A DNA stretch of 64,000 bases from Verrucosispora sp. NA02020 (GTDB lineage Bacteria > Actinomycetota > Actinomycetes > Mycobacteriales > Micromonosporaceae): assembly GCF_013364215.1 (NCBI RefSeq), contig NZ_CP054923.1, positions 1,364,001 to 1,428,000 of the forward strand, written 5' to 3'. Made by a program: the position numbers and the translations under genes. Below the pieces are notes generated by a model. The model was not told the origin of the DNA. It worked only from the letters and a program-made list of their open reading frames with translations, and made no database searches. Positions 1 to 64,000 of the stretch are shown here, one piece after another (the first letter of the stretch is position 1; the number at the start of each line of letters is the position of its first letter).

Positions 1-1059
1 ATGGTCACCCGCCAGATCAAGGGCGCGCAGGCGCAGATCGAGGGCCAGAACGCCGAGATCCGTAAGAACGTCCTCAAGTACGACGAGGTCATGAACAAGC
101 AGCGCCAGGTGATCTACGCCGAGCGGCTGCGCGTGCTCAACGGTGAGGACCTCTCCGACCAGGTCCGCAACATGATCAACAACGTGGTCGAGGAGTACGT
201 GCGGGGGGCCACCTCCGACGGGTACGCCGAGGACTGGGACCTGGAGCAGCTCTGGACCAACCTCAAGCAGCTCTACCCGGTCGGCATCACCATCGAGGAC
301 GTCGAGGAGGAGGCCGGCGGCTCGCGCGCCAGCATCGACGCCGACTTCCTGGTCGCGCAGTTCAAGGACGACGCGAACGCCGCCTACGACCGGCGTGAGG
401 AGCAGCTCGGCGCCGAGGGCACCCGGCAGCTCGAACGGATGGTGCTGCTCCAGGTCATCGACCGCAAGTGGCGTGAGCACCTCTACGAGATGGACTACCT
501 CCAGGAGGGCATCTCGCTGCGCGCCTACGCCCAGCGCGACCCGGTGGTGGAGTACCAGCGCGAGGGCTTCGCGATGTTCACCACCATGATGGAAGGCATC
601 AAGGAGGAGACGGTCGGCTTCCTCTACAACCTGGACGTCCAGGTCAACGAGCCGGAGCCGGAGGCCGAGGAGGTCCAGCTGCTGGACAAGCCGGTGGAGG
701 TGCGGGCCAAGGGCCTGGGTCGGGCACCGCAGCAGCAGGGCCTGCAGTATTCCGCGCCGACCATCGACGGGGAAGCCGGGTCCGGTGCGGTCGCCGTGCA
801 ACGCGACGACCAGCGTGCCCCCGCCCTCGGCATCGGTGGCTCGGAACCGGCGGCACCGGGTCGGACGGCTCCCTCGGCACCACAGCGCGTGTCCACCGGT
901 CGCGGCGCGGGCGTGGCCGGCAGCACGGCCCGCCAGTCGGCGCCCACCGGGCAGGTGAGTGCCAGCAACGGGCCGTCCCGTAACGCGCCGTGCCCCTGCG
1001 GCTCGGGTCGCAAGTACAAGCGCTGCCACGGCGCCCCCGGTGGCGGCTCGGCGGACTGA
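1..1059 (+). CDS. secA: SecA preprotein translocase ATPase, C-terminal part (5' end outside window)
   Basis: Only the last 352 residues of SecA, the ATPase that drives protein export through SecYEG, are visible; the nucleotide-binding domains lie upstream of the window. What remains is the helical scaffold/wing region (about residues 1-215, with conserved [10 protein letters not shown] and [14 protein letters not shown]), a low-complexity Ala/Pro/Gly linker (about 220-325), and a zinc-binding tail, [17 protein letters not shown]. That tail is the SEC-C motif with C-x-C and C-H ligands. The start given is the window edge, not a real initiation codon. A strong hairpin follows the stop. In actinobacteria with two SecAs, this zinc-tailed form is the housekeeping SecA1. 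Confidence 0.96.
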
Positions 1060-1102
1060 CGCCGCACCCGGCGGGCCTACCGGCCCCGCCGCGACGGGTT
1101 CT

Positions 1103-1139
1103 CGACGGAGCCGTGGTCCTGGTGACCACGGCTCCGTCG
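1103..1139 (+). terminator. Hairpin terminator after secA
   Basis: A perfect 16-bp inverted repeat (1103-1118 pairing with 1124-1139, 5-nt loop) sits 44 bp after the secA stop. There is no U-tract, as is usual for high-GC actinomycetes. It also lies downstream of the convergent gene at 1196-1858, so it may serve both. Confidence 0.8.
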
Positions 1140-1195
1140 CGTCCGCGCCGGGGACCCTGCGCGCCGGGGACGGCCTCGGGCGGCCCCGGGGGCGC

Positions 1196-1858
1196 TCAGA
1201 GGACGCGGAGGTCGGTGCAGAGCCAGGTGCCGCGTCGGTGTTCCAGGCGGAGCGCCATCGCCCAGGTGCGGCCGGCGGCCCCGGTGAGCACCACGGCGAC
1301 CTCGATGGCGGCCGGACGCGGCTCGCAGACACGCAGTCGACGCAGCCGGAGACCGGGGCGGGTGGACCGGCGGCGGGGCGTGGCCGGGGCGCCTCGGGCG
1401 GCGGCCCTGGCCAACTCGGGCAGCAGGTGGGCGGTGCGGGCCGGGTCGAGGTGGCGCCGCAACTGCACCGGCGGCCGGAAGCCGTTGAACACCTCCAGGC
1501 AGGTCGCCACGAAACGGTGCGCCACCCGGGTGGCCGCCGGAGTGGCCGTGACCAGGGCGTCGGGCGGCAGTCGTCGGGACCGGTCAGCCCCCGGCCCGGA
1601 CGGTGCCGGGCGGGTGTGCGGCCCGGCTTCGTCGACCAGGGGAATCGCGCCGAGGACCGGACGTCGGGTGGGCGGCCGGTCGGGCTCACGCCGGACGGGC
1701 CACGGCCCGGCCCCGGCGAAGAGGTCGAGGGCGAGCTGGCCGTGCACCGGGACGGGCCAGCCGGTGGCGTCCTCGTCCAGGAACGGCGGGTCGAACGCGG
1801 GGGCGGGTCGCAGCCGCACGGGAGGGCGGGGCGGCCCGGGTCGCCGGAGGTCGGTCAT
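1196..1858 (-). CDS. Rv3235-family protein
   Basis: A 220-residue protein. The N-terminal half is Pro/Arg-rich and of low complexity. The C-terminal half carries the conserved block of the Rv3235 family (hypothetical actinobacterial proteins next to secA), around TCLEVFNGFRPPVQLRRHLDP and a final GTWLCTDLRVL. Many members sit beside secA, as here and in Mycobacterium. The function is unknown and no catalytic motif is visible. A pair of 10-bp-spaced direct repeats lies 55-72 bp upstream of the start and recurs upstream of the DNA-binding gene at 1994-2221, which suggests common control. Confidence 0.75.
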   Translation of the reverse strand: MTDLRRPGPPRPPVRLRPAPAFDPPFLDEDATGWPVPVHGQLALDLFAGAGPWPVRREPDRPPTRRPVLGAIPLVDEAGPHTRPAPSGPGADRSRRLPPDALVTATPAATRVAHRFVATCLEVFNGFRPPVQLRRHLDPARTAHLLPELARAAARGAPATPRRRSTRPGLRLRRLRVCEPRPAAIEVAVVLTGAAGRTWAMALRLEHRRGTWLCTDLRVL

Positions 1859-1912
1859 CGCACTGCGCCTCGCCTCGGGATGTCAGCGGTGGATGTCAGC
1901 GGTCGTTGGTTG

Positions 1913-1930
1913 CGTTTGCCTTCGTTTGCC
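1913..1930 (-). promoter_or_regulatory. Tandem GGCAAACG repeats upstream of the Rv3235-type gene
   Basis: On the minus strand GGCAAACG occurs twice, exactly 10 bp apart (1923-1930 and 1913-1920), about 55 bp before the start codon. The same arrangement recurs at 2243-2260. Head-to-tail repeats spaced one helical turn apart are the kind of site bound by BldC-like multimers, so this is a candidate operator. Confidence 0.5.
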
Positions 1931-1993
1931 TTCGACAGCTTCCATCTTCGGCCATGGATCAGGGTCGGTCAATGGCGCGGCGGGATCGGGTGG

Positions 1994-2221
1994 CTACTCC
2001 GGGTCGCGATCGGCGAGCGGATTGCCTCGGACCCACTCGGCGGTCTCCGCGTACTTGTGCTGGATGTACTCCTCCAGCCGGGCACGCTCCACCCGCCACT
2101 GGCCCCGACCGCCGATCTTGATCGCGGGTAGCTCGCCGCTGCGTACCATGTGGTAGACCTGCGAGTCCGACACGTTCAGCTCGGTGGCCACGTCGGACAG
2201 GAGCAGGAACCTCGGCTCCAC
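1994..2221 (-). CDS. AlpA/BldC-like helix-turn-helix DNA-binding protein
   Basis: A 75-residue single-domain protein of the excisionase/MerR-type HTH_17 family. [20 protein letters not shown] forms the helix-turn-helix and [16 protein letters not shown] the wing. I chose the GTG at 2221 because GGGGAG lies 6 nt upstream and family members begin just before the [10 protein letters not shown] block; a longer ORF reaches 2404. Homologues are conserved chromosomal genes near secA in actinomycetes, so this is probably a housekeeping regulator and not a phage excisionase. Its promoter carries tandem GGCAAAC repeats 22-39 bp upstream, which is compatible with autoregulation. Confidence 0.8.
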
Positions 2222-2242
2222 GGAGACTCCCCGGGTTGGCGT

Positions 2243-2260
2243 CGTTTGCCTCAGTTTGCC
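2243..2260 (-). promoter_or_regulatory. Tandem GGCAAAC repeats upstream of the HTH gene
   Basis: Two GGCAAAC copies on the minus strand (2253-2259 and 2243-2250 regions, 10-bp period) lie 22-39 bp upstream of the GTG at 2221. They match the pair at 1913-1930 in sequence, spacing and orientation. Confidence 0.5.
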
Positions 2261-2423
2261 ATTGTCTACCTGGTCCAGCCCAGCCACTGCGCCGCGCGTC
2301 GGCCGACGACCCGGACACGCCCGACCGGCGCGGAACTTCCACCAGAGCGGGTACGGGTGTATGACGGTCTGGGCGTACGGCGAGACCGGCGGAGGCCGGT
2401 TCACGAGAGCGGGGAGACCACCG

Positions 2424-2942
2424 GTGACCGACGAGCTAGTGCGGGTCTACGTGCCGGCGACCGTACCGATGCTGGCCAGGCTCTCCGAGGACGGCCTCGG
2501 GGCGGCGCAGGCGCATGCGGTGACGCCGATGTTGCGCGAGTGGTACGCCGAGGGCGACGAGGAGGAGTTGGAGTACGTCGCCTTCACCCGGGCCGCCCAG
2601 GACGCCCTGCAACTGATCCGGCACGACCCCGCCGCTCCGCGTCGCCGGGTCGTGGTCTCGGTGGATCTGCCCGCGCGGGCGGTCGGGCGGGGCGACGGCG
2701 AGCTCGGGTCGAGCGTGGTCGAGCTGGGTGGCGCGGTGCCGGCCGCCGCGGTGGCGGCCATCCACGTGGACGGCGCGGACGCCGCCACGGACGTGGCCGC
2801 CGCCGCGCAGGTGGTGGCGGAGGCGTTGGCCGGCGACCCGGACGCGCAGTTCACCGTCGACAGCGCCGAGGACCACGAACTTGAGTGGTACGACCCGAGC
2901 GAGTTGGAAGTGCTCTTGCGCGCGGCCTCCGAGAAGAGCTGA
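2424..2942 (+). CDS. DUF6912 family protein
   Basis: A 172-residue cytoplasmic protein of a conserved actinobacterial family of unknown function. It has the characteristic opening [13 protein letters not shown] and the block [20 protein letters not shown], then an acidic, Ala/Val-rich C-terminal half. GTG at 2424 is preferred over a longer ORF from 2184 because a GGGGA ribosome-binding site lies just upstream and the family motif begins within six residues. There is no signal peptide or membrane helix. It is convergent with the next gene, with a single base between the stop codons. Confidence 0.8.
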
Positions 2943-2943
2943 G

Positions 2944-3990
2944 TCAGCGGGGATCTCGGCGACCGGCGGTGCTCGCACCATCGGCGGCGGTGGCCTCGGT
3001 GCCGCTCTCCGGCTCGTCGTCGGGGGCCGGGCCGAGCGTGCGGCCGAACGCGACCAGCGCGGTCAGCGCGCCGACGAACAGCACCCAGATGCCGTTGTCC
3101 ACCCGGGAGGTGCCCAGCGAGGTCTGCGCCACCGCGTCCGCCTCGCTGAGCGCGGCGGCCAGGTCGATCAGCGAGCGGCCGCCGATGCGGATGATCACCT
3201 CGGCGAGCAGTAGCAGAAGCCCCGGACCGGCCCCGGCGACGAGGTACGCCGGCCAGCGCGGCCCGGTGACCGCCCGGTCGAGCCGAGTGGCCCGCCGCCG
3301 GGCCCAGGCGAGATAGCCGAAGGCCAGGGCGCCGGCGATCAGCCCGGCCAGCAGCGATTCCGTACGGGACACCCAGGCGGCGGCGTCGATCAGCGACTGC
3401 TGGCTGTCGCCCGCGCCGAAGAGGTTGAACAGCGGGTCCCGGGCCGGGCTGAAGGCCACCACGAACAGCAGCGTGCCCAGCGTGGCGGAGGCCACCGCGC
3501 CGACGACGGCACCGTTGCGCGCACCCGCCAGCGCGCCGCCGATGACCGCTGCGGCGGCCGTGGTGCTCGCGATCGTGCGGGTGGTGCTGTTGCCGACGTA
3601 GGTCAGGTCGATCACGAGAGCGGCGGCGAGCCCGACCAGCAGGCCGGCGCCGACCGCCACCGCGAACCGCAGGGTCGCCCGGTCCCGGTGGCGGGTCACC
3701 GGCTCGCCGGCCGCCAGCCCGACCGCGGCACCGGCGACCAGGGCGGCCGAGATCACCCCGGGCAGCGCGAACGCCGACAGGCTGACCGCGGTGACCCCGG
3801 CGGTGGCCGAACTGATCGCCTCCCGGGTGGACCAGAGCATCGCGGCCAGCCAGCCCATCGCCAGCAGCGCCAGCACCGGGGCACCCGGCGCGCGCAGCGG
3901 CCGTCCGGCGGGAGTGCCGGTGGCCGCCGGGTCGCCGGTCTCGGCCCGATCGGGCTGCGCAGCGGTCGAACCGCCGGGCTGGTCGCTCAT
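2944..3990 (-). CDS. Polytopic membrane protein of unknown function
   Basis: A 348-residue protein with a short polar N-terminus (about 1-30) followed by roughly eight hydrophobic segments rich in Ala/Gly/Leu/Val, for example VLALLAMGWLAAMLW and LFVGALTALVAFGRTLG, and an acidic tail. The start at 3990 has GAAGGGA 7 nt upstream. I do not recognise a transporter signature or catalytic motif. It is transcribed divergently from pruA across a 331-bp gap, so the two may share regulatory sequence. It is a conserved actinomycete hypothetical at best. Confidence 0.7.
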   Translation of the reverse strand: MSDQPGGSTAAQPDRAETGDPAATGTPAGRPLRAPGAPVLALLAMGWLAAMLWSTREAISSATAGVTAVSLSAFALPGVISAALVAGAAVGLAAGEPVTRHRDRATLRFAVAVGAGLLVGLAAALVIDLTYVGNSTTRTIASTTAAAAVIGGALAGARNGAVVGAVASATLGTLLFVVAFSPARDPLFNLFGAGDSQQSLIDAAAWVSRTESLLAGLIAGALAFGYLAWARRRATRLDRAVTGPRWPAYLVAGAGPGLLLLLAEVIIRIGGRSLIDLAAALSEADAVAQTSLGTSRVDNGIWVLFVGALTALVAFGRTLGPAPDDEPESGTEATAADGASTAGRRDPR

Positions 3991-4122
3991 CGTCTTCCCT
4001 TCACCGCCGGGCCCGACGACCTGGCCCGGGTACGTCACCGGCAACCCAGCGTACGCGTCCCGCCCGATGACCGGCCCGAAGCCCGAGCGCCGCCCACGCC
4101 GCCTGTCTTTCTTCGGCCGTAC

Positions 4123-4135
4123 GCCCCATTGGGGC
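4123..4135. promoter_or_regulatory. 13-bp perfect palindrome in the divergent gap before pruA
   Basis: GCCCCATTGGGGC is perfectly symmetrical about its central T. It lies in the 3991-4321 gap between the membrane-protein gene and pruA. A regulator site is possible, but nothing identifies the regulator. Confidence 0.3.
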
Positions 4136-4234
4136 ACGAATCCATGCCGGAGAAGGAGAAGTGCCTCCTGATCGACGGTCGTCGGGCGGTCGGGGTGTGA
4201 TCGACAGAGGCTGGACGTGGGAGTATTGGCCCAG

Positions 4235-4284
4235 GTCCCGCCACCGTGGGACGGTTTCGTCACCGCGTCCCGCCATCGCGGGAC
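4235..4284. promoter_or_regulatory. Pair of GTCCCGCCAYCGYGGGAC palindromes upstream of pruA
   Basis: Two 18-bp inverted repeats, at 4235-4252 and 4267-4284, are 32 bp apart (about three helical turns) and embedded in an imperfect 32-bp tandem duplication. The second has perfect 8-bp arms (CGTCCCGC/GCGGGACG). They end about 37 bp before the pruA start, where a repressor or activator would act. This is a candidate proline-responsive operator. Confidence 0.55.
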
Positions 4285-4321
4285 GGGTTCGCCATCGCCG
4301 TCGAGATCGCCAGGAGCCCTG

Positions 4322-5950
<1,629 letters not shown>

Positions 5951-5967
5951 GAGGTAGCGCGACGTAA

Positions 5968-6033
5968 CCGGATGTAAGGAGGGGTCCCCTGCTAACGCCT
6001 CGTGTATAGGAAGGGACCCCTCCTTACATCCGG
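5968..6033. repeat. Miniature hairpin repeat element, copy 1 (also a terminator)
   Basis: A 21-bp perfect inverted repeat (5968-5988 pairing with 6013-6033) encloses a 24-nt loop containing CTAACGCCTCGTG. A diverged copy in reverse orientation lies at 11827-11876, sharing the GTAAGGAGGGG arms and the loop. Conserved arms plus a conserved, orientation-specific loop suggest a dispersed miniature element and not a simple terminator. The position just after pruA would also let it stop transcription. Confidence 0.75.
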
Positions 6034-6198
6034 GCCTCGGCGTCGGGGTGGGTGCCGGGGGTGTGGGTGGCCGGAACGGTGCAGGTGGGGCGGCTGCGGG
6101 GCACCGTCGTGCGCCGACAGTGCACATAGGAAACCCCAATGGGTGGCGAAACGGTGAAATCCTGGACGCCGGCTCAGCAAAGTGGCAGCGTAAGCGGC

Positions 6199-6714
6199 AT
6201 GGCGGAATCCGGAGTCAACCCCACGGCGGCGGCCCTACTCGGGCTGCTCCACGAGGGACCCATGACAGGTGGCCAGTTGATGGCCGCCGCCGAGCGCCGA
6301 CTGGCGCCGTACTGGTCGATGACCCGCAGCCAGGTCTACCGGGAGTTGCCGGTGCTGGCCGAGCGGGGCTTCGTCCGGCTGGGCAAACCCGGGCCGCGGA
6401 TGAGTCAACCGTACGCGATCACGGCCGCCGGCAAGCGGACATTCTCCCGCTGGCTCGCGGAGGACCCCGGGCGGGACACCATCCGCAACCCGATCGCCCT
6501 GCGTATCGCCTTCGGCCAGTTGCACTCGTCGAGCCAGCTCAAGAACCTCCAGGTGGCGGCCAACGAGTACCACACCGAGGCCCTGGCCCGGGTCCGTGAG
6601 CAGGTCAAGAGCGCCAAGAAGGAAGGCGACAACTTCGACGCCAGCGCGTTGGAGTTCGCCGTGGCCTACCACAAGGCCGCCCTGACCTGGCTCAAGAGCG
6701 CCCCCGTCGGCTGA
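6199..6714 (+). CDS. PadR-family transcriptional regulator
   Basis: A 171-residue DNA-binding protein with the PadR winged helix-turn-helix at about residues 5-85 (AALLGLLHEGPMTGGQLM, SQVYRELPVLAERGFVRL, YAITAAGKRTFSRWL), then a helical dimerisation region ending in a Lys/Glu-rich helix. PadR proteins are usually local repressors, but no obvious partner gene is adjacent, so the ligand and target are unknown. The start at 6199 fits the family N-terminus (MAESGVNPTAAALLGLL). An in-frame ATG at 6139 has a better AGGAAA box and remains possible, adding 20 residues. Confidence 0.85.
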   Translation: MAESGVNPTAAALLGLLHEGPMTGGQLMAAAERRLAPYWSMTRSQVYRELPVLAERGFVRLGKPGPRMSQPYAITAAGKRTFSRWLAEDPGRDTIRNPIALRIAFGQLHSSSQLKNLQVAANEYHTEALARVREQVKSAKKEGDNFDASALEFAVAYHKAALTWLKSAPVG

Positions 6715-6784
6715 CGACCCGCCCGGGCAGGGGGGATTTGGCCCGGGACTGCGGGGCTCGCAAGCTCACTCCTCGCCCGAGCAG

Positions 6785-6790
6785 TAGTCT
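6785..6790 (+). promoter_or_regulatory. TAGTCT -10 box for a leaderless prfB transcript
   Basis: TAGTCT ends 8 nt before the GTG at 6799, the spacing seen for leaderless actinobacterial mRNAs, and no Shine-Dalgarno sequence precedes the GTG. No convincing -35 box is visible. Confidence 0.5.
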
Positions 6791-6798
6791 TGTCTGTC

Positions 6799-7920
6799 GT
6801 GACCGCTGCCGACTACGCCGAACAGCTCAAGGACCTCGACGCCACCCTGCGCAACATCGAGGCGGTGCTCGACCTCGATCGCCTGCGCGCGGACAAGGCC
6901 CGCCTGGAGCAGGAGGCGTCCGCCCCGGACCTGTGGGACGACCAGGCCCGGGCGCAGCAGGTGACCTCCCAGCTCTCCTACGTCAACGGGGAGATCGACA
7001 AGCTCGGCAGCCTGCGCGCGCGGATCGACGACGCGAACGTGCTGTTGGAGCTCGCCGAAGCCGAGGCCGACTCCGGTGTGCTCACCGAGGTCGAGACGGA
7101 GATCGCCGGACTGGGCAAGGCCGTCCAGGAGATGGAGGTCCGCACCCTGCTCTCCGGCGAGTACGACTCCCGGGAGGCGCTGGTGGCCATCCGGGCCGGC
7201 GCCGGTGGCGTGGACGCGGCGGACTTCGCCGAGATGCTGCTGCGGATGTACCTGCGCTGGGCGGAACGGCACGGCTACCCGACGGAGGTCTACGAGACCT
7301 CCTACGCCGAGGAGGCGGGCCTGAAGTCGGCCACCTTCACGGTGAAGGTGCCGTACGCGTACGGCACGCTCAGCGTGGAGTCGGGCACCCACCGGCTGGT
7401 GCGGATCAGTCCGTTCGACAACCAGGGCCGGCGGCAGACCAGCTTCGCCGGGGTCGAGGTGCTGCCGGTGGTGGAGCAGACCGACCACATCGACATCCCC
7501 GAGAACGAGATGCGGATCGACGTCTACCGGTCGTCCGGACCGGGTGGACAGAGCGTCAACACCACCGACTCCGCCGTGCGGATCACGCACATTCCGACCG
7601 GCATCGTGGTGACCTGCCAGAACGAGAAGTCCCAGCTCCAGAACAAGGCGTCGGCGTTGCGGGTGCTCCAGGCCCGGCTGTTGGAGCGCAAGCGCCAGGA
7701 GGAGCAGGCCAAGCTCCAGGGCCTGAAGACCGACGCGGCGGGCTCCTGGGGCGACCAGATGCGGTCGTACGTTCTGCACCCTTATCAGATGGTGAAGGAT
7801 CTGCGGACCGAGCAGGAGACCGGCAACCCGAGTTCCGTCTTCGACGGTGAGCTGGACTCCTTCATCGAGGCGGGCATCCGCTGGCGCAAGCAGCAGCAAC
7901 TGGCCGGCGACAGTGCGTGA
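6799..7920 (+). CDS. prfB: Peptide chain release factor 2
   Basis: A 373-residue RF2, which terminates translation at UGA and UAA. The codon-recognition tripeptide SPF is at 204-206 (RF1 would have PxT) and the peptidyl-hydrolysis loop GPGGQSVN has GGQ at 249-251. The gene reads in one frame from the start, so the programmed +1 frameshift found in many bacterial prfB genes is absent. GTG at 6799 is preferred as a leaderless start; a TTG at 6790 in the same frame would overlap the -10 box. It lies upstream of ftsE-ftsX, a common actinobacterial order. Confidence 0.95.
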
Positions 7921-8002
7921 TCGATCGTGGGCGGATTGCAGCATCGATCTCCACCTGACGTGCTGATTAGATGACATGGCCCGCAACGGCGGGGCGTGGG
8001 AC

Positions 8003-8030
8003 TTGGCACGACAGTTACACCGCGTAGACT
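8003..8030 (+). promoter_or_regulatory. ftsE promoter, leaderless start
   Basis: TTGGCA (8003-8008) and TAGACT (8025-8030) are 16 bp apart, and the GTG start of ftsE follows 9 nt after the -10 box, so the transcript should begin at or next to the start codon. Confidence 0.65.
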
Positions 8031-8038
8031 CACCACCC

Positions 8039-8719
8039 GTGATTCAGCTTGAGCAAGTGACGAAGACGTACCCGAAGGCGTCGCGGCCTTCGCTCGACAA
8101 CGTGTCCGTGTCGATCGACAAGGGCGAGTTCGTCTTCTTCATCGGCCCATCCGGCTCCGGCAAGTCCACGATCATCAAGATGCTGCTCCACGAGGTGGCC
8201 CCCAACAAGGGTCGCGTCGTGGTGAACGGCAAGGACGTGACGTCGATGCGCTCCTGGAAGCGCCCGCACTTCCGTCGCTCGATCGGCTGCGTCTTCCAGG
8301 ACTTCCGGCTGCTGCCGAACCGCACGGCGTACGAGAACGTGGCCTTTGCGCTCGAGGTGATCGGCAAGACCAAGGCGGTGGCCCGCCGGGTCGTGCCGGA
8401 GGTCCTGGAGCTGGTCGGTCTCGGCGGCAAGGAGCACCGTTACCCGCACGAGCTCTCCGGTGGTGAGCAGCAGCGTGTGGCGGTGGCCCGGGCGTTCGTG
8501 AACCGCCCGCTGATCCTGCTGGCGGACGAGCCGACCGGAAACCTGGACCCGGACACCTCCATCGAGATCATGCGCCTGCTGGACCGGATCAACCGCACCG
8601 GCACGACCGTCGTGATGGTCACGCACGACTCCAACATCGTGAACCAGATGCGGCGCCGCGTCATCGAGATCGAGAGTGGGCGCATCGTTCGCGACCAGGC
8701 CCGCGGCGTCTACGGGTGA
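8039..8719 (+). CDS. ftsE: Cell division ATP-binding protein FtsE
   Basis: A 226-residue ABC ATPase. Walker [10 protein letters not shown] is at 36-44, the signature LSGGEQQR at about 139-146 and Walker B LILLADEP at 158-165. FtsE pairs with the membrane protein FtsX at the division site; in actinobacteria the pair activates peptidoglycan hydrolases of the RipC type and is not a classical transporter. GTG at 8039 follows a leaderless-type promoter, and a 21-codon upstream extension of the reading frame would overlap that promoter. ftsX follows after 68 bp. Confidence 0.95.
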
Positions 8720-8787
8720 CGAGCGCAACCCACCGCACCCCGATCTGACGACGAACACCTCACGCCGGAGAGCCGGAGGAAATCCCG

Positions 8788-9663
8788 ATGCGGATGAAAT
8801 ACGTCCTGTCCGAGGTACTGGTCGGACTGTGGCGCAACGTGACCATGACCATCGCGATGATCATCACGATGGGGGTCTCGCTGACCATGCTCGGCGCCAG
8901 CGGCCTGATCTACACCAAGGTCGCCGACATGAAGCAGCTCTACTTCGAGAACATCGAGGTCTCGATCTTCCTTGAGGCCGATGTCTCCGAGGAGCAGCGG
9001 ACCGCGATCGCCGGCCAACTGGAGGCCGACCCGCTGATCTCGCAGGTCACCTATGTCAACAAGGACGAGGCGTTCCAGCGCTTCCAGGAGATGTTCCGCG
9101 ACTCGCCGGACCTGCTGAGCGCGGTCAAGGCCGACCAGTTGCCGGAGTCGTACCGGCTCAGGCTGGTGGACCCGGAGCAGTACCGGACCATCGCCGACCA
9201 GTACACCGGGACGGCCGGCGTCGACCAGGTCGTCGACCAGAGTCAGGTGCTCGACAAGATCTTCAACCTCTTCACCGCCGGGCAGAACATCGCACTCGTC
9301 GCGGCCGTCGCGATGGCTGTCGCGGCGCTGCTGCTGGTGGCCAACACGATCCAGGTGGCGGCGTACAGCAAGCGGCGTGAGGTCGCGGTCATGAAACTGG
9401 TCGGTGCCTCCAACTGGTTCATCCAGGCACCGTTCGTGCTGGAGGCGGTGGTCGCCGGTCTGATCGGCTCGGTCCTCGGCCTCGGAGCGCTGGTCGCCTT
9501 GAAGGTGTTCCTCTTCGACGGCGCGCTCAGCGCTCTCCAGGGGCTCTTCGCGCCGGTGAGCTGGGGCGAGATCCTGCTGACCTTCCCGATCATGGCCGGT
9601 GTCGGTGGTTTGATCAGCGCGGTCACCGCCTGGGTCACCCTCCGCTTCTACCTGCGGGTCTAA
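8788..9663 (+). CDS. ftsX: Cell division protein FtsX, permease-like
   Basis: A 291-residue membrane protein with the FtsX topology. There is a first helix at about 15-45 (NVTMTIAMIITMGVSLTMLG), an extracellular domain of about 130 residues that contacts the hydrolase partner, and three C-terminal helices, including NIALVAAVAMAVAALLLVAN and ISAVTAWVTLRFYL. YSKRREVAVMKLVGASNWFI is the conserved cytoplasmic loop that couples to FtsE. The ribosome-binding site GGAGGAA is 6 nt before the ATG. A terminator follows, closing the ftsEX unit. Confidence 0.94.
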   Translation: MRMKYVLSEVLVGLWRNVTMTIAMIITMGVSLTMLGASGLIYTKVADMKQLYFENIEVSIFLEADVSEEQRTAIAGQLEADPLISQVTYVNKDEAFQRFQEMFRDSPDLLSAVKADQLPESYRLRLVDPEQYRTIADQYTGTAGVDQVVDQSQVLDKIFNLFTAGQNIALVAAVAMAVAALLLVANTIQVAAYSKRREVAVMKLVGASNWFIQAPFVLEAVVAGLIGSVLGLGALVALKVFLFDGALSALQGLFAPVSWGEILLTFPIMAGVGGLISAVTAWVTLRFYLRV

Positions 9664-9675
9664 GGCAGCCTCGGC

Positions 9676-9716
9676 AGGGCCCGCCGGCGTCGGAATAAAC
9701 GGCGCGGGCGGGCCCT
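9676..9716 (+). terminator. Terminator after ftsX
   Basis: AGGGCCCGCC (9676-9685) pairs with GGCGGGCCCT (9707-9716), followed by a short T-rich run (TTGTCGTT). It lies between ftsX and smpB. Confidence 0.8.
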
Positions 9717-9796
9717 TGTCGTTCGGGTAGCATGATCTCCGCTCTGCGGCGGGCCGCGTCGCCGGCCGGGAGCGTTCACGAGAGAGGGGGCCGGCG

Positions 9797-10276
9797 ATGC
9801 CACGGGAAAAGGGACGCAAGGTCGTCGCCTCCAACAAGAAGGCCCGGCACGACTTCGCCATCCTCGACACGTACGAGGCGGGCATGGCGTTGACCGGCAC
9901 CGAGGTGAAGTCGCTGCGGGCCGGGCGGGCGTCGCTCGTCGACGCGTTCGCCCAGGAACGTGACGGCGAGATGTTCCTGCACGGGATGCACATCCCCGAG
10001 TACACCCAGGGCACCTGGACCAACCACGAGCCCCGGCGGACCCGCAAGCTGCTGCTCAAGCGGCTGGAGATCGACCGGCTGATCGGCAAGATCCGGGAGA
10101 GCGGTCTGACGCTGGTGCCGTTGCAGGTCTACTTCCAGGACGGCTGGGCCAAGGTGGAGATCGGCCTCGCCAAGGGCAAGAAGGCGTACGACAAGCGCCA
10201 GGACCTCGCCAAGCGGGACGCGGACCGGGAGATCGCGCGGGCCGTCGGTCGGCGCGGCAAGGGGATGGATAGTTGA
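9797..10276 (+). CDS. smpB: SsrA-binding protein SmpB
   Basis: A 159-residue RNA-binding protein that loads tmRNA onto stalled ribosomes in trans-translation. It has the beta-barrel motifs [38 protein letters not shown] and [19 protein letters not shown], and the basic C-terminal tail [19 protein letters not shown] that enters the mRNA channel. A GGGGG-type ribosome-binding site lies upstream. ssrA, its RNA partner, starts 107 bp after the stop. Confidence 0.96.
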
Positions 10277-10383
10277 TTTGTCCGGATCATCCTTGTCCTG
10301 GTCGGTCGACCCGGGCTCGGGATGAATCCGGTTGCGGCAGGCGTTAGGCTTGTCGGAGTCGCCGGAGTCCGGCGGCACGTCGA

Positions 10384-10758
10384 GGGGGTGACTGGTTTCG
10401 ACTTCGTGTGTTGCGGCAGGGGAAGCGAGCCGAGGAAGCCGACGTCGTCTCGAGAATCGTTCGTCGGAAACCAATAAGCGCCAAGAACAATCGCGCTGAC
10501 TTCGCTCTCGCCGCCTGAGGCGAGTAGTGAGTCTGTCGGCCTGGGAGCGCCTTCGACCCAGATAGCCGGCATCAGCTAGAAGGCTGGCCAACCGGACCCG
10601 GTCGCGGGGTCCGTGCGGCGAGATTAATCAGCGACTGGGCCCGTCACACCGACTCGCTCGCGTGATCGGAGGGGCCGAGTAGAGGCACAGCGAGCTGCGC
10701 TCGGAGAAGCCCTGACAAGGCAGCGAAGGACCCGGGTTCGATTCCCGGCACCTCCACC
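10384..10758 (+). ncRNA. ssrA: Transfer-messenger RNA (tmRNA)
   Basis: The 5' end GGGGGTGACTGGTTTCGAC can pair with the 3' CACCTCC of the tRNA-like domain, which also shows the T-arm GGGTTCGATTCCC. The reading frame at 10480-10515 followed by TGA encodes the proteolysis tag AKNNRADFALAA, which ends in the typical ALAA degron. It tags peptides on stalled ribosomes for degradation, together with SmpB encoded just upstream. The exact 3' end is set by the acceptor pairing; the CCA is only partly encoded. Confidence 0.93.
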
Positions 10759-10763
10759 CCCGT

Positions 10764-10800
10764 ACTGCGCGCCCCGGTCGTCACGACCGGGGCGCGCAGT
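10764..10800 (+). terminator. Terminator after ssrA
   Basis: An 18-bp GC-rich inverted repeat (10764-10781 with 10783-10800) begins a few bases after the tmRNA 3' end. Confidence 0.85.
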
Positions 10801-10852
10801 CGTTCCCGCCCCGGCTGCGGAACCCCGTCGGGCGTTCACCCGTCGAACCGGT

Positions 10853-11821
10853 ATGCGCCGATCAGTCGCCCTGTTGGGCCTGCCCCTGATGATGATCGTG
10901 GCCGGATGCGCTCCGGTGGGAACCGAGCCGGACGAGTCCGGAGCCGCGTCCGGCCAGTCGGGTGGCCCGGAGGACCGGCAGGGGGCGTTCACCCGGCGGG
11001 CGGCGGCGGTGGCGCAGGCATGGCAGCCCGACGACGCGTGGACCACGGGATTCGTACCGTTGCAGGAACCCACCGTGCTCGTCGGCGACCCCGACTTCAC
11101 CCCACAGACCAAGACCGCCTTCCAGGCCGGGTGGTACCGCGCCACCGTGGACCTGCCCGACCGGAAGCCGGCCGACGGCACCGTACGCTTCCCGGACGGT
11201 TCGGCACGGGTGCCGCTGGTCAGCGCGGCGCAGGCGTACCGCGAACTGCGCCAGGGCGACCCCGGCGCCTGCCCGGGGCCGACGGACCCCGCCATCCCGC
11301 CGGCACCCGCGCCGGGCGGTGGACCGGACAGCGCGGTCGGCAGCCGGCCGCAGGGTGACTGCGTCGCGCTCACCGTCACCAAGGTCGAACTGGGTACCGC
11401 GCCGGTACACACCGCCCGGGGGGCGGCGCAGGTGCCGGCATGGCTGTTCACCGTGCCGGAGATCGGCGCGGTGGTGGCCCGGGTCGCGGTCGCGCCCGAG
11501 GCGGTCGCCACCCCGCCCGCGCCGGTGCCGCCGTCCGAGACGCCCGAACCGGGCCTGGTGGGCGCGCAGGACATCGAGGCGGTCGAGGGGACGACGCTGA
11601 GGTACCGGCTCGGGGTGGGCAGCTGCGACACCGAGATCACCCCGTTGGTCTGGGAACAGGACCACGTGATCGTGGTCGGCGGCACGGTCGTGCCGCCGAC
11701 CGGCGGCTGCGACGAGATGCTCAACCTGCACCCGGCCGAGGTGACGCTGAAAGCCCCGGTGGGTACGCGCCCCGTCCTGGACGTGCTCAGCGGTTCCCCG
11801 CTCCGCGTGGTCGCCGGCTGA
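10853..11821 (+). CDS. Secreted lipoprotein of unknown function
   Basis: A 322-residue protein with a type II signal peptide: a basic start, a hydrophobic core, and the lipobox IVAGC with the lipidated Cys at 19. The mature part is rich in Pro/Gly/Ala, has a proline-rich linker at about 140-165 and another at about 225-240, and four further Cys residues that could form two disulphides outside the cell. No enzymatic motif is visible. The ATG at 10853 has no clear Shine-Dalgarno sequence. Copy 2 of the hairpin repeat starts right after the stop. Confidence 0.75.
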   Translation: MRRSVALLGLPLMMIVAGCAPVGTEPDESGAASGQSGGPEDRQGAFTRRAAAVAQAWQPDDAWTTGFVPLQEPTVLVGDPDFTPQTKTAFQAGWYRATVDLPDRKPADGTVRFPDGSARVPLVSAAQAYRELRQGDPGACPGPTDPAIPPAPAPGGGPDSAVGSRPQGDCVALTVTKVELGTAPVHTARGAAQVPAWLFTVPEIGAVVARVAVAPEAVATPPAPVPPSETPEPGLVGAQDIEAVEGTTLRYRLGVGSCDTEITPLVWEQDHVIVVGGTVVPPTGGCDEMLNLHPAEVTLKAPVGTRPVLDVLSGSPLRVVAG

Positions 11822-11826
11822 GATGT

Positions 11827-11876
11827 AAGGAGGGGACCCCTGCTATGCACGAGGCGTTAGTAGGGGACCCCTCCTT
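11827..11876. repeat. Miniature hairpin repeat element, copy 2
   Basis: 15-bp arms with one mismatch (11827-11841 and 11862-11876) surround a loop containing GCACGAGGCGTTAG, the reverse complement of the loop in copy 1 at 5968-6033. It lies between two converging genes and probably terminates both. Confidence 0.75.
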
Positions 11877-13472
11877 TCACAAGATCGGGGGGATGTCGGT
11901 GCGGATGGGGACGGGCAGCACGGTCGGACCGTCGGCGCGCAGCGCGGTGCCGAGCGCCTCGCCGAGCCCGTCCGGAGTGTCGACCACGGTGGCGGCACAG
12001 CCGTAGCCCCGCGCGATCGCCGCGATGTCCAATCCGGGCAGGTCCAGCCCGGGTACGCCGGGCGTCTGCTTGAGGTCGGCGAACGCCTTGAGGATGGCGT
12101 ACTGCTGGTTCACCGGCACCACCACGGCCAGCGGCAGCCGCAACTGGGCGGCGGTCCACAGCGCCTGCACGGAGTAGTGGAACGAGCCGTCGCCGATCAC
12201 CGCGACCACCGGTCGGTGGCGGCCGGTGTCGCGTTGCGCCAGCGCGATGCCGACCGCCGCGGGCAGCCCGTAGCCGAGCCCGCCGCTGGCCATGGTGAAG
12301 TACGAACCGGGCCGGGTGAACCGCAGCCGCCGCCGCAGGGCGGAGAGGTTCGACGGCGACTCCTGCACCAGCACCCCGTCCTCGGGCCAGTGCGCGGCCA
12401 GCGCGGCGAAGAGGGCGTCGGCGCTGAGCGGGACGGTGTCCGCCACCGCCGAGGGCTCGGCGCGGACCGGCGGTGGGGGCCGGTCAGCGGGTGGCACCCG
12501 GTCGGCCAGCGCGGCGAGGGCGAGCCCGGCGTCGCCGAGCAGGCTGTCGCCGACCGGTGCCCGGGCCGCCTCCTCCGGGTCGTCGGTGACGTGCAGCAGG
12601 CGTACGCCGTCGGGCAGCGTCTCGCCCGGTACGTGCGGGTAGTAGCGGAACACCGGGGCGCCGACCACCAGCACCGTGTCGTGTCCGCGGAGGCGCTCGG
12701 CCAGCGGGGCGATCGCGAAGGGCAGGACGCCCTGGAAGTGCGGGTGGTCCTCGGGGAAGGCGGTCCGCTCGGGTGCGGGCGCCGTCCAGACCGGGGCGGC
12801 CAGCCGCTCGGCCAGCGCGACCGCGTGCTCCCATGCTCCGGCGCGGTCCACGGCGGCACCGAGCACGATCGCCGGTGACCGGCTGCCCGCCAACACCGTG
12901 GCGAACTCGGCGAGCCGGTACGGGTCGGGAGCGAACCGGGTGGCCACCGTGCGGGCCTGGGGTGGCGGGTCGGCGGGCTGGGCCCAGTCGTCCAGCGGCA
13001 GGGAGAGGAAGACCGGCCCGGTCGGCGGCTGGACGGCGGTGGCGAAGGCCCGCATCAGCGCCGCCGGTACGTCCTGCGCGCGGACCGGTTCGTGGGCCCA
13101 CTTGACGTACGGCTGCGGCAGCTCGGTGGGGTGCCGGGCGGTGAGTCGGGGTTCGAGCAGCAGCATCTCCCGGGTCTGCTGGCCGGCGGTGACGATCAGC
13201 GGGGTCCGGTTGTGCCAGGCGGTGACGATGTTGCCCATGGCGTTGCCGGTGCCCGGCGCGGTGTGCAGGTTGACGTGGGCGGGCCCGCCGGTGGCCTGGG
13301 CGTACCCGTCGGCCATGCCCACCGCCGACGCCTCCTGGAGGGCCAGCACGTAGTGGAAGTCGTCGGGGAAGTCCTGGAGGAAGGGCTCCTCGGTGGAACC
13401 GGGGTTGCCGAAGACGGTGGTCATGCCGAGGGCGCGGAGCAGCTCGTAGGTGGTGTCCCGGACCGTTGTCAT
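11877..13472 (-). CDS. mdlC: Benzoylformate decarboxylase (thiamine diphosphate enzyme)
   Basis: A 531-residue ThDP-dependent decarboxylase that converts benzoylformate to benzaldehyde and CO2 in mandelate-type aromatic catabolism. The diagnostic residues fall at the positions known for the Pseudomonas putida enzyme: Ser26 in GNPGSTEEP, Glu47 in LALQEAS, His70 in NLHTAPGTGN and a His at 280 in VFRYYPHVPG. The ThDP/Mg motif starts GDGSFHYSVQALW and ends with NQQYAILKAF. The start at 13472 (MTTVRDTTYELL) matches the family. It stands alone: no mandelate dehydrogenase or benzaldehyde dehydrogenase is adjacent, so a broader 2-keto-acid decarboxylase role is possible. Confidence 0.88.
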   Translation of the reverse strand: MTTVRDTTYELLRALGMTTVFGNPGSTEEPFLQDFPDDFHYVLALQEASAVGMADGYAQATGGPAHVNLHTAPGTGNAMGNIVTAWHNRTPLIVTAGQQTREMLLLEPRLTARHPTELPQPYVKWAHEPVRAQDVPAALMRAFATAVQPPTGPVFLSLPLDDWAQPADPPPQARTVATRFAPDPYRLAEFATVLAGSRSPAIVLGAAVDRAGAWEHAVALAERLAAPVWTAPAPERTAFPEDHPHFQGVLPFAIAPLAERLRGHDTVLVVGAPVFRYYPHVPGETLPDGVRLLHVTDDPEEAARAPVGDSLLGDAGLALAALADRVPPADRPPPPVRAEPSAVADTVPLSADALFAALAAHWPEDGVLVQESPSNLSALRRRLRFTRPGSYFTMASGGLGYGLPAAVGIALAQRDTGRHRPVVAVIGDGSFHYSVQALWTAAQLRLPLAVVVPVNQQYAILKAFADLKQTPGVPGLDLPGLDIAAIARGYGCAATVVDTPDGLGEALGTALRADGPTVLPVPIRTDIPPIL

Positions 13473-13743
13473 CGTCTTCGAATCTATCCGGGCGGCTCGG
13501 TCCACCAGGGGTTTTCGCCTCTGTTCGGCGGCCGGTAGGGCCCGCTGGCCCGGTTGTCGGCCCGGTTTCGCCGCCCCCCGCCGACACCGGTGTCGATCAC
13601 CCGACGATCAGACCTTCGCGACCGCCGTGGACGCAGGCTATGGTGCCAGGCATGGCAAAGACAGCGTGGATGGTGCCGATCGGGTCCGCCGTCCCGATGT
13701 GTGGTCGCTTCCGCTGCCCGGTACACGGTTGACGGGTGCGGTG

Positions 13744-14334
13744 ATGCAGGGAGAGGGGCAGGCGATCGGCGGACGGGCGACGGAGTCGATGGCGGGCAAG
13801 CTGATGGTGGCGACGCCAGCGCTGAAGGACCCGAACTTCGACCGCACAGTCGTGTTGCTGGTCGCGCACGAACCCGGCGGCGCGCTCGGCGTGGTGCTCA
13901 ACCGGGCGACCGAGGTGGCAGTGGCCGACGTGCTGCGCGACTGGGGCGATCTGGCCCGCCATCCGGCCGTGTTGTTCGAGGGCGGCCCGGTGCAGCCCGA
14001 CTCGGCGATCTGTCTGGCCCGGATGCGGCAGCCGGTCCGTCGACTCAAGGGCTTCCACCAGGTCTCCGGAGCGGTCGGCACGCTCGACCTCTCGGTCGAC
14101 CCGCAGCGGCTGCGGGAGAGCGTGGAGAGCATCCGGGTCTTCGCCGGGTACGCGGGCTGGGGCGCGGGACAGTTGGAGCAGGAGATCGAGGACGGCTCCT
14201 GGTTCGTGCTGGACGCGCTGCCCGGTGACGCGTTCGTCGACCGTCCGGACGACCTGTGGCCGATGGTGCTGCGCAGGCAGGGCGGCATGATGGCCGCGGT
14301 GGCGCACTTCCCCCCGGACGTGGCACTGAACTGA
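13744..14334 (+). CDS. UPF0301 (YqgE/AlgH) family protein
   Basis: A 196-residue cytoplasmic protein of the YqgE/AlgH family, whose biochemical role is not established. Conserved blocks are GKLMVATPALKDPNFDRTVV, GGALGVVLNRATE, LFEGGPVQPDSAICL and the C-terminal DDLWPMVLRRQGG. The start at 13744 gives a 15-residue lead-in; ATG at 13789 (MAGKLMV) is closer to the family start and equally plausible. A hairpin and the tRNA-Ala gene follow. Confidence 0.88.
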   Translation: MQGEGQAIGGRATESMAGKLMVATPALKDPNFDRTVVLLVAHEPGGALGVVLNRATEVAVADVLRDWGDLARHPAVLFEGGPVQPDSAICLARMRQPVRRLKGFHQVSGAVGTLDLSVDPQRLRESVESIRVFAGYAGWGAGQLEQEIEDGSWFVLDALPGDAFVDRPDDLWPMVLRRQGGMMAAVAHFPPDVALN

Positions 14335-14349
14335 GGGCTCCGACGCCGT

Positions 14350-14370
14350 CTCGCGGGGGACCCCCGCGAG
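14350..14370 (+). terminator. Hairpin after the YqgE-family gene
   Basis: CTCGCGGGGG (14350-14359) and CCCCCGCGAG (14361-14370) form a near-continuous 21-nt palindrome 15 bp after the stop. Confidence 0.7.
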
Positions 14371-14399
14371 ATGACCATGCCGCCGACCGTGTGTATAGT
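14371..14399 (+). promoter_or_regulatory. Promoter of the tRNA-Ala gene
   Basis: ATGACC (14371-14376) and TATAGT (14394-14399) are 17 bp apart, and the tRNA starts 35 bp after the -10 box. Confidence 0.5.
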
Positions 14400-14434
14400 T
14401 CTCCCAGTGCCCGGGCAGTCGGGCGCGACAGCAA

Positions 14435-14507
14435 GGGGCCGTGGCGCAGCTGGTAGCGCACCACACTGGCAGTGTGGGGGTCAGGGGTTCGAGTCCCCTC
14501 GGCTCCA
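14435..14507 (+). tRNA. tRNA-Ala (anticodon GGC), AICE attachment site
   Basis: A 73-nt cloverleaf: acceptor GGGGCCG/CGGCTCC with one G-U pair, D-arm GCGC/GCGC, anticodon stem CCACA/TGTGG around loop CTGGCAG (anticodon GGC at 14468-14470) and T-arm AGGGG-TTCGAGT-CCCCT. The discriminator A is at 14507 and CCA is not encoded. From the anticodon loop onward it is identical to attR at 29334-29377, so integration keeps the tRNA intact. Confidence 0.97.
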
Positions 14508-14509
14508 CC
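14466..14509 (+). repeat. attL, 44-bp direct repeat inside tRNA-Ala
   Basis: Runs from the anticodon loop (CTGGCAG) through the T-arm and acceptor to CTCCACC, and is identical to 29334-29377. Confidence 0.95.
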
Positions 14510-14515
14510 CTAGCG

Positions 14516-14556
14516 AAAAGCCCTGGTGAGAGATTAAATCTCCCACCAGGGCTTTT
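14516..14556. terminator. Strong bidirectional hairpin between tRNA-Ala and the integrase gene
   Basis: AAAAGCCCTGGTG (14516-14528) pairs with CACCAGGGCTTTT (14544-14556), and the inner GAGATT/AATCTC can extend the stem. A-tract and T-tract flanks let it stop both the rightward tRNA transcript and the leftward integrase transcript. It is element-borne, since it lies just inside attL. Confidence 0.85.
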
Positions 14557-14585
14557 GCTATTCGTCAATATCTTGGGTCGCTATA

Positions 14586-14605
14586 TGCCAGATCCGTGCC
14601 AGATC
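14586..14605 (+). repeat. Candidate integrase arm sites, left end
   Basis: TGCCAGATC occurs at 14586-14594 and 14597-14605, an 11-bp period, about 77 bp inside attL and overlapping the last codon of the integrase gene. A matching pair in the same orientation with the same period lies at 29214-29232 near attR. Confidence 0.55.
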
Positions 14606-15740
14606 ACGCGCTGATCTTGCCTCGCGCCTCTTCGATCAGGGCGTCCAAAGCGGCGGCGATGGCGTGATCGCGATCACGGGTCGCGTGCTGGTAGATCATC
14701 GCTGCGCGGGTGCTCGAATGGCCGATCCGGGCCATCAGTTCTTTGAGCGTGGCGCCACTCTGTGCCGACCAGGTACTGCCGGTGTGTCGCAGGTCGTGTA
14801 GGTGCAGGCCGAGGTCGGTCGGGACGCCAGCGGCGGCCAGGGCCTTTCGCCAGATCCGGTTGAAGTTGCGGCGGCGTGGGATGCCGCGCTGCGCGCCGAG
14901 GAACAACCGGCCGTTGGGACCGCCCTCGGCGAACTGCGCGAGGTGCCATTCCACGTCGGTACGTAGACCGGCTGGCAGGCTGATCGGTCGTTTTCCCGCC
15001 TCGGATTTCGGGTCGTCGTCAATCTGCGTGCCGTCCTCCATCTCGGCGGTAGCGCGGCGTACCCGTAGCTCCATCGTCCGCAAGTCGATGTCCCGTCGGC
15101 GCAGCGCCACCAGTTCACCGAACCGCAGTTGCGCGAACGCAGCGAGCAGCACGAGCAGTCGGTAGCGCGGTTGGATGGCTTCGGCAATCGCGAATACCTG
15201 GTGCAGCGTGGCCGTGGGCCGTTCCTCGGCCTTGTCCTGACCGGCGCCCTTGACGCGGCAAGGGTTCCGGCGTATCAGGTCGTCGTCAACGGCGGTGGCG
15301 AGAATCGCGTGAAGGATGCGGTACGTCTTCGCCACGGTCGGTTTTCCCACACCATCGGCCAGCCGGTCCGCGCGCCATTTCCGGATGTGCGGCGCGCTGA
15401 TTTCGTTGAGCGGGTGGTCGCCGAGCTGCGGCCGGACGTGAAGGCGGATATGCCGCTCGTACTCCTCTCGCGTGCGTGCCTTGAGATCGCGCTCGCGCAT
15501 CCACCGATCGGCGTACTCGCTCAGCGTGATCTTTCCCGCGTCGGGGTCGAGCCATTCACCGCGTAGCATCTCGGCCTCGGTTTCGACCAACCACTGTTCG
15601 GCGGCCCGCTTCGTGTCAAAGGTGCTCGGTGCCTTACGTGGCAACCCGTCTGCTGCGGTGTATCGGGCTTGCCACGCGCCGGACGGCAGCTTCCTGACGC
15701 TGCCGAAGCGGCGCTTACGCCCCTTGGAGTTGCCGGCCAT
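14604..15740 (-). CDS. int: Tyrosine-type site-specific integrase
   Basis: A 378-residue recombinase that integrates and excises the element at tRNA-Ala. The N-terminal arm-binding region is at 1-65 (basic, SVRKLPSGAWQARYT), the SAM-like core-binding domain at about 70-160 and the catalytic domain at 175-378. Catalytic residues are Arg206 (LRFGE), His315 and Arg318 in HDLRH, His341 (IGHSS) and the nucleophile Tyr350 (AMIYQH). It is immediately preceded by xis: the xis stop and int start are adjacent bases. The position at the attL edge, reading toward the tRNA, is standard for AICEs. Confidence 0.95.
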   Translation of the reverse strand: MAGNSKGRKRRFGSVRKLPSGAWQARYTAADGLPRKAPSTFDTKRAAEQWLVETEAEMLRGEWLDPDAGKITLSEYADRWMRERDLKARTREEYERHIRLHVRPQLGDHPLNEISAPHIRKWRADRLADGVGKPTVAKTYRILHAILATAVDDDLIRRNPCRVKGAGQDKAEERPTATLHQVFAIAEAIQPRYRLLVLLAAFAQLRFGELVALRRRDIDLRTMELRVRRATAEMEDGTQIDDDPKSEAGKRPISLPAGLRTDVEWHLAQFAEGGPNGRLFLGAQRGIPRRRNFNRIWRKALAAAGVPTDLGLHLHDLRHTGSTWSAQSGATLKELMARIGHSSTRAAMIYQHATRDRDHAIAAALDALIEEARGKISA

Positions 15741-15950
15741 CTAGGCGGCCCTCCGTGCCCGGCCGATTCGGCGCACCGGCGTGACGGTGCAGGAGTCGAT
15801 ATAGGCGTTCAGGACGGTTTCCGCGATCCGTACGTGTCGGCCGAACCGCTTGAACTCGATGCGCCGTTCCTCGATCAGCCGGCGCGGGAATCGGTCGGTG
15901 GTGCCGAGGCGAGCAGCAACTTCCGGGATCGTCAGGTACCTCTCCGGCAT
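15741..15950 (-). CDS. xis: Excisionase, helix-turn-helix
   Basis: A 69-residue DNA-binding protein of the AICE Xis type, with the winged helix PERYLTIPEVAARLG and a recognition/wing part RRLIEERRIEFKRFGRHVRI. It directs the integrase toward excision. ATG at 15950 is chosen because AGGAGG lies 7 nt upstream; an 18-codon extension exists but has no such site. The stop abuts the int start, so the two are co-translated. Confidence 0.88.
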   Translation of the reverse strand: MPERYLTIPEVAARLGTTDRFPRRLIEERRIEFKRFGRHVRIAETVLNAYIDSCTVTPVRRIGRARRAA

Positions 15951-16053
15951 AGCGGGCCTCCTGTGGTGCGGCGTGCGGGTGGCGGGAAGGGTGTTCGTCG
16001 GCAAGCTGGCTGCCTTTCTGGTCGATTGCAGGGTTCGGGGTGGATCGATGGCC

Positions 16054-16172
16054 GGCGCTCTCAGCGAGCGTTAGAACGGCCCGCTGAGAGCGCCGTAGAG
16101 CCAAGATCTTGGGGATGCGAGGGTGATGGGTAGGGTCTGGGCTGAAACATGGCGGATGGCGTGTGTTTCAGC
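16054..16172. other. Two hairpins in the 343-bp gap between xis and the replication operon
   Basis: The 15951-16293 gap holds no gene I can support. It contains a 13-bp inverted repeat (GGCGCTCTCAGCG at 16054-16066 with its complement at 16082-16094) and a 9-bp one (GCTGAAACA at 16141-16149 with TGTTTCAGC at 16164-16172). The first is a likely terminator for the leftward replication operon. The second may be part of the xis-int promoter region. Confidence 0.5.
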
Positions 16173-16293
16173 CGGTCTGCCGGGCCGGTTGCGACCGGTC
16201 AGTTGTCACTGGCCTGTCTCCGCGAATCGGTATCGTTTCCGCAGGTGCGTGCGGGTCTGGTGACTGCGGTGACTCGGGTGACAGCGGGGACAG

Positions 16294-17313
16294 CTAGGCG
16301 GGTACCCGGTATCGACCGCCGGGGTCGCAGGCGACTTGACCGGCGTCGAGCATTCGGCCGCAGGTCTTCTTGACGTTGTCGGCGGTGAGGCCGGTGCCTT
16401 CGGCGATGGCTTTGGGTGTGCTGCCGGGGAAGGTGCGTAGCCATCGCAGGATCGCGGCGCGGGTGTCGCTGACTTCGTGCTCTGCGGCCGGGCCGTCGAG
16501 CATGGTCCACGCGCCATTGGTCGGGTCGAACGCCAGGGCGTATTCGGACTCGTCCACGTCGCGGCCGGTCACGTGCAGCACCCCATCGGCCGACCCGCGC
16601 GGCCGACGTAGCACGAGCGTGGCGTCAGCGGCACCCGCGAGGCCGTTAGTGCCGGACACGGCTTCCAAGAAGTCGTCCGATCCGGCCTTGCGGACGTGAT
16701 GCACCAGCACCACAGCCACGCCGTAGGCGTCGGCGACCTTCTTCGCCCGACCGACGGCCGCGTAGTCCGCGTCATAGGCCGACATGCCCGGTGCGGACGT
16801 GCCGCGCAGCTTGGCGAACACGTCGATGATGACCATGCGCGCCTCGCGGTTGCGGTCCAGCCACCCGGCGATCGCTTCGTCACCACCCTGCGGCAGCGGC
16901 GGGCACGAGGTGGCGAGGGTCAGCCCGGCCGGCGCGGGTCGCCCGGCGAGGACTTTGCCCATCCGCGACTGCAACCGGCGTGGTGTGTCCTCCAATGCGA
17001 GGTAGAGCACCGGGCCAGGCTCGGTGTCGATGCTGCCGAATGCCTGGCCACCGGCGGCAACGGTGAGGCCGAGGCCGAGGGACAGCCACGATTTGCCGAC
17101 CTTGGGCGGGCCGGCGAGTAGGTTCACGCCCTCGGACAGCACACCGGGCACTGCCCACTTCGGCGGCGGGAACTCCATGGCCATGAGGTCGGCGGCGGTC
17201 CACGCGGTCCGGATACGGCCCGGCTCTCGCCGAATCGGGGCGATTACTTCGGCGGCGGTGTCGTCACCGGGCTGGATTACACGCAGGTCGGGACGCTCGG
17301 CAGGGGCGGTCAT
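16294..17313 (-). CDS. RepA-like AAA ATPase for AICE replication
   Basis: A 339-residue RecA-fold ATPase related to the hexameric RepA helicases of plasmids. Walker A GPPKVGKSW begins at 68, Walker B MVIIDVFAK lies at 160-168, and a conserved VHHVRKAG follows at about 204-211. The C-terminal 50 residues form a winged helix (DTRAAILRWLRTFPGSTPKAIAEGT). Its start overlaps the end of the primase/polymerase gene by 4 nt (ATGA), so they are translated together. It probably loads or unwinds DNA at the element's origin. Confidence 0.82.
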   Translation of the reverse strand: MTAPAERPDLRVIQPGDDTAAEVIAPIRREPGRIRTAWTAADLMAMEFPPPKWAVPGVLSEGVNLLAGPPKVGKSWLSLGLGLTVAAGGQAFGSIDTEPGPVLYLALEDTPRRLQSRMGKVLAGRPAPAGLTLATSCPPLPQGGDEAIAGWLDRNREARMVIIDVFAKLRGTSAPGMSAYDADYAAVGRAKKVADAYGVAVVLVHHVRKAGSDDFLEAVSGTNGLAGAADATLVLRRPRGSADGVLHVTGRDVDESEYALAFDPTNGAWTMLDGPAAEHEVSDTRAAILRWLRTFPGSTPKAIAEGTGLTADNVKKTCGRMLDAGQVACDPGGRYRVPA

Positions 17314-18233
17314 GCGGCCACGCTCCGGGGCCGACGCGCACCGGCCCTCAGCCCGGATGCGATGGTGCGTGCCGTCTCTGCCGGTCGCAGTCCGGCTGCC
17401 TGCGCGGCGTTGGTGAGAACCGAAGTGGCGTCGTCCTCGGTGAGCGCGCCACCGGCCACGAGTTGCCCGAGTGCCACCGCCGACACGTAGAGCGTGTGAT
17501 TACGGCGTCCCGGCGCGGCGGTGGTGATCTCGGTGACCTGGCGGCGGATCGCGGCGTCGACGTAGGCGGCGCGCCGTCCGGTGCCGAGGTCGACCACCAC
17601 CGGCCGCTGTGGCGGCAACGGTGCCGGGGCTAGCAGCGGCGCCAGCCATTCCGGCAGCGGCGCCGGGTCGGTGTCCAGATCGACGGTGTAGGGCCGTCCG
17701 GCGACGGTGCTGCCGGCGGCGACGACGTAACCGCCGTAGGCGCGGGTGTCGACCATCGGGCCGAGCATCCCGGCGGTGTTGCGCAGTTCGGGGCCGGTAG
17801 CCGGGTGCTGGTAGTAGAGGTGGGTGCCACGCCGTCCGGTGGTCGCGGTGTAGGTCGGGTCGATGGTTCCGCCGTGCCGGGCAGCCAGTTCGGTGAGCAC
17901 ACGCAGGCCGGAGCCGTATCCCTCGTAACCGGGCGGCATGGTCTGACCGGGCTTGCGGATGTCGAGGTCGATCACCACGAGCCGGGACGGACCGCACGCG
18001 ATTCCGATGCCGTACGCGTGGACGGACCACGCTCGGCGGATGCGGTCCGGGTCGCAGGTGGCGCGCGGTTCCCACCCGAGGTGGCGGCCTGCGGTCCGGC
18101 AACGCGGGTCACGGCCGGTGCACTGGTCGGCGGGGTGGTCGGGAAATGCGGGTCGCTTGTCGTCGGAACGCAGCGGGAAGACGTGCCAACCACGCGCGGC
18201 GTGCGCGAGAGCGGCGGCGAGCAGATCGGACAT
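17310..18233 (-). CDS. Bifunctional DNA primase/polymerase (AEP, Prim-Pol)
   Basis: A 307-residue archaeo-eukaryotic primase-type replicase, one of the two known initiator types in AICEs. Catalytic motifs are VIDLD at 87-91 (two metal-binding Asp), TTGRRGTHLYY at 131-141 with the conserved His, and VDTRAYGGYVVAAGS at 161-175. The N-terminal AARGWHVFPLRSDDKRPAF is typical of the family. The start is preceded by AGGAGA. It overlaps the following ATPase gene by 4 nt. Confidence 0.88.
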   Translation of the reverse strand: MSDLLAAALAHAARGWHVFPLRSDDKRPAFPDHPADQCTGRDPRCRTAGRHLGWEPRATCDPDRIRRAWSVHAYGIGIACGPSRLVVIDLDIRKPGQTMPPGYEGYGSGLRVLTELAARHGGTIDPTYTATTGRRGTHLYYQHPATGPELRNTAGMLGPMVDTRAYGGYVVAAGSTVAGRPYTVDLDTDPAPLPEWLAPLLAPAPLPPQRPVVVDLGTGRRAAYVDAAIRRQVTEITTAAPGRRNHTLYVSAVALGQLVAGGALTEDDATSVLTNAAQAAGLRPAETARTIASGLRAGARRPRSVAA

Positions 18234-18248
18234 TGGCGTGTCTCCTGA

Positions 18249-18551
18249 TCAGGCGATGTGGCGTTGTGTACGGGCGGCATTGAGGTCGAGCAGCGCCGCG
18301 CCGGAGAGGTCCGGTGCCTGGCCGCTTCGTCGGGCGGTGGTGGCGACGGATACGCGTAGGTAGAGGCGGTGTCGGCCAGCGTCGGTGCCGGTCAGCGGGC
18401 GCCGGGTACCGCGTTGGGCGAGCCGGTGCCCGGCGGCGGTAAGCGCGGCTGTGGCGGCGTCCAGCTCTGCGGGGGTGCCGGTCAGCCAGATCTCCAACCC
18501 GGACAGTCGGGGATCACGTGGTGAGGCGCCGTCACGGCGTGGCCCGCGCAT
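18249..18551 (-). CDS. Small hypothetical protein in the replication operon
   Basis: A 100-residue basic protein without a recognised domain. It has a predicted beta-alpha pattern (GLEIWLTGTPAELDAATAALTAAG, RHRLYLRVSV). The ATG overlaps the preceding stop as TGATG, so it is co-translated. It resembles the next upstream protein (95 aa) in composition and layout: both have a strand, a helix and a strand with GRxxLYLRV or GRNHAEIRVRV. They may be related single-domain proteins. Confidence 0.65.
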   Translation of the reverse strand: MRGPRRDGASPRDPRLSGLEIWLTGTPAELDAATAALTAAGHRLAQRGTRRPLTGTDAGRHRLYLRVSVATTARRSGQAPDLSGAALLDLNAARTQRHIA

Positions 18552-18838
18552 CAGGCGGCCCGCCTCGGTCGAGGTCGCGCCGCGATGGCCGCGCGGGTCA
18601 CGGCCTGGCGAACGTCGCCGAGCAGGCCGACCAACTGACGGCGGGCGGCCGGTTCGGTCGGTGCGAGGGCGACCCTGACGCGTATCTCGGCGTGGTTGCG
18701 GCCGGCGGCGGTGCGGACCCGTACGAGTACGGCCCGAGCGTGGCCGGCGTCGATCAGGATTTCGTTGGATCGGTGTTCGCCGAGGCCGCAGTGGTGTCCA
18801 CCGGCGCACCATCCGGTGTGCCGGTCGCGGCCGGTCAC
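18551..18838 (-). CDS. Small hypothetical protein in the replication operon
   Basis: A 95-residue protein. The N-terminal half has two Cys and three His (WCAGGHHCGLGEHRS), then ILIDAGHARAVLVRVRTAAGR, GRNHAEIRVRVAL and a basic Ala/Arg-rich tail. GTG at 18838 overlaps the upstream stop as GTGA, which fixes the start. Function unknown. It lies between the zinc-finger membrane protein and the 100-residue protein in the same operon. Confidence 0.65.
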   Translation of the reverse strand: MTGRDRHTGWCAGGHHCGLGEHRSNEILIDAGHARAVLVRVRTAAGRNHAEIRVRVALAPTEPAARRQLVGLLGDVRQAVTRAAIAARPRPRRAA

Positions 18839-19077
18839 TGGTGGCCTGCCCGGTACTCGGTGCGGATGTACTCGATGAGTCGTCGGCCGAGGCGGGGCCG
18901 GTGGCCGGTGCCGTGGCAGCGGTGGCACTCATGCGGTGTGCGGATGATCAGTCCGCGTCGTTCGCCGGTGCCGTGGCAGGCGCGGCAGCGGGGCATCGGC
19001 GCGGCGTAGCAGAGGATCAGGTGCCACGCTGCGTAACCGGCGAGGGTGAGGCTAGCTAGCAGGGCGAGGGTGACCAC
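18835..19077 (-). CDS. Small membrane-anchored protein with DnaJ-type zinc motifs
   Basis: An 80-residue protein with one N-terminal membrane helix (VTLALLASLTLAGYAAWHLIL) followed by two CxxCxGxG repeats, CRACHGTG and CHRCHGTG, which together can hold one zinc ion as in DnaJ. GTG at 19077 has GGGAGG 6 nt upstream. It is the first gene of the operon running to the primase/polymerase and ATPase. Short proteins with such motifs are common in actinomycete elements, but no role is established. Confidence 0.7.
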   Translation of the reverse strand: MVTLALLASLTLAGYAAWHLILCYAAPMPRCRACHGTGERRGLIIRTPHECHRCHGTGHRPRLGRRLIEYIRTEYRAGHQ

Positions 19078-19120
19078 GGAACGCCTCCCAGGGGCCGTTT
19101 CGGGGTGTGGAGGGCCGGCG

Positions 19121-19227
19121 CCGCTAGGGACTAGGGCGCTGGCCAGGTTTCGGATTGGTCGCTAGTGGTGCCGCTAGGTCTAGCGGGGTTGGCCGCTAGA
19201 CCTAGCGGCGATCGGTGCGGCTAGCTG
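19121..19227. repeat. CGCTAG repeat cluster after traB: candidate clt transfer locus
   Basis: About 105 bp directly after the traB stop contain CCGCTAGG at 19121 and 19171, TCGCTAGT at 19159, and two 16-bp palindromes: CCGCTAGGTCTAGCGG (19171-19186) and CCGCTAGACCTAGCGG (19193-19208). The palindromes are 22 bp apart and are reverse complements of one another. A further CGGCTAGCTG lies at 19218-19227. In Streptomyces plasmids, TraB binds short 8-bp direct repeats in a clt locus close to traB, which fits the position. An origin or operator is the alternative. Confidence 0.55.
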
Positions 19228-21425
19228 GCGGCCCGTCCACCCTGCTCGCGGTCACGCTTGGTGATCGCGGTGAGGATGTGTGCGCGGTCGATGCCGCGCC
19301 GGTTGGCGCCCTTGCCGGTGTCGGGGTCGGTGCCCCATACCTGTCCGGTGGTGACGCCGTACGGCTTGAGCGCGGCGGTCAACTGCTCCCGCGTCAAACC
19401 CGCGTACACCTCCGGCCGCAGTCCGGTGAGGCGTTCGCAGACCACCTCGGACCACAACTTGGCTTCGCTGTCGGACATCACGGCGGCGATGTCGTCCAGC
19501 AGCGTGCCCCGGCGCACGGCCACGGTGTCGACGGTCTGCCCGGCGGCGTGGCCCGTCAGGGTGCCGGCCTGCTCTCGGAGGGTGCGGGCGCGGCGGATGA
19601 CCTGCTCTGCGGTCGGTCCGTCGATGTAGAACGTGCGGGTGATGGTCGGGTCGTCGCCTTCACCGGCGAGGTAGCCGATGCCCCGGTCACGGCGGGAGAA
19701 CATGGTCGCTTTGATGCCGGCCTTGTGCATCGACGTGCCCAACACCATGTCGTTCTCGGTGTGGCCCATGACCTTGAGGCAGAACCGCAGCACTGCGTTG
19801 GCGCTGATGCCGGTCGGCAGACTCTTCGCGTCGGGGCGTTGGGTGGCCAGGATCAGGGTGATGCCGGCGGCGGGGCCACGCTTGATCAGGTCGGTGCAGA
19901 TCTCCTCGAACTCGTCGCCGTACTTGGCGTGCTCAAACCACACCTGACACTCATCGACACCGATGACGATGGGCTGTAGGCCGAGGCGTTTCGTGCTGGC
20001 CAGGTCCGGGGTGACCTTGTTCTCTGGGCACAGGTCACGCGGCAACTCCCGGATCACCTTCGTGCGGCGCCGCAGCTCGGCGCGTACCTCGCGCATCGCG
20101 GCGAGGCCGTAGGCGATGTCTTCGTCTTCGTCACCGGCCCGGTAGCGGTGGCACACCGGCTCCAACGGCGACAGATCCCCGGTGCCCTTGAGGTCGAACG
20201 CCAGCACCCACGCGCGGGGGTCGAGGGTGGCGCCGAGCAGGGCCAGACGCAGCGAGAACGTCTTACCCATACGCGGAATCGACCCCACGATCATGGACGC
20301 GAACATCAGCGTCAGCGTGACCATCCGGCCGCGCGGGTCGGTGCCGAACGGGAACGGCTTGAACAGGTCCACCGCCCCCGACTTCAACAGCGGCCACGCG
20401 CTCTGCTTGGACCGCGACAGGTCCTTGTCCGCGACGAACAGCACCAGGCGGCCGGGGTGAACCTCGGCGTTGGCCTCGGGCCACACGCAGCCGAGCGGCC
20501 GGGTGAGCGCGGCGGCCAACTCTTCCCGCTTCTCGACCACCGCCGAGGCGGTCACCCCGCGCGGCAACTCGACATCGGCCCGCCAGCCGGTGCCGTTCTC
20601 CCGTGCGATGGGTGCGGGGAACCACCGCTTGCCGGTGTCGCCGCGCCGTAGTGCCTGGTTGATGCCGGAGATGTTGAGCGCGGCCAAAGCGCGCACCACC
20701 TCATCCGAGGTGAGCGGGGTGACCGGGTTGCGAACCACGGCGGTGTCGAGCAGCGGCCGGTCGGCCGGTGCGCCGAGCATCCCGAACACCACCACCACAA
20801 CCGCGACCGTCGCCACCACGGCGGCGGCCGGGGCGGTGGCGAGCAGGCCGAGGCCGACCAGCAGGACACCGAAGGTGGGAACGGCGGTCAGGCCACGCCA
20901 CCGCACTCGCCGATCCCGTTGCCGGGCAAGGGTTTGGTACAGGCGGGCCTCTTCCGGCCGGTCGATGCTCGCCCGCACCACGGACTGGCGGACGGGTTCG
21001 CCTTCCAGGTCGAACAGCCACCGCGTGTACCCGCGCGTCACGCGGTAGACGCCGACCGGGGCACGCCACGCCAGCTTCCCGGCATACTTCGGCACCCGCA
21101 GCGCGTGGTAGCCGGCGCCATGCGCGGCCAGCCCGGCCGCCCACGCCAGGTTCCCGGTGAACTCCGTGCGGGAACGCAGCCAGCCGGGCAGGATCGGCCG
21201 ACGCTGCGCGTCCCGGAAACCGGTCAGGGTGAACCGTGGGCGGCGCTGCGCGTCGATGCTGTCGACCAGCATCGGCCCGCCCTCGGCGGTGTCGTCGGGG
21301 TCGGCACCGGCGCGGCGGGACCGGGCGGCGTCCAGGTCGACCACCTCGGCATCCGGCCCGGTGGCGTCAGTCAGGTCAGCTTCGGCGGCTTGCCAGTCGA
21401 AACGGTCGTCATCGGGGGCAGTCAT
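19221..21425 (-). CDS. traB: TraB-type FtsK/SpoIIIE DNA translocase for conjugation
   Basis: A 734-residue hexameric pump that moves double-stranded DNA between mycelia. An acidic N-terminus is followed by membrane segments at about 182-216, the motor with Walker A GSIPRMGKT (381-389), Walker B VIGVDECQVW (487-496) and the ATQRP sensor (527-531). A C-terminal winged helix lies at about 655-722 (LTREQLTAALKPYGV, GANRRGIDRAHI), the domain that reads clt repeats in Streptomyces TraB. The start at 21425 is preceded by GGAGGA; the longer ORF to 21695 would overlap the next gene. The repeat cluster beginning at its stop is a likely target. Confidence 0.9.
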   Translation of the reverse strand: MTAPDDDRFDWQAAEADLTDATGPDAEVVDLDAARSRRAGADPDDTAEGGPMLVDSIDAQRRPRFTLTGFRDAQRRPILPGWLRSRTEFTGNLAWAAGLAAHGAGYHALRVPKYAGKLAWRAPVGVYRVTRGYTRWLFDLEGEPVRQSVVRASIDRPEEARLYQTLARQRDRRVRWRGLTAVPTFGVLLVGLGLLATAPAAAVVATVAVVVVVFGMLGAPADRPLLDTAVVRNPVTPLTSDEVVRALAALNISGINQALRRGDTGKRWFPAPIARENGTGWRADVELPRGVTASAVVEKREELAAALTRPLGCVWPEANAEVHPGRLVLFVADKDLSRSKQSAWPLLKSGAVDLFKPFPFGTDPRGRMVTLTLMFASMIVGSIPRMGKTFSLRLALLGATLDPRAWVLAFDLKGTGDLSPLEPVCHRYRAGDEDEDIAYGLAAMREVRAELRRRTKVIRELPRDLCPENKVTPDLASTKRLGLQPIVIGVDECQVWFEHAKYGDEFEEICTDLIKRGPAAGITLILATQRPDAKSLPTGISANAVLRFCLKVMGHTENDMVLGTSMHKAGIKATMFSRRDRGIGYLAGEGDDPTITRTFYIDGPTAEQVIRRARTLREQAGTLTGHAAGQTVDTVAVRRGTLLDDIAAVMSDSEAKLWSEVVCERLTGLRPEVYAGLTREQLTAALKPYGVTTGQVWGTDPDTGKGANRRGIDRAHILTAITKRDREQGGRAAS

Positions 21426-21522
21426 GATGGGGGTTCCTCCCACGGGTCTGTCGGATCGGTAGGGGGCCGGCGGCACGGCCCGTGGTTTGCGAGGCCAGAG
21501 AGGGCCGTGCCGCCGGGCGGGG

Positions 21523-21990
21523 CTAGATGGCGCAGAACAGGGCGGCGATGAACAGCCACCCGACGTGCCAGGACTGATCCAGCGCGTAGGCCCCGGTGCC
21601 GAGTGACGGGTTGTCGTCGCGGCCCGGCCGAGGTACGCCGAGCAGGTAGAACCGGGCGCTGCCGGTCTGGTCGGCGAGCCACCGCAACGGGGCACGTCGG
21701 TCGGCGATGTAGTGCGTCACGGCCGAGATACCGAGTCCGACCGTGACCCCGGCCGGGTCGAGGCGCAGGCCGGTACCGGCGATCAGGAACACCAACGCCA
21801 GCAGCGCCGTGCCGGTGTAGGTGGCCACGTGCGCGGCGCAGGCGATGCGGCCGGGCCAGCCGGGCTGGCCCTTGCAGTCGGCCTGATGCTGGGTCTGAAT
21901 CCAGTGGTCACCCACCTGATGAGCGACGTAGAGAGCGACGAACACGGCCGCGAACACGGCAGCGCGGGAACCGGTCGGGTCTGCGAACAT
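21523..21990 (-). CDS. AICE-associated membrane protein
   Basis: A 155-residue protein with about four hydrophobic segments (AAVFAAVFVALYVAHQVGDHW, ATYTGTALLALVFLIAGTG, VTVGLGISAVTHYIAD and a C-terminal WLFIAALFCAI). The motif HQVGDHWIQTQHQA resembles the DUF3307 pattern of two acidic/His membrane sites. Such proteins recur between traB and spd genes in actinomycete elements. A role in plasmid spread is inferred from position only. AGGAG lies upstream of the ATG at 21990. Confidence 0.65.
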   Translation of the reverse strand: MFADPTGSRAAVFAAVFVALYVAHQVGDHWIQTQHQADCKGQPGWPGRIACAAHVATYTGTALLALVFLIAGTGLRLDPAGVTVGLGISAVTHYIADRRAPLRWLADQTGSARFYLLGVPRPGRDDNPSLGTGAYALDQSWHVGWLFIAALFCAI

Positions 21991-22082
21991 GGATGGCCTC
22001 TCCTGAGGTCTTGAAAGGGCTGAGGGGTGAGACCGGCGGCACGGCATCGGTTACCAGGCCAGGGGCCGTGCCGCCGGGCGAA

Positions 22083-22274
22083 TCAGTCGCTGATCGTGGT
22101 GCCGTCTGCGCGTCGCTGTCGCTCGTCGGCGGCCCATCCGTGGATCTGCCCTTGCGCCTGCGGCGGCAGATTCCGCCAGGCGGCGCGGGTGGTGTCGTCG
22201 CGGTGGGTCTGGGTCACGGTCCACTCGGCGACGATGTTCACCAGGTCTTGTCCGGTCGCCTTGCGCTTGCCCAT
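22083..22274 (-). CDS. Small hydrophilic protein in the transfer operon
   Basis: A 63-residue basic, helix-prone protein (GKRKATGQDLVNIVAEWTVTQTH, RAAWRNLPPQAQGQIHGW). Its start overlaps the previous stop as TGATG, which supports translation. No family recognised. Confidence 0.6.
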   Translation of the reverse strand: MGKRKATGQDLVNIVAEWTVTQTHRDDTTRAAWRNLPPQAQGQIHGWAADERQRRADGTTISD

Positions 22275-23074
22275 CAGTGGTCCTCGCGAACGAGGTGGGC
22301 CAGAGCGGCGCCCATGCCGAGTACGGCGACCGGCAGGCACGCCACGGCGGTGGTGATCCACCACGGGGCGGCGGTGACACCGGCCGCTTCCAGCAGGTGA
22401 TAGGCCACCTGCCCGAGCGCGCCGACCAGGAGTGAGGCGATCGCAGACCACTTGGCGAACCGCAGCGCGCGGGGTGGGACGCGGCCGGACAGCCACACGT
22501 ACAGGGCGTACGCGCCGTACGTCTCCACACCGATCGGAAGGGTGATGGCGGAGTTGATGGAGAAGCTGTCCCAGATGCCCGGCAGGGGGTGGACCACCCC
22601 GAACCCGGTGAGTTCGCCGAGTCCGACCCACCCGGACCAGATGGCGACGAACGCGGGCAGCGCCAGCAGCACCACCGGCCACACCACGGCGCGGCGGGCG
22701 GGCCGTGGCGTGATGTTGGTGCCCGGGTCTGCGACGGGTGCGGGCTGCGCCTCCACCGGCGGCGCGATGGTGTCGGCGGGCGGCGGCGGGTCCACCACCG
22801 GGACGGCGGGGGCCGGATCGGTCGCGGTGGACTCATCCGGGTCCGCCGGGGGCGGGGTGGGCTCAGGCGTCGGGTCGGTGTTGGGCGTCGGGGGCGTGTC
22901 GGGGGTGCGGGTCAGTTCGGCCAGGATGGCGTCGGCCTTCGGGCCGCCGACCCGCAGTTCCTTCTTGATGCGGTTGCGGGACGGAACCGTGCCGAGCCGG
23001 TCGGCCAAGTCCCGCGCGGCGGGTACCAGTTCGTCCACCGGCTTCGGGTACGCGGACAGGGTGGGGGCAGTCAT
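22274..23074 (-). CDS. Spread-type membrane protein with N-terminal helix-turn-helix-like region (DUF2637-like)
   Basis: A 266-residue protein. Residues 1-55 are helical and resemble a KfrA-type DNA-binding start (VPSRNRIKKELRVGGPKADAIL), and residues 56-130 are a proline/acidic linker. The rest holds four hydrophobic helices, beginning VVWPVVLLALPAFVAIWSGW. The membrane part, with WDSFSINSAITLPIGVETYG, matches the DUF2637/Spd-like proteins of AICEs, which are linked to intramycelial spread. GGAGG precedes the ATG at 23074. Confidence 0.72.
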   Translation of the reverse strand: MTAPTLSAYPKPVDELVPAARDLADRLGTVPSRNRIKKELRVGGPKADAILAELTRTPDTPPTPNTDPTPEPTPPPADPDESTATDPAPAVPVVDPPPPADTIAPPVEAQPAPVADPGTNITPRPARRAVVWPVVLLALPAFVAIWSGWVGLGELTGFGVVHPLPGIWDSFSINSAITLPIGVETYGAYALYVWLSGRVPPRALRFAKWSAIASLLVGALGQVAYHLLEAAGVTAAPWWITTAVACLPVAVLGMGAALAHLVREDH

Positions 23075-23089
23075 CAGAGTGACCTCCGG

Positions 23090-23776
23090 TCAGTGGTCGA
23101 GGATGTCGGCGAGCAGGCCCCGGTGCGCGGGGAACAGGTCACCGTCGAGGTAGTGCCGCAGGTACTCGATGAGTCCTTGGTAGGAGTCGGCGCGCACCCA
23201 CGAGGCGCGGCGGGCGTCGTCGCGGCCGGTCACGTCGGGCAGGCCGCGCCAGCCGTGGCCGAGGTCGATGCGGACCGGGGTGGTGACCATCCACGCCTCA
23301 TCCGAGGCGCGGGGGTCGGGCACGTAGCGGGCCGGTAGCGTCCTGACCCACGGATCGGTGGGGTTGGCGACCAGGCCGGTTTCCTCGGCAAGTTCCCGGA
23401 ACGCGGCGTGCGTCGGGTTCTCTCCGGGGTCGACGTGGCCACCCGGCAGCGCCCACCCGTGGTCGTCGTCGCGTTCGATCAGCAACAACCACCGGTGGTT
23501 CAGCACCCAGCGGTGGCCGTGGTCGGTCCAGGCGGTCACGATCGCGTCGGCGGCCTGCGCCTCGCCCCAGTGGCCGAGTTCGTTGCGGCCGTAGCGGATA
23601 CCGGTCGGCGCGTACGGGTTGACCGGCCGACCATCCACCAGCGGGAACGGGATCGCGGCGGCGGCGCGGCGGGTCGTCCAGTCGATGTCGGCCGGGTTCA
23701 TGGTCGGATCGGCCCACGACGCACCGGCGGCGATACCGGCCAGCACGGACGGATGGGTAAAGGTGCGAGCGCTCAT
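23090..23776 (-). CDS. Nudix hydrolase, candidate Pif-like transfer immunity protein
   Basis: A 228-residue protein with a complete Nudix box from residue 112, [20 protein letters not shown] followed by ETG (GX5EX7REUXEEXGU), preceded by about 110 residues with no recognised fold. Nudix enzymes cleave nucleoside diphosphate derivatives. In pSAM2 the pif gene, which blocks redundant transfer between carriers, encodes a Nudix-motif protein, so an immunity role is a reasonable inference. The ATG overlaps the upstream stop as ATGA. Confidence 0.8.
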
Positions 23777-24147
23777 GCTGCTCCCTTCATCGGGTAGGCG
23801 CAGTCGACGCACTCACCGAGTGAGCGCGGGATGCAGTACGGGCGGACCACACCGCACACGCGGCAGGTGCGGCGGGCGGTCAGGGCGGCGGTGATGGCGC
23901 GCATCTGGGCGGGGGTCGCGGTGCGCTTCGGCCGGGCCAGCTCCACCCGGTACAGGTACGCCACCCGGTTGCCACCGACGCCGCGCCAGAGGATCTGCGC
24001 GGCCACCGGCTGACCACCGGGCCGCAGCCCAGCGGCACGCAGCTGACGACGGGTGGCGTAGCCGGCGGGGGCACCCTTCCACCAGAAGGTGGGGATGCCG
24101 TACTTCGTCCCGTCCGGGTCGTGGAAGGCGGCGCGGATGCGGGACAT
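23773..24147 (-). CDS. RRQRL-type zinc-binding protein of AICEs
   Basis: A 124-residue protein with the diagnostic block [20 protein letters not shown], followed by [18 protein letters not shown]-terminal knuckle CRVCG...CVDC would hold zinc. The family is almost confined to actinomycete integrative elements and its function is unknown. It overlaps its neighbours on both sides (ATGA and TGATG), so it is translationally coupled to the Nudix and DUF6284 genes. Confidence 0.78.
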
Positions 24148-24395
24148 CAGGCCGCGCGGTCCGGGCCGGTGGTGCGGGTGGCCACCTCGGCGGCGGCGCG
24201 GGTCACGCGGGCCTCGGCCCGGCGCAGCCTGCGCCAGTCCAGGGCGGTCGGGCCGCCGTGATCCTCGGCGTTGATCAGGGTGATTTCGGCGTCGAGGACG
24301 TCCAGTTCGGCGGCGATCAGCGGCCACTCGGTGGCGATCGCGGCCAGGTCGGCGGCGGTCGGCTCAGTGGTGACGAGTGCGAGGCGTTTCCGCAC
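24147..24395 (-). CDS. DUF6284-type small protein, first gene of the leftward AICE operon
   Basis: An 82-residue helical protein (EWPLIAAELDVLDAEITLIN, RRLRRAEARVTRAAAEVATR) of the kind called DUF6284 in AICEs. It starts at GTG 24395 with TGGAGG 5 nt upstream. As the promoter-proximal gene it follows a 22-bp palindrome by 35 bp. Function unknown. Confidence 0.68.
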   Translation of the reverse strand: MRKRLALVTTEPTAADLAAIATEWPLIAAELDVLDAEITLINAEDHGGPTALDWRRLRRAEARVTRAAAEVATRTTGPDRAA

Positions 24396-24430
24396 GGGAA
24401 CCTCCAGGGCAGGGCCGGGGATAGCTGATT

Positions 24431-24452
24431 TCAGCGCTAAAATTAGCGCTGA
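24431..24452. promoter_or_regulatory. 22-bp palindrome between the AICE operon and its XRE regulator
   Basis: TCAGCGCTAA and TTAGCGCTGA flank a central AA, giving perfect 10-bp arms. It lies in the divergent gap, 36 bp before the leftward operon and 70 bp before the rightward XRE regulator at 24522. It is the likely operator by which that regulator controls transfer and replication genes. Confidence 0.75.
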
Positions 24453-24521
24453 TGTTGCACGATGTCAACGAGGGAAGAAGCTAGGATCAGCGGATCAGTA
24501 CGTCAGAGGTGGAGGCATCGG

Positions 24522-24935
24522 GTGGAGGATTGGCAGGCCGTGGCCAGCGCAATCAACGGCCGGATGGCCGAGTTGCCGTTGACTCAGCAGGAACTCGCAG
24601 AGAGATCCAAGGTGTCCGTTGCGACCCTGCGTGAGTTGCAGTACGCCAAGGCGAACCGGAAGCGTTCGACCCGCACCCTCGCTGCGATCTCCCAGGCACT
24701 GGACTGGCCAGACGGTTACCTGCAAGCGGTTCTGACGGGCGCCACGCCACCAGGGGCGCGCACGGGGGCGGGAGTGCCGGACGGCTCGTCGGTCGTGCTT
24801 GCCCGACTCGATCAGCTCCACGCCGAGGTTCGTCGGCTTGCCGATGCCGTCGAGCGGATTGCTGTCGATGTCGGTCATGGAAACAAGGACACCAGTTCAC
24901 GGCGCGCACCCAAACGCCGTGCTGAGGGCAGCTAG
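24522..24935 (+). CDS. XRE-family transcriptional regulator of the AICE
   Basis: A 137-residue protein with an HTH at about residues 18-62 (LTQQELAERSKVSVATLREL) and a C-terminal coiled-coil-like helix (LDQLHAEVRRLADAVERIAV) for dimerisation. GTG at 24522 is chosen for the GGAGG 7 nt upstream; an in-frame ATG at 24462 is possible but lies next to the palindrome. It is transcribed divergently from the main operon, as KorSA-type or Pra-type regulators are in other AICEs. I cannot tell repressor from activator. Confidence 0.8.
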   Translation: MEDWQAVASAINGRMAELPLTQQELAERSKVSVATLRELQYAKANRKRSTRTLAAISQALDWPDGYLQAVLTGATPPGARTGAGVPDGSSVVLARLDQLHAEVRRLADAVERIAVDVGHGNKDTSSRRAPKRRAEGS

Positions 24936-25009
24936 GGCGCATCCACTAGGCACCGACTAGGCACGCTCGGCGGAACCAGTCGCTGACAACGCCGGAGGGG
25001 AACGAAGAG

Positions 25010-26497
25010 TTGGCTGCTCGCGCCAAAGACGCCACGCCCAATCTCGCGCTCTACAACCTGCGTGATGCGGCGGGAGAGTCCCAACAGGACGTGGCCGATG
25101 CCCTGAACCGCCTAGGCGCGGCACGTGGGAAGAGGCTGGCTGTCACGGCCAACCAGGTCAGTCGGTGGGAACGCGGCATCACCTTTCCATCCGCGCTCTA
25201 CCGGCAGTTGCTCGCAGAGCATTTCGGCGTCACTGTGCAAGACCTCGGCTTGACCAGGCAGCGCATCACACCGCAGCGAAGCGAGAAGGCTGAGAGCGAC
25301 GCGGGAGGCTTTGCCATCCATCCAGAACCCGTATCTCATCCGCAAGCCGAGGACAGCCAGGAAGAGTGGCGGACCGTCCGGCGGACGCTGAACGCCTACC
25401 GCGTCCAGCTCGCCCGCGAGGCGGCCCGGTTGTACGAGCCAGAGCATCGAGTAGGGGATAGCGGACTGATCGCAGCGCCGGCTTGGCTGCCGGCGGCACC
25501 GATCGAGCTGGGGCAGTTCGGGATCGCGCACGCGGCGGATGGGGCCTCGCCGGCGGTTACTGGCACCGAGGATGCGGCGACAGCCGTTCGTCCGCTAGCT
25601 GCCGATGGCCGGCGACACCAGCGCTACAGCCTCGCTCTCCGGGATGTCGAACAGCCTCGGCTCTTTGAGAACCGGCTTGCGTGGCACCTCACCGATGTTG
25701 ATTGGAGTCACCCTGAGCGAGCGCTGACATTCTCGACTGGCACCTACTTCGGAGCCGTCGATGTCTCCGAGGCGCTGGCTCATGAGATGGCCATGTTTCA
25801 TATAGCTGGCGATGGAAGCGGGATCTTGCCGGCGTCCTGGCGCAACTTAGCGCTCCGTCGGCTGGTCAGTGATCCGTTTACGCCGAGCCGCCGGGCAACG
25901 GCGTCCTCAACCGACACGTTGACGCTTCGAGTAGATGAAGACGGTGTCTCTTTCGTTCTGCATAACCGCGCTGCTGGGAACGTGGCAGTAGCCGGTGGAA
26001 TGCTGCACATCATGCCTGCCGGGGTCTTCCAACCGTCGAGCATTCTTCCCGCTGCACAAGCTGCCGATTTCGATCTGTGGCGCAACCTGATGCGAGAGTA
26101 CAGCGAGGAATTCCTGGGTAACGCCGAACATGGCGGTGAGGGAGAACCGGCGGACTACTCCATCGATCCGCTGGCTTCCTTCGATCGGGCGTACGCTGCT
26201 GGCGGAGTTCGTGTCTACTGCCTCGGCGTCGCCCTTGATGCCCTCACGCTGTGGGGAGAGATCCTGACCGTGGCGGTCTTCGACGGCCCAACTTACGACC
26301 GGTTGTTTGCCAACATGGTCAGCGCCAACGCCGAAGGAACCGTGGTCACGACTGGCCGAGTAAAGCCCGTCCCTGCGTTGCCGTTCACCCGCCACACTAT
26401 CGAGGAACTGGCTGCCAGCGGCAGGCTGGCCCCAGCAGCGGCCGGATGCATGCAACTCGCATGGAAGCATCGCCGCACGATCCTAGGGAGAGGTTGA
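25010..26497 (+). CDS. XRE-HTH protein with large C-terminal sensor-like region (AICE cargo)
   Basis: A 495-residue protein. The HTH is at about 15-75 (GESQQDVADALNRL, TANQVSRWERGITFP), then a variable linker and about 340 residues of mixed alpha/beta sequence with no motif I recognise; the final part contains TVAVFDGPTYDRLFANMVS. TTG at 25010 has GGAGGGG upstream. It ends 1 bp before the epimerase gene, so the pair forms one operon. The GC content is lower and codon use looser than in the flanking chromosome. Confidence 0.65.
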   Translation: MAARAKDATPNLALYNLRDAAGESQQDVADALNRLGAARGKRLAVTANQVSRWERGITFPSALYRQLLAEHFGVTVQDLGLTRQRITPQRSEKAESDAGGFAIHPEPVSHPQAEDSQEEWRTVRRTLNAYRVQLAREAARLYEPEHRVGDSGLIAAPAWLPAAPIELGQFGIAHAADGASPAVTGTEDAATAVRPLAADGRRHQRYSLALRDVEQPRLFENRLAWHLTDVDWSHPERALTFSTGTYFGAVDVSEALAHEMAMFHIAGDGSGILPASWRNLALRRLVSDPFTPSRRATASSTDTLTLRVDEDGVSFVLHNRAAGNVAVAGGMLHIMPAGVFQPSSILPAAQAADFDLWRNLMREYSEEFLGNAEHGGEGEPADYSIDPLASFDRAYAAGGVRVYCLGVALDALTLWGEILTVAVFDGPTYDRLFANMVSANAEGTVVTTGRVKPVPALPFTRHTIEELAASGRLAPAAAGCMQLAWKHRRTILGRG

Positions 26498-26498
26498 C

Positions 26499-27437
26499 GT
26501 GCACGTACTGGTCACCGGTGGGCTTGGATTCCTGGGACGCGCTGTCACGCTCGAAATGCTTGCAGCTGGGCACCATGTGACCGTGATGACCCGTGGGCGA
26601 GTCGATACCAAGCCACCGGTTGGCGCCGATTTGGTGACGGGCGATCTTCGAGACCGCGAGCGGCTCTCACGGATCATTCAAGAGTCTGAGTATGAGGGCA
26701 TTGTGCACCTTGCGGCTCTGACTAGCGGTCGAGGCTCCCTTACCGACCCGCTTGGCTATTTTGACGTAAACACGGCAGGTACTCTCAACCTACTAATGGC
26801 ACTGGATTCGCTGCGGAATTCGAGGCCACCTGTCTCAATGGTCTTTGCATCGACCAACATTGTCTACGGATCTCAGTACAGCGGGGCACTCTCTGAAGAT
26901 CTCGCAGCCCATCCCGAAAGTCCATACGCCGCATCCAAGGTTGCGGCCGAGCAGCTGGTGGCGGCTTACGCGGCGACCGGCGCAATGGGGGCTGTCACCG
27001 TCCGGCCATTCAACATTTCAGGCGCCGTGGACGGTGTAGCAGACACCGATACGGCTCGGATCATCCCCAACATCTTCCGAGCTATCACGGGTCAGCTCAA
27101 TTACGTTACGCTGAATGGTGACGGATCGGCGGTGCGCGACTTCGTGCACCTGGCAGATGTGGCAAGCGGCATTCGGCTTGCTCTGTCAGCGTGTACTCCT
27201 GGCGCCAGCCAAATAATTAACCTTGGATCCGGCACTGGAACGAGCATGGCGGCAGTAGTGGCGACTGCTGAGCGGGTCACTGGTCGTCCGGTGACGGTGA
27301 GGCGCATGCCGCCCAAGTCAGAGCCACCGAAGCTGGTCGCGGACATAAGCCGTGCACACGCCGTTTTGGAATGGCGCCCAGCTAGATCTGACCTAGGCGA
27401 GATGCTCACCGACGCATGGAAAGCATGGCAGCCCTGA
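26499..27437 (+). CDS. NAD-dependent epimerase/dehydratase, extended SDR (AICE cargo)
   Basis: A 312-residue extended short-chain dehydrogenase of the GalE/RmlB type that acts on nucleotide-sugar-like substrates. The NAD site GGLGFLG is at 7-13, and later there are HLAALTSG, the catalytic SPYAASK (Tyr/Lys) and VRPFNISG. GTG at 26499 follows GGAGAGG and the stop of the HTH gene. A sugar-modifying enzyme under an HTH sensor inside a mobile element suggests a cell-surface or antibiotic-related trait, but no glycosyltransferase is adjacent. Confidence 0.8.
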   Translation: MHVLVTGGLGFLGRAVTLEMLAAGHHVTVMTRGRVDTKPPVGADLVTGDLRDRERLSRIIQESEYEGIVHLAALTSGRGSLTDPLGYFDVNTAGTLNLLMALDSLRNSRPPVSMVFASTNIVYGSQYSGALSEDLAAHPESPYAASKVAAEQLVAAYAATGAMGAVTVRPFNISGAVDGVADTDTARIIPNIFRAITGQLNYVTLNGDGSAVRDFVHLADVASGIRLALSACTPGASQIINLGSGTGTSMAAVVATAERVTGRPVTVRRMPPKSEPPKLVADISRAHAVLEWRPARSDLGEMLTDAWKAWQP

Positions 27438-27514
27438 CTTCCTCTGCACGGGCTGTTTTGACGGTACCTTTTGGCGGAGCTTCCGTAGCTTGGTGGTGGC
27501 CGCGAGTCGGGTAG

Positions 27515-27700
27515 TGTCACCAGTGTCACCCTGTCACTCGATCCACGTTGAGCTGCGGTAGCACTTCGAAACTTGGTGACATGTCAGAGACAAGTGCGTC
27601 GTTTGACGACCGATCTGGCTGTCGCCAGCAACCTAGCGGCCCCTCGACGGCTCACGCCTGAATGACCTTCCGGCGCACGTTGGCCAGTCTCCGACATGTC
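27515..27700. repeat. TGTCAC repeats and GACATGTC palindromes in a cargo intergenic gap
   Basis: The 27438-27727 gap has no gene. It holds TGTCAC at 27515, 27524 and 27532, an inverted GTGACA at 27576, and the 8-bp palindrome GACATGTC at 27578-27585 and 27693-27700. A regulator site or the remains of a transfer-related locus are possible. Confidence 0.35.
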
Positions 27701-27727
27701 CCCAATGGTCGATTATCGGCGCCACAG

Positions 27728-28948
27728 TCAACCGGCGAGTGTGGTAGCTATCGCTCCTGCGATTGCACCGATTAGAGCGGCAGCAGCACCAAGAGCCGTT
27801 TTTGACGCCATGTCATAGGTGTCTTGGCGGGCGGCGCTCTGTTCCACTGCGGCTTTGATGAAACTAAGATCCAACGATTGAATCGCGCCGTCGTCGTCGA
27901 GCCGGTCACGCTCAAAGAGGCTGCCTGTCTCGTATCGATTGACTGCGTCTTCGAGTCGTCTGTGCAGTTCGGACCAGTCGCGTTTGCTTGCCTCGATCTG
28001 GGCAAAGCTTAACCAAAGAAGGGCTATCAGTTGACTGGCTCTACGCCTTTGGGTTCTTTTGTCTCGCCATGTCACCACGCGACGCCACCAAGGCAAATGA
28101 ATGCGTTGGATGCTGAGTATGTTGAGACTCAGCAACTCCTCGGTCATGCTCCGTGCAGACTCTTCGATTTCCCTTATTCGCCGGGCTTGATTTTTGTATT
28201 CCGCGAATATCTCGGCTTCGTATCGGAGATCATTTGCTATTGATTTCGCGATTTCATTAGGTTCGTTTGGTGCGTGAAGATGCACATCAACGAATGAGCC
28301 ATTTTTCTTATACTCGTTCGCGTCGGTCACCTCATCGCAAACGTGAACAACCATTGTGGTGTGCGCGAAGCCGTTGGTGCAGTTTGGACTGCATGGCTGT
28401 GCGTATAGTTCGAACCCCGCAGTGTTTGCAACATCGCTCAGTATGTCGATTGCAATATGGCCCCCGGATCGAGGAAACGATTCACCTTTTTGGTGGGGCC
28501 ACGTCACGATCATCGTTATCCCATCCCAGGCAACCCAGTAATCATCCGAGGGGATGTCTAGATGCCCCCTAAAAGGTTTTTGGTTTTTTCGGGGTACCTG
28601 CACTTTGAAGACGATGGGCTCGGAAAATTGTAGAGCCTTGATTTCATTTCCGCTCAAGAAGCTTGGCTGGGAGGCGTCGTGTCGATATATGCGGCGGGTT
28701 CCCATGCGCTTCGACTCGAACTCGGTCGATACTACCTCCGCTATGCGATAGTCGGCCTCTAGTGCATCTTTTAGCCTACTCATGACGGTTTCAGGTTGCG
28801 GAAACTTGCGGGCTATCAGCATAAATGTCCCGAAGCGGGCAAGATGCAAGCCATCTGGCGCGTGTTTTCCTACTACCCCCTTTTCCTGGCGGCGTGTGAG
28901 CTCACGCCCTGCGCTGGCCGACGGTTGCTGGGTCTTTCTGTCTGCCAC
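27728..28948 (-). CDS. Unrecognised 406-residue protein with C-terminal glycine-rich hydrophobic helix
   Basis: I recognise no family. Residues about 1-235 are mixed alpha/beta (FGTFMLIARKFPQPETVMSRL, GHIAIDILSDVANTAGFELY, TTMVVHVCDEVTD). Residues 245-370 are charged and helical, likely coiled coil (EIFAEYKNQARRIREIEESA), with WWRRVVTWRDKRTQRRRASQ. The last 27 residues are hydrophobic with Gly/Ala spacing (LGAAAALIGAIAGAIATTLA). GTG at 28948 has AAGGAG 8 nt upstream. GC is clearly lower than in the chromosome. It is the last gene before attR, reading inward: typical cargo, possibly a membrane-acting defence or exclusion factor. Confidence 0.6.
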   Translation of the reverse strand: MADRKTQQPSASAGRELTRRQEKGVVGKHAPDGLHLARFGTFMLIARKFPQPETVMSRLKDALEADYRIAEVVSTEFESKRMGTRRIYRHDASQPSFLSGNEIKALQFSEPIVFKVQVPRKNQKPFRGHLDIPSDDYWVAWDGITMIVTWPHQKGESFPRSGGHIAIDILSDVANTAGFELYAQPCSPNCTNGFAHTTMVVHVCDEVTDANEYKKNGSFVDVHLHAPNEPNEIAKSIANDLRYEAEIFAEYKNQARRIREIEESARSMTEELLSLNILSIQRIHLPWWRRVVTWRDKRTQRRRASQLIALLWLSFAQIEASKRDWSELHRRLEDAVNRYETGSLFERDRLDDDGAIQSLDLSFIKAAVEQSAARQDTYDMASKTALGAAAALIGAIAGAIATTLAG

Positions 28949-29213
28949 CAGGAGTTCTCCTTTTCGAGCAGCGCTGATCCTTCAACGGGCGCTGAGCGCA
29001 AGCAAGCATAGGTCGCGCTGTACGGCCTGCCCCCCTGCCGCTTCGGTCAAAACTATGGATCAATCGGCGGATGCGGACGGTCGCTTCTGCCATCGGTTGG
29101 CGCCGATTAGTGCAAGAAAGCGAACTAACTTCATATCCTCTTTCTGTCTGTCCGGCGGGGCTGCGGAAGCATGTTGCGGTGCAGTGGAAGTCCAGGCAAG
29201 CCATCCATGCTCG
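28949..29213. other. Gene-free right end of the AICE
   Basis: From 28949 to attR at 29334 I see no supportable gene: short ORFs there lack ribosome-binding sites and have poor codon use. It contains an AGCGCTGA half of the 24431 palindrome near 28965 and the candidate arm sites at 29214-29232. Confidence 0.5.
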
Positions 29214-29232
29214 TGCCAGATTCATGCCAGGT
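29214..29232 (+). repeat. Candidate integrase arm sites, right end
   Basis: TGCCAGAT (29214-29221) and TGCCAGGT (29225-29232) have the same orientation and 11-bp period as the pair at 14586-14605, and lie 102 bp inside attR. Confidence 0.55.
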
Positions 29233-29333
29233 GCATCGGTCGGGACCGGGGAGTTGCGGTGAACGCGAGATCCATTCGCACTTCTTGGCTGCTGACGGAC
29301 TTCTGCTGGTCGGCGCAGGCCGGGAGATCCCCC

Positions 29334-29377
29334 CTGGCAGTGTGGGGGTCAGGGGTTCGAGTCCCCTCGGCTCCACC
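29334..29377 (+). repeat. attR, 44-bp direct repeat (3' half of tRNA-Ala)
   Basis: Identical to 14466-14509. It begins at the anticodon loop, so it is a tRNA fragment and not a second tRNA gene: the upstream bases do not form a D-arm or acceptor strand. Confidence 0.95.
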
Positions 29378-29415
29378 GAACGCACCATGTGCGAACCGGT
29401 GGTTTGTTCCTCGTA

Positions 29416-29446
29416 GATGCCCCCGCCCGGGTGGGACGGGGGCATC
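29416..29446 (+). terminator. Hairpin 39 bp beyond attR, probably the original tRNA-Ala terminator
   Basis: GATGCCCCCG (29416-29425) pairs with CGGGGGCATC (29437-29446). Before insertion it would have followed the tRNA directly; the element now supplies its own terminator at 14516-14556. Confidence 0.65.
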
Positions 29447-29523
29447 ACTGTGTCACCGGTGGCATACGCGCCCCGGTCCGGGAGCACGCCGCCACCGGGC
29501 TGCGGGGATTCGAGCCGGCCGGG

Positions 29524-29931
29524 TCACGCCTGGCGGTAGGCGTCCTGGTATCCGCCCTGGGGCGGGATCGGTTGGATGACGTCCAGCAGCACCCCGTCGG
29601 GTGCGGCGACGATGAAGTGCCGCTGCCCGAAGTCCTCGTCGCGGAGTGCCAGCACCGGCGTCAATCCGGCCTCGTCGGTCAACCGGGCATGGACCGCGTC
29701 GACGTCGTCGACCTCGAGGTTGACGATCACTCCGCGCGGCAGCTTCCGGTATCCGTCGGGGATGGTGGTGTGGTCGTGGGCGAGGATCGCCAGCTCGAAG
29801 GTGCCCAGGCGCAGGCTGACGTACCAGTCGGACTCGTAGGTCGGCTCGAAGCCGAGCACGCGCCGATAGAAGCCGGCTGCGGCGGCCACGTCCTGGGACG
29901 TCAGGACCGGGTAGAAACTGGTGACGGTCAT
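29524..29931 (-). CDS. VOC-superfamily (glyoxalase/bleomycin-resistance-like) protein
   Basis: A 135-residue vicinal-oxygen-chelate protein with two beta-alpha-beta-beta-beta units. They run from [20 protein letters not shown] (helix-strand start) to [18 protein letters not shown]. These proteins bind a metal or a small hydrophobic ligand, as drug-binding resistance proteins or dioxygenase-like enzymes. The start at 29931 has AAAGGAG 8 nt upstream. It is divergent from a TetR regulator, with a long palindrome between them, so an inducible resistance or detoxification role is likely. Confidence 0.8.
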
Positions 29932-29941
29932 CGAATGCTCC

Positions 29942-29996
29942 TTTACGTACACTGTGCATGTATCGCTGCACACGATACATACACTGCGTACGTAAA
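29942..29996. promoter_or_regulatory. Long palindrome shared by the VOC and TetR genes
   Basis: Outer arms TTTACGTAC (29942-29950) and GTACGTAAA (29988-29996), and inner arms ATGTATCG (29958-29965) and CGATACAT (29973-29980), fill almost the whole gap between the two start codons. This is a typical TetR operator controlling both genes. Confidence 0.8.
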
Positions 29997-30005
29997 GGAA
30001 GCTCC

Positions 30006-30584
30006 ATGCCTCGCGCCACTGCGGCTGCCGCCGCCCGGACCGCCCAGCAGGTCCTCGATTCGGCGATCGACCTCTTCGCCGCCAGGGGATTCGCCGACGT
30101 CTCGCTCGACGACGTGGCGCGATCCGCAGGAGTGACGCGGGGCGCGGTCTATCACCACTACCGGAACAAGCCAGGTCTGTTCCGTGCCGCCGTGGCGCAG
30201 CTCCAGGCGCGTGTGGCCGCGAGCGTGGTGGAGGCGGCCGGTCGGGCCGGTGACGATCCCGGTGAGCAGCTGCGGGCGGGTTCGCATGCGTTCCTCGACG
30301 CGATCACCGCCCCGTCCGTCGTCCGCATCCTGCTCGTCGACGGTCCGGCCGTGCTGGGATGGGAGCGCTGGCGCCTGCTCGACGCGGAGCACTCCGCCGC
30401 TCACCTCAGTGAGGCTCTCGGTGCGGTGGGTGTGCCGGACGGCCTCCTCGACGCGTTGGCGGCGCAGTTGTCCGGGGCGATGAACGAGGCCGCGCTCTGG
30501 GTCGCGCGACACGACGACGCCTCGGCCGCGCGCGAACAGGCGCACTCGGCCCTCGACCGGCTCCTGGCCGCCGCGCTCACCTGA
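30006..30584 (+). CDS. TetR-family transcriptional repressor
   Basis: A 192-residue repressor with the N-terminal HTH at about 12-58 ([38 protein letters not shown]) and a helical ligand-binding domain. ATG at 30006 follows AAAGGAAG. It is divergent from the VOC gene across a nested palindrome, which argues for autoregulation and control of that gene. The ligand is unknown. Confidence 0.88.
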
Positions 30585-30688
30585 GGGTGCACGACAGTCC
30601 GAGTCGCCAGGTGGGTCGAGAAGCAGACCTTTCGGAAGTGTGGACAGATAGATCTCTCAGCTCTTGGGTTGATGGTCCATCTGCATCG

Positions 30689-30719
30689 TTGACACTCTCG
30701 CGATATATAAGTCAGACTT
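30689..30719 (+). promoter_or_regulatory. Promoter region with perfect AAGTCAGACTT operator (site A)
   Basis: TTGACA (30689-30694) is followed by an AT-rich TATATA stretch and the perfect 11-bp palindrome AAGTCAGACTT (30709-30719), just before the racemase-like gene. It is the best copy of a motif found in at least four other places in the catabolic island. Confidence 0.7.
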
Positions 30720-30735
30720 TTCGCGGGAGGTCGAC

Positions 30736-31566
30736 ATGAGTGAGCCTCGACGGCTGGCGGTCATCAACTCCGACGCGAAACGAGCCCCGGTGCTGCCCGA
30801 TCCACCCGGTCTCGTCACCGACCTGGTGGACCCGCGACTGCGCCGGTTCGCCCGCACCAAATACGATCATCTGCTCACCGAACTGGGCACAGTGGACGCC
30901 GCCGAGGCGGCCATCGCCGCCGGATGCGACGCGGTCTACATCGACACCTTCGCCGACTACGGGATGGCGCAACTGCGCGCCGCCGCACCCGTACCGGTCG
31001 TCGGGGCCGGTGAGGCCGTACTGGCCTGGGCGGCCGAGTCCGGTCGCCGGTTCAGCATCGTCACCGTCTGGCCGACGTCCATGGACTACATCTATGCCGA
31101 TCGGCTCGCCGCCTGCCCGGGCGGGGAACTCGCCGTCGGGGTGCACTACCTCTCCGACGAGTCGGAACTGGACCGGGTCGGCACCGACGCCGGGGTCAAG
31201 GCGCGGATGGGCCGGGGCGAGGACGACGTCGTCTCCGCCATCACCCGGGCCTGTCTGGACGCCGCACAGCGCGACGGGACCGACCTGATCCTGTTCGGCT
31301 GCACCTGTATGACACCGGTGTCGGCCGAGGTGGCCCGGCGTGCCGGCATCGAGATCGTCGACCCGTCGGTGATCGGGTTGCGCGCGGGTCACGCGGCGGC
31401 ACTCGGCCCACGTCCGGAGCCGCCGGTCGCCGCGCAGCGACTCGGGGCGGTGACGGAACTGGTCGACGCCTACCTCGGCGTCGCCGCCGGGTCCGCCGGG
31501 GCGAGCTGCGGCGTCGACGCCGACGGCTGTGAGGTGTGCGCGGTGACCGCCGGGCCGTCGTCGTGA
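30736..31566 (+). CDS. Asp/Glu/hydantoin racemase superfamily protein
   Basis: A 276-residue protein of the racemase fold used by hydantoin and aspartate racemases, maleate isomerase and arylmalonate decarboxylase. The second catalytic Cys is present in LFGCTCM. At the first Cys site the sequence is YIDTFADYG, with Thr in place of Cys, so classic two-base racemisation is unlikely; a one-Cys decarboxylase or isomerase activity is more plausible. The C-terminus has three extra Cys (SCGVDADGCEVC). It is the first gene behind operator A and overlaps the flavoenzyme gene by GTGA. Confidence 0.75.
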   Translation: MSEPRRLAVINSDAKRAPVLPDPPGLVTDLVDPRLRRFARTKYDHLLTELGTVDAAEAAIAAGCDAVYIDTFADYGMAQLRAAAPVPVVGAGEAVLAWAAESGRRFSIVTVWPTSMDYIYADRLAACPGGELAVGVHYLSDESELDRVGTDAGVKARMGRGEDDVVSAITRACLDAAQRDGTDLILFGCTCMTPVSAEVARRAGIEIVDPSVIGLRAGHAAALGPRPEPPVAAQRLGAVTELVDAYLGVAAGSAGASCGVDADGCEVCAVTAGPSS

Positions 31567-32678
31567 CCCCGCTGTGCCGCCGGCTCGGGGTCGACCTGCC
31601 GGTGCTGGCGTTCAGCCACTGTCGGGACGTGGTCGCGGCGGTCAGCCGCGCGGGTGGGTTGGGCGTACTCGGGGCCGCCTCGATGACCCCGGACGACCTC
31701 GACCGGGACCTCACCTGGCTGGACCGGGAGTGCGCCGGGCGGCCGTACGGCGTGGATCTGCTCTTTCCGGCGAAGTCGGCCGGGGACGACCCGGCGGAGC
31801 TGGCCGGTCGGATCCCGGCCGACCACCGGGCGTTCGTGGACGCGCTGCGGACCCGGTGGGGTGTGCCGGTGCGGCGCAGCGAGCCCGGCCACAACCGGCT
31901 CGGCGGTATGCCGACCGAGATCGACCACCTGATGACCCACGCCAACGCCCATGCCCTGTGGGAGGTCGCCCGGGCGCATCCGATCCGCCTGGTGGCCAGC
32001 GCTCTCGGCCCGCCGCCGGCCGAGGTGCGTGCCGAGACGACCCGACGCGGCATGCTCCTCGCCGGTCTGGTCGGCGATCCGCGGCACGTGCGCCACCAAC
32101 TGGCCGCCGGGGTGGACGTGCTGGTGGCGCAGGGCTACGAGGCGGCCGGGCACACCGGCGACATCACCACGATGGTGCTGGTGCCGCAGGTGGTGGCCGC
32201 CGCCGGTGACGTACCGGTGGTCGCCGCCGGTGGGATCGCCACCGGCCGGCAGGTGGTCGCGGCCCTCGCGTTGGGCGCGCAGGCGGTCTGGACCGGATCG
32301 GTCTGGCTGGCCACCGCCGAGAGCGACCTCGACCCGGTGGTCAAGGAGAAGATCGTCGCCGCAGCGGCGACCGACACCGAGAAGACCACCTCGTACACCG
32401 GCAAGCCGACCCGGCAACTCACCACCGCCTGGACCTTGGCGTGGCGGACGCCGGAGGCACCGCCGTCCTTGCCGTCGCCGGTACAGCAGGTGTTGGCGCG
32501 GGACACCGTGGTCAGCGCGTTCGAGCACCAGGTGACCCCGGTGATGGGTTCGGCGGCCGGGCAGGCCGTCGGTCTGGTGACCGGGACCCGCTCGGTCGCC
32601 GCCGTCCTGGACGACCTGCGGATGCAGATGGCCGACGCGGTCGAGGCGGTGACGAGGCTGGCCGACGACGCGGGCTGA
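31563..32678 (+). CDS. Nitronate monooxygenase-family flavoprotein
   Basis: A 371-residue FMN-binding TIM barrel of the nitronate monooxygenase/2-nitropropane dioxygenase family. Visible are the N-terminal LPVLAFSHCRDVVAAVSRAGGLGVLGA, the catalytic-loop region VAQGYEAAGHTG and the FMN phosphate site VPVVAAGGIATGRQV followed by LGAQAVWTGSVWLA. Family members oxidise alkyl nitronates, but many act as enoyl reductases or dehydrogenases on other substrates. GTG at 31563 is fixed by the 4-nt overlap with the racemase-like gene. It is convergent with the MFS gene. Confidence 0.82.
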   Translation: MTPLCRRLGVDLPVLAFSHCRDVVAAVSRAGGLGVLGAASMTPDDLDRDLTWLDRECAGRPYGVDLLFPAKSAGDDPAELAGRIPADHRAFVDALRTRWGVPVRRSEPGHNRLGGMPTEIDHLMTHANAHALWEVARAHPIRLVASALGPPPAEVRAETTRRGMLLAGLVGDPRHVRHQLAAGVDVLVAQGYEAAGHTGDITTMVLVPQVVAAAGDVPVVAAGGIATGRQVVAALALGAQAVWTGSVWLATAESDLDPVVKEKIVAAAATDTEKTTSYTGKPTRQLTTAWTLAWRTPEAPPSLPSPVQQVLARDTVVSAFEHQVTPVMGSAAGQAVGLVTGTRSVAAVLDDLRMQMADAVEAVTRLADDAG

Positions 32679-32731
32679 CCGACGAGGCCGTCCGGTCGGC
32701 AGGTCGGGCGGCCCGGTCGGGAACGCCGTGG

Positions 32732-33955
32732 TCACCGTGCCGACCGTCGGTCGCGGCGCGCCTGCACGGCCACCGCGACCAGGGTGTACGCCGCCAGTGT
32801 CGTGATGCCGCCGGTGGCCACCGCCATCACCGTGGTCAGCGCGACACCGCCCAGCGCGAGCCCACCGAGCAGCGAGGTGCCGCCCAGGGTGGCGAACGCG
32901 GCGACCATCCAGGCGGCGAAGACCTCGGCGCGGCGGTGCGTCGGCGCCCAGTAGCCGATCAGCCGGGTCGCGCCGAGCAGCACCAGACCGCCGCCGGTGC
33001 CGACCAGCACCGTGCCGGCGATCGTCACCGCGCCGCTGGCCAGGTGCAGGGCGGCGGTGGTGGTGCCGGCACCGGCGGCGATGACCAGGACGCCGAGGCC
33101 GACCGAGCGGGCCGCCGGAACCCGGTTCGCCGCGAGCTGGGCGAGCAGGGTCATGGTGACCAGCAGGGTGAGCAGCCCGCCGGTTCCGCCTGCGGTGCTG
33201 ATGCCGGCCCCCTCGGTGAGGATGCGCGCGCCGAACGTGCCGAACAGGGCCATGCAGCTGTTGAGCGTCATCAGCGAGCAGGTCGCGATGCTGAACGGCA
33301 GCAGGATCGCCCGGGGGACGCGGACCGTACGGACCAGCCGGACCCGGCCCGCCGTCCGGCGGTCGGCCGGTGCCCGGAGCAGCAGCACCAACGGCACCAG
33401 CGCGACCGCGCCGATCACGACGTACGGCAGCACCAGCGGGTACGCGGTGTGGTCGGCGAGGAGTCCGGCGATCAGCGGCCCGAAGCCCATGCCGAGGGTG
33501 GTGCAGACCGCGTGCGTCAGGCTGCCGGCCCGGGTGCCCCGGGGGTGGAAGTCCAGCAGCGCGGCAGCGGTGGTGGCGCTGACCATGCCGGTCGCCATGC
33601 CCTGCACGAATCGTCCGGCGACCAGCACCGGCAGCGTGGTGGCGGCGGCGGTCACCAGGCAGGCGAGCAGCACCAGTGCGACACCGAGCAGCATCGTGAC
33701 GCGTCGGCCGATCAGGTCGGAGAGTCCGCCGAGCAGCGTGACCACCACGATCACGCCGACCGGGTATCCGGCGAACGCCAGGCTCACCTGCGCGGGATCG
33801 AGGTCCCACCGCTGTGCGTAGACCGCGAACAGCGGGGACGCGGCGAAGCTGCCGAGCACCGCCACCAGGACCAGCGCGCCGGAGGCGGCAGCCATCACCA
33901 CCGAGGGTCGGTACGCCGGTGCGTCGGGCGGGCCGGTGGTGGTGCCGTCGCGCAC
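32732..33955 (-). CDS. MFS transporter in the catabolic island
   Basis: A 407-residue major facilitator with about 12 hydrophobic segments and the conserved loop GGLSDLIGRRVTMLLG between helices 2 and 3. The N-terminus (SPLFAVYAQRWDLDPAQVSLAF) resembles drug:H+ antiporters of the DHA1 type. GTG start at 33955. It is divergent from the cupin gene, with a regulon operator (site B) in the gap, so it probably exports or imports an intermediate of the same pathway. Confidence 0.82.
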   Translation of the reverse strand: MRDGTTTGPPDAPAYRPSVVMAAASGALVLVAVLGSFAASPLFAVYAQRWDLDPAQVSLAFAGYPVGVIVVVTLLGGLSDLIGRRVTMLLGVALVLLACLVTAAATTLPVLVAGRFVQGMATGMVSATTAAALLDFHPRGTRAGSLTHAVCTTLGMGFGPLIAGLLADHTAYPLVLPYVVIGAVALVPLVLLLRAPADRRTAGRVRLVRTVRVPRAILLPFSIATCSLMTLNSCMALFGTFGARILTEGAGISTAGGTGGLLTLLVTMTLLAQLAANRVPAARSVGLGVLVIAAGAGTTTAALHLASGAVTIAGTVLVGTGGGLVLLGATRLIGYWAPTHRRAEVFAAWMVAAFATLGGTSLLGGLALGGVALTTVMAVATGGITTLAAYTLVAVAVQARRDRRSAR

Positions 33956-34007
33956 CTCAGGGGCTCCGGGGCAGAGAGGTAGACACTAGGACACCACCTT
34001 CCGTCAA

Positions 34008-34018
34008 AAGTCTGAGGA
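34008..34018 (+). promoter_or_regulatory. AAGTCTGAGGA, regulon operator copy (site B)
   Basis: A near match to AAGTCWGACTT in the 266-bp gap between the divergent MFS gene and the cupin operon, preceded by CAAA as in site C. Confidence 0.45.
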
Positions 34019-34221
34019 ATGAACAGCAGCAGTGTCAAGGTCTTGCCAGACCCGGTCCTCGGCCTGCACAGTGTGCACCTGAGCTGCTCAGGTGGACGTT
34101 GCAAGACGGAAACGACGGGGCACTTCGCGACGCGCCATCGTCATCTTCTCGGTTAACACCTGACATATGCCTTTCGGAACCTGGAGAACACCCCACACCG
34201 GCGAGAGGTGGAGGAACGCAG

Positions 34222-35100
34222 GTGACAGTGACGATCGTCGACTCCACGACGCTGCCGTGGGTCAACGGCCAGGACGTGTACGACTCGATGGAACCGGCCT
34301 TCCGGGACAACTTCGGAGGCGATCCGGAGCAGGTGCGTGACCTGCTGTCCCGGTACTGGATGCGGTCGCTGTGGCGGGACCGTGAGAGCACCCGACGCAT
34401 CGACCACGTACGGGCCACGCCCGGCTACCGCGACCTCAGCGAGGCATACCACGACAGCGTCGAGGAGTCGTACTTCCTGGCCGGGGTCGCCGAGCTGAGC
34501 GCCGAGGGGCGGCTGGTCGAGGGCGACTACTTCTGGCGTCCGCCCGGCTGGGTGCACAAGGCGTGGAGCGACGAGGGCTTCGAGAACATCCTCTGCATGG
34601 AGGGGGAGGTCGCCAGCGAACACAGTGGTCGGGTCTCCCGGGTGGTCTGCCCGGACGACCGGGCCGGCGCACAGGCGCGCGACGACGCGGACGGTGGGAT
34701 CGGACCCCGGGGCTACCAGCGCCGGGTCGAGTCACGGTTCGTGCCCTGGACACCGCTGGACGCACCGTGGTCCGGGGTGGACGCCATCGTGCTCGGCCTG
34801 CCGGCCATGTCCGACGGGGTGCCCACCGCCGACGACGCGGTGCCGCTCGCCAAGGCGCTGAGCCAGAACGTCGACACCGGTGCCTGTAGCGCCCTGGTCC
34901 GCCTGCCGGCCGGCTACACCGGGGCGCCCACCCCGGTGCCCCGGGACCGTTTCCTGGTCACCACCCGGGGCGACCTCGTGGTGGACGGCGTGACGCTCAC
35001 CCCCTGCTCGCTGCTGCACGTACCCGCCGGCGCGCGGGTGCCGGCGCTGACCGCGGCGACCGACGTCGAACTGTTCGTCAAGGTGGGGGAGCGGACATGA
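34222..35100 (+). CDS. Cupin-fold protein (two cupin-like halves)
   Basis: A 292-residue protein. The N-terminal half has a cupin-like stretch (SYFLAGVAELSAEGRLVEGD then YFWRPPGWVHKAW, His likely metal ligand). The C-terminal half has a second one (GDLVVDGVTLTPCSLLHVPAG). The residues match no named dioxygenase. GTG at 34222 has GGAGG 7 nt upstream; a nearby in-frame GTG at 34228 is equivalent. It overlaps the crotonase gene by ATGA and begins the operon to the acyl-CoA ligase, so it probably acts on the free acid or its CoA ester. Confidence 0.68.
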   Translation: MTVTIVDSTTLPWVNGQDVYDSMEPAFRDNFGGDPEQVRDLLSRYWMRSLWRDRESTRRIDHVRATPGYRDLSEAYHDSVEESYFLAGVAELSAEGRLVEGDYFWRPPGWVHKAWSDEGFENILCMEGEVASEHSGRVSRVVCPDDRAGAQARDDADGGIGPRGYQRRVESRFVPWTPLDAPWSGVDAIVLGLPAMSDGVPTADDAVPLAKALSQNVDTGACSALVRLPAGYTGAPTPVPRDRFLVTTRGDLVVDGVTLTPCSLLHVPAGARVPALTAATDVELFVKVGERT

Positions 35101-35903
35101 CGCGGGTGCGGCACACCACCGACGACCAGGTCATGACGATCGTGCTGGACGGTCCGGACTCGATGAACAGCCTCACCCCAGCGGTGATCGCCGGGCTGGA
35201 CGCCGCGCTCGACGAGGCCGAGCAGGACCACGCTCTGCGGGCGGTCGTGGTCACCGGTGCCGGGGAGCGGGCCTTCAGCGTCGGGATGGACATCGACTTC
35301 CTGGAGTCGTGCTTCGCCGATCCACAGCGGACGTTCCTGCCCTTCCTGCGGTCGTACCACGCGGTGCTGCGCCGGATCGAGCATCTCGGCGTACCGGTGA
35401 TCGCGCGGGTCAACGGGCTGGCGCGAGCCGGTGGGTTCGAACTGATCCTCGCCTGCGACTTCGTGATCGCCGCCGACGAGGCCCGGGTCGGCGACATCCA
35501 CCTGGAGTTCGGGATGCCGCCGGGTGCCGGGTCGAGCCAGCGGGCCCCGCGCAAGCTCGGCGACCAGCGGGCCAAGGCGCTGATGCTCACCCCGACCTGG
35601 CTGCGCGGCCCCGAGCTGGTGCAGTGGGGGGTCGCGCTGGCCAGCGCGCCCCTGACCGAGCTGGACGACGAGGTGGGCAAGCTGCTGGCGATGCTGCGCG
35701 GCCGGTCCCGACCCGGGCTGGCGATCACCAAGCGGCTGCTCAACTCGGTGCACACGATGACCCTGGAGGAGGGCCTGCGCTACGAGCGCGAGATGTTCTC
35801 CCGGCTGCACGAGGAGGTCGACGAGGTGGCCGAGGGCTATCGCGCGTTCGTGGAGAAGCGCCCACCGGTCTGGGGGGACGTCGATGTCCGCACCCTCGCC
35901 TGA
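35097..35903 (+). CDS. Enoyl-CoA hydratase/isomerase (crotonase) family protein
   Basis: A 268-residue crotonase. The oxyanion-hole segments are FSVGMDIDF and ARAGGFELILACD. The Glu of the first catalytic position is kept (GGFEL), but the second (Glu164 of rat hydratase) aligns with His in VGDIHLEFGMPPGAG. A plain syn-hydration mechanism is therefore doubtful; isomerase, hydrolase or C-C cleaving activity fits as well. The MaoC gene starts 20 nt before its stop. Confidence 0.82.
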   Translation: MTRVRHTTDDQVMTIVLDGPDSMNSLTPAVIAGLDAALDEAEQDHALRAVVVTGAGERAFSVGMDIDFLESCFADPQRTFLPFLRSYHAVLRRIEHLGVPVIARVNGLARAGGFELILACDFVIAADEARVGDIHLEFGMPPGAGSSQRAPRKLGDQRAKALMLTPTWLRGPELVQWGVALASAPLTELDDEVGKLLAMLRGRSRPGLAITKRLLNSVHTMTLEEGLRYEREMFSRLHEEVDEVAEGYRAFVEKRPPVWGDVDVRTLA

Positions 35904-36312
35904 GTCGACCGCGACCCCGCAGGTGGTCGTCGACGCGGACCTGGTCGACACGCTGATCGGCCGGGGCGGGTACACCCACCCGCTGTTCCAGCGGGTGCCC
36001 GGCGGTGACGCCGACGGTCCGCCGCTGCCGGGTCAGGCGGTCGTGTTGCTCCTCGGTGGCCTGGTCGAACAGTCCGGCCTGCTCGACGACGCGATCGCAC
36101 TGCTGGAACTGCGTCGGGTGCGATTCCACCGGATGGTGAAGGCCGGCGCGACGCTACGGGTGCGGATCGAACGCGTCGCAAGCCGGGTCACCTCCCGTGG
36201 CACGCAGGTCGTGGACTTCCGCTGGACCGGGATCGACGCGGACGACGAGCCGGTCGCCGAGGTCGAGGCCGTGATGCTGATGAACGGGACAGGAAGGGAG
36301 GACACCAGGTGA
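35884..36312 (+). CDS. MaoC-like hot-dog domain protein
   Basis: A 142-residue single hot-dog protein related to FabZ/MaoC dehydratases. It has LPGQAVVLLLGGLVEQSG on the long helix and LELRRVRFHRMVKAGATLRV in the strands. The usual catalytic Asp/His pair of R-hydratases is not obvious, so it may be a thioesterase or a partner subunit. The start overlaps the crotonase gene by 20 nt, and the end overlaps the ligase by GTGA. Confidence 0.68.
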   Translation: MSAPSPESTATPQVVVDADLVDTLIGRGGYTHPLFQRVPGGDADGPPLPGQAVVLLLGGLVEQSGLLDDAIALLELRRVRFHRMVKAGATLRVRIERVASRVTSRGTQVVDFRWTGIDADDEPVAEVEAVMLMNGTGREDTR

Positions 36313-37838
36313 GGGGTGTGCAGCTCAACATGGCGGCCGGTATCCGGGAGTTCGGCCGGGCCACGCCGCACCGGGTGGCGGTGGTCGACGGCGACCGCCA
36401 GATCTCCTTCGGCACGCTGGACGAGCGGTCCAACCGCCTCGCCTCGGCCACTCTGGACCGTGGGCTGCGCCCCGGTGAGCGGATCGCGGTCCTGGCGAAC
36501 AACCGCTTCGAGTACTTCGAGATCTCGGCGGCGATGGCCAAGGCCGGCATTCCGACGGTGCCGCTGAACCCCCGGAACAACGTCGGCGACAACGCGTACG
36601 TCCTGGACCACGCGTCGGTCCGGGGGATCATCGTGGCGGACGAGCTGGCCGACCGGGTCGACGGGCTCGTCGACGACCTGCACCTGGTGCTCAGTTTCGG
36701 CGGCACGGTGGGTGAGCACTACGACTCCTTCGTCGCCGCCGGTCGCGCGGTGGACCCGGCGGTGCCGGTGGACGAGATGGACCCGTTCTGCATCACCTAC
36801 ACCTCGGGGACCACCGGGCGGCCCAAGGGCGTGCTGCTGACCCACCGGGGGCGGGTGCTGACCGCCTTCGGGGTCGGGCTCGACTACGGCCTGGGCCCCA
36901 ACAAGAGCACGATCGCGGTGGCACCGATGTACCACGGCGCCGGCTTCGAGTTCGCGTACGCGGCGCCGATGCTCGGTGGCTCCTGCACCGTGCTGCCGAC
37001 CTGGGACCCGGAGCGACTGCTCGACCTGATGGTGAGCAGCCGTGCGGAGACGGTCTTTCTGGTGCCCACGCACGCCCAGCACATCCGCCGGTTCTGCGAG
37101 GACCCGGCGGCCCGCTACGACCTGTCGGCGCTCAAGACCCTCTACTTCAACGCCGCCGCGTTGCCGGTGGCGCTCAAGGAGTGGGTGATCGCGGCGTTCC
37201 CGGGGGTCGCCGTGCACGAGTTGTACGGGTCGACCGAGTGCTCCATCGTGACCAACCTGCGGCCGGAGTTCGCCCTGGCCCGGGCCGGCAGCGTCGGCCA
37301 CCCGTGGTTCTGGAACGAGGTGCGCCTGGTCGGCGAGGACGGCGCCGAGGTGGGGCCGGGCGAGCCCGGTGAGCTGTACGCCCGCTCGCCGTTGCTGCTC
37401 ACCGGGTACCTCGACGACGAGGAGGCCACCCGGGCCGGGTTCGACGCCGACGGGTTCTTCTCGGTGGGCGACGTGGCGGTCCGCGACGAGGAGGGCTTCA
37501 TCTCCATCGTGGACCGGAAGAAGGACATGATCATCGCGGGTGGCGTGAACATCTTCCCGCGGGAGATCGAAGAGGTCATCGCCCGGCACGAACCGGTCGA
37601 CGACGTCGCGGTGGTCGGGGTGCCGGACGAGGTGTACGGCGAGCGCGTCGCCGCCTTCGTGGTCAGCCGGCCGGGCCGGCAGGTGGACGTGACCGCCCTG
37701 GACGGGTACGTGCGGGAGCACGTCGCCCGGTACAAGGTCCCCCGGGAGTGGCATCTGGTGGACCGGTTGCCGCGTAATCCGAGCGGCAAGATCCTCAAGC
37801 GCACCATCCGGGACGAGTACGCCGGTCCGCCGGAGTAG
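36309..37838 (+). CDS. Acyl-CoA ligase (AMP-forming)
   Basis: A 509-residue adenylate-forming ligase that activates a carboxylic acid to its CoA thioester. The P-loop TYTSGTTGRPKG is at about 163-174, later YGSTECS (motif A5), GFFSVGDVAVRDEEGFISIVD (hinge) and the catalytic Lys in NPSGKILKRTIRDEY. Small-residue and aromatic positions do not let me name the acid. It closes the cupin-crotonase-MaoC operon and is the likely entry step of the pathway. Confidence 0.9.
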   Translation: MRGVQLNMAAGIREFGRATPHRVAVVDGDRQISFGTLDERSNRLASATLDRGLRPGERIAVLANNRFEYFEISAAMAKAGIPTVPLNPRNNVGDNAYVLDHASVRGIIVADELADRVDGLVDDLHLVLSFGGTVGEHYDSFVAAGRAVDPAVPVDEMDPFCITYTSGTTGRPKGVLLTHRGRVLTAFGVGLDYGLGPNKSTIAVAPMYHGAGFEFAYAAPMLGGSCTVLPTWDPERLLDLMVSSRAETVFLVPTHAQHIRRFCEDPAARYDLSALKTLYFNAAALPVALKEWVIAAFPGVAVHELYGSTECSIVTNLRPEFALARAGSVGHPWFWNEVRLVGEDGAEVGPGEPGELYARSPLLLTGYLDDEEATRAGFDADGFFSVGDVAVRDEEGFISIVDRKKDMIIAGGVNIFPREIEEVIARHEPVDDVAVVGVPDEVYGERVAAFVVSRPGRQVDVTALDGYVREHVARYKVPREWHLVDRLPRNPSGKILKRTIRDEYAGPPE

Positions 37839-37858
37839 AGCCAGACCCGTTAGGCCAA

Positions 37859-37993
37859 AAGTCTGACGTTCCGCGTACCGGTCCACGAAATCCGGCGCGC
37901 GTCTCCTGCCCAGATGGCTCGCTGGGTCGACAAGTGCTGTCCAGAAGCGTCGAAATGATCGATGAAGATGTCAGTACTGTAAAACTCTGACTT
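37859..37993 (+). promoter_or_regulatory. Two regulon operators (sites C and D) before the ABC transporter
   Basis: AAGTCTGACGT (37859-37869) and AACTCTGACTT (37983-37993) each differ from AAGTCTGACTT at one position. The second is followed by TATAGA (37996-38001), a plausible -10 box, about 100 bp before the solute-binding protein gene. Confidence 0.6.
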
Positions 37994-38100
37994 TTTATAG
38001 ACTGCCTGCTTGGGGACCGTTATGGTCGCCGTAATCAGGTGTAGATGCGGCCCCGGGCTTTCACGTCGGGCCGTGCGGACTTCGCCATCAGGAGGCCATC

Positions 38101-39123
38101 GTGTCCCACCTCAATAGCCCCGGTGCCGCCCTCTCCCGCCGTCGTCTGCTCACCGGTCTCGGGGGTGCCCTCGTCGGCAGCGCCCTGCTGACCGCCTGCG
38201 GCAGCGACGACGCCGATTCCAGCTCGAACGACGGACGGACCACCATCCGGCTCGCCGGCATCCCCGCCTCCGCTCTCGCGGCCTTCAAGCTCGCCCTCAA
38301 GGAGGGTGCGTTCGAGGAGGCCGGCCTCGACATCAGGTACGAGGAGTACGCGGAGTCGGCGGCCGTCTACACCGCCTACCGGGCCGGTCAGGTCGACGGC
38401 GGCCTGGGTGGCATCCCCTCCACCGCCAACCTGGTCGCCACCGGGGTGGACCGCAAGGTGGTCTTCGCCCTTCAGCGCACCACCAACGGGATCCTGGTCC
38501 GCGCGGACAGCGGCATCCAGTCCATCGCCGATCTCAAGGGCCGCAAGCTCGGCCTCTTCGGCAGTGCGATCGGCTCGTCGACGAACCAGTTCTTCGCGCT
38601 CTGCCGCGAGAAGCACGGGTTCAACCCGACCACCGACTGTCAGGTGCAGTACGGCGCGCCGAACCTGATGGCCGAACTGCTCGGGCAGGGCGACGTGGAC
38701 ATGGCCCTGGTGATCGACCCGGCCGGCGCACCCGAACTGGCCAGCGGGAAGTACCGCTCCCTCGGCGACCTCGGCGTTCTGCTGGAGGAGGCCACCGGGC
38801 TCAAGGCGTTCACCGCCGGCTGGGACTTCGCCAGCGAGTTCATCGAGAAGAACCGGGAGGCGGTGCAGGCGTTCGTCGACGTCAACCTGCGGTACCAGAC
38901 CAGGTTCAACAACGACCAGTCGTTGTGGGACGCCGCGCTGCGCGAGCTCTACAACATCGACGACCAGGCGGTGCTGGACGTGATCTGGAACAGCCAGCGC
39001 GGCCGGTTGGTGGAGCAGTGGGGTGACGCCGAGAAGCAGCAGGCGGCGCAGTTGCTCACCTTCCTCAGCGAGAACGGCGAGCCCGAGTTCCTGCCCAAGG
39101 TGCCCGACGGGCTCTTCGCCTGA
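38101..39123 (+). CDS. ABC transporter solute-binding lipoprotein (SsuA/TauA/NMT1 type)
   Basis: A 340-residue periplasmic-binding lipoprotein. The signal combines a twin-arginine motif SRRRLL with the lipobox LLTAC (Cys33). The mature part has the NMT1/TauA pattern TIRLAGIPASALAAFKLALK, EEAGLDIRYEEY, IADLKGRKLGLFGS. It delivers the ligand to the permease and ATPase encoded next. Ligands in this family are small organic anions (sulfonates, nitrate, thiamine precursors, aromatic acids). GTG at 38101 follows AGGAGG. Confidence 0.88.
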   Translation: MSHLNSPGAALSRRRLLTGLGGALVGSALLTACGSDDADSSSNDGRTTIRLAGIPASALAAFKLALKEGAFEEAGLDIRYEEYAESAAVYTAYRAGQVDGGLGGIPSTANLVATGVDRKVVFALQRTTNGILVRADSGIQSIADLKGRKLGLFGSAIGSSTNQFFALCREKHGFNPTTDCQVQYGAPNLMAELLGQGDVDMALVIDPAGAPELASGKYRSLGDLGVLLEEATGLKAFTAGWDFASEFIEKNREAVQAFVDVNLRYQTRFNNDQSLWDAALRELYNIDDQAVLDVIWNSQRGRLVEQWGDAEKQQAAQLLTFLSENGEPEFLPKVPDGLFA

Positions 39124-39152
39124 CCACCAGCCCGGCATGAGGAGAGGCACCG

Positions 39153-40013
39153 ATGACCCTGTCCGAAACCACCCAGCCGGCGGCCGTGACGGCCGGTACG
39201 GCCGACCGTGGCGCGCCGCCGGGACACGGCGGTGGGCCCGGCGGCCCCCGCCGTTTCCTCCGCAACGGCATCGTGCTGCGGGTGGCCTCCGTGTTCATCC
39301 TGCTCGTCATCTGGTGGCTGGGCTCACTCGTCGTCGGTGAGCGCATCCTGCCCACCCCGGGCACGACCGCCTCCGCGCTGGCCGACAGCATGCAGGAGCA
39401 GACCTTCTGGACCGACCTCCAGGTCACCATGGTCCGGATCCTCATCGGGTTCGCCGCGTCGATGGTGCTCGGTGTGCTCGTCGGTCTGGTGATGGGTCTG
39501 TCCCGGATCGCCGAGGGCCTCCTGGACATCTGGATCGCCGTCGGCCAGACCATCCCGAGCCTCTGCTGGGTGATCGTCGCGTTCATCATGTTCGGGCTCA
39601 ACGACACCGCCACCGTCGTGGCGATCACGCTGACCTCGTTCCCGATCATCGCGATCAACATGTGGACCGGGGTGAAGGCGATCGATCCCCGGCTCGGTCA
39701 GATGGCCCGGACCCTCAAGGCCTCGCGCGGCCTGCGGACCCGGGAGGTGACCCTGCCGCAGGTGCTGCCGGCGGTGATGGCGTCGGCCCGCTTCGGGTTC
39801 GGCATCGTCTGGAAGGTCGTGGTGATCGCCGAGTTGCTCGGGCGTACCGACGGCATCGGCTACCGGTTGAACTACTGGTTCCAGCTGTTCCGGATGGAGC
39901 AGGTCTTCGCGCTCACGCTGTTCTTCTCGATCCTGATGGTGGTGCTCGAACTGGCCGTGTTCAAGCCGATCGAGGCGAAGCTGTTCCGCTGGCGTCCGGA
40001 GGGAGCCCGATGA
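39153..40013 (+). CDS. ABC transporter permease (SsuC/TauC type)
   Basis: A 286-residue permease. An unusually polar first 40 residues precede six hydrophobic segments and the binding-protein-dependent transport loop MARTLKASRGLRTREVTLPQ, which docks with the ATPase. GGAG precedes the ATG. It overlaps the ATPase gene by ATGA. Confidence 0.9.
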   Translation: MTLSETTQPAAVTAGTADRGAPPGHGGGPGGPRRFLRNGIVLRVASVFILLVIWWLGSLVVGERILPTPGTTASALADSMQEQTFWTDLQVTMVRILIGFAASMVLGVLVGLVMGLSRIAEGLLDIWIAVGQTIPSLCWVIVAFIMFGLNDTATVVAITLTSFPIIAINMWTGVKAIDPRLGQMARTLKASRGLRTREVTLPQVLPAVMASARFGFGIVWKVVVIAELLGRTDGIGYRLNYWFQLFRMEQVFALTLFFSILMVVLELAVFKPIEAKLFRWRPEGAR

Positions 40014-40834
40014 GCACCGACGACCGGATCGTCATCAAGGACCTGGTGAAGGGCTTCCACACCCGGCACGGCTTCACCACGGTCATCGACGGGATGGACC
40101 TCACCATCGCCGACGGGGAGTTCGTCGCACTGGTCGGTCCCTCCGGGTGCGGCAAGTCCACGGTGCTGAACATGCTCAGTGGGCTGGACACGGACTTCAC
40201 CGGCACCGCCGAGATCCGTAGTCGGGCACCCGGGGTGCACTTCAGCTACGTGTTCCAGGAGCCGAGGCTGCTGCCCTGGAAGACGGTGCGGCAGAACGTC
40301 GAGTTCGCCCTCAAGGCCACCGGGGTGGACCGGTCCCAGTGGGCCGACCGGGTGCTGCCGGTGCTGCGCCGGGTGGGGTTGGCCGGGTTCGAGAACCACT
40401 ACCCGCACCAGATCTCCGGCGGCATGCAGCAGCGCACCGCACTGGCCCGCGCGTTCGTGCTGGACGCGCCGGTGATGCTGATGGACGAGCCGTTCAGCGG
40501 GTTGGACGAGTTCACCGCCCGTAGTCTGCGCCAGCTCCTGCTGGAGCTGCGGAGCCAGGAGGAGAGCAAGGCGTTCGTCTTCGTCACGCACAACGTGTTC
40601 GAGGCCGCCGTGCTCTCCGACCGGGTGGTGCTGATGTCCAACCGACCGTCGACGATCCGCCGGGTGGTCAAGGTGGAGGTGCCGCTGCCGCGCAGCTACG
40701 ACGACCCCCGCCTCTTCGACGTCAGCCGTGAGCTGACCCACGAGATCATCTCCTCGATGGTCAGCACCGACGACGGTGGTCTGGTGGTCGGCGAGGAGCA
40801 CACGCGGCTGGCCGGCCCGCAGGCGGCGCGATGA
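40010..40834 (+). CDS. ABC transporter ATPase (SsuB/TauB type)
   Basis: A 274-residue ATPase with Walker A GPSGCGKST, Q-loop VFQEPRLLPW, signature ISGGMQQRTALARA and Walker B MLMDEPFSGLDEFT. It powers uptake with the two preceding proteins. The gene overlaps the MaoC gene by ATGA, which ties import directly to the catabolic enzymes. Confidence 0.92.
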   Translation: MSTDDRIVIKDLVKGFHTRHGFTTVIDGMDLTIADGEFVALVGPSGCGKSTVLNMLSGLDTDFTGTAEIRSRAPGVHFSYVFQEPRLLPWKTVRQNVEFALKATGVDRSQWADRVLPVLRRVGLAGFENHYPHQISGGMQQRTALARAFVLDAPVMLMDEPFSGLDEFTARSLRQLLLELRSQEESKAFVFVTHNVFEAAVLSDRVVLMSNRPSTIRRVVKVEVPLPRSYDDPRLFDVSRELTHEIISSMVSTDDGGLVVGEEHTRLAGPQAAR

Positions 40835-41343
40835 GCGCGCCCGTGGCCGGTCCGCCGCTGACCCCCCGGCTGCCGACCGCGTTCGCGGCCGGCGCGGTAC
40901 TGCTGACCCCGGCCCGGACCCTGACCGACGGCGACTTCGCCGCGATCGTCAATGTCTCGTGGGAGAACGGGCCGCTGCACACCGATGTCGAGTACATGCG
41001 TCGGACCGGCTTCGGTCGCCCGATCCTCGGCGGTCCGTGCCTGATCGCGATCGCCGCCGGGCTCACCTCCACCACCATGTACGCCGCCTGGAACGCCGCC
41101 GGGGTGGACTGCCACGCCGCGCTCGGCATCGACGAGATCCGCTACCTGGCTCCGGTGTACGTCGGGGACACGCTGCGGGTACGGATCGAGGTGTCCCGCT
41201 TCGAACCGACCCGGGGCGGCCGTATGTACGTCGGCGCGGTCCACGACGACGTCCGCAACCAGCGCGACGAGACGGTGCTGCGGATGACCCGGTCGTACCT
41301 GCTGAGCCCGTTGCCGGCGGCCGACGCGGGAGAGTCGGCATGA
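40831..41343 (+). CDS. MaoC-like dehydratase
   Basis: A 170-residue hot-dog protein of the MaoC R-hydratase type. It shows GPLHTDVEYMRRTGFGRPILGGPCLI, close to the hydratase-2 signature N-x-x-H-x-D-x-x-Y-A with His and Asp kept, then EIRYLAPVYVGDTLRVRIEV. It probably adds water to a 2-enoyl-CoA. It is coupled by ATGA overlaps on both sides. Confidence 0.8.
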   Translation: MSAPVAGPPLTPRLPTAFAAGAVLLTPARTLTDGDFAAIVNVSWENGPLHTDVEYMRRTGFGRPILGGPCLIAIAAGLTSTTMYAAWNAAGVDCHAALGIDEIRYLAPVYVGDTLRVRIEVSRFEPTRGGRMYVGAVHDDVRNQRDETVLRMTRSYLLSPLPAADAGESA

Positions 41344-42131
41344 GCGGACTGCCCCGGACCACCACGCTCGGTCTGGCCCGCCACGACCGGGTGCTGCTGG
41401 TCACCCTGGACCGGCCGCACCGGCTCAACGCGTACGACCGGACGATGGTCGACGAGCTGCGTCGGACCTGGCAGGCGTTCGGGGCCGACGACGGGCTGCA
41501 CGCGGCCGTGGTCACCGGTGCCGGCGAGCGCGGCTTCTGCACCGGCTTCGACGTCGACGACACCCTCGACGCCGGGGTCACCAGCCCGTCGCTGGACCAC
41601 GCCGGGCGGGTCGCGTTGACCGCCCGCGACATGGGGGTGTTCAAGCCGGTGGTGGCCGCGGTGAACGGGCACTGCTGTGCCGGCGGCTGGCACTTCGTCA
41701 ACGACGCGGACGTGGTGCTCTGCGCCGCGCACGCCACGTTCTTCGACACCCACCACGACGTCGGTCTGGCGAACCCGGTCGAGGCGGTGGGCGCGTTGAG
41801 TCGGTTGCCGCTCGGCGAGGTGATGCGCATGGTGCTCACCGGGCGCAGCTACCGGATCGACGCCCGCCGGGCGCACGAACTCGGTCTGGTCACCGAGGTG
41901 ACCTCGGCGGAGGAGCTGACCGGGCGGGCGCTGGCGATCGCCACGGACATCGCCCGGCACCCGCTCGACGTGTTGACCACCACCGTGGAGACGGTCTGGA
42001 CGGCGGTGCAGGCGCAGCGGGGCGCCGCCGAGGCGTTCGGGCTGGCGATGCTGGCCCGGTCGGACGCCTCGGCGCAGCACCGGGGAGCGACGATGCGGGA
42101 GTTCCGGCACGGTGACGGGGGAGGCCGTTGA
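41340..42131 (+). CDS. Crotonase-family protein with altered active site
   Basis: A 263-residue crotonase. Oxyanion-hole motifs are FCTGFDVDDTL and CCAGGWHFVNDAD. Both catalytic Glu positions of enoyl-CoA hydratase appear as His (GGWHF and FFDTHHDVGL). Together with the crotonase at 35097 this gives the island two non-standard members of the family, more consistent with hydrolysis, isomerisation or C-C cleavage than simple hydration. Start and stop overlap the neighbours (ATGA, TGATG). Confidence 0.8.
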   Translation: MSGLPRTTTLGLARHDRVLLVTLDRPHRLNAYDRTMVDELRRTWQAFGADDGLHAAVVTGAGERGFCTGFDVDDTLDAGVTSPSLDHAGRVALTARDMGVFKPVVAAVNGHCCAGGWHFVNDADVVLCAAHATFFDTHHDVGLANPVEAVGALSRLPLGEVMRMVLTGRSYRIDARRAHELGLVTEVTSAEELTGRALAIATDIARHPLDVLTTTVETVWTAVQAQRGAAEAFGLAMLARSDASAQHRGATMREFRHGDGGGR

Positions 42132-43063
42132 TGGAGTACGGGATCTTCAGCCACATCGAGGAGATCGACGAGATCGAGGAGCTGCTGCACGGTGCGGAGG
42201 CCGACGGGATCGCCAGTGTCTGGCTGACCCAGGGGTTCGGGCACGACGCGTTGACCGTCATCGGGGCGGTCGGGCGCGGTCTGTCGCGGCTGCGGATCGG
42301 GACCGCCGTGGTGCCGGTGTACCCGCGCCACCCGATGGCGCTGGCCCAGCAGGCGCTCACCACCAACATGCTGATCGGCGGGCGGCTGGTGCTCGGCGTC
42401 GGCCCGTCGCATCCGCAGGTGGTAGAGCCCTGCTGGGGCATGTCGTACGCCCGCCCGGCCCGGTACATGCGCGAGTACCTGACGGCGCTCAACGGGGCGT
42501 TGACGCAGCGGGTCCGGTTCTCCGGCGAGGTGGTCACGGCCCGGGGTGACCTGACCATCGCCGGGGACCCGCCGGTGCCGACGGTGATGGTCTCCGCGCT
42601 CGGTCCGAAGATGCTGGAACTCACCGGCGAACTGGCTTCCGGCACGGTGACCTGGATGGTCGGTCCGCGTACGCTCGCGGAGCTGACCGTGCCGACGATC
42701 ACCGCGGCGGCGGACGGGGCGGGTCGACCGACGCCCGAGGTGGTGGTGACCGCGGCGGTCTGCGTGACCGACGATCCCGGTCGCGCCCGTGCCGCCATCG
42801 ACCCGGTGCTCGGCTGGTACGACGACAAGCCGTCGTACCGTGCGATGCTCGACCGGGAGGGTTTCGCGCGGGCCAACCAGATGGCGATCGTCGGCGACGC
42901 CGCCGAGGTGCGGGCGGAGATCGGCCGGTACGAGGCGGCCGGGGCGACGACGTTCGCGGCACAGCTCTACGGCACGCCGCAGGAGCGGGCGGCGACTCGT
43001 GCCCTGGTCGGCGAGCTGGCCACGGCGTCGGCGTCGGCGGGCGCCACGGGCGCGGACTTTTGA
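42131..43063 (+). CDS. LLM-class flavin-dependent oxidoreductase
   Basis: A 310-residue luciferase-like TIM barrel. Features are GIASVWLTQGFGHDALTVIG near the start, LRIGTAVVPVYPRHPMALAQQALTTN and GGRLVLGVGPSHPQVVE. LLM enzymes use F420 or FMNH2; the VxxVYPRHPxxLAQQA pattern is common in actinobacterial F420-dependent members, so F420 is likely but not proven. ATG at 42131 (overlap TGATG) is preferred to the TTG at 42128. The regulator gene follows. Confidence 0.82.
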   Translation: MEYGIFSHIEEIDEIEELLHGAEADGIASVWLTQGFGHDALTVIGAVGRGLSRLRIGTAVVPVYPRHPMALAQQALTTNMLIGGRLVLGVGPSHPQVVEPCWGMSYARPARYMREYLTALNGALTQRVRFSGEVVTARGDLTIAGDPPVPTVMVSALGPKMLELTGELASGTVTWMVGPRTLAELTVPTITAAADGAGRPTPEVVVTAAVCVTDDPGRARAAIDPVLGWYDDKPSYRAMLDREGFARANQMAIVGDAAEVRAEIGRYEAAGATTFAAQLYGTPQERAATRALVGELATASASAGATGADF

Positions 43064-43181
43064 GGTACCGGAGTCGGCCATGGGTGACGCTGCGCCGAGC
43101 ATCGGATGCCCTACCGTGGTTGTTCGCGACGAAGCCGCCCCTCAGAGTGCGGGGCCGAGGGGATGCGGAGCCGGAGTGACC

Positions 43182-43958
43182 ATGGCCAAGGACGTGACGG
43201 GGGCCCAGACTGCCCGGCCGGAGCAGGTGATCCCGGGTGGCCGCAAGGGTCCCGAGGTGCTCGGGGTCACCCGGGTGCGCCCGGCCTACCAGCAGGTGGC
43301 CGACCAGCTCCGGGAGCGGATCCTGGACGGTTCGTTGACGGCGGGTGACCGGCTGCCTACCGAGATCGAGCTGTCCGAGATCTTCGGGGTCAGCCGGAGC
43401 ACGATCCGGGAGGCGCTGCGGGTGCTGGCCTCCAAGGACCTGATCCGGACCACCCGGGGCACCACCGGCGGGACGTTCGTGGCGCGGGTCCAGTTCGACC
43501 AGGTCAGCGAGTATCTGGAGATGAGTCTCGGGCTGATGTCCGGGGCGCGCGACATCACGCTGGACAATCTGCTGGAGGCGCGGGAGAGCCTGGAGGTGCC
43601 GGCTGCGGGGCTGGCCGCGCTGCGCCACGCCGACGAGCACCTGACGTTGATGCGCCAGGCGGTGGAGCGGGAGAAGCTGACCCGCGCCCGGGGCCGCAAG
43701 TTCCGGGAGCACGTGACGTTCCACGGGGTGCTGGTCGAGGCGACCGGCAACCAACTGCTCGGGGTGATGGTCGAGCCGGTGTTCCGGGTGTTGCAGGCGC
43801 GGACGGCGGATCGGGACATGCCGGCGGAGTACTGGGGCCAGATCGACGCCGAGCACACCGAGATCTGCGGGTACGTGCAGGCCCGGGACGAGGCCGGTGC
43901 GCGCGAGGCGATGCGGGCCCATCTCGGCACGGTGCGGCGGGCGTACGAGCAGCGGTGA
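43182..43958 (+). CDS. GntR-family (FadR subfamily) regulator, likely controller of the island
   Basis: A 258-residue regulator with a winged helix at about 35-100 (AYQQVADQLRERILDGSLTA, GVSRSTIREALRVLASKDLI) and an all-helical FCD ligand-binding domain with DNLLEARESLEVPAAGLAAL and His residues placed to bind a metal and a carboxylate ligand. ATG at 43182 has GGAG 7 nt upstream. It is the only DNA-binding protein encoded in the island, so the repeated AAGTCWGACTT sites are most simply its operators, with the imported acid or a CoA intermediate as effector. Confidence 0.88.
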   Translation: MAKDVTGAQTARPEQVIPGGRKGPEVLGVTRVRPAYQQVADQLRERILDGSLTAGDRLPTEIELSEIFGVSRSTIREALRVLASKDLIRTTRGTTGGTFVARVQFDQVSEYLEMSLGLMSGARDITLDNLLEARESLEVPAAGLAALRHADEHLTLMRQAVEREKLTRARGRKFREHVTFHGVLVEATGNQLLGVMVEPVFRVLQARTADRDMPAEYWGQIDAEHTEICGYVQARDEAGAREAMRAHLGTVRRAYEQR

Positions 43959-43975
43959 AAGGAAAGTCACCCTAA

Positions 43976-43986
43976 AGTTCTGAGGT
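43976..43986 (+). promoter_or_regulatory. Weak regulon-like site (site E) after the GntR gene
   Basis: AAGTTCTGAGG resembles site B with one inserted base. It lies just after the regulator stop and before the terminator, so it may be fortuitous. Confidence 0.25.
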
Positions 43987-43993
43987 TTCATCA

Positions 43994-44028
43994 AGGCGTC
44001 CTGTCGAACGGCGACAGGACGCCTTTTC
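43994..44028 (+). terminator. Intrinsic terminator after the GntR gene
   Basis: A 14-bp stem AAGGCGTCCTGTCG/CGACAGGACGCCTT (43994-44007 with 44013-44026, 5-nt loop) runs into TTTT. It separates the transporter-regulator operon from the large downstream operon. Confidence 0.92.
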
Positions 44029-44066
44029 GTGTGCCTGTATTTGCAGTCCAGATCGCTTACGGAGCC

Positions 44067-44096
44067 TTGACACGTAAAAAGTCAGACAAATAAACT
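44067..44096 (+). promoter_or_regulatory. Promoter of the large catabolic operon with operator between -35 and -10 (site F)
   Basis: TTGACA (44067-44072) and TAAACT (44091-44096) are 18 bp apart, and AAGTCAGACAA (44079-44089) fills the spacer. A protein bound there would block RNA polymerase, so this site marks the motif as a repressor operator. Confidence 0.75.
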
Positions 44097-44130
44097 AGCG
44101 GCAGTTCAGGGCTGTCGAAAGGATCGACCG

Positions 44131-44664
44131 ATGACGGTGCGCCAAGGATGGACCGGACGTTTCTTCGAGGACTTCCAGGTCGGTGACGTCTACCAGCACC
44201 CGCTCGGGCGCACCGTCACTGAGACCGACAACACCTGGTTCACCCTGCTGACGATGAACACCAGTCAGATGCACTTCAACGCCGAGTACGCCGCCCGGTC
44301 CGAGTTCGGCAGACCGCTCGTCGTCTCGACCCTGACGCTGGCCATCGCGGTCGGGCAGAGCGTCACCGACCTCACCCAGAACGCCTTCGCCAACCTGGGC
44401 TGGGACGACATCAGCCTGCCGCACCCGGTGTTCGCCGGAGACACGCTCTACAGCGAGTCCCTGGTGCTGGAGAAGCGCGAGTCGGGCTCCCGGCCGCACG
44501 CCGGCATCGTCACCGTCCGCACCCGCACGCTCAACCAGGACGGCAAGCAGGTGTGCGCCTTCAAACGCACCTTCTACGTCTACAAGCGAGGCGCCGAACA
44601 GGTCGAGGGGATCTTCCCGGTCGCCGCCACGCCACTGTCCCTTCCGGACGGGGCGGGCGCATGA
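44131..44664 (+). CDS. MaoC-like hydratase (mesaconyl/methylmalyl-CoA dehydratase-like)
   Basis: A 177-residue hot-dog hydratase. The opening RFFEDFQVGDVYQHPLGRTV then TETDNTWF matches the group that includes itaconyl-CoA and mesaconyl-CoA hydratases, with the hydratase-2 motif NTSQMHFNAEYAARSEFGRP (His; Asn at the usual Asp site). It would convert an unsaturated dicarboxyl-CoA to a hydroxyacyl-CoA for a CitE-type lyase, and such a lyase is encoded in the same operon. AAGGA lies upstream of the ATG. First gene behind promoter F; it overlaps the LLM gene by ATGA. Confidence 0.78.
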   Translation: MTVRQGWTGRFFEDFQVGDVYQHPLGRTVTETDNTWFTLLTMNTSQMHFNAEYAARSEFGRPLVVSTLTLAIAVGQSVTDLTQNAFANLGWDDISLPHPVFAGDTLYSESLVLEKRESGSRPHAGIVTVRTRTLNQDGKQVCAFKRTFYVYKRGAEQVEGIFPVAATPLSLPDGAGA

Positions 44665-45701
44665 CACTGCGTCTGACGTACCAGCCGTGGGGCGAGACGC
44701 TCGCCGAGGTGGCCGACGCCGGCCGGCGGGCCGAGCGGGCCGGCGCCGAGGTGCTCTGGGTCTCCGAGCTGCACCGTAGTGCCACCGGCACGGCCGCGGC
44801 GCTGGCCGTCGCCACCGAGACCGCCCGGATCGGCACGTGCATCGCGCTCGCCTTCACCCGCAGCCCGATGATCACCGCTCTGGAGGCGCTCGACCTGGAC
44901 GAACTCTCCGGTGGACGGTTCGTGCTGGGCCTCGGCTCGGGCGTCAAGCGTCTCAACGAGGACTGGCACAACGTGGTGTTCGGCAAGCCCGTGCCGCACA
45001 TGCGGGAGAGCGTCCGCAACATCCGGCACTTCTGGCGGCACTGCACCAGTGGCGAGCCGATGCTGCTCGACGGCGAGTACGAGCCGATGCGGATCCGGGG
45101 CTACGAGCGCCCCTTCGCGGTGCCGGCCGAGGCGATCCCGGTCTACCTGGCCGCGATGGGGCCGCTGATGACCCGCCTGGCCGGTGAGATCGGTGACGGG
45201 TGGATCAGCCACGAACTCTGCTCGCCCCGCTACCTCGCCGAGCAGATCCTGCCCGACCTGACGGTCGGCATCGACCGCGCCGACAGCCGGACCCGCGCTG
45301 ACCTCGACGTCGTCGTCTCGGCGTGCTGCTCGATCGCCGACGACCGCCAGGTGGCCCGTCGCCGCGCCGCCGGCCTGGTCGGCTTCTACGCCACCGTCCG
45401 CACCTACGCCGACTTCTTCGCCTTCCACGACCTCGCCGACGACCAGCAGCAGGTCGTCGACGCGTTCCGGGCCGGAGCCGGTGCCGACTACCTCGCCGAC
45501 GCCGTCAGTGACCGGATGGTCGACGCGCTCACCCTGACCGGGACCCGCGCCGACGTCGCCGACCGGATCACCGCGTACGACGGGATCGCCGACTCGGTCA
45601 AGCTGAGCCCGCCCACCCACGGGCTGCCGGCCGCCGACACCCGAGCCGCCCAGGACGAGATCATCGCCCTGATCGCCGAGATGACCGGAGCCGCCACATG
45701 A
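44661..45701 (+). CDS. LLM-class flavin/F420-dependent oxidoreductase
   Basis: A 346-residue luciferase-like barrel: AERAGAEVLWVSELHRSATG at the start, RIGTCIALAFTRSPMITALE, then GGRFVLGLGSGVKRLNEDWH. The last is the phosphate-site pattern of F420-dependent enzymes such as MER and related reductases. It belongs to a different subgroup from the LLM protein at 42131. It is coupled to both neighbours by ATGA overlaps. The role in the pathway is presumably a redox step on the carbon skeleton. Confidence 0.83.
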   Translation: MTLRLTYQPWGETLAEVADAGRRAERAGAEVLWVSELHRSATGTAAALAVATETARIGTCIALAFTRSPMITALEALDLDELSGGRFVLGLGSGVKRLNEDWHNVVFGKPVPHMRESVRNIRHFWRHCTSGEPMLLDGEYEPMRIRGYERPFAVPAEAIPVYLAAMGPLMTRLAGEIGDGWISHELCSPRYLAEQILPDLTVGIDRADSRTRADLDVVVSACCSIADDRQVARRRAAGLVGFYATVRTYADFFAFHDLADDQQQVVDAFRAGAGADYLADAVSDRMVDALTLTGTRADVADRITAYDGIADSVKLSPPTHGLPAADTRAAQDEIIALIAEMTGAAT

Positions 45702-46972
45702 GACCCCTGGCCGACATCCGCATCATCGCGATCGAGCAGTACGGCGCCGGACCGTTCGGCACCGTGCACCTTGCCGACCTCGGTGCCGAGGTCATCAAGA
45801 TCGAGGACCCGCGCGCCGGTGGCGACGTGGGCCGGTACGTCCCGCCGTACGCGCAGGACGAGGACTCGCTCTTCTTCGAGACGTTCAACCGCAACAAGCG
45901 CAGTCTCTCGTTGGACCTGAGCACCGACGCCGGCCGGGAGGTGTTCGAGAAACTGGTCGCCGTCTCCGACGTGGTCTACTCCAACCTGCGTGGCGACGTA
46001 CCGGCGAAGATGCGCATCCGCTACGACGACCTCAAGCATCTCAACCCCCGGATCGTCTGCGTCTCGCTGACCGGCTTCGGGATGACCGGGCCCCGCCACG
46101 CCGAGCCCGGCTACGACTACATCCTCCAGGGACTGGCCGGCTGGATGGAGCTGACCGGCGAGCCCGACGGCCCGCCGACCAAGTCCGGGCTGTCGCTGGT
46201 CGACTTCTCCGGCGGGTTCGTCGCGGCCATCTCGCTGCTTGCCGGGGTGCACGCCGCACGCCGCGACGGCGTCGGCATGGACTGCGACGTCAGCCTCTAC
46301 GACACCGCGATCTCGCTGCTCACCTACCCGGCCACCTGGCACCTCAACGCCGGGTTCGCGCCGGTGCGCACCCATCACTCGGCCCACCCGTCCCTGGTGC
46401 CCTTCCAGGTCTTCGAGGCCAAGGACGGCTGGATGGTGGTCGGCTGCGCCAAGGAGAAGTTCTGGGCCCGGCTGGCCACGCTCGTCGGCCACCCGGAGTG
46501 GGCCGAAGACGGGTCGCCGTACGCGAACTTCGGTGCCCGGCGGGAGAACCGCGAGGAGTTGCTCGCCGCGCTGGCGGACATCTTCCGGCAACGGACCGTC
46601 GACGAGTGGCTGCCCGAGCTGTACGCCGCCGCGATCCCGTGCGGCCCGATCAACGACGTGGGCGCCGCGCTGACCGAGGAGCACACCGCGGCCCGCGACC
46701 TGATCGTCACCACCGACCATCCCCGCTTCGGCACCGTGCAGCAGCTCGCCAGCCCCGTCCGGGTCGGCGACGAGCCGCCCGCGTACCGGCGGGCTCCGCT
46801 GCGCAATGAGGACTTCGCCACCGTCACCGGTGAGCTGCTCGGCCTCGACCCGCAGGCGGTTGCCGTCCTCGCCGAGGCGGGCGCGTTCGGACCGGACGGC
46901 GACGGTGGCGCGACCAGCGACGGCCCGCCGCCGCGTACCGCCGATCCCGGCACGGAGGCGGCCAGCCGATGA
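45698..46972 (+). CDS. CaiB/BaiF family CoA-transferase (class III)
   Basis: A 424-residue class III CoA-transferase that moves CoA between carboxylic acids. The catalytic Asp is at residue 169 (SLVDFSGG), the position known for formyl-CoA transferase. Other conserved parts are EQYGAGPFGTVHLADLGAEV, FNRNKRSLSLDL and YDYILQGLAGWMELTG. It offers a second way to activate an acid in addition to the ligase at 36309, for example using succinyl-CoA. Acidic, low-complexity last 25 residues. ATGA overlaps on both sides. Confidence 0.9.
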   Translation: MRPLADIRIIAIEQYGAGPFGTVHLADLGAEVIKIEDPRAGGDVGRYVPPYAQDEDSLFFETFNRNKRSLSLDLSTDAGREVFEKLVAVSDVVYSNLRGDVPAKMRIRYDDLKHLNPRIVCVSLTGFGMTGPRHAEPGYDYILQGLAGWMELTGEPDGPPTKSGLSLVDFSGGFVAAISLLAGVHAARRDGVGMDCDVSLYDTAISLLTYPATWHLNAGFAPVRTHHSAHPSLVPFQVFEAKDGWMVVGCAKEKFWARLATLVGHPEWAEDGSPYANFGARRENREELLAALADIFRQRTVDEWLPELYAAAIPCGPINDVGAALTEEHTAARDLIVTTDHPRFGTVQQLASPVRVGDEPPAYRRAPLRNEDFATVTGELLGLDPQAVAVLAEAGAFGPDGDGGATSDGPPPRTADPGTEAASR

Positions 46973-48327
46973 TCGCGTCCGACCTGGCCGAGTGGGCGAC
47001 CGGCACCGTCGAGCTGCCGGAGCCGGTGCGGCACGCCGCGCGGCGACACCTGCTCGACGGCCTGGGCACCGCACTGGCCGGGCGGCGCGCGGGCGTGGTC
47101 GATCCGGTGCTGGTGGTCGCCCGTGACCTCGGCGGCCCGGCGGAGGCCACGCCGCTCGGCGGCCGTGCCCGGATCGGTGCCCCGGCCGCCGCGCTGGCCA
47201 GCGGTGCCCTGGTGCACGCGTTGGACTTCGACGACACGCACGCCGCCGGTCTGGTGCACGCCACCGCCGTGGTGCTGCCCGCCGCGTTCGCCGTCGGCGA
47301 GCAGGTGGGCGCCACCGGTCGGCAGGTGCTCACCGCCGCCGTGGTCGGCTACGAGACGGTGTGCCGGGTGGCCGCCGCCGCCCCGCACGGCTTCCACTCC
47401 CGTGGCCTGCACGCCACCATGGTCGCCGGGGTCTTCTCGTCCGCGCTGGTCACCGCGCGGCTGCTAGGTCTCGATGCGGCCCGGGCCACCGACGCCCTCG
47501 GCATCGCCGGCAGCCAGGCCGGTGGCCTGCTCGCCTTCCTGCACACCGGTGCGTCGACCAAGCAACTGCACCCCGGCTTCGCCTCACACGCCGGGGTGCT
47601 CGCCGCCCGGCTCGCCGCCGCCGGTGCCTCCGGGCCGGCGAACGTCCTCGACGGCCCGCACGGCGTCTTCGACGCCCTGGCCGCCGGTCCGGTGGAACCC
47701 GCGTCGATCGTGGACAGGCTCGGCACCCGCTGGGAGACCACCCGGATCGGCATCAAGCCCTATCCGGCCTGCCAGCTCTCCCACGCCGCGATCGACGCCG
47801 CCCGGGACGCCCGTCGGCAACCCGGATTCCCCGCCGACCCGGCCGCCGTCACCCGCGTCGACGTCGACGTGCATCCCGACTCGGCACCCACCGTCTGCGG
47901 ACCCGGCCGGGACCTGGCCCGACCGGCCACCCCGTACGCGGCGAAGTTCTCGCTGCCGTGGAGTGTCGCCGCGACGCTGCTCGACGGTGACCTGACGACC
48001 GCCAGCTACCGACCCGACTCGATCGCCCGCGCCGACGTGGCGGCCCTCGCCGACCGGGTGCGCTGGCGGATCGTCGACACCGGTGGGCACGCCGCCGACG
48101 CCCCCGGCGCCGTCGTGCTCACCCTCGCCGACGGCACGACCGTACGCGGCACGGTGCCCCGCAGCGGCGGTGGGCCGGACGCCCCACTCGGCGACGACGA
48201 GTTGACCGCCAAGTTCCTCGGCAACGCCGGTGACGTCGGTACGCCCGTCGTCGACCTGATGCGCCGCCTCGACGACCTCGACAGCCTCGACCCGATCGTG
48301 GCGGCTCTGGCCGCCGCCGGTGACTGA
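46969..48327 (+). CDS. MmgE/PrpD family protein
   Basis: A 452-residue member of the MmgE/PrpD fold (2-methylcitrate dehydratase, cis-aconitate decarboxylase, iminodisuccinate epimerase). Conserved segments are RRHLLDGLGTALAGRRAG, SGALVHALDFDDTHAAGLVH with the Asp/His cluster, HGFHSRGLHATMVAGVFSSA, and KPYPACQLSHAAIDAA. The exact reaction cannot be read from sequence. Next to a CoA-transferase, MaoC and CitE genes, a role on a branched di- or tricarboxylic acid is plausible. Confidence 0.85.
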   Translation: MIASDLAEWATGTVELPEPVRHAARRHLLDGLGTALAGRRAGVVDPVLVVARDLGGPAEATPLGGRARIGAPAAALASGALVHALDFDDTHAAGLVHATAVVLPAAFAVGEQVGATGRQVLTAAVVGYETVCRVAAAAPHGFHSRGLHATMVAGVFSSALVTARLLGLDAARATDALGIAGSQAGGLLAFLHTGASTKQLHPGFASHAGVLAARLAAAGASGPANVLDGPHGVFDALAAGPVEPASIVDRLGTRWETTRIGIKPYPACQLSHAAIDAARDARRQPGFPADPAAVTRVDVDVHPDSAPTVCGPGRDLARPATPYAAKFSLPWSVAATLLDGDLTTASYRPDSIARADVAALADRVRWRIVDTGGHAADAPGAVVLTLADGTTVRGTVPRSGGGPDAPLGDDELTAKFLGNAGDVGTPVVDLMRRLDDLDSLDPIVAALAAAGD

Positions 48328-48341
48328 CCCGGGAGACCCAC

Positions 48342-49580
48342 GTGCCGCTGTCCGCGATCCGCCCCGCCCACTTCCCCTGGTTCCCGTACGACGGGTTCAC
48401 CTTCTGCCTCGGCCTGGCCGACGGTGACGCGGCCTGGACCTCAGGCCACACCGCCGCCGCGCTCGACCCCGCGTTGGGGCGGATGACGGTCGGCGGTGAC
48501 ATGGCCAGTCAGGCCCGCACCGCGTACCGGAAGGTGCTGGCCATCCTGGAGGCCGCCGGGCACGGTCCGGCCGACGTCACCCGCGTCACCGAGAACATCA
48601 CCGTCGCCGGCCTCGACGAGTACGCCGTCGCGGCGGCCGTCCGCGCCGAGGTCTTCGGCGACCACCAGCCGGTGGTCCGCACCGTGGTGGTGGAGCGGTT
48701 GGTACGCCGGGCCGCGCTGATCGAGGTGGAGCTGCACGCGGTGGCCGGTGGCGGGCAGACGCTCGCGGCCAGCGAACCCCGCGCGGCCGGGACCTGGGTG
48801 CCCTCGCCGGTGCGCGACGGCCACGACGGCGCGGTCTACCTGCCGACCATGCTGCCGCTGGACGCCTCCGGTGAGGTGGTCCACCCCGGCGACTTCGTCA
48901 GCCAGTACGCGTACTGCCTGGACCGGGCACAGGACCTGCTGACCGCCGTCGGGCTCTCCCTGGACGCCGCCGTCACCACCTACGACTACTCCACTCCGGC
49001 GACCCGTGACGTGTACCGCAAGACCCACCGGGTCCGCCGCGAACGCCTCGGCGGCGCCGGTGTCTATCCGGGGGCCGGCGGCATCCTGATGAGTCGGCTG
49101 CACCACCCCGACGTGCTGGTGGCCATCGACGTCACCGCCTCGCGGCACCCACTCGAACTGGTCAACCCGGGCTGGTCGCGCTACGACTCGCTGACCTACG
49201 CGCCCGGGGTACGCGCCGGCCGGACGTTGTACATGTCCGGGTTCGCCGCCCTGGACATGCAGACCCAGCAGGCGTTGCACCCCGACGACATCGGCGCGCA
49301 GGCCGAGGTGACCTACGGCGCGATCCGGCACCTGCTGGAGCACGCCGGGCTGGGCCCGCAGGACCTGGTGGAGACCACCGAGTACTGCGTGGCGTCGGCG
49401 ATCGGCGACTACCGGGCCGTGGCCGGGGTACGCGAGCGGCTGCTCGGCCCGCCCTGGCCGGCGTCGACCGGGGCGGTCTGCGCCGCGCTGCTGCGCCCGG
49501 AGTTCCTGCTGGAGGTCTTCCCGACCGCCGTCTACCCCGAGCCCACCGAGCCTGCCGAGAACGCCGGGGGGAGCCGATGA
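48342..49580 (+). CDS. Triple-domain RidA/YjgF-family protein
   Basis: A 412-residue protein made of three consecutive RidA-like units: about 22-135 (AWTSGHTAA, QARTAYRKVLAILEAAGHGP, VVRTVVVERL), 150-265 (VYLPTMLPLDASGEVVHPGD, QYAYCLDRAQDLLTAVGLSL) and 277-398 (GRTLYMSGFAALDMQTQQAL, TYGAIRHLLEHAGLGPQDLV). RidA proteins are normally about 130 residues and trimerise, with active sites between subunits; here one chain could form the whole ring. Only unit 1 keeps an Arg at the catalytic position (VVRTVV); units 2 and 3 have none there. Hydrolysis of an imine/enamine intermediate is possible. GTG at 48342. Confidence 0.82.
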   Translation: MPLSAIRPAHFPWFPYDGFTFCLGLADGDAAWTSGHTAAALDPALGRMTVGGDMASQARTAYRKVLAILEAAGHGPADVTRVTENITVAGLDEYAVAAAVRAEVFGDHQPVVRTVVVERLVRRAALIEVELHAVAGGGQTLAASEPRAAGTWVPSPVRDGHDGAVYLPTMLPLDASGEVVHPGDFVSQYAYCLDRAQDLLTAVGLSLDAAVTTYDYSTPATRDVYRKTHRVRRERLGGAGVYPGAGGILMSRLHHPDVLVAIDVTASRHPLELVNPGWSRYDSLTYAPGVRAGRTLYMSGFAALDMQTQQALHPDDIGAQAEVTYGAIRHLLEHAGLGPQDLVETTEYCVASAIGDYRAVAGVRERLLGPPWPASTGAVCAALLRPEFLLEVFPTAVYPEPTEPAENAGGSR

Positions 49581-50080
49581 GCCTGCTGACCGACGAGGTG
49601 CGGGCGCTGCTGGGCAGCCGCCGGGTGTACACCGCGCCGGAAGCCCTCGGTGCCGCCGCCTGCCGCTACTTCGCCCAGGCGATCGGCGACGACAACCCGA
49701 TCTACCGGGACGGCGCGTACGCCCGCGCGCAGGGGCTTCCCGGGGTGACCGCGCCGCCGACGCTGATCTGCGAGACCGGGCAGTACACCGGCCTGCCGAT
49801 GGACCGGGACGGCTACGCCGGGCACTCCTGGCACCTGAACGTGCCGGGCACCCGGCAGGTTCGCGGCGGCAACGCGTACACCTTCCACCGGAGGGTCCGG
49901 CCGTCCGACGTGATCACCGCGACGTGGGAGATCCACGACCTGACCGAGAAGCGCACCCGCGACGGCAAGGACATGTTGATCGTCGGCTCCCGGGCCACCT
50001 ACACCAACCAGGACGGCGACCTGCTCGCCGTCAACGAGGAGACGATCATCCTGGTCGCGTTGGACGGTGAGGCCGGATGA
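49577..50080 (+). CDS. MaoC N-terminal (FAS1-like) dehydratase domain protein
   Basis: A 167-residue hot-dog protein of the MaoC_dehydrat_N type, with AACRYFAQAIGDDNPIYRDG then AYARAQGLPGVTAPPTLI and QVRGGNAYTFHRRVRPSDVI. In actinobacterial steroid side-chain degradation such a subunit pairs with a second MaoC protein to make a heteromeric enoyl-CoA hydratase (ChsH2/ChsH1), and here a second MaoC gene follows with an ATGA overlap. Confidence 0.83.
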   Translation: MSLLTDEVRALLGSRRVYTAPEALGAAACRYFAQAIGDDNPIYRDGAYARAQGLPGVTAPPTLICETGQYTGLPMDRDGYAGHSWHLNVPGTRQVRGGNAYTFHRRVRPSDVITATWEIHDLTEKRTRDGKDMLIVGSRATYTNQDGDLLAVNEETIILVALDGEAG

Positions 50081-50538
50081 GCCCCCGGGTCGGCGACACC
50101 CTGCCGGAACTGCGCCGCACCATCGACCTGGTCGACATGGTGGCCTACGCCGGTGCCACCTGGGACTGGTACCGCCTGCACTACGACCCGGAGTTCGTGG
50201 CCGCCGCCCGGGTGCCCGGCCCGGTGGTCGACGGGCAGGTCTTCGGCGCCCTCTTCGTGGAGCTGATCCAGGACACCTTCGGCCCGGCATGCTTCGTGCA
50301 GCAGCTCTCCTTCACCTTCCGCAACCTGATGTTCGCCGGGGAGACGGTGCGGTGCACCGGCACCGTGGTCGGAGTCGCCGACGACCGGATCGAGGTCGAG
50401 CTGGCCGCCACCATCCTCGCCAGCGACTACGGCCCCGAGCGCCCGGCGGCCCGACCGGCGCGGGCGACCGTGCTGCTCGGTGCCGCCGACGGGCCGGGTG
50501 CGCCGGCTGCCGTACCCGTGCCGGAGGGGACGACGTGA
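50077..50538 (+). CDS. MaoC-like hydratase subunit
   Basis: A 153-residue hot-dog protein: TIDLVDMVAYAGATWDWYRL, HYDPEFVAAARVPGPVVDGQ, QLSFTFRNLMFAGETVRCTG. The helix segment WDWYRLHYDPEF carries the His-x-Asp of the hydratase-2 site, which its partner at 49577 lacks, as in ChsH1-like pairs. It is therefore probably the catalytic half of the heteromeric hydratase. It overlaps the thiolase-fold gene by GTGA. Confidence 0.82.
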   Translation: MSPRVGDTLPELRRTIDLVDMVAYAGATWDWYRLHYDPEFVAAARVPGPVVDGQVFGALFVELIQDTFGPACFVQQLSFTFRNLMFAGETVRCTGTVVGVADDRIEVELAATILASDYGPERPAARPARATVLLGAADGPGAPAAVPVPEGTT

Positions 50539-51692
50539 CCGGGCGCGACCGTGCGTCGGTGGCCGTCGTCGGCGTCGCCGAGTCCGACCTCGGCGTCACC
50601 ACCGCCAGCACGCTGACGTTGCAGACCCAGGCGATCACCCGGGCCCTCGCCGACGCCGGACTGGCGCTCGCGGACATCGACGGGCTCGCCACCACCGGCA
50701 TCTCCCGCTTCTCCACCACCTCGCTGGCCGAGCACCTCGGAGTACGTCCCCGCTGGGTCGACGCCAGCTTCGTCGGCGGCAGCGCGGCGGAGATGATGGT
50801 CGCCCGCGCGGTGCAGGCGATCGGCGCCGGTCAGGCCGACGTCGTGGTGGTCAGCTTCGCGTCCAACCAGCGGTCCGCGCGTTCCCGCAGCCTCGCCGGG
50901 GTGGTCGAGCAGCACACCCCGGAGGCGCAGTTCGAGACACCGTACGCGCCGCTCTACCCGATCTCGTACTACGCGATGGCGGCGCAGGCGTACCTGCACC
51001 GGTACGGCGGCACCCCGGAGCAGCTCGCCGAGATCGCCGTCGCGGCGCGCGAGTGGGCCCGGCTCAACCCGGCCGCGTACCGCCACGACGCGCCCCCGCT
51101 GACCGTCGACGAGGTCCGCGCCGCGCCGATGGTCTCCACCCCGTTGACCGTCGCGGACTGCTGCCTCGTCACCGACGGCGGCGGTGCGATCGTGCTGACC
51201 AGTGCCGAGCGGGCCCGCGACCTGCGGCAGACCCCGGTCGCGGTGCTCGGCTACGGGGAACGCTCCACCACCGCCTCGATGACCGGCGCCGACGACATCC
51301 TCGACACCGGGGCCCGGCAGGCCGCCGCCGAGGCGTACGCGCGCGCCGGGATCACCCCGGCCGACGTGGACGTGGTGCAGGTGTACGACTCGTTCACGAT
51401 CACCGCCGCGCTGAGCGTCGAGGCGCTCGGCTTCTGCGGTGAGGGCGAAGTGCTCGACTTCATCGCCGACGGCCGGATCCGGCCGGGCGGTGCCCTGCCG
51501 CTGGACACCTCCGGCGGCGGCCTGTCCTACTGCCACCCGGGCCAGTTCGGGGTGCTGCTGCTGGTGGAGGCGGTACGCCAGCTGCGCGGTGAGGCCGGTG
51601 CCCGGCAGGTGCCGGACGCCCGGATCGCGGTCGCGCACGGCACCGGCGCGATCCTGTCCACCCACGCCACCGTCGTGCTGGGGGTGCGCTGA
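50535..51692 (+). CDS. Thiolase-fold (SCP-x/Ltp2-like) protein lacking the thiolase cysteine, probable aldolase
   Basis: A 385-residue thiolase-superfamily protein. The nucleophilic Cys expected near residue 80-90 is absent (ASFVGGSAAEMMVARAV). It keeps YDSFTIT (Tyr284) and SYCHPG (Tyr332, His334), which line up with the two catalytic tyrosine regions described for the steroid aldolase Ltp2. Together with the DUF35 gene that follows (TGATG overlap) this is the known composition of a retro-aldolase cleaving 3-hydroxyacyl-CoAs, not of a thiolase. GTG at 50535 is set by the GTGA overlap. Confidence 0.8.
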   Translation: MTGRDRASVAVVGVAESDLGVTTASTLTLQTQAITRALADAGLALADIDGLATTGISRFSTTSLAEHLGVRPRWVDASFVGGSAAEMMVARAVQAIGAGQADVVVVSFASNQRSARSRSLAGVVEQHTPEAQFETPYAPLYPISYYAMAAQAYLHRYGGTPEQLAEIAVAAREWARLNPAAYRHDAPPLTVDEVRAAPMVSTPLTVADCCLVTDGGGAIVLTSAERARDLRQTPVAVLGYGERSTTASMTGADDILDTGARQAAAEAYARAGITPADVDVVQVYDSFTITAALSVEALGFCGEGEVLDFIADGRIRPGGALPLDTSGGGLSYCHPGQFGVLLLVEAVRQLRGEAGARQVPDARIAVAHGTGAILSTHATVVLGVR

Positions 51693-52108
51693 TGAACCCG
51701 CCACCCGAGGTGCCGCCCGCCGACGACCTCACCGAGGGCTGGTGGCAGGCGACCCGCGAGCATCGTCTGGTGGTGCAGGAATGCACCGGCTGCGGGCACC
51801 GCCAGCTTCCGCCCCGCGCGGTCTGCACCCGCTGCGGGGCTACCACCGGTCTGGGCTTCACCGAGACCGGCGGCGACGGGCAGGTCGACACGTACACGCA
51901 TGTGCACCGTCCGCCCCGGCGGGACCTGGCCGCGCCGTACACCGTCGCCCGGGTCCGGCTCGCCGAGGGCCCGCTGCTGCTCACCCGGCTCGTCGCCGAC
52001 GGCCCGGACGACCTCGACGGCTGGCGGATCGGCGACCGGGTCCGGGTCGACTGGGTCGACCTGCCCGACGGCCGCGCCCTGCCGATCTTCCGCCGCGCAC
52101 CCCGCTGA
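51692..52108 (+). CDS. DUF35 OB-fold zinc-ribbon protein (aldolase partner)
   Basis: A 138-residue protein. A rubredoxin-like zinc ribbon (CTGCGHRQLPPRAVCTRCG) is followed by an OB-fold (GQVDTYTHVHRPPRRDLAAP, IGDRVRVDWVDLPDG). Such DUF35 proteins are obligate partners of thiolase-fold enzymes and open the acyl-CoA channel. Its start overlaps the stop of the thiolase-fold gene, which supports a complex. Confidence 0.88.
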   Translation: MNPPPEVPPADDLTEGWWQATREHRLVVQECTGCGHRQLPPRAVCTRCGATTGLGFTETGGDGQVDTYTHVHRPPRRDLAAPYTVARVRLAEGPLLLTRLVADGPDDLDGWRIGDRVRVDWVDLPDGRALPIFRRAPR

Positions 52109-52129
52109 CGTCACCCCCAGGAGGCACCG

Positions 52130-53287
52130 ATGGACTTCACCCTCACCGAGGAGCAACGCGAGTTCCAGCAGTTGCTGCGTTCCTTCGTGAACCGGGAGAT
52201 CATCCCGGTGGCGCGGGAGTGGGAACAGACCGGCCGCTACCCGACGGAGATCGTGCGGGGAATGGCTGACATGGGGCTGTTCGGCATCACCGTCCCCGAG
52301 TCGTACGGCGGCCTCGATCTCGACCCGGTGTCGTTCGCCCTGGTCTTCGAGGAGATCTCGCGCGGCTGGATGGGTGTGGCCGGCATCCTCGGCAGCCACT
52401 CGCTGGCCTGCCGCATGATCGCCATGCACGGCACCGAGGAGCAGAAGCAGACGTACCTGCCGGGGTTGGCGACCGGTGAGCGCCGCACCGGCATCGGGCT
52501 GACCGAGCCGGACGCCGGCACCGACCTCCAGGGCATCCGCACCACCGCCCGCCGCGACGGCGACCACTACGTGGTCAACGGCACCAAGATGTGGATCACC
52601 AACGCCCGGTACGCCGACCCGCTGCCGGTGCTGGTGAAGACCGATCCGACGGCCGTGCCGGCGCACCGGGGCATGAGCGTCCTCCTGGTCGACGCCGACC
52701 TGCCCGGCTTCACCGTCACCCGGGACATCCCGAAGCTCGGCTACAAGGGCACCGAGTCCTGCGAGGTGCTGCTCGACGACGTACGGGTGCCCGCCGACCG
52801 GCTGCTCGGCGGAGTCGAGGGCACCGGACTCAAGCAGGCGCTCTCCGCCCTGGAGTGGGGCCGGGTCAACATCGCCGCCCGGTCGGTCGGCATCGCCCAG
52901 CGCGCCCACGAGGAGGCGCTCGGCTACGCCGGCCAGCGCAAGGCGTTCGGTAGGCACATCGCCGACTTCCAGGCCGTCCAGCTCCAGCTCGCCACCATCG
53001 CCACCCAGGTCCAGGCAGCCCGGCTGATGGCGTACTGGTCGGCCGATGCGGTCCGCCGGGGACGCGCCGACGCGCAGACCGGCATGGCGAAGATCTTCTG
53101 CTCGGAGGTGGCCCTGGAGGCCGCGATCGAGGCGATGAAGATCCACGGCGGGTACGGCTACTCCACCGAGTTCGAGGTCGAGCGGCTCTATCGGGACGCG
53201 ATCCTGATGAGCATCGGCGAGGGCACCAACGACGTGCTGCGTACCGTCGTCGCCAAGGCCCTGGTGCGGGGCGAGGTGACGATCTGA
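52130..53287 (+). CDS. Acyl-CoA dehydrogenase (canonical catalytic Glu)
   Basis: A 385-residue FAD-dependent dehydrogenase that introduces the alpha-beta double bond. Motifs are IGLTEPDAGTDLQGIRTTAR and VVNGTKMWITNA (FAD), and RKAFGRHIADFQAVQLQLA. The catalytic Glu364 in SIGEGTNDVL is at the usual MCAD position. A GGAGG ribosome-binding site lies 8 nt upstream. A second dehydrogenase at 55543 uses a different Glu; whether they form one heteromer or act on two substrates is open. Confidence 0.93.
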   Translation: MDFTLTEEQREFQQLLRSFVNREIIPVAREWEQTGRYPTEIVRGMADMGLFGITVPESYGGLDLDPVSFALVFEEISRGWMGVAGILGSHSLACRMIAMHGTEEQKQTYLPGLATGERRTGIGLTEPDAGTDLQGIRTTARRDGDHYVVNGTKMWITNARYADPLPVLVKTDPTAVPAHRGMSVLLVDADLPGFTVTRDIPKLGYKGTESCEVLLDDVRVPADRLLGGVEGTGLKQALSALEWGRVNIAARSVGIAQRAHEEALGYAGQRKAFGRHIADFQAVQLQLATIATQVQAARLMAYWSADAVRRGRADAQTGMAKIFCSEVALEAAIEAMKIHGGYGYSTEFEVERLYRDAILMSIGEGTNDVLRTVVAKALVRGEVTI

Positions 53288-54147
53288 TGGGTGTGCCCCC
53301 TCCACCCCGCTCCTACCTGTACGTGCCCGGCAACGCCGCCGACAAGCTGGCCAAGGCGCCGGAGCGGGGAGCCGACGCGCTCATCGTCGACCTGGAGGAC
53401 GCGGTGCCGCTGGCCGGCAAGGCCGCCGCCCGCGACGCCGTGACGGCCTGGCTCGCCGGCCGCCCGACCGACCTGCCGATCTGGGTACGCGTCAACTCCG
53501 GTCCCCTCGCCGAGGCGGACCTGCGGGCACTCGCCGGAGCGCCGGCCCTGACCGGAGTGGTGCTGGCCAAGGTGGACACCTCGGCCGACGTGGCCGCCGC
53601 AGCCGAGCTGCTCGCCGCCGCCGGTGACCACGACACCCTGCTGATGCCGCTGGTGGAGACTGCCGCCGCCCTGCTCGACGTCCCCGCCGTGGCCCGGCAG
53701 GCGCGGGTCTACCAGCTCCAGATCGGCGAGGTCGACCTCGCGGGCGAACTCGGCCTCTCTCCCGGTGCCGACGACGCCGAACTGGCGCCGATCCGCAGCC
53801 AGGTGGTGGTGGCCAGCGCCGCCGCCGGCCTGCATCCGCCGGTCGGGCCGGTGTCCACGATCACCGCCGACCCGGTGGCGTTGGCCGACTCGACGCGTCG
53901 GCTGCGCCGGCAGGGCTTCGCCGGCCGTGCCTGCATCCACCCCCGCCAGATCCCGGTGGTGCACGAGGTCCACACCCCGACGGTGGCGGAGGCGCAGGCG
54001 GCCCGTGCCGTCATCGCCCTGCTCGACCGGACCACCGCCGCCGGCAGCGGAGTGGTCCTCGACGAGTCGGGTCGACTCGTCGACGCGGCGGTGCTGCGCT
54101 CGGCCCACCGCACGCTGGCCCTGGCCGACCGGGCGGGTGTCGAATGA
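53287..54147 (+). CDS. HpcH/HpaI/CitE family acyl-CoA lyase
   Basis: A 286-residue CitE-like aldolase: RSYLYVPGNAADKLAKAP, ADALIVDLEDAVPLAGKAAA (metal and CoA site), IWVRVNSG with catalytic Arg, and LLMPLVETAAALLDV (Glu). The family includes citramalyl-CoA lyase and malyl/methylmalyl-CoA lyase, which release acetyl-CoA or propionyl-CoA plus an oxoacid. With the CoA-transferase and MaoC at 44131-46972 it matches the itaconate/mesaconate-type set. TGATG overlap with the dehydrogenase. Confidence 0.88.
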   Translation: MGVPPPPRSYLYVPGNAADKLAKAPERGADALIVDLEDAVPLAGKAAARDAVTAWLAGRPTDLPIWVRVNSGPLAEADLRALAGAPALTGVVLAKVDTSADVAAAAELLAAAGDHDTLLMPLVETAAALLDVPAVARQARVYQLQIGEVDLAGELGLSPGADDAELAPIRSQVVVASAAAGLHPPVGPVSTITADPVALADSTRRLRRQGFAGRACIHPRQIPVVHEVHTPTVAEAQAARAVIALLDRTTAAGSGVVLDESGRLVDAAVLRSAHRTLALADRAGVE

Positions 54148-54752
54148 GCGGCACCGGCCCCGCCGGGGCCGCCGTCGGTCGTGGCCGGGCGCCCCGGCCC
54201 GAGCAGGTCGACCTGACCGCCGCCCACCATCCGTGGCGGGAGGTGCCGATGCCCGGCGCGAACCTCGGCTTCCACCTCACCCGACTCGCCTCCCGGTCGG
54301 GCGCGTTCGTGGTGCACGGCCACTTCCCGGCCGGGTTCGCCCGCGACGTGCCCGGCGGATACCTGGTCGACGAGGAGTTCGTGGTGCTCGACGGCGAGCT
54401 GCTGCTCGGCGACGCCACCTACCGCCGGGGTGACCTGACCTTCATTCCGGCCGGCGCGGTCCGGACCAGGATGAGCGCCCCCGGCGGTGCCACCGTGCTC
54501 GCCTGGTTCGGCGGTCCGGCGGAGTTCCACCCCGCCGACCGGCTGCCGGACCCCGCGCTGCCGCTTGCCGACACCGTCCACCTCGGACCGGACGCCTCCT
54601 TGCCGGACCTGCCCGGCGGACGCTGGCGGCGGGGCACCTCGGTGCCGCCCGGTGCCACCGGTGACGTGCTGGCCGCCGACCTGTCCGGCTGGCGACGGCT
54701 CGGCACGGGCGCGGCACCGGGACCGCAGGACTTCGTCCGGTGGGAGAGGTAG
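54144..54752 (+). CDS. Cupin-domain protein
   Basis: A 202-residue single cupin: GYLVDEEFVVLDGELLLGDA then TYRRGDLTFIPAGAVRTRMS, followed by a conserved-looking tail. The metal ligands of canonical cupins (H-x-H, E, H) are largely absent, so catalysis is uncertain. It may be a binding or isomerising protein. It differs from the two-cupin protein at 34222. ATGA overlap with the lyase gene. Confidence 0.7.
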   Translation: MSGTGPAGAAVGRGRAPRPEQVDLTAAHHPWREVPMPGANLGFHLTRLASRSGAFVVHGHFPAGFARDVPGGYLVDEEFVVLDGELLLGDATYRRGDLTFIPAGAVRTRMSAPGGATVLAWFGGPAEFHPADRLPDPALPLADTVHLGPDASLPDLPGGRWRRGTSVPPGATGDVLAADLSGWRRLGTGAAPGPQDFVRWER

Positions 54753-54755
54753 CCG

Positions 54756-55535
54756 ATGGGCTCGCCGGTCTTCGCCCAACGATGGCTCGGGATGCAGGGC
54801 ATCTTCGGCGGGTTCGTGCTCGGCCGGATCGTGGACGCCGCCGACAGCGTCGACGGCTTCGCCCCGCAGGCCGTGACCATGCACTTCGTGGCGGGGGTAC
54901 GCCCCGGGCCGGTGCAGGTGACCACCGAGACGCTGCACCGGGGACGGGCCACCGCCAGCCTGCGGATCACGCTCAGCCAGCAGGACCGGGCGCGGGTGCA
55001 CGCGATGGCCTCGCTGGTGCCGGTCGGTCAGCGGTTCCGTTGGCGTCGCCGCGAGGACCCGGCGGCCTGGGGCGACCCGGAGACGCTGCCCGCGTACGTG
55101 CCCCGGCACCGGCCGCTGGCCTACAGCGCACAGCTCGACGTACGCACCGGCAGCGCGGCGAGCCTGGCCGACGGCACCTCCGCCTGGGTACGGATCGCCC
55201 CCGAGGCCGAGCTGGGGGAGGCACTCGGGCCGCACGCCGTCGCCTCGATCTTTCTCGACGCGCTGCCGCCCGGCCTGTTCACCCTCGCCCCGCCACCGCA
55301 CTTCGTGCCCTCGGTGGACTTCACCGTCCACTTTGCGCCCGACGTCGGCGACGTCGCGGGTGGCTGGCACCACGTGGTCAACCGGACGGTCTGGTCGACG
55401 GAGGACTTCTGCGTCGACGAGTCGACGCTGCACGACCGGGCCGGTAACCCGATCGCGCAACTGCGCCAGGGCCGGGCGATCCAGTGGCACGACCACACCC
55501 GTACGCCCGCCACCGCCGGACCCGGGGCCGGGTGA
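54756..55535 (+). CDS. Thioesterase-family protein (double hot dog)
   Basis: A 259-residue protein of the TesB-like/4HBT_3 acyl-CoA thioesterase type: RWLGMQGIFGGFVLGRIVDA with the Gly-Gly turn, VTMHFVAGVRPGPVQVTTET, and in the second half PSVDFTVHFAPDV and the final GRAIQWHDHTRT. It probably releases CoA from a stalled or end-product acyl-CoA. The ATG lies 3 bp after the cupin stop. Confidence 0.78.
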   Translation: MGSPVFAQRWLGMQGIFGGFVLGRIVDAADSVDGFAPQAVTMHFVAGVRPGPVQVTTETLHRGRATASLRITLSQQDRARVHAMASLVPVGQRFRWRRREDPAAWGDPETLPAYVPRHRPLAYSAQLDVRTGSAASLADGTSAWVRIAPEAELGEALGPHAVASIFLDALPPGLFTLAPPPHFVPSVDFTVHFAPDVGDVAGGWHHVVNRTVWSTEDFCVDESTLHDRAGNPIAQLRQGRAIQWHDHTRTPATAGPGAG

Positions 55536-55542
55536 GCGGTCG

Positions 55543-56715
55543 ATGCCGGGTGACAACGGCATCCTCGCCGCTCTCGACCTGGACCGGACGTTCCTCGCCG
55601 AGGAACACCGGTCCCTGCGCGACCTGCTCCGGCTGGTGGTCGCCCGAGACGTGGTACCCGCCGCGCCCGAGTGGGAGCGGCAGCGGCGGGTACCACCGGG
55701 CGCGTTCACCCACCTCGGCGACCTCGGGCTGCTCGGCCTGTCGTTCCCGACCCGCCTCGGCGGCGGTGAGGCGGGCGTCCGGGGCGCGGTCGTGTTCCAC
55801 GAGGAACTGGCCCGCTCCACCTTCGGCGGGGTGGCCAGCTCGGTCGGCACCCACACCGACTTCTCCGCGCTGCACCTGGCCCGGGCCGGCAGTGCCGCGC
55901 AGGTCGACCGGTGGCTGCCGGCGATCCTCGCCGGGCGGACCGTCGCCGCGCTCGCGGTGACCGAACCCGAGGCGAGTTCCGACCTCACCCGGCTCGGCCT
56001 GCGGGCCCGTCGTGACGGTGACGCGTACGTCCTGAACGGCACCAAGACCTTCATCACCAACGCCAACCTCGCCGACCTCTTCTTCGTGGTGGCCCGCACC
56101 GGCGACACGGGTCGGCACGGGCTGTCGTTGTTCGCCGTCGAGCGGAGCGCGCCCGGCCTGGCCAACGGCCGCACCTTCGACAAGTCCGGCTGGCATTGCG
56201 CCGACACCGGGGAACTCGTCCTCACCGACTGCCGGATCCCGGTGGCGCACCGAATCGGTCCGGAAGGTGCGGGGTTCGGGTTGCTGATGCGCGGCCTCGA
56301 CCACGAGCGGCTCTGCCTGGCGGCGCAGGCGGTCGGGCTGGCCGAGGCGGCGCTGGACGCCACCGTCGGCTGGGCGCGTACCCGGCCCGCGTACGGCGGG
56401 GTGCTCTGGGACAAGCAGGCGGTCCGGCACCGGATCGCGGACCTGGTGGGACGGCTCGCCGCCGGCAAGACGCTGCTGTACCACGCCGCCGCGCAGCTCG
56501 ACCGGGGCGCCGACGGCCGGGTGTTCGCGGCGCTGCTCAAGGCGCAGTTGCCGGAGCTGGCCAACGAGATCGCCTACGCGGCGGTGCAGTTCCACGGCGG
56601 GGCCGGGTTCGTCCGGGAGGGCCCGGTGGAACGGATCAGTCGGGACGCCCGCTTCCTCGCCATCGGCGGTGGCGCCACCGAGGTCATGCGCGACGAGGTC
56701 GCCCGCCTGATCTGA
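55543..56715 (+). CDS. Acyl-CoA dehydrogenase, isovaleryl-CoA dehydrogenase-like active site
   Basis: A 390-residue dehydrogenase, the last gene of the operon. FAD/substrate motifs are ALAVTEPEASSDLTRLGLRA and VLNGTKTFITNA. The canonical catalytic Glu site reads AIGGGATE (Gly), but GLDHERLCLA carries Glu255 on the helix where isovaleryl-CoA dehydrogenase has its catalytic Glu254. This suggests a substrate branched near the beta carbon. The start at 55543 lies 7 bp after the thioesterase stop, with GTGAGC as a weak ribosome-binding site. Confidence 0.88.
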   Translation: MPGDNGILAALDLDRTFLAEEHRSLRDLLRLVVARDVVPAAPEWERQRRVPPGAFTHLGDLGLLGLSFPTRLGGGEAGVRGAVVFHEELARSTFGGVASSVGTHTDFSALHLARAGSAAQVDRWLPAILAGRTVAALAVTEPEASSDLTRLGLRARRDGDAYVLNGTKTFITNANLADLFFVVARTGDTGRHGLSLFAVERSAPGLANGRTFDKSGWHCADTGELVLTDCRIPVAHRIGPEGAGFGLLMRGLDHERLCLAAQAVGLAEAALDATVGWARTRPAYGGVLWDKQAVRHRIADLVGRLAAGKTLLYHAAAQLDRGADGRVFAALLKAQLPELANEIAYAAVQFHGGAGFVREGPVERISRDARFLAIGGGATEVMRDEVARLI

Positions 56716-56867
56716 GTCCGTGACGGACCGGCCATGGCCCCGACGACGATGTTCGCGGAAACTGTTATCTCGTCCCGGGCCTGCCGTCTCCTGTGGGGAG
56801 GCATCGGCCGGATGTCCCGTCCGCCCGGAGTGCGGTGGCGGTGCGAACACGTGGAGGAGTGGCGGGT

Positions 56868-58886
56868 ATGCGGGTCGGAGACCGGGGTGGCGCGGACGCG
56901 AGTCTGGTGATCGCCGCCCGCGCCGGTGAACCACAGGCGCTCGACGCCCTGCTCGCGGCCTCCCTGCCGCTGGTCTACAACGTGGTCGGCCGGGCGTTGC
57001 GCGGGCACGCCGACGTCGACGACGTGGTCCAGGAGACGCTGCTGCGCGTCGTGCGGTACCTGACCGAGTTGCGGGACCCGACCGCCTACCGGTCGTGGCT
57101 GATCGCCATCGCGGTCCGGCAGGTCCGTGATCGCGAACAGCGGCGCCGTGCCGCGCAGGAGCACACCTCGGACCTCGACGTCGCGTACGGGGTGCCGGAT
57201 CCGGCGGCGGACTTCGCCGGCCTGACGATCCTCCGGCTCGGCCTGACCGACCAGCGGCGGGAGGTCGCCGAGGCGACCCGCTGGCTGGATCCCGACGACC
57301 AGACGTTGCTGGCGCTCTGGTGGCTGGAGTCGACCGGCGACCTGGACCGCACCGAGCTGGCCGCCGCCCTCGGCCTCACACCCGCCCACGCGGCGGTGCG
57401 GGTGCAGCGGATGAAGGAGCAGTTGGAGGTGGCCCGGAGCGTGGTCCATGCGCTGCGGACCGCCGACTGCGCCGGGATGCAGGAGCTGACCCGGGGCTGG
57501 GACGGCCGGCCCCACCCGCTGTGGCGCAAGCGCCTGGCCCGCCACGTCCGCGAGTGCGGCCGGTGCGGCGGGTCCGGCGGCGAGCTGTTCCCGGTCGACC
57601 GGCTGCTCGCCGGGCTCCCGCTGCTGCCCGTCCCGCCCGGCACCGCCGAGAACGCGCTGGCCCACCTGTCGATGTCACCCACCCTGACCTCGAACGTCGC
57701 GTCGGTCACCCCACGGGCCGGCGTGGTGAGCCCCCACGCCCCGACCTCGGACCCGACGGTCGAGGCGTTCGGGCGCACCGCCGTCGTGCAGACCGACGGC
57801 GGTGCGCCCGGGGGTGCGCACGCGGCCCGCCCGCGTGGGCTGGCCGGCCTCCTGCCGGCCGGAGCGGCAAAGGTCGCCGGGCCGGTCGCCGCCGCCGTCG
57901 CGGTGGCGGTCCTCGCGGTCGGGGCGATCGTGGTCGCGCAGCGGACCGGCCCCACGCCCGCACCGGCGGCGCCACCACCGCCGGTGGCGGCACCGGCGTT
58001 CGAGGCGTCCTCGCCGCCACCCTCCCCGGATGCGACGGTCACGCCCTCCGCGACACCGACCACTCCGGGCGCCGGCACGTCACCGTCGGCGAGCCCGTCG
58101 TCGCGGCCGACACCCACGGCGGTACGCCCGGCCGCGCCGCCGCCCGCCGCCACCTCGACGAAGAAGGGCGTCGGCGTCTGGACCTTCGACGGGGTCGACC
58201 GGGCGCTCGCCGACTCCGGGGCGAGTTGGTACTACACCTGGAACGTCGCGCACCCCGGCGTCACCACCCCGCGCGGCAGCGAGTTCGTGCCGATGATCTG
58301 GGGCGCGGACAGCGTCACCGCCGCCAACCTGCGGCAGGCCAGGCAGAACGGGAAGTACCTGCTCGGGTTCAACGAGCCGGACCTGAACGGTCAGGCGAAC
58401 ATGAGCGTGGAGCGGGCGCTGGACCTGTGGCCGCAGTTGGAGGCGACCGGCCTGCCGCTGGGTAGCCCGGCGGTGGCCTGGGGCGGGGACCGGCCGGGGG
58501 AGTGGCTCGACCGTTTCATGGCCGGCGTGAAGGAACGCGGGCTGCGGGTCGACTTCATCGCCCTGCACTGGTACGGCGGCGACTTCCGCACCGCCAACGC
58601 GGTGGGCCAGCTCCGCTCCTACCTCCAGGCGGTGCACGACCGGTACGGGCTGCCGATCTGGCTCACCGAGTTCGCGCTGATCGACTTCTCGAACGGGGTC
58701 CGCTTCCCGACCCAGGCGCAGCAGGCGGCGTTCCTCACCGAGGCGACCCGGATGTTGCGTGGACTGCCCTGGCTGCACCGGTACGCCTGGTTCGGGCTGC
58801 CCGCCAGCGACAAGGACCAGACCGGCCTGTTCCGTCCCGGCGGCCAGACCACCGAGGTCGGGCGCGCCTTCCGGGCCGCCCGCTGA
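56868..58886 (+). CDS. Fusion: ECF sigma factor, zinc motif, membrane helix and Asl1-like glycoside hydrolase domain
   Basis: A 672-residue chimera. Residues about 25-92 are sigma region 2 (ALRGHADVDDVVQETLLRVV, YRSWLIAIAVRQVRDRE) and 140-190 region 4 (LDPDDQTLLALWWLE, TELAAALGLTPAHAAVRVQR). HVRECGRC at 226-233 is an anti-sigma-type H-x3-C-x2-C motif. Residues 337-357 are one membrane helix and 361-432 a Pro/Thr/Ser linker. Residues 433-672 are a TIM-barrel glycosyl hydrolase (PF11790-like) with likely catalytic Glu503 in GFNEPD and Glu601 in WLTEFA, plus ALHWYGG. Predicted topology puts sigma inside and the hydrolase outside. GGAGGAG lies 8 nt before the ATG at 56868. Confidence 0.85.
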   Translation: MRVGDRGGADASLVIAARAGEPQALDALLAASLPLVYNVVGRALRGHADVDDVVQETLLRVVRYLTELRDPTAYRSWLIAIAVRQVRDREQRRRAAQEHTSDLDVAYGVPDPAADFAGLTILRLGLTDQRREVAEATRWLDPDDQTLLALWWLESTGDLDRTELAAALGLTPAHAAVRVQRMKEQLEVARSVVHALRTADCAGMQELTRGWDGRPHPLWRKRLARHVRECGRCGGSGGELFPVDRLLAGLPLLPVPPGTAENALAHLSMSPTLTSNVASVTPRAGVVSPHAPTSDPTVEAFGRTAVVQTDGGAPGGAHAARPRGLAGLLPAGAAKVAGPVAAAVAVAVLAVGAIVVAQRTGPTPAPAAPPPPVAAPAFEASSPPPSPDATVTPSATPTTPGAGTSPSASPSSRPTPTAVRPAAPPPAATSTKKGVGVWTFDGVDRALADSGASWYYTWNVAHPGVTTPRGSEFVPMIWGADSVTAANLRQARQNGKYLLGFNEPDLNGQANMSVERALDLWPQLEATGLPLGSPAVAWGGDRPGEWLDRFMAGVKERGLRVDFIALHWYGGDFRTANAVGQLRSYLQAVHDRYGLPIWLTEFALIDFSNGVRFPTQAQQAAFLTEATRMLRGLPWLHRYAWFGLPASDKDQTGLFRPGGQTTEVGRAFRAAR

Positions 58887-58919
58887 CCCGGTCGGCCCGA
58901 GCCGGGTGTCACCGGGCGG

Positions 58920-59318
58920 TCAGCGCAGGACGAAGTCGAGTGTGGTGACCGCGCCGGCCGTGACGGTGGCGGTCTGTGGCTCGCTCGTCCGCTCGCCGGT
59001 GTCCACGACGATCTCGTACCGGCCGGGCGGGAGCCGCCACTCGTACCGCCCGGTGTCGCCGGTGAGGACGCCGATCTCGGGGACCGCCGGTGCCGGGTCG
59101 TCGAGCGACTCGACCAGGACGGCGGCACCCTGCACCGGATCACCGGTGGCGGTGGCGGCGGCGCCGGTCACGATGCCGGTGGTCTCACTGCGGGGTGGAG
59201 GTGCTGCCGGGCCGTCGTCCGAAACCGACCGGTCGCCGTGCCACGCCAGCAGGCCGGCCCCGATCAGCAACGGCGCGGCCACCAGCAGTGCGAGCGCCCC
59301 GAGCCGCCCCCTGGTCAT
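58920..59318 (-). CDS. Small secreted protein with carboxypeptidase-regulatory-like (Cna-B-type) domain
   Basis: A 132-residue protein: an N-terminal hydrophobic signal or anchor (LGALALLVAAPLLIGAGLLA), then one beta-sandwich domain typified by VQGAAVLVES, TGDTGRYEWRLPPGRYEIVV and TVTAGAVTTLDFVL. Such prealbumin-like folds bind partners or sugars and have no enzymatic residues. It converges with the sigma-hydrolase fusion, 33 bp away. No clear ribosome-binding site; the start is the ATG before the signal helix. Confidence 0.75.
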   Translation of the reverse strand: MTRGRLGALALLVAAPLLIGAGLLAWHGDRSVSDDGPAAPPPRSETTGIVTGAAATATGDPVQGAAVLVESLDDPAPAVPEIGVLTGDTGRYEWRLPPGRYEIVVDTGERTSEPQTATVTAGAVTTLDFVLR

Positions 59319-59406
59319 GCCGGAACCCCGCTTCGCTCGCCCATGACTGCTCCCTCGCTTCTCGTGACGGACAGTTGTTGAGACGTGCCGCAGTGGCCGG
59401 CGGTTC

Positions 59407-59439
59407 CGTGGGGTGGGGGCGGTTCACCCCCACCCCACG
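59407..59439 (-). terminator. Terminator after the serine protease gene
   Basis: CGTGGGGTGGGGG (59407-59419) pairs with CCCCCACCCCACG (59427-59439), 12 bp downstream of the protease stop on the minus strand. Confidence 0.8.
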
Positions 59440-59450
59440 TCCGATTCCGG

Positions 59451-60491
59451 TCAGCCGTTTCGCCAGGTGACCAGGTTGTTGGCGACGGACTCGGTGATCC
59501 GGGTCCCGTGGTTGTTGGTCGAGTGCGGTGCGGAGCCGTGCACGCCGTACGCGTGGATGGCCATCACGCACTCGCCGGCGCAGAACGAGCTGCCGGCCGG
59601 GCGGGTCTGGTAGACCGGGCTGCCGCTCTGGCAGCCGAAGGTGTCGTTCTGGTAGAAGACCTGCCGGTCGTGGGTGACCTGGATGGTCTGCCCGGCGTGC
59701 CGCCACTGCTGCCCGAAGGTCTTGTCGCACGGGTAGCCGCTGACCGTGCTGGCGGTGCCGGTCAACGTGGCGCTCTGCCACCAGAAACCGAACCAGCCGG
59801 TGGTGTTGCCGGCGGCGCAGTTGAGCCGGATCGCGCCGTAGTCGTTGGTCTCGCTGCCGTCCTGGGTCCAGCCGGTGACCGAGAGCAGTTGGGTCGCGGT
59901 GCAGGTGCCGTACGGCGTCGACGCCCCGTTCCGGCCGGGGATGATCTGGAAGTCGCCGCGCGGGTAGAAGCCGTTGCCGCCGCCGCCGTTGGCACCACCA
60001 CCCGGGTGGACGCAGTGCCCGGCGGTGGCCACGATGCTGGGCCCGTACAGCCAGCCGGTGCAACCCCAGGTGGAGCCGCCGGTGGTCCGGACGATCTGCA
60101 CGATGGCCCGGGACGGGAAAACCGTGGTCGGGTCGACGCGGACCCGGTTGTCGGTGCCGATCACGCTGAAGACGCCGGCCGAGGCGCCGCCCGCCTTCAG
60201 TGCCTGGCCGCCGGCGTCGAACCGGAGCCCGCCGGGCTGCACCGCGCCGCTGCCGGCGGCACCGGTGACGCCGCCGCCCCGGGAGCCGTCGACGCCGCGC
60301 TGCACGCTGGCGGAGAGGGTGGAACTGGGTACGGACCCGGAGTCCGCGACGGCGGCGTGCGCGCCGGACCGGGCGGTGGTGGTAGGTGCCGCGGTGGCCG
60401 GCGCGGCGGCGACCGCCGACGCCAGCACGGCGCTCAGACCGACGGCGAGCATGATCCGCAGTCGGGCGGTGATGGGCGGTGTGCGGGTCAC
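59451..60491 (-). CDS. Secreted trypsin-like (V8/glutamyl endopeptidase-type) serine protease
   Basis: A 346-residue extracellular protease. Sec signal peptide (RIMLAVGLSAVLASAVAAAP-ATA), a propeptide-like region to about 110, then the S1B-type catalytic domain: His in VATAGHCV, Asp in ETNDYGAIRL and Ser in FGCQSGSPVYQT. Six or more Cys could form disulphides. GTG at 60491 is preferred because GAGGAGGG lies 5 nt upstream; the ATG at 60506 (5 residues longer) has no such site. No sortase or anchor signal, so it is freely secreted. Confidence 0.88.
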   Translation of the reverse strand: MTRTPPITARLRIMLAVGLSAVLASAVAAAPATAAPTTTARSGAHAAVADSGSVPSSTLSASVQRGVDGSRGGGVTGAAGSGAVQPGGLRFDAGGQALKAGGASAGVFSVIGTDNRVRVDPTTVFPSRAIVQIVRTTGGSTWGCTGWLYGPSIVATAGHCVHPGGGANGGGGNGFYPRGDFQIIPGRNGASTPYGTCTATQLLSVTGWTQDGSETNDYGAIRLNCAAGNTTGWFGFWWQSATLTGTASTVSGYPCDKTFGQQWRHAGQTIQVTHDRQVFYQNDTFGCQSGSPVYQTRPAGSSFCAGECVMAIHAYGVHGSAPHSTNNHGTRITESVANNLVTWRNG

Positions 60492-60608
60492 GTGGGCCCT
60501 CCTCATCGAACGGTGACGCTGTCGATGGGGAAGCTATATCGGCCCGGATGATCCAGACTCGTCTCTGTCTGTCCGTCGACACCGCTACGTTCGGTTTCGG
60601 ACAGATCG

Positions 60609-60650
60609 CACACCGTGTCGGCGTGTCGGGCGACGCGCCGACACGGTGTG
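60609..60650 (-). terminator. Terminator after the antiporter gene
   Basis: A 15-bp inverted repeat, CACACCGTGTCGGCG with CGCCGACACGGTGTG (60609-60623 and 60636-60650), 17 bp beyond the antiporter stop on the minus strand. Confidence 0.8.
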
Positions 60651-60666
60651 TCGTCGAGATCGGGCG

Positions 60667-61938
60667 CTACCGGGCCGGGGTGCCCGCCGGTTCCAGGTCC
60701 GGCGCGTGCGGCGGCGCGGTGTCCCGGCCGCTGGGCATCGGATAGAGCAGGTGCAGCAGCGGCCCGGCCATCGCGGTCGTCACCAGGGCCATCACCACCA
60801 TCGAGGAGTAGAGCTGGCCGTCGAGCATGCCGAGCTCCAGACCGACGGCGAGGATGATCAGCTCGGTCAGGCCACGCGTGTTCATCAGGACCGCGAGTGC
60901 GCCCGCCGGTCGCGGGGCCACCCCGCTGAGGCGGGCGGCGGCGAAGGCGCCGACGAACTTGCCGCCCACCGCGACCGTCAGGATGAGCCCCAGCTCGATC
61001 GCGTCGCCGACGTCCATGGCGGACAGGTCGACCTTCAGGCCGGCGACCACGAAGAAGATCGGCAGCAGCAACATGCTGTTCAGGTGCGTGATGCGCTCGC
61101 TGACCAGGGCCGTGACGCCCTGTTCGGGCAGGACGGAGCGGGGCATCACCACGCCGAACAGGAAGGCGCCGAAGATGAAGTGCAGCCCGATCCAGTCGGT
61201 GAACGCCGCCGACAGCAGCAGCCCGACCAATGTGATCACCAACGCCGCCGGCCGGGGCGGACCGCCCTCGGTGCGTTCGGCCAGCAGCCGGGCCACCAGC
61301 GGTCGGACGACCAGGAACATGGCCAGCACGTACGGCACGAAGAGCAGCACCCAGACGGATCCGGCACCGGCCCCGGCGACCGCGACCACGACGGCGAGCA
61401 GCGTCCAGGCGAGCACGTCGTCGATGGCGGCACAGGCCAGCGCCACGCTGCCCAGCCAGGTGCGGCTCAGGCCCCGGTCGATGAGGATGCGGGCCAGCAC
61501 CGGGAACGCGGTCACCGACATGGCCGCCCCCATGAACAGCACGAAGCCCAGCTTGCTGTCGGTGGGGTGTCGGGGGAACAGGTAGACGGCCAGCAGCGCG
61601 CCGAGCCCGAACGGCACGGCGATGGAGCCGGCGGCGACCGTGCCGGCCACCATCCGTCGTCCCCGCAGCAGGCCGGCGTTCAGCTCCGTCCCGACGGTGA
61701 ACATGAACAGCACGACGCCGATCGTGGCCAGGGCGGTCAGGATCGGCCGGATGTCGGTCGGGAAGAGCGTGTCGGAGATGAGGCCGTTGAACAGCGTCGG
61801 GCCGAGCAGGATGCCCACCAGCACCTCACCGATCACGGGAGGTTGCCGCAACCGCCGGGCCACCGCGCCCGCCCCGAAGGCGAGCAGCGAGATCAGGGCC
61901 AGCGCGAGGAGGAGTGTCGGGACCTGATGCGAAGACAT
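60667..61938 (-). CDS. Cation:proton antiporter (CPA2 family)
   Basis: A 423-residue membrane antiporter with about 12 helices. Family marks are RQPPVIGEVLVGILLGPTLF, FMFTVGTELNAGLL, and the ion-binding ALACAAIDDVLAW with the Asp-Asp pair, then FGAFLFGVVMPRS and MNTRGLTELIIL. It exchanges Na+ or K+ for H+ across the cytoplasmic membrane. No TrkA-N domain is attached. CPA2 antiporters of this form often sit at the edges of actinomycete natural-product clusters. Confidence 0.9.
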   Translation of the reverse strand: MSSHQVPTLLLALALISLLAFGAGAVARRLRQPPVIGEVLVGILLGPTLFNGLISDTLFPTDIRPILTALATIGVVLFMFTVGTELNAGLLRGRRMVAGTVAAGSIAVPFGLGALLAVYLFPRHPTDSKLGFVLFMGAAMSVTAFPVLARILIDRGLSRTWLGSVALACAAIDDVLAWTLLAVVVAVAGAGAGSVWVLLFVPYVLAMFLVVRPLVARLLAERTEGGPPRPAALVITLVGLLLSAAFTDWIGLHFIFGAFLFGVVMPRSVLPEQGVTALVSERITHLNSMLLLPIFFVVAGLKVDLSAMDVGDAIELGLILTVAVGGKFVGAFAAARLSGVAPRPAGALAVLMNTRGLTELIILAVGLELGMLDGQLYSSMVVMALVTTAMAGPLLHLLYPMPSGRDTAPPHAPDLEPAGTPAR

Positions 61939-62017
61939 GGGCGTCTGTCTCCTGGTGAGAACGGCGGGTTGTCAGGCGCCGGGAGGAGCCGGTCCGGGCG
62001 GGAGCGGCGGGCGGTGC

Positions 62018-63328
62018 CTAGCGGTCCGAGGTCGGCGTCACGACCGGCTTGGCGGCGGCGGCCAGTACGTCGCCGGCCGGCACGTCGGTGAGCTGCGCGC
62101 CGTCGGGCTGCCTGTCGCCGGCCTGCGCGTCGGTGAGCTGCCCGTCGGAATCGGTGGGCTGCGCGGGCCGGGTGACCAGGTAGACGGCGGAGACGGTGAC
62201 GGCGGCGGCCACGATGCCCAGCAGCAGCCGGTAGTCGAGCAGGGCGATGAGGGCCGCGCCGACGGCGATCGACAGGGTCTGCGGCACGGTCACCGCGAAC
62301 TCGAAGGCCGCCGACGCGCGGCCGAGCAGGTGCTCCGGCGTACGGCGTTGCAGGGCGGTGGTGGCGCCGACGACGAGCCACGGGATGCAGAGGCCGAGCA
62401 GGGCCATCGCGGCGACCACCAGCGGCGTCACCTGGATCATCAGCAGCATGCTGGAGACGGCGACCATCGCCAGGCCGATGATCACGGTCATGCTCTCACT
62501 GGTCCGGCGCAGGACCGCACCCGCCGAGACCCCGCCGATGATGGTCCCGACCGCCTGCGCCGCGCCGAGTACACCGAGGAACGTCGGCTCGCGGTCCAGC
62601 CCGGCGGTGACCACGGCCAGCCCGATCGCCTCGAAGAAGCCCAGCACGAGCATGGCCAGTCCACAGGAGACGACGAGCTGGCGCAGCGTCACGGTGCGGC
62701 CGATGAAGCGCAGCCCGGCGGTGATCTCGGTGCGCCAGGGTTCGCCGGACGGGACCGGCTTCGCCTCGTCCACCTTGATCGCGAGCAGGGCTCCGGCGGC
62801 CAGGACGAACAGTGCGGCGTCGATGAGGATGACCGCCTCCGGGCCGAACCAGGCGAACAGACCCGCGCCGACCACCGGTGCGAAGACCCGGATCAGGCCA
62901 CGGACCGACTGGATGAGTCCGTTGGCGTCGCCCAGCAGGTCCTTCGACACGAGGGAGGGCAGCAGGGCGAGCTGGGCGGGACCGGTCACGCTGCCCAGCG
63001 CGCCGTAGGTGAACATCACCACGTAGACGAGCCAGACATGGTGGGCGCCGCCGACCAGGAGCAGCAGCAGGACGACGGCGGCGAGGGCGAGGTTCGCGCC
63101 GATGAGCAGGGGGCGTCGGCGTACCCGGTCGGAGAGCAGCCCGGCGGCGGGCAGCAGAAGGCTGCCGGCGGCGAAGGAGAACATCACCAGGGCGGCGGCC
63201 GAGGTGCTGCCACTTATCGTCTTGACCCAGATCGTCATGGCGAGGAACAGCGCGAAGTCGCCGAGGTTCGACGCCGTGTCCGCCAATACGAAAAGCCGCA
63301 TCCGTCGCGTGGCAAGAATCCGTGACAT
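62018..63328 (-). CDS. MFS exporter (DHA3 type)
   Basis: A 436-residue major facilitator of the macrolide/multidrug-exporter (DHA3, MFS_3) kind: TASNLGDFALFLAMTIWVKT at helix 1, FAAGSLLLPAAGLLSDRVRR and GPAQLALLPSLVSKDLLGDA. About 12 hydrophobic segments are followed by a 45-residue hydrophilic tail. ATG at 63328 is supported by AAGGAGAAGG; a longer frame to 63430 has no ribosome-binding site. It is transcribed like the antiporter, 79 bp upstream of it, so the two may be one operon. Confidence 0.88.
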   Translation of the reverse strand: MSRILATRRMRLFVLADTASNLGDFALFLAMTIWVKTISGSTSAAALVMFSFAAGSLLLPAAGLLSDRVRRRPLLIGANLALAAVVLLLLLVGGAHHVWLVYVVMFTYGALGSVTGPAQLALLPSLVSKDLLGDANGLIQSVRGLIRVFAPVVGAGLFAWFGPEAVILIDAALFVLAAGALLAIKVDEAKPVPSGEPWRTEITAGLRFIGRTVTLRQLVVSCGLAMLVLGFFEAIGLAVVTAGLDREPTFLGVLGAAQAVGTIIGGVSAGAVLRRTSESMTVIIGLAMVAVSSMLLMIQVTPLVVAAMALLGLCIPWLVVGATTALQRRTPEHLLGRASAAFEFAVTVPQTLSIAVGAALIALLDYRLLLGIVAAAVTVSAVYLVTRPAQPTDSDGQLTDAQAGDRQPDGAQLTDVPAGDVLAAAAKPVVTPTSDR

Positions 63329-63580
63329 GTCCTTCTCCTTGATAAAGGGCGCGCCGACGCGGGTGCGGCCTAAAGGCTGCCCCCCAAGGGTCACACAAAA
63401 GACCTGCTGAAGGGGCGGATCCGTTTCCACTTGGCACAGTTCTGCCAGCGTGCCGCCGGCTGCTTCGTTGGCGGGTGCGCTCCGGAACTAGGCAAAAACG
63501 GCCCTAAGATGACGAGGTCCTCGGGGTATCTGACCCAATCTTCCATGGCATGTCCGATTGGTTCCCCCGGTCTCTGGCCG
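63329..63580. other. Intergenic region between divergent genes
   Basis: The 423-bp gap from 63329 to 63751 holds no supportable gene. It is less GC-rich than its surroundings and carries the promoter for the rightward gene at 63581-63610. Its left part presumably holds the MFS promoter, which I could not define. Confidence 0.5.
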
Positions 63581-63610
63581 TTGACACCCCGATCCGGTCA
63601 CTCCTAGCGT
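63581..63610 (+). promoter_or_regulatory. Promoter of the last, partial gene
   Basis: TTGACA (63581-63586) and TAGCGT (63605-63610) are 18 bp apart, about 140 bp before the ATG at 63752, implying a long 5' leader. Confidence 0.6.
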
Positions 63611-63751
63611 GCTGCCTCGTAACCCGGCGGGACCTGATCCAATTGCCGGACACGGACAGTAATTCAAGGATCACTCGTCCAGCACGAATGGGGTGGACGG
63701 CGGCGCGATGAATTGCTTTTCTCTGCCCCCGCCGGTATTAGGGAGTGCGCG

Positions 63752-64000
63752 ATGACGCGATCGCTGGTGGCTTCGGGAAACGCCGCTGGGGCGAATGCGT
63801 CGGTCAATGTCGAGACGGTGGCGGCCAGTCTGCTGGTGCTCGCGCACGCCGGTGCCGCGCCGACCGTCACCGGTGAGCTGACCGACCCGGCGACCGGGCG
63901 GTCGGTGACCGTGTCGGCGCCGTGGCGCGCCCGCCGGTCCGTCCTCGAAGCACTCGTTGGAAAGCAGATCGCGCAGATCGGCAGCGACACCGCGATCCGG
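63752..64000 (+). CDS. Unrecognised protein, N-terminal 83 codons (runs off the window)
   Basis: The frame stays open to the window edge. It begins MTRSLVASGNAAGANASVNV and continues with a helix-like LLVLAHAGAAP, a polar turn (GELTDPATGRSVTVSAPWRA) and RRSVLEALVGKQIAQIGSDTA. GGGAG lies 6 nt before the ATG. I do not recognise the family. It reads away from the MFS/antiporter pair and could be the first gene of a further cluster. Confidence 0.55.
   Translation, partial: MTRSLVASGNAAGANASVNVETVAASLLVLAHAGAAPTVTGELTDPATGRSVTVSAPWRARRSVLEALVGKQIAQIGSDTAIR

What the first reader, a model, noticed from the sequence alone, without database searches (positions are those of the whole stretch)
56868..58886. 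One polypeptide joins a sigma factor, an anti-sigma-like zinc motif, a membrane helix and a glycoside hydrolase
The ORF is continuous, with sigma regions 2 and 4, then H-x3-C-x2-C, one membrane helix, a Pro/Thr linker and a TIM-barrel hydrolase with NEPD and TEF glutamates. Sigma factors with C-terminal regulatory or carbohydrate-binding extensions are known in actinobacteria (from memory). A fused, apparently catalytic hydrolase suggests a membrane-tethered sigma that senses or processes cell-wall glycan and is then released, perhaps by proteolysis. A secreted beta-sandwich protein and a secreted protease lie next door.
Basis: partly seen in the sequence, partly recalled or inferred. Interest (0 to 1): 0.82.

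Follow-up and report, generated by a model that had tools for sequence, protein, structure and literature searches.

The report
Sigma factor fused to glucanase sensor
This actinobacterial gene joins a transcription switch, its own brake, a membrane anchor and an outward-facing enzyme that should grip and cut beta-1,3-glucan, and relatives carry the same promoter before secreted glucan-attacking proteins, so it is probably a one-protein detector of fungal-type cell walls.

Summary

New here: a bipartite promoter, TGTTATC-N15/16-CGTCTCC, precedes the sigma gene (window 56763-56791). In relatives it also precedes sigma-less GH128 genes, neighbouring thaumatin-like (PR-5) genes, and some GH16 and DUF1996 genes, but only 3 of 1212 other genes in the loci scanned. 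Best explanation: an autoregulated transmembrane sigma factor that senses beta-1,3-glucan and switches on secreted glucan-attacking proteins. Ligand, release step and transcription are untested. In the window's own genome only the self-promoter is a convincing target. A sister species lacks the sigma part at the same locus but keeps promoter and glucanase.

The parts
56763..56769 (+). -35-like element TGTTATC of the predicted sigma-dependent (self) promoter
   Evidence: Dyad enrichment over 74 non-redundant upstream regions, PWM score 35.4 (this site is in the training set), exact hit in own genome
56785..56791 (+). -10-like element CGTCTCC, 15 nt after the -35 element
56853..56859 (+). GGAGGAG, likely ribosome-binding site
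   Evidence: sequence read; role is inference
56868..58886 (+). sigma-GH128 fusion gene, 672 aa
56955..57149 (+). sigma-70 region 2 (residues 30-94)
   Evidence: Pfam PF04542 2.6e-9
57273..57437 (+). sigma region 4 / helix-turn-helix (residues about 136-190)
   Evidence: TIGR02937 covers 24-188; helices in AF2 model; profile match to ECF sigmas
57438..57617 (+). ZAS-like anti-sigma domain (residues 191-250) with ligands C201, H226, C230, C233
   Evidence: invariant in the 24- and 63-sequence alignments; Pfam zf-HC2 does not reach significance
57882..57938 (+). single transmembrane helix (residues 339-357)
   Evidence: hydropathy 2.64, and helix 342-357 at low confidence in AF2 model
57948..58157 (+). 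Pro/Ala/Thr/Ser-rich linker (residues 361-430)
   Evidence: composition and low conservation
58167..58883 (+). GH128 subgroup I endo-beta-1,3-glucanase domain (residues 434-672)
58374..58376 (+). catalytic E503, aligned with E102 of AmGH128_I
   Evidence: E in 59 of 59 sigma-linked and 19 of 19 sigma-less rows
58668..58670 (+). catalytic E601, aligned with E199 of AmGH128_I
   Evidence: E in 59 of 59 sigma-linked and 19 of 19 sigma-less rows

Best explanation
The protein is a one-component transmembrane ECF sigma factor for beta-1,3-glucan. The cytoplasmic sigma part is held inactive by the fused zinc (ZAS-like) domain. One helix crosses the membrane, and a Pro-rich linker carries a GH128 endo-beta-1,3-glucanase through the wall. 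Glucan binding, and probably cleavage, at the ectodomain leads to release of the sigma part, most likely by proteolysis at or near the membrane. The freed sigma recruits RNA polymerase to TGTTATC-N15/16-CGTCTCC promoters: its own gene (positive feedback) and, in relatives, secreted thaumatin-like, GH128, GH16-lectin and F5/8C-DUF1996 genes. Shown by sequence: architecture, GH128 identity, intact catalytic residues, conservation, promoter and its gene associations. Inferred: ligand, inhibition by the ZAS domain, proteolytic release, sigma-promoter match.
Against: No experiment. The PWM was trained on 37 sigma upstream regions. In the window's own genome the strict pattern occurs twice: the self-promoter and one site with no convincing target. 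That genome has no thaumatin and one GH128, so the effector arm is inferred from relatives. Of 19 hits examined in other genomes, 10 had no evident glycan-active gene downstream, and 78 GTTGTC-type rows were not followed. The same promoter also precedes chassis relatives with other ectodomains (CAP; an unassigned one), so promoter identity alone does not prove glucan as the signal. Distant thaumatins, three of them joined to or beside GH128, lack the motif: 0 of 20. Most fusion loci (34 of 45) have no thaumatin next door. Support for the brake is weak: the sigma+ZAS model resembles some anti-sigma-bound sigmas (TM 0.74-0.78) but others only at 0.41-0.47, and no match reached E 0.001.
Confidence: 0.66

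Rival explanations
1. The GH128 part is mainly an effector: a cell-surface glucanase whose gene carries its own sigma factor for dosage control, and the sigma responds to something else (envelope stress, membrane state).
For: Catalytic residues invariant; sigma-less copies keep promoter, membrane helix, linker and enzyme, including a sister-species deletion at the same locus and a clade of six Micromonospora copies.
Against: The same sigma-ZAS-membrane chassis carries different ectodomains (GH128, CAP, two unassigned), the pattern expected of a receptor. Several genes sharing the promoter match the GH128 substrate.
Confidence: 0.17
2. It senses a non-fungal beta-1,3-glucan (plant callose, algal laminarin, bacterial curdlan) as food or plant contact; the mechanism is as in the best explanation.
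For: GH128 subgroup I is an endo-beta-1,3-glucanase whatever the source; the GH16+ricin-lectin target also fits nutrition.
Against: Thaumatin-like proteins and DUF1996 (a domain studied in fungi; title and abstract start seen) point to fungal walls, though their bacterial roles are unknown.
Confidence: 0.25
3. It monitors the cell's own envelope or development, like the ECF52 sigma SCO4117.
For: SCO4117 has the same sigma-zinc-membrane-Pro plan and controls differentiation.
Against: SCO4117 carries a carbohydrate-binding module, not GH128. Only 77 of 150 sampled Micromonosporaceae and 66 of 394 class genomes have any PF11790 match, and not all of those are fusions, which is patchy for a housekeeping role.
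Confidence: 0.08
4. Artefact: two genes fused by an assembly or frame error.
For: None found for the window. Two relatives (L032, L048) are split between frames.
Against: Same two domains in all 120 listed homologues, from many genera.
Confidence: 0.01

Closest known systems
ECF52 / ECF53 (and ECF48) sigma factors with C-terminal anti-sigma extensions
   Same: Actinobacterial; sigma, zinc finger, membrane helix, Pro-rich extension; a review states that some ECF52 and ECF53 proteins have predicted glycosyl hydrolase and carbohydrate-binding domains, unvalidated; proteolytic release expected.
   Different: SCO4117, the studied ECF52 protein, has a carbohydrate-binding module and a different putative promoter (CSGYN-17bp-SRHA). 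GH128, this promoter and its target genes are not in the passages I read.
SigI/RsgI polysaccharide sensors of Clostridium thermocellum
   Same: Membrane protein with cytoplasmic anti-sigma part, one helix and an outer GH10, CBM or peptidase-like sensor; substrate binding frees sigma by stepwise proteolysis (introduction read).
   Different: Two separate proteins, a different sigma group, and a periplasmic self-cleaving domain for which I found no counterpart here.
GH128 subgroup I endo-beta-1,3-glucanase AmGH128_I (Amycolatopsis mediterranei, 6uaq)
   Same: Fold, 56-59% identity, both catalytic glutamates.
   Different: Solved chain is the enzyme alone (263 aa), with no sigma part.
IutY (ECF243) of Pseudomonas putida
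   Same: Sigma fused to its membrane anti-sigma and freed by proteolysis.
   Different: Signal is a siderophore; no enzyme ectodomain mentioned in the passage read.

Membership tests
ECF sigma factor | sigma region 2 | tested here: met
   PF04542 2.6e-9, above the curated cut-off
ECF sigma factor | regions 2 and 4 only, sigma70-ECF profile | tested here: met
   TIGR02937 24-188, 55.8 bits against cut-off 42.9; A2 profile matches ECF structures over positions 3-184
ECF sigma factor | Pfam region 4 named hit | tested here: inconclusive
   only weak generic HTH matches within residues 141-188
ZAS anti-sigma domain | H-x3-C-x2-C plus an upstream ligand | tested here: met
   C201, H226, C230, C233 invariant in 63 sequences; in the 121-protein alignment C201, C230, C233 at 1.00 and H226 at 0.99
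ZAS anti-sigma domain | zf-HC2 profile | tested here: inconclusive
   1 of 24 members, E 0.031; best PDB sequence match for residues 201-258 only E 0.9
ZAS anti-sigma domain | inhibits the sigma part | not testable with these tools
   AF2 model ranks nearest to some anti-sigma-bound sigmas, but others score low
GH128 subgroup I | fold and catalytic Glu pair | tested here: met
GH128 subgroup I | endo-beta-1,3-glucanase activity | not testable with these tools
   needs assay
ECF52 | sigma-zinc-membrane-Pro-rich extension | tested here: met
   compared with the description
ECF52 | C-terminal carbohydrate-binding module | tested here: not met
   GH128 instead
ECF53 | placement in the ECF53 phylogenetic group | not testable with these tools
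   no ECF group profiles; classification papers not held
RsgI anti-sigma | periplasmic self-cleaving domain after the helix | tested here: not met
   only a low-complexity linker lies between helix and GH128, and no Pfam domain there; a diverged short cleavage motif was not sought

The most novel reading that the evidence does not exclude
Actinobacteria have a one-protein, receptor-like detector of fungal wall glucan in which the catalytic act of a beta-1,3-glucanase ectodomain is part of sensing.
Probability: 0.38. Interest if true: 0.86.

Novelty: new variant of a known kind. Interest (0 to 1): 0.68.

Why it matters
What the GH- and CBM-fused ECF sigma factors sense, and what they control, was open: a 2024 review notes that experimental validation had yet to be performed. 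A named substrate class, a promoter with both boxes, and a small set of candidate targets turn this into a directly testable circuit. If correct, actinobacteria detect beta-1,3-glucan with an enzyme wired straight to transcription, and deploy thaumatin-like proteins best known (from memory) from plant antifungal defence. The promoter also offers a reporter for beta-1,3-glucan.

Tried and rejected
The window's CarboxypepD_reg protein and trypsin-type protease as partners: found beside the GH gene in 3 of 24 related loci printed (L083, L089, L093), and no second motif hit in the window. Rejected as parts.

Assembly artefact: rejected.

The second exact motif in the own genome (C1:2293454) as a target: it lies at the start region of a minus-strand ORF with no convincing plus-strand gene; probably chance.

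All thaumatins as regulon members: rejected. Twenty thaumatin loci not beside a sigma fusion in the stretch fetched (17 with no GH128 in it, 3 with GH128 joined or beside) have no motif of score 10 or more. In the Micromonosporaceae sample only the two thaumatin genes of one genome (G061), of 16 hits in 14 genomes, lie by a fusion. In the class sample 7 of 394 genomes have a thaumatin: four with thaumatin and GH128 in open frames of the same length and place (two confirmed as one protein), one with both about 200 bp apart, one cut by contig ends, one next to two sigma fusions.

Apparent thaumatin matches in L008 and L050 are short antisense overlaps from over-long ORF calls; dropped. L046 has a thaumatin next to a GH128 fragment at a contig end; not counted. 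Repeat loci: L096 repeats L009, L086 repeats L010, L087 repeats L047. One search included them (69 of 81 sigma genes, 9 of 14 thaumatins, 3 of 1242 others); one search repeats the count without them. Some thaumatin misses there (L019, L037, L049) come partly from over-long ORF starts; L019 has a hit of 31.2. Sigma misses at 13: tandem second copies (L009, L096), L061, L064. Cut by contig ends: L015, L017, L033, L035, L042, L045, L046. The tree dropped GH128 rows without a sigma that lie under 1.7 kb from a contig end, incomplete matches and rows with stops; its sigma label means a sigma match upstream within 2.6 kb, not one frame. The ACAD query was translated out of frame; synteny there rests.

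Whole-protein AF2 model: pLDDT 65, used for GH128 and only as weak support for the membrane helix. No fold search was made on the ZAS part alone.

Full report
Observation. The ORF is real and continuous. It encodes an ECF sigma (TIGR02937 over its cut-off; Pfam region 2), a ZAS-like zinc motif with four invariant ligands (C201, H226, C230, C233), one hydrophobic helix near 339-357, a Pro-rich linker, and a hydrolase matching PF11790 at 2.4e-50. All 120 listed homologues (the best of 3980 above threshold; the first is the window's own or nearly so) carry both PF04542 and PF11790, in Micromonospora, Plantactinospora, Phytohabitans, Streptomyces, Actinacidiphila, Planotetraspora, Streptosporangium and others. 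This excludes a sequencing artefact.

The brake. A model of residues 1-258 (pLDDT 80, pTM 0.75) ranks nearest to sigma factors solved with bound anti-sigma (CnrH-CnrY; SigW-RsiW, TM 0.74-0.78 by target length), and RNA-polymerase-bound ECF sigmas score lower (for example 0.30-0.41). But other anti-sigma-bound sigmas (SigE-RseA, AlgU-MucA, SigK, BldN-RsbN) reach only 0.41-0.47, and no match reached E 0.001. This is suggestive only. The Pfam zinc-finger profile does not recognise the region.

The chassis is modular. Sigma-ZAS-helix-linker relatives end in a CAP domain (L066, L068, L071, L073), in a domain of about 200 aa with LFHVASGG[GL]RRMDD (L060, L061, L079) or in one of about 400 aa (L059, L063). 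The last two have no Pfam hit. The promoter motif is strong (31-41) before the four CAP members and L059 and L063, weak (about 15-16) before L060 and L079, and absent before L061.

Promoter. In 74 non-redundant regions upstream of sigma starts, the dyad GTTAT-N18-TCTC occurs in 27, against at most 8 for any dyad in five Markov shuffles. A relaxed form occurs in 37 of 74, with two adjacent spacings (27 and 10 regions), 41-122 bp before the aligned start. The consensus is TTTCTGTTATCC-N-CGTCTCCTGT. The window copy is TGTTATC 56763-56769, 15 nt, CGTCTCC 56785-56791. A PWM scan of 1.70 Mb gave 123 rows, that is 115 distinct sites, against 3 in one shuffled control. With repeat loci removed, a score of 17 or more is found upstream of 66 of 77 sigma genes (30 of 41 outside the 37 training loci), 12 of 21 sigma-less GH128 genes, 8 of 13 thaumatins and 3 of 1212 other genes. 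Two of those three are secreted-looking F5/8C-DUF1996 proteins (L026, L006).

Neighbours and regulon in relatives. Thaumatin genes lie beside 11 of 45 fusion loci (L002, L009, L019, L022, L030, L037, L040, L043, L049, L058, L064). In nine there is an upstream divergent copy; L058 has a convergent one and L064 has two upstream copies. Pfam confirms those tested: L002, L009, L022, L037, L043, L049, L058, L064; L019, L030 and L040 rest on tblastn. Four of the eleven are Planotetraspora species, so they are not all independent. Thaumatin is otherwise rare: 7 of 394 class genomes. In 24 chosen genomes the pattern GTTRTC-N15/17-GTCTCC gave 110 rows against 24 for the backward control (my sums). I count 32 GTTATC-type rows: 11 sit at fusions and 3 at sigma-less GH128 genes by position; the 78 GTTGTC-type rows were not followed. 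I fetched 20 regions; 19 held a scored hit: GH16 plus ricin lectin in three genomes, DUF1996 in two, and one each for F5/8C, CBM2, a GH128 gene and a fusion, that is 9 of 19; 10 showed no evident link. The negative control, 20 thaumatin loci without an adjacent fusion, gave 0 of 20. L099 has a GH128 gene directly downstream of a fusion.

Own genome. There is one PF11790 gene, no thaumatin and two exact motif hits, one being the self-promoter. The effector arm is therefore a statement about relatives. In the window species the circuit may consist of the receptor-enzyme itself plus targets with weaker promoters that the strict pattern misses.

Evolution. In the GH tree of 78 rows the sigma label changes 8 times (at least 6 forced by supported branches). 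The nearest relative, G172, aligns at about 91-93% nucleotide identity on both sides but lacks window 56838-57618 and 57708-57874, which removes sigma and zinc domains while motif, helix, linker and GH128 lie in one open frame of 395 aa. That frame begins upstream of the motif, so its true start is unknown, and one genome's assembly is the only witness. Six other Micromonospora sigma-less copies form a separate clade. So the enzyme can be kept without its sigma, which argues that catalysis itself is useful.

Literature. ECF48/52/53 are expected to be activated by proteolysis (passages read, PMC8999054). SCO4117 is the studied ECF52 (passages read, PMC5826349). A review says that some ECF52/53 proteins have predicted hydrolase domains without validation (passages read, PMC10766802). 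RsgI is the two-protein analogue (introduction read, PMC12203970). Searches for sigma factor with thaumatin, PF11790 or beta-glucan terms listed no title that describes this regulon (open-licence library only; top rows of the listings seen, not the papers). The original classification papers were not held. That plant thaumatin-like, CAP and beta-1,3-glucanase proteins are PR-5, PR-1 and PR-2, and that some thaumatin-like proteins bind beta-1,3-glucan, is recalled, not from a call.

Verdict. The architecture is a known predicted kind. The specific substrate class, the promoter and the target genes are new to me and make function testable.

Noticed in passing
L066, L068, L071, L073: Same sigma-ZAS-membrane chassis ends in a CAP (PF00188) domain and carries the same promoter motif.
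   Followed up: partly
L060:5595-7406, L061:2529-4202, L079:9959-11623: Same chassis with an ectodomain of about 200 aa (LFHVASGG[GL]RRMDD) that no Pfam model recognises.
   Followed up: partly
L059:3381-5846, L063:10001-12397: Same chassis with an unassigned ectodomain of about 400 aa, possibly beta-propeller-like (impression only).
   Followed up: no
L097:3945-5570 (-), L098:4038-5651 (+): Single secreted-looking proteins joining thaumatin and GH128 in a genus of another family (f21); no sigma match found beside them and no motif hit in those two loci.
   Followed up: partly
L133, L134, L135: Conserved copy of the promoter before a GH16 plus ricin-lectin gene in three genomes of one genus.
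   Followed up: yes
L044:5721-6770 (-): LPMO_10 plus CBM5/12 gene about 2 kb from a motif hit beside a fusion; link unproven.
   Followed up: partly
L093 (G172): Sigma-less GH128 keeps the promoter although PF11790 finds no other GH128 in that genome; which sigma would use it is unknown.
   Followed up: partly
L032, L048: Streptomyces loci where the sigma part and the GH128 part lie in different frames.
   Followed up: partly
window 60667-63430 (-): Two ORFs of 423 and 470 aa (first looks like a Na+/H+ antiporter, by eye only); syntenic in L093.
   Followed up: no
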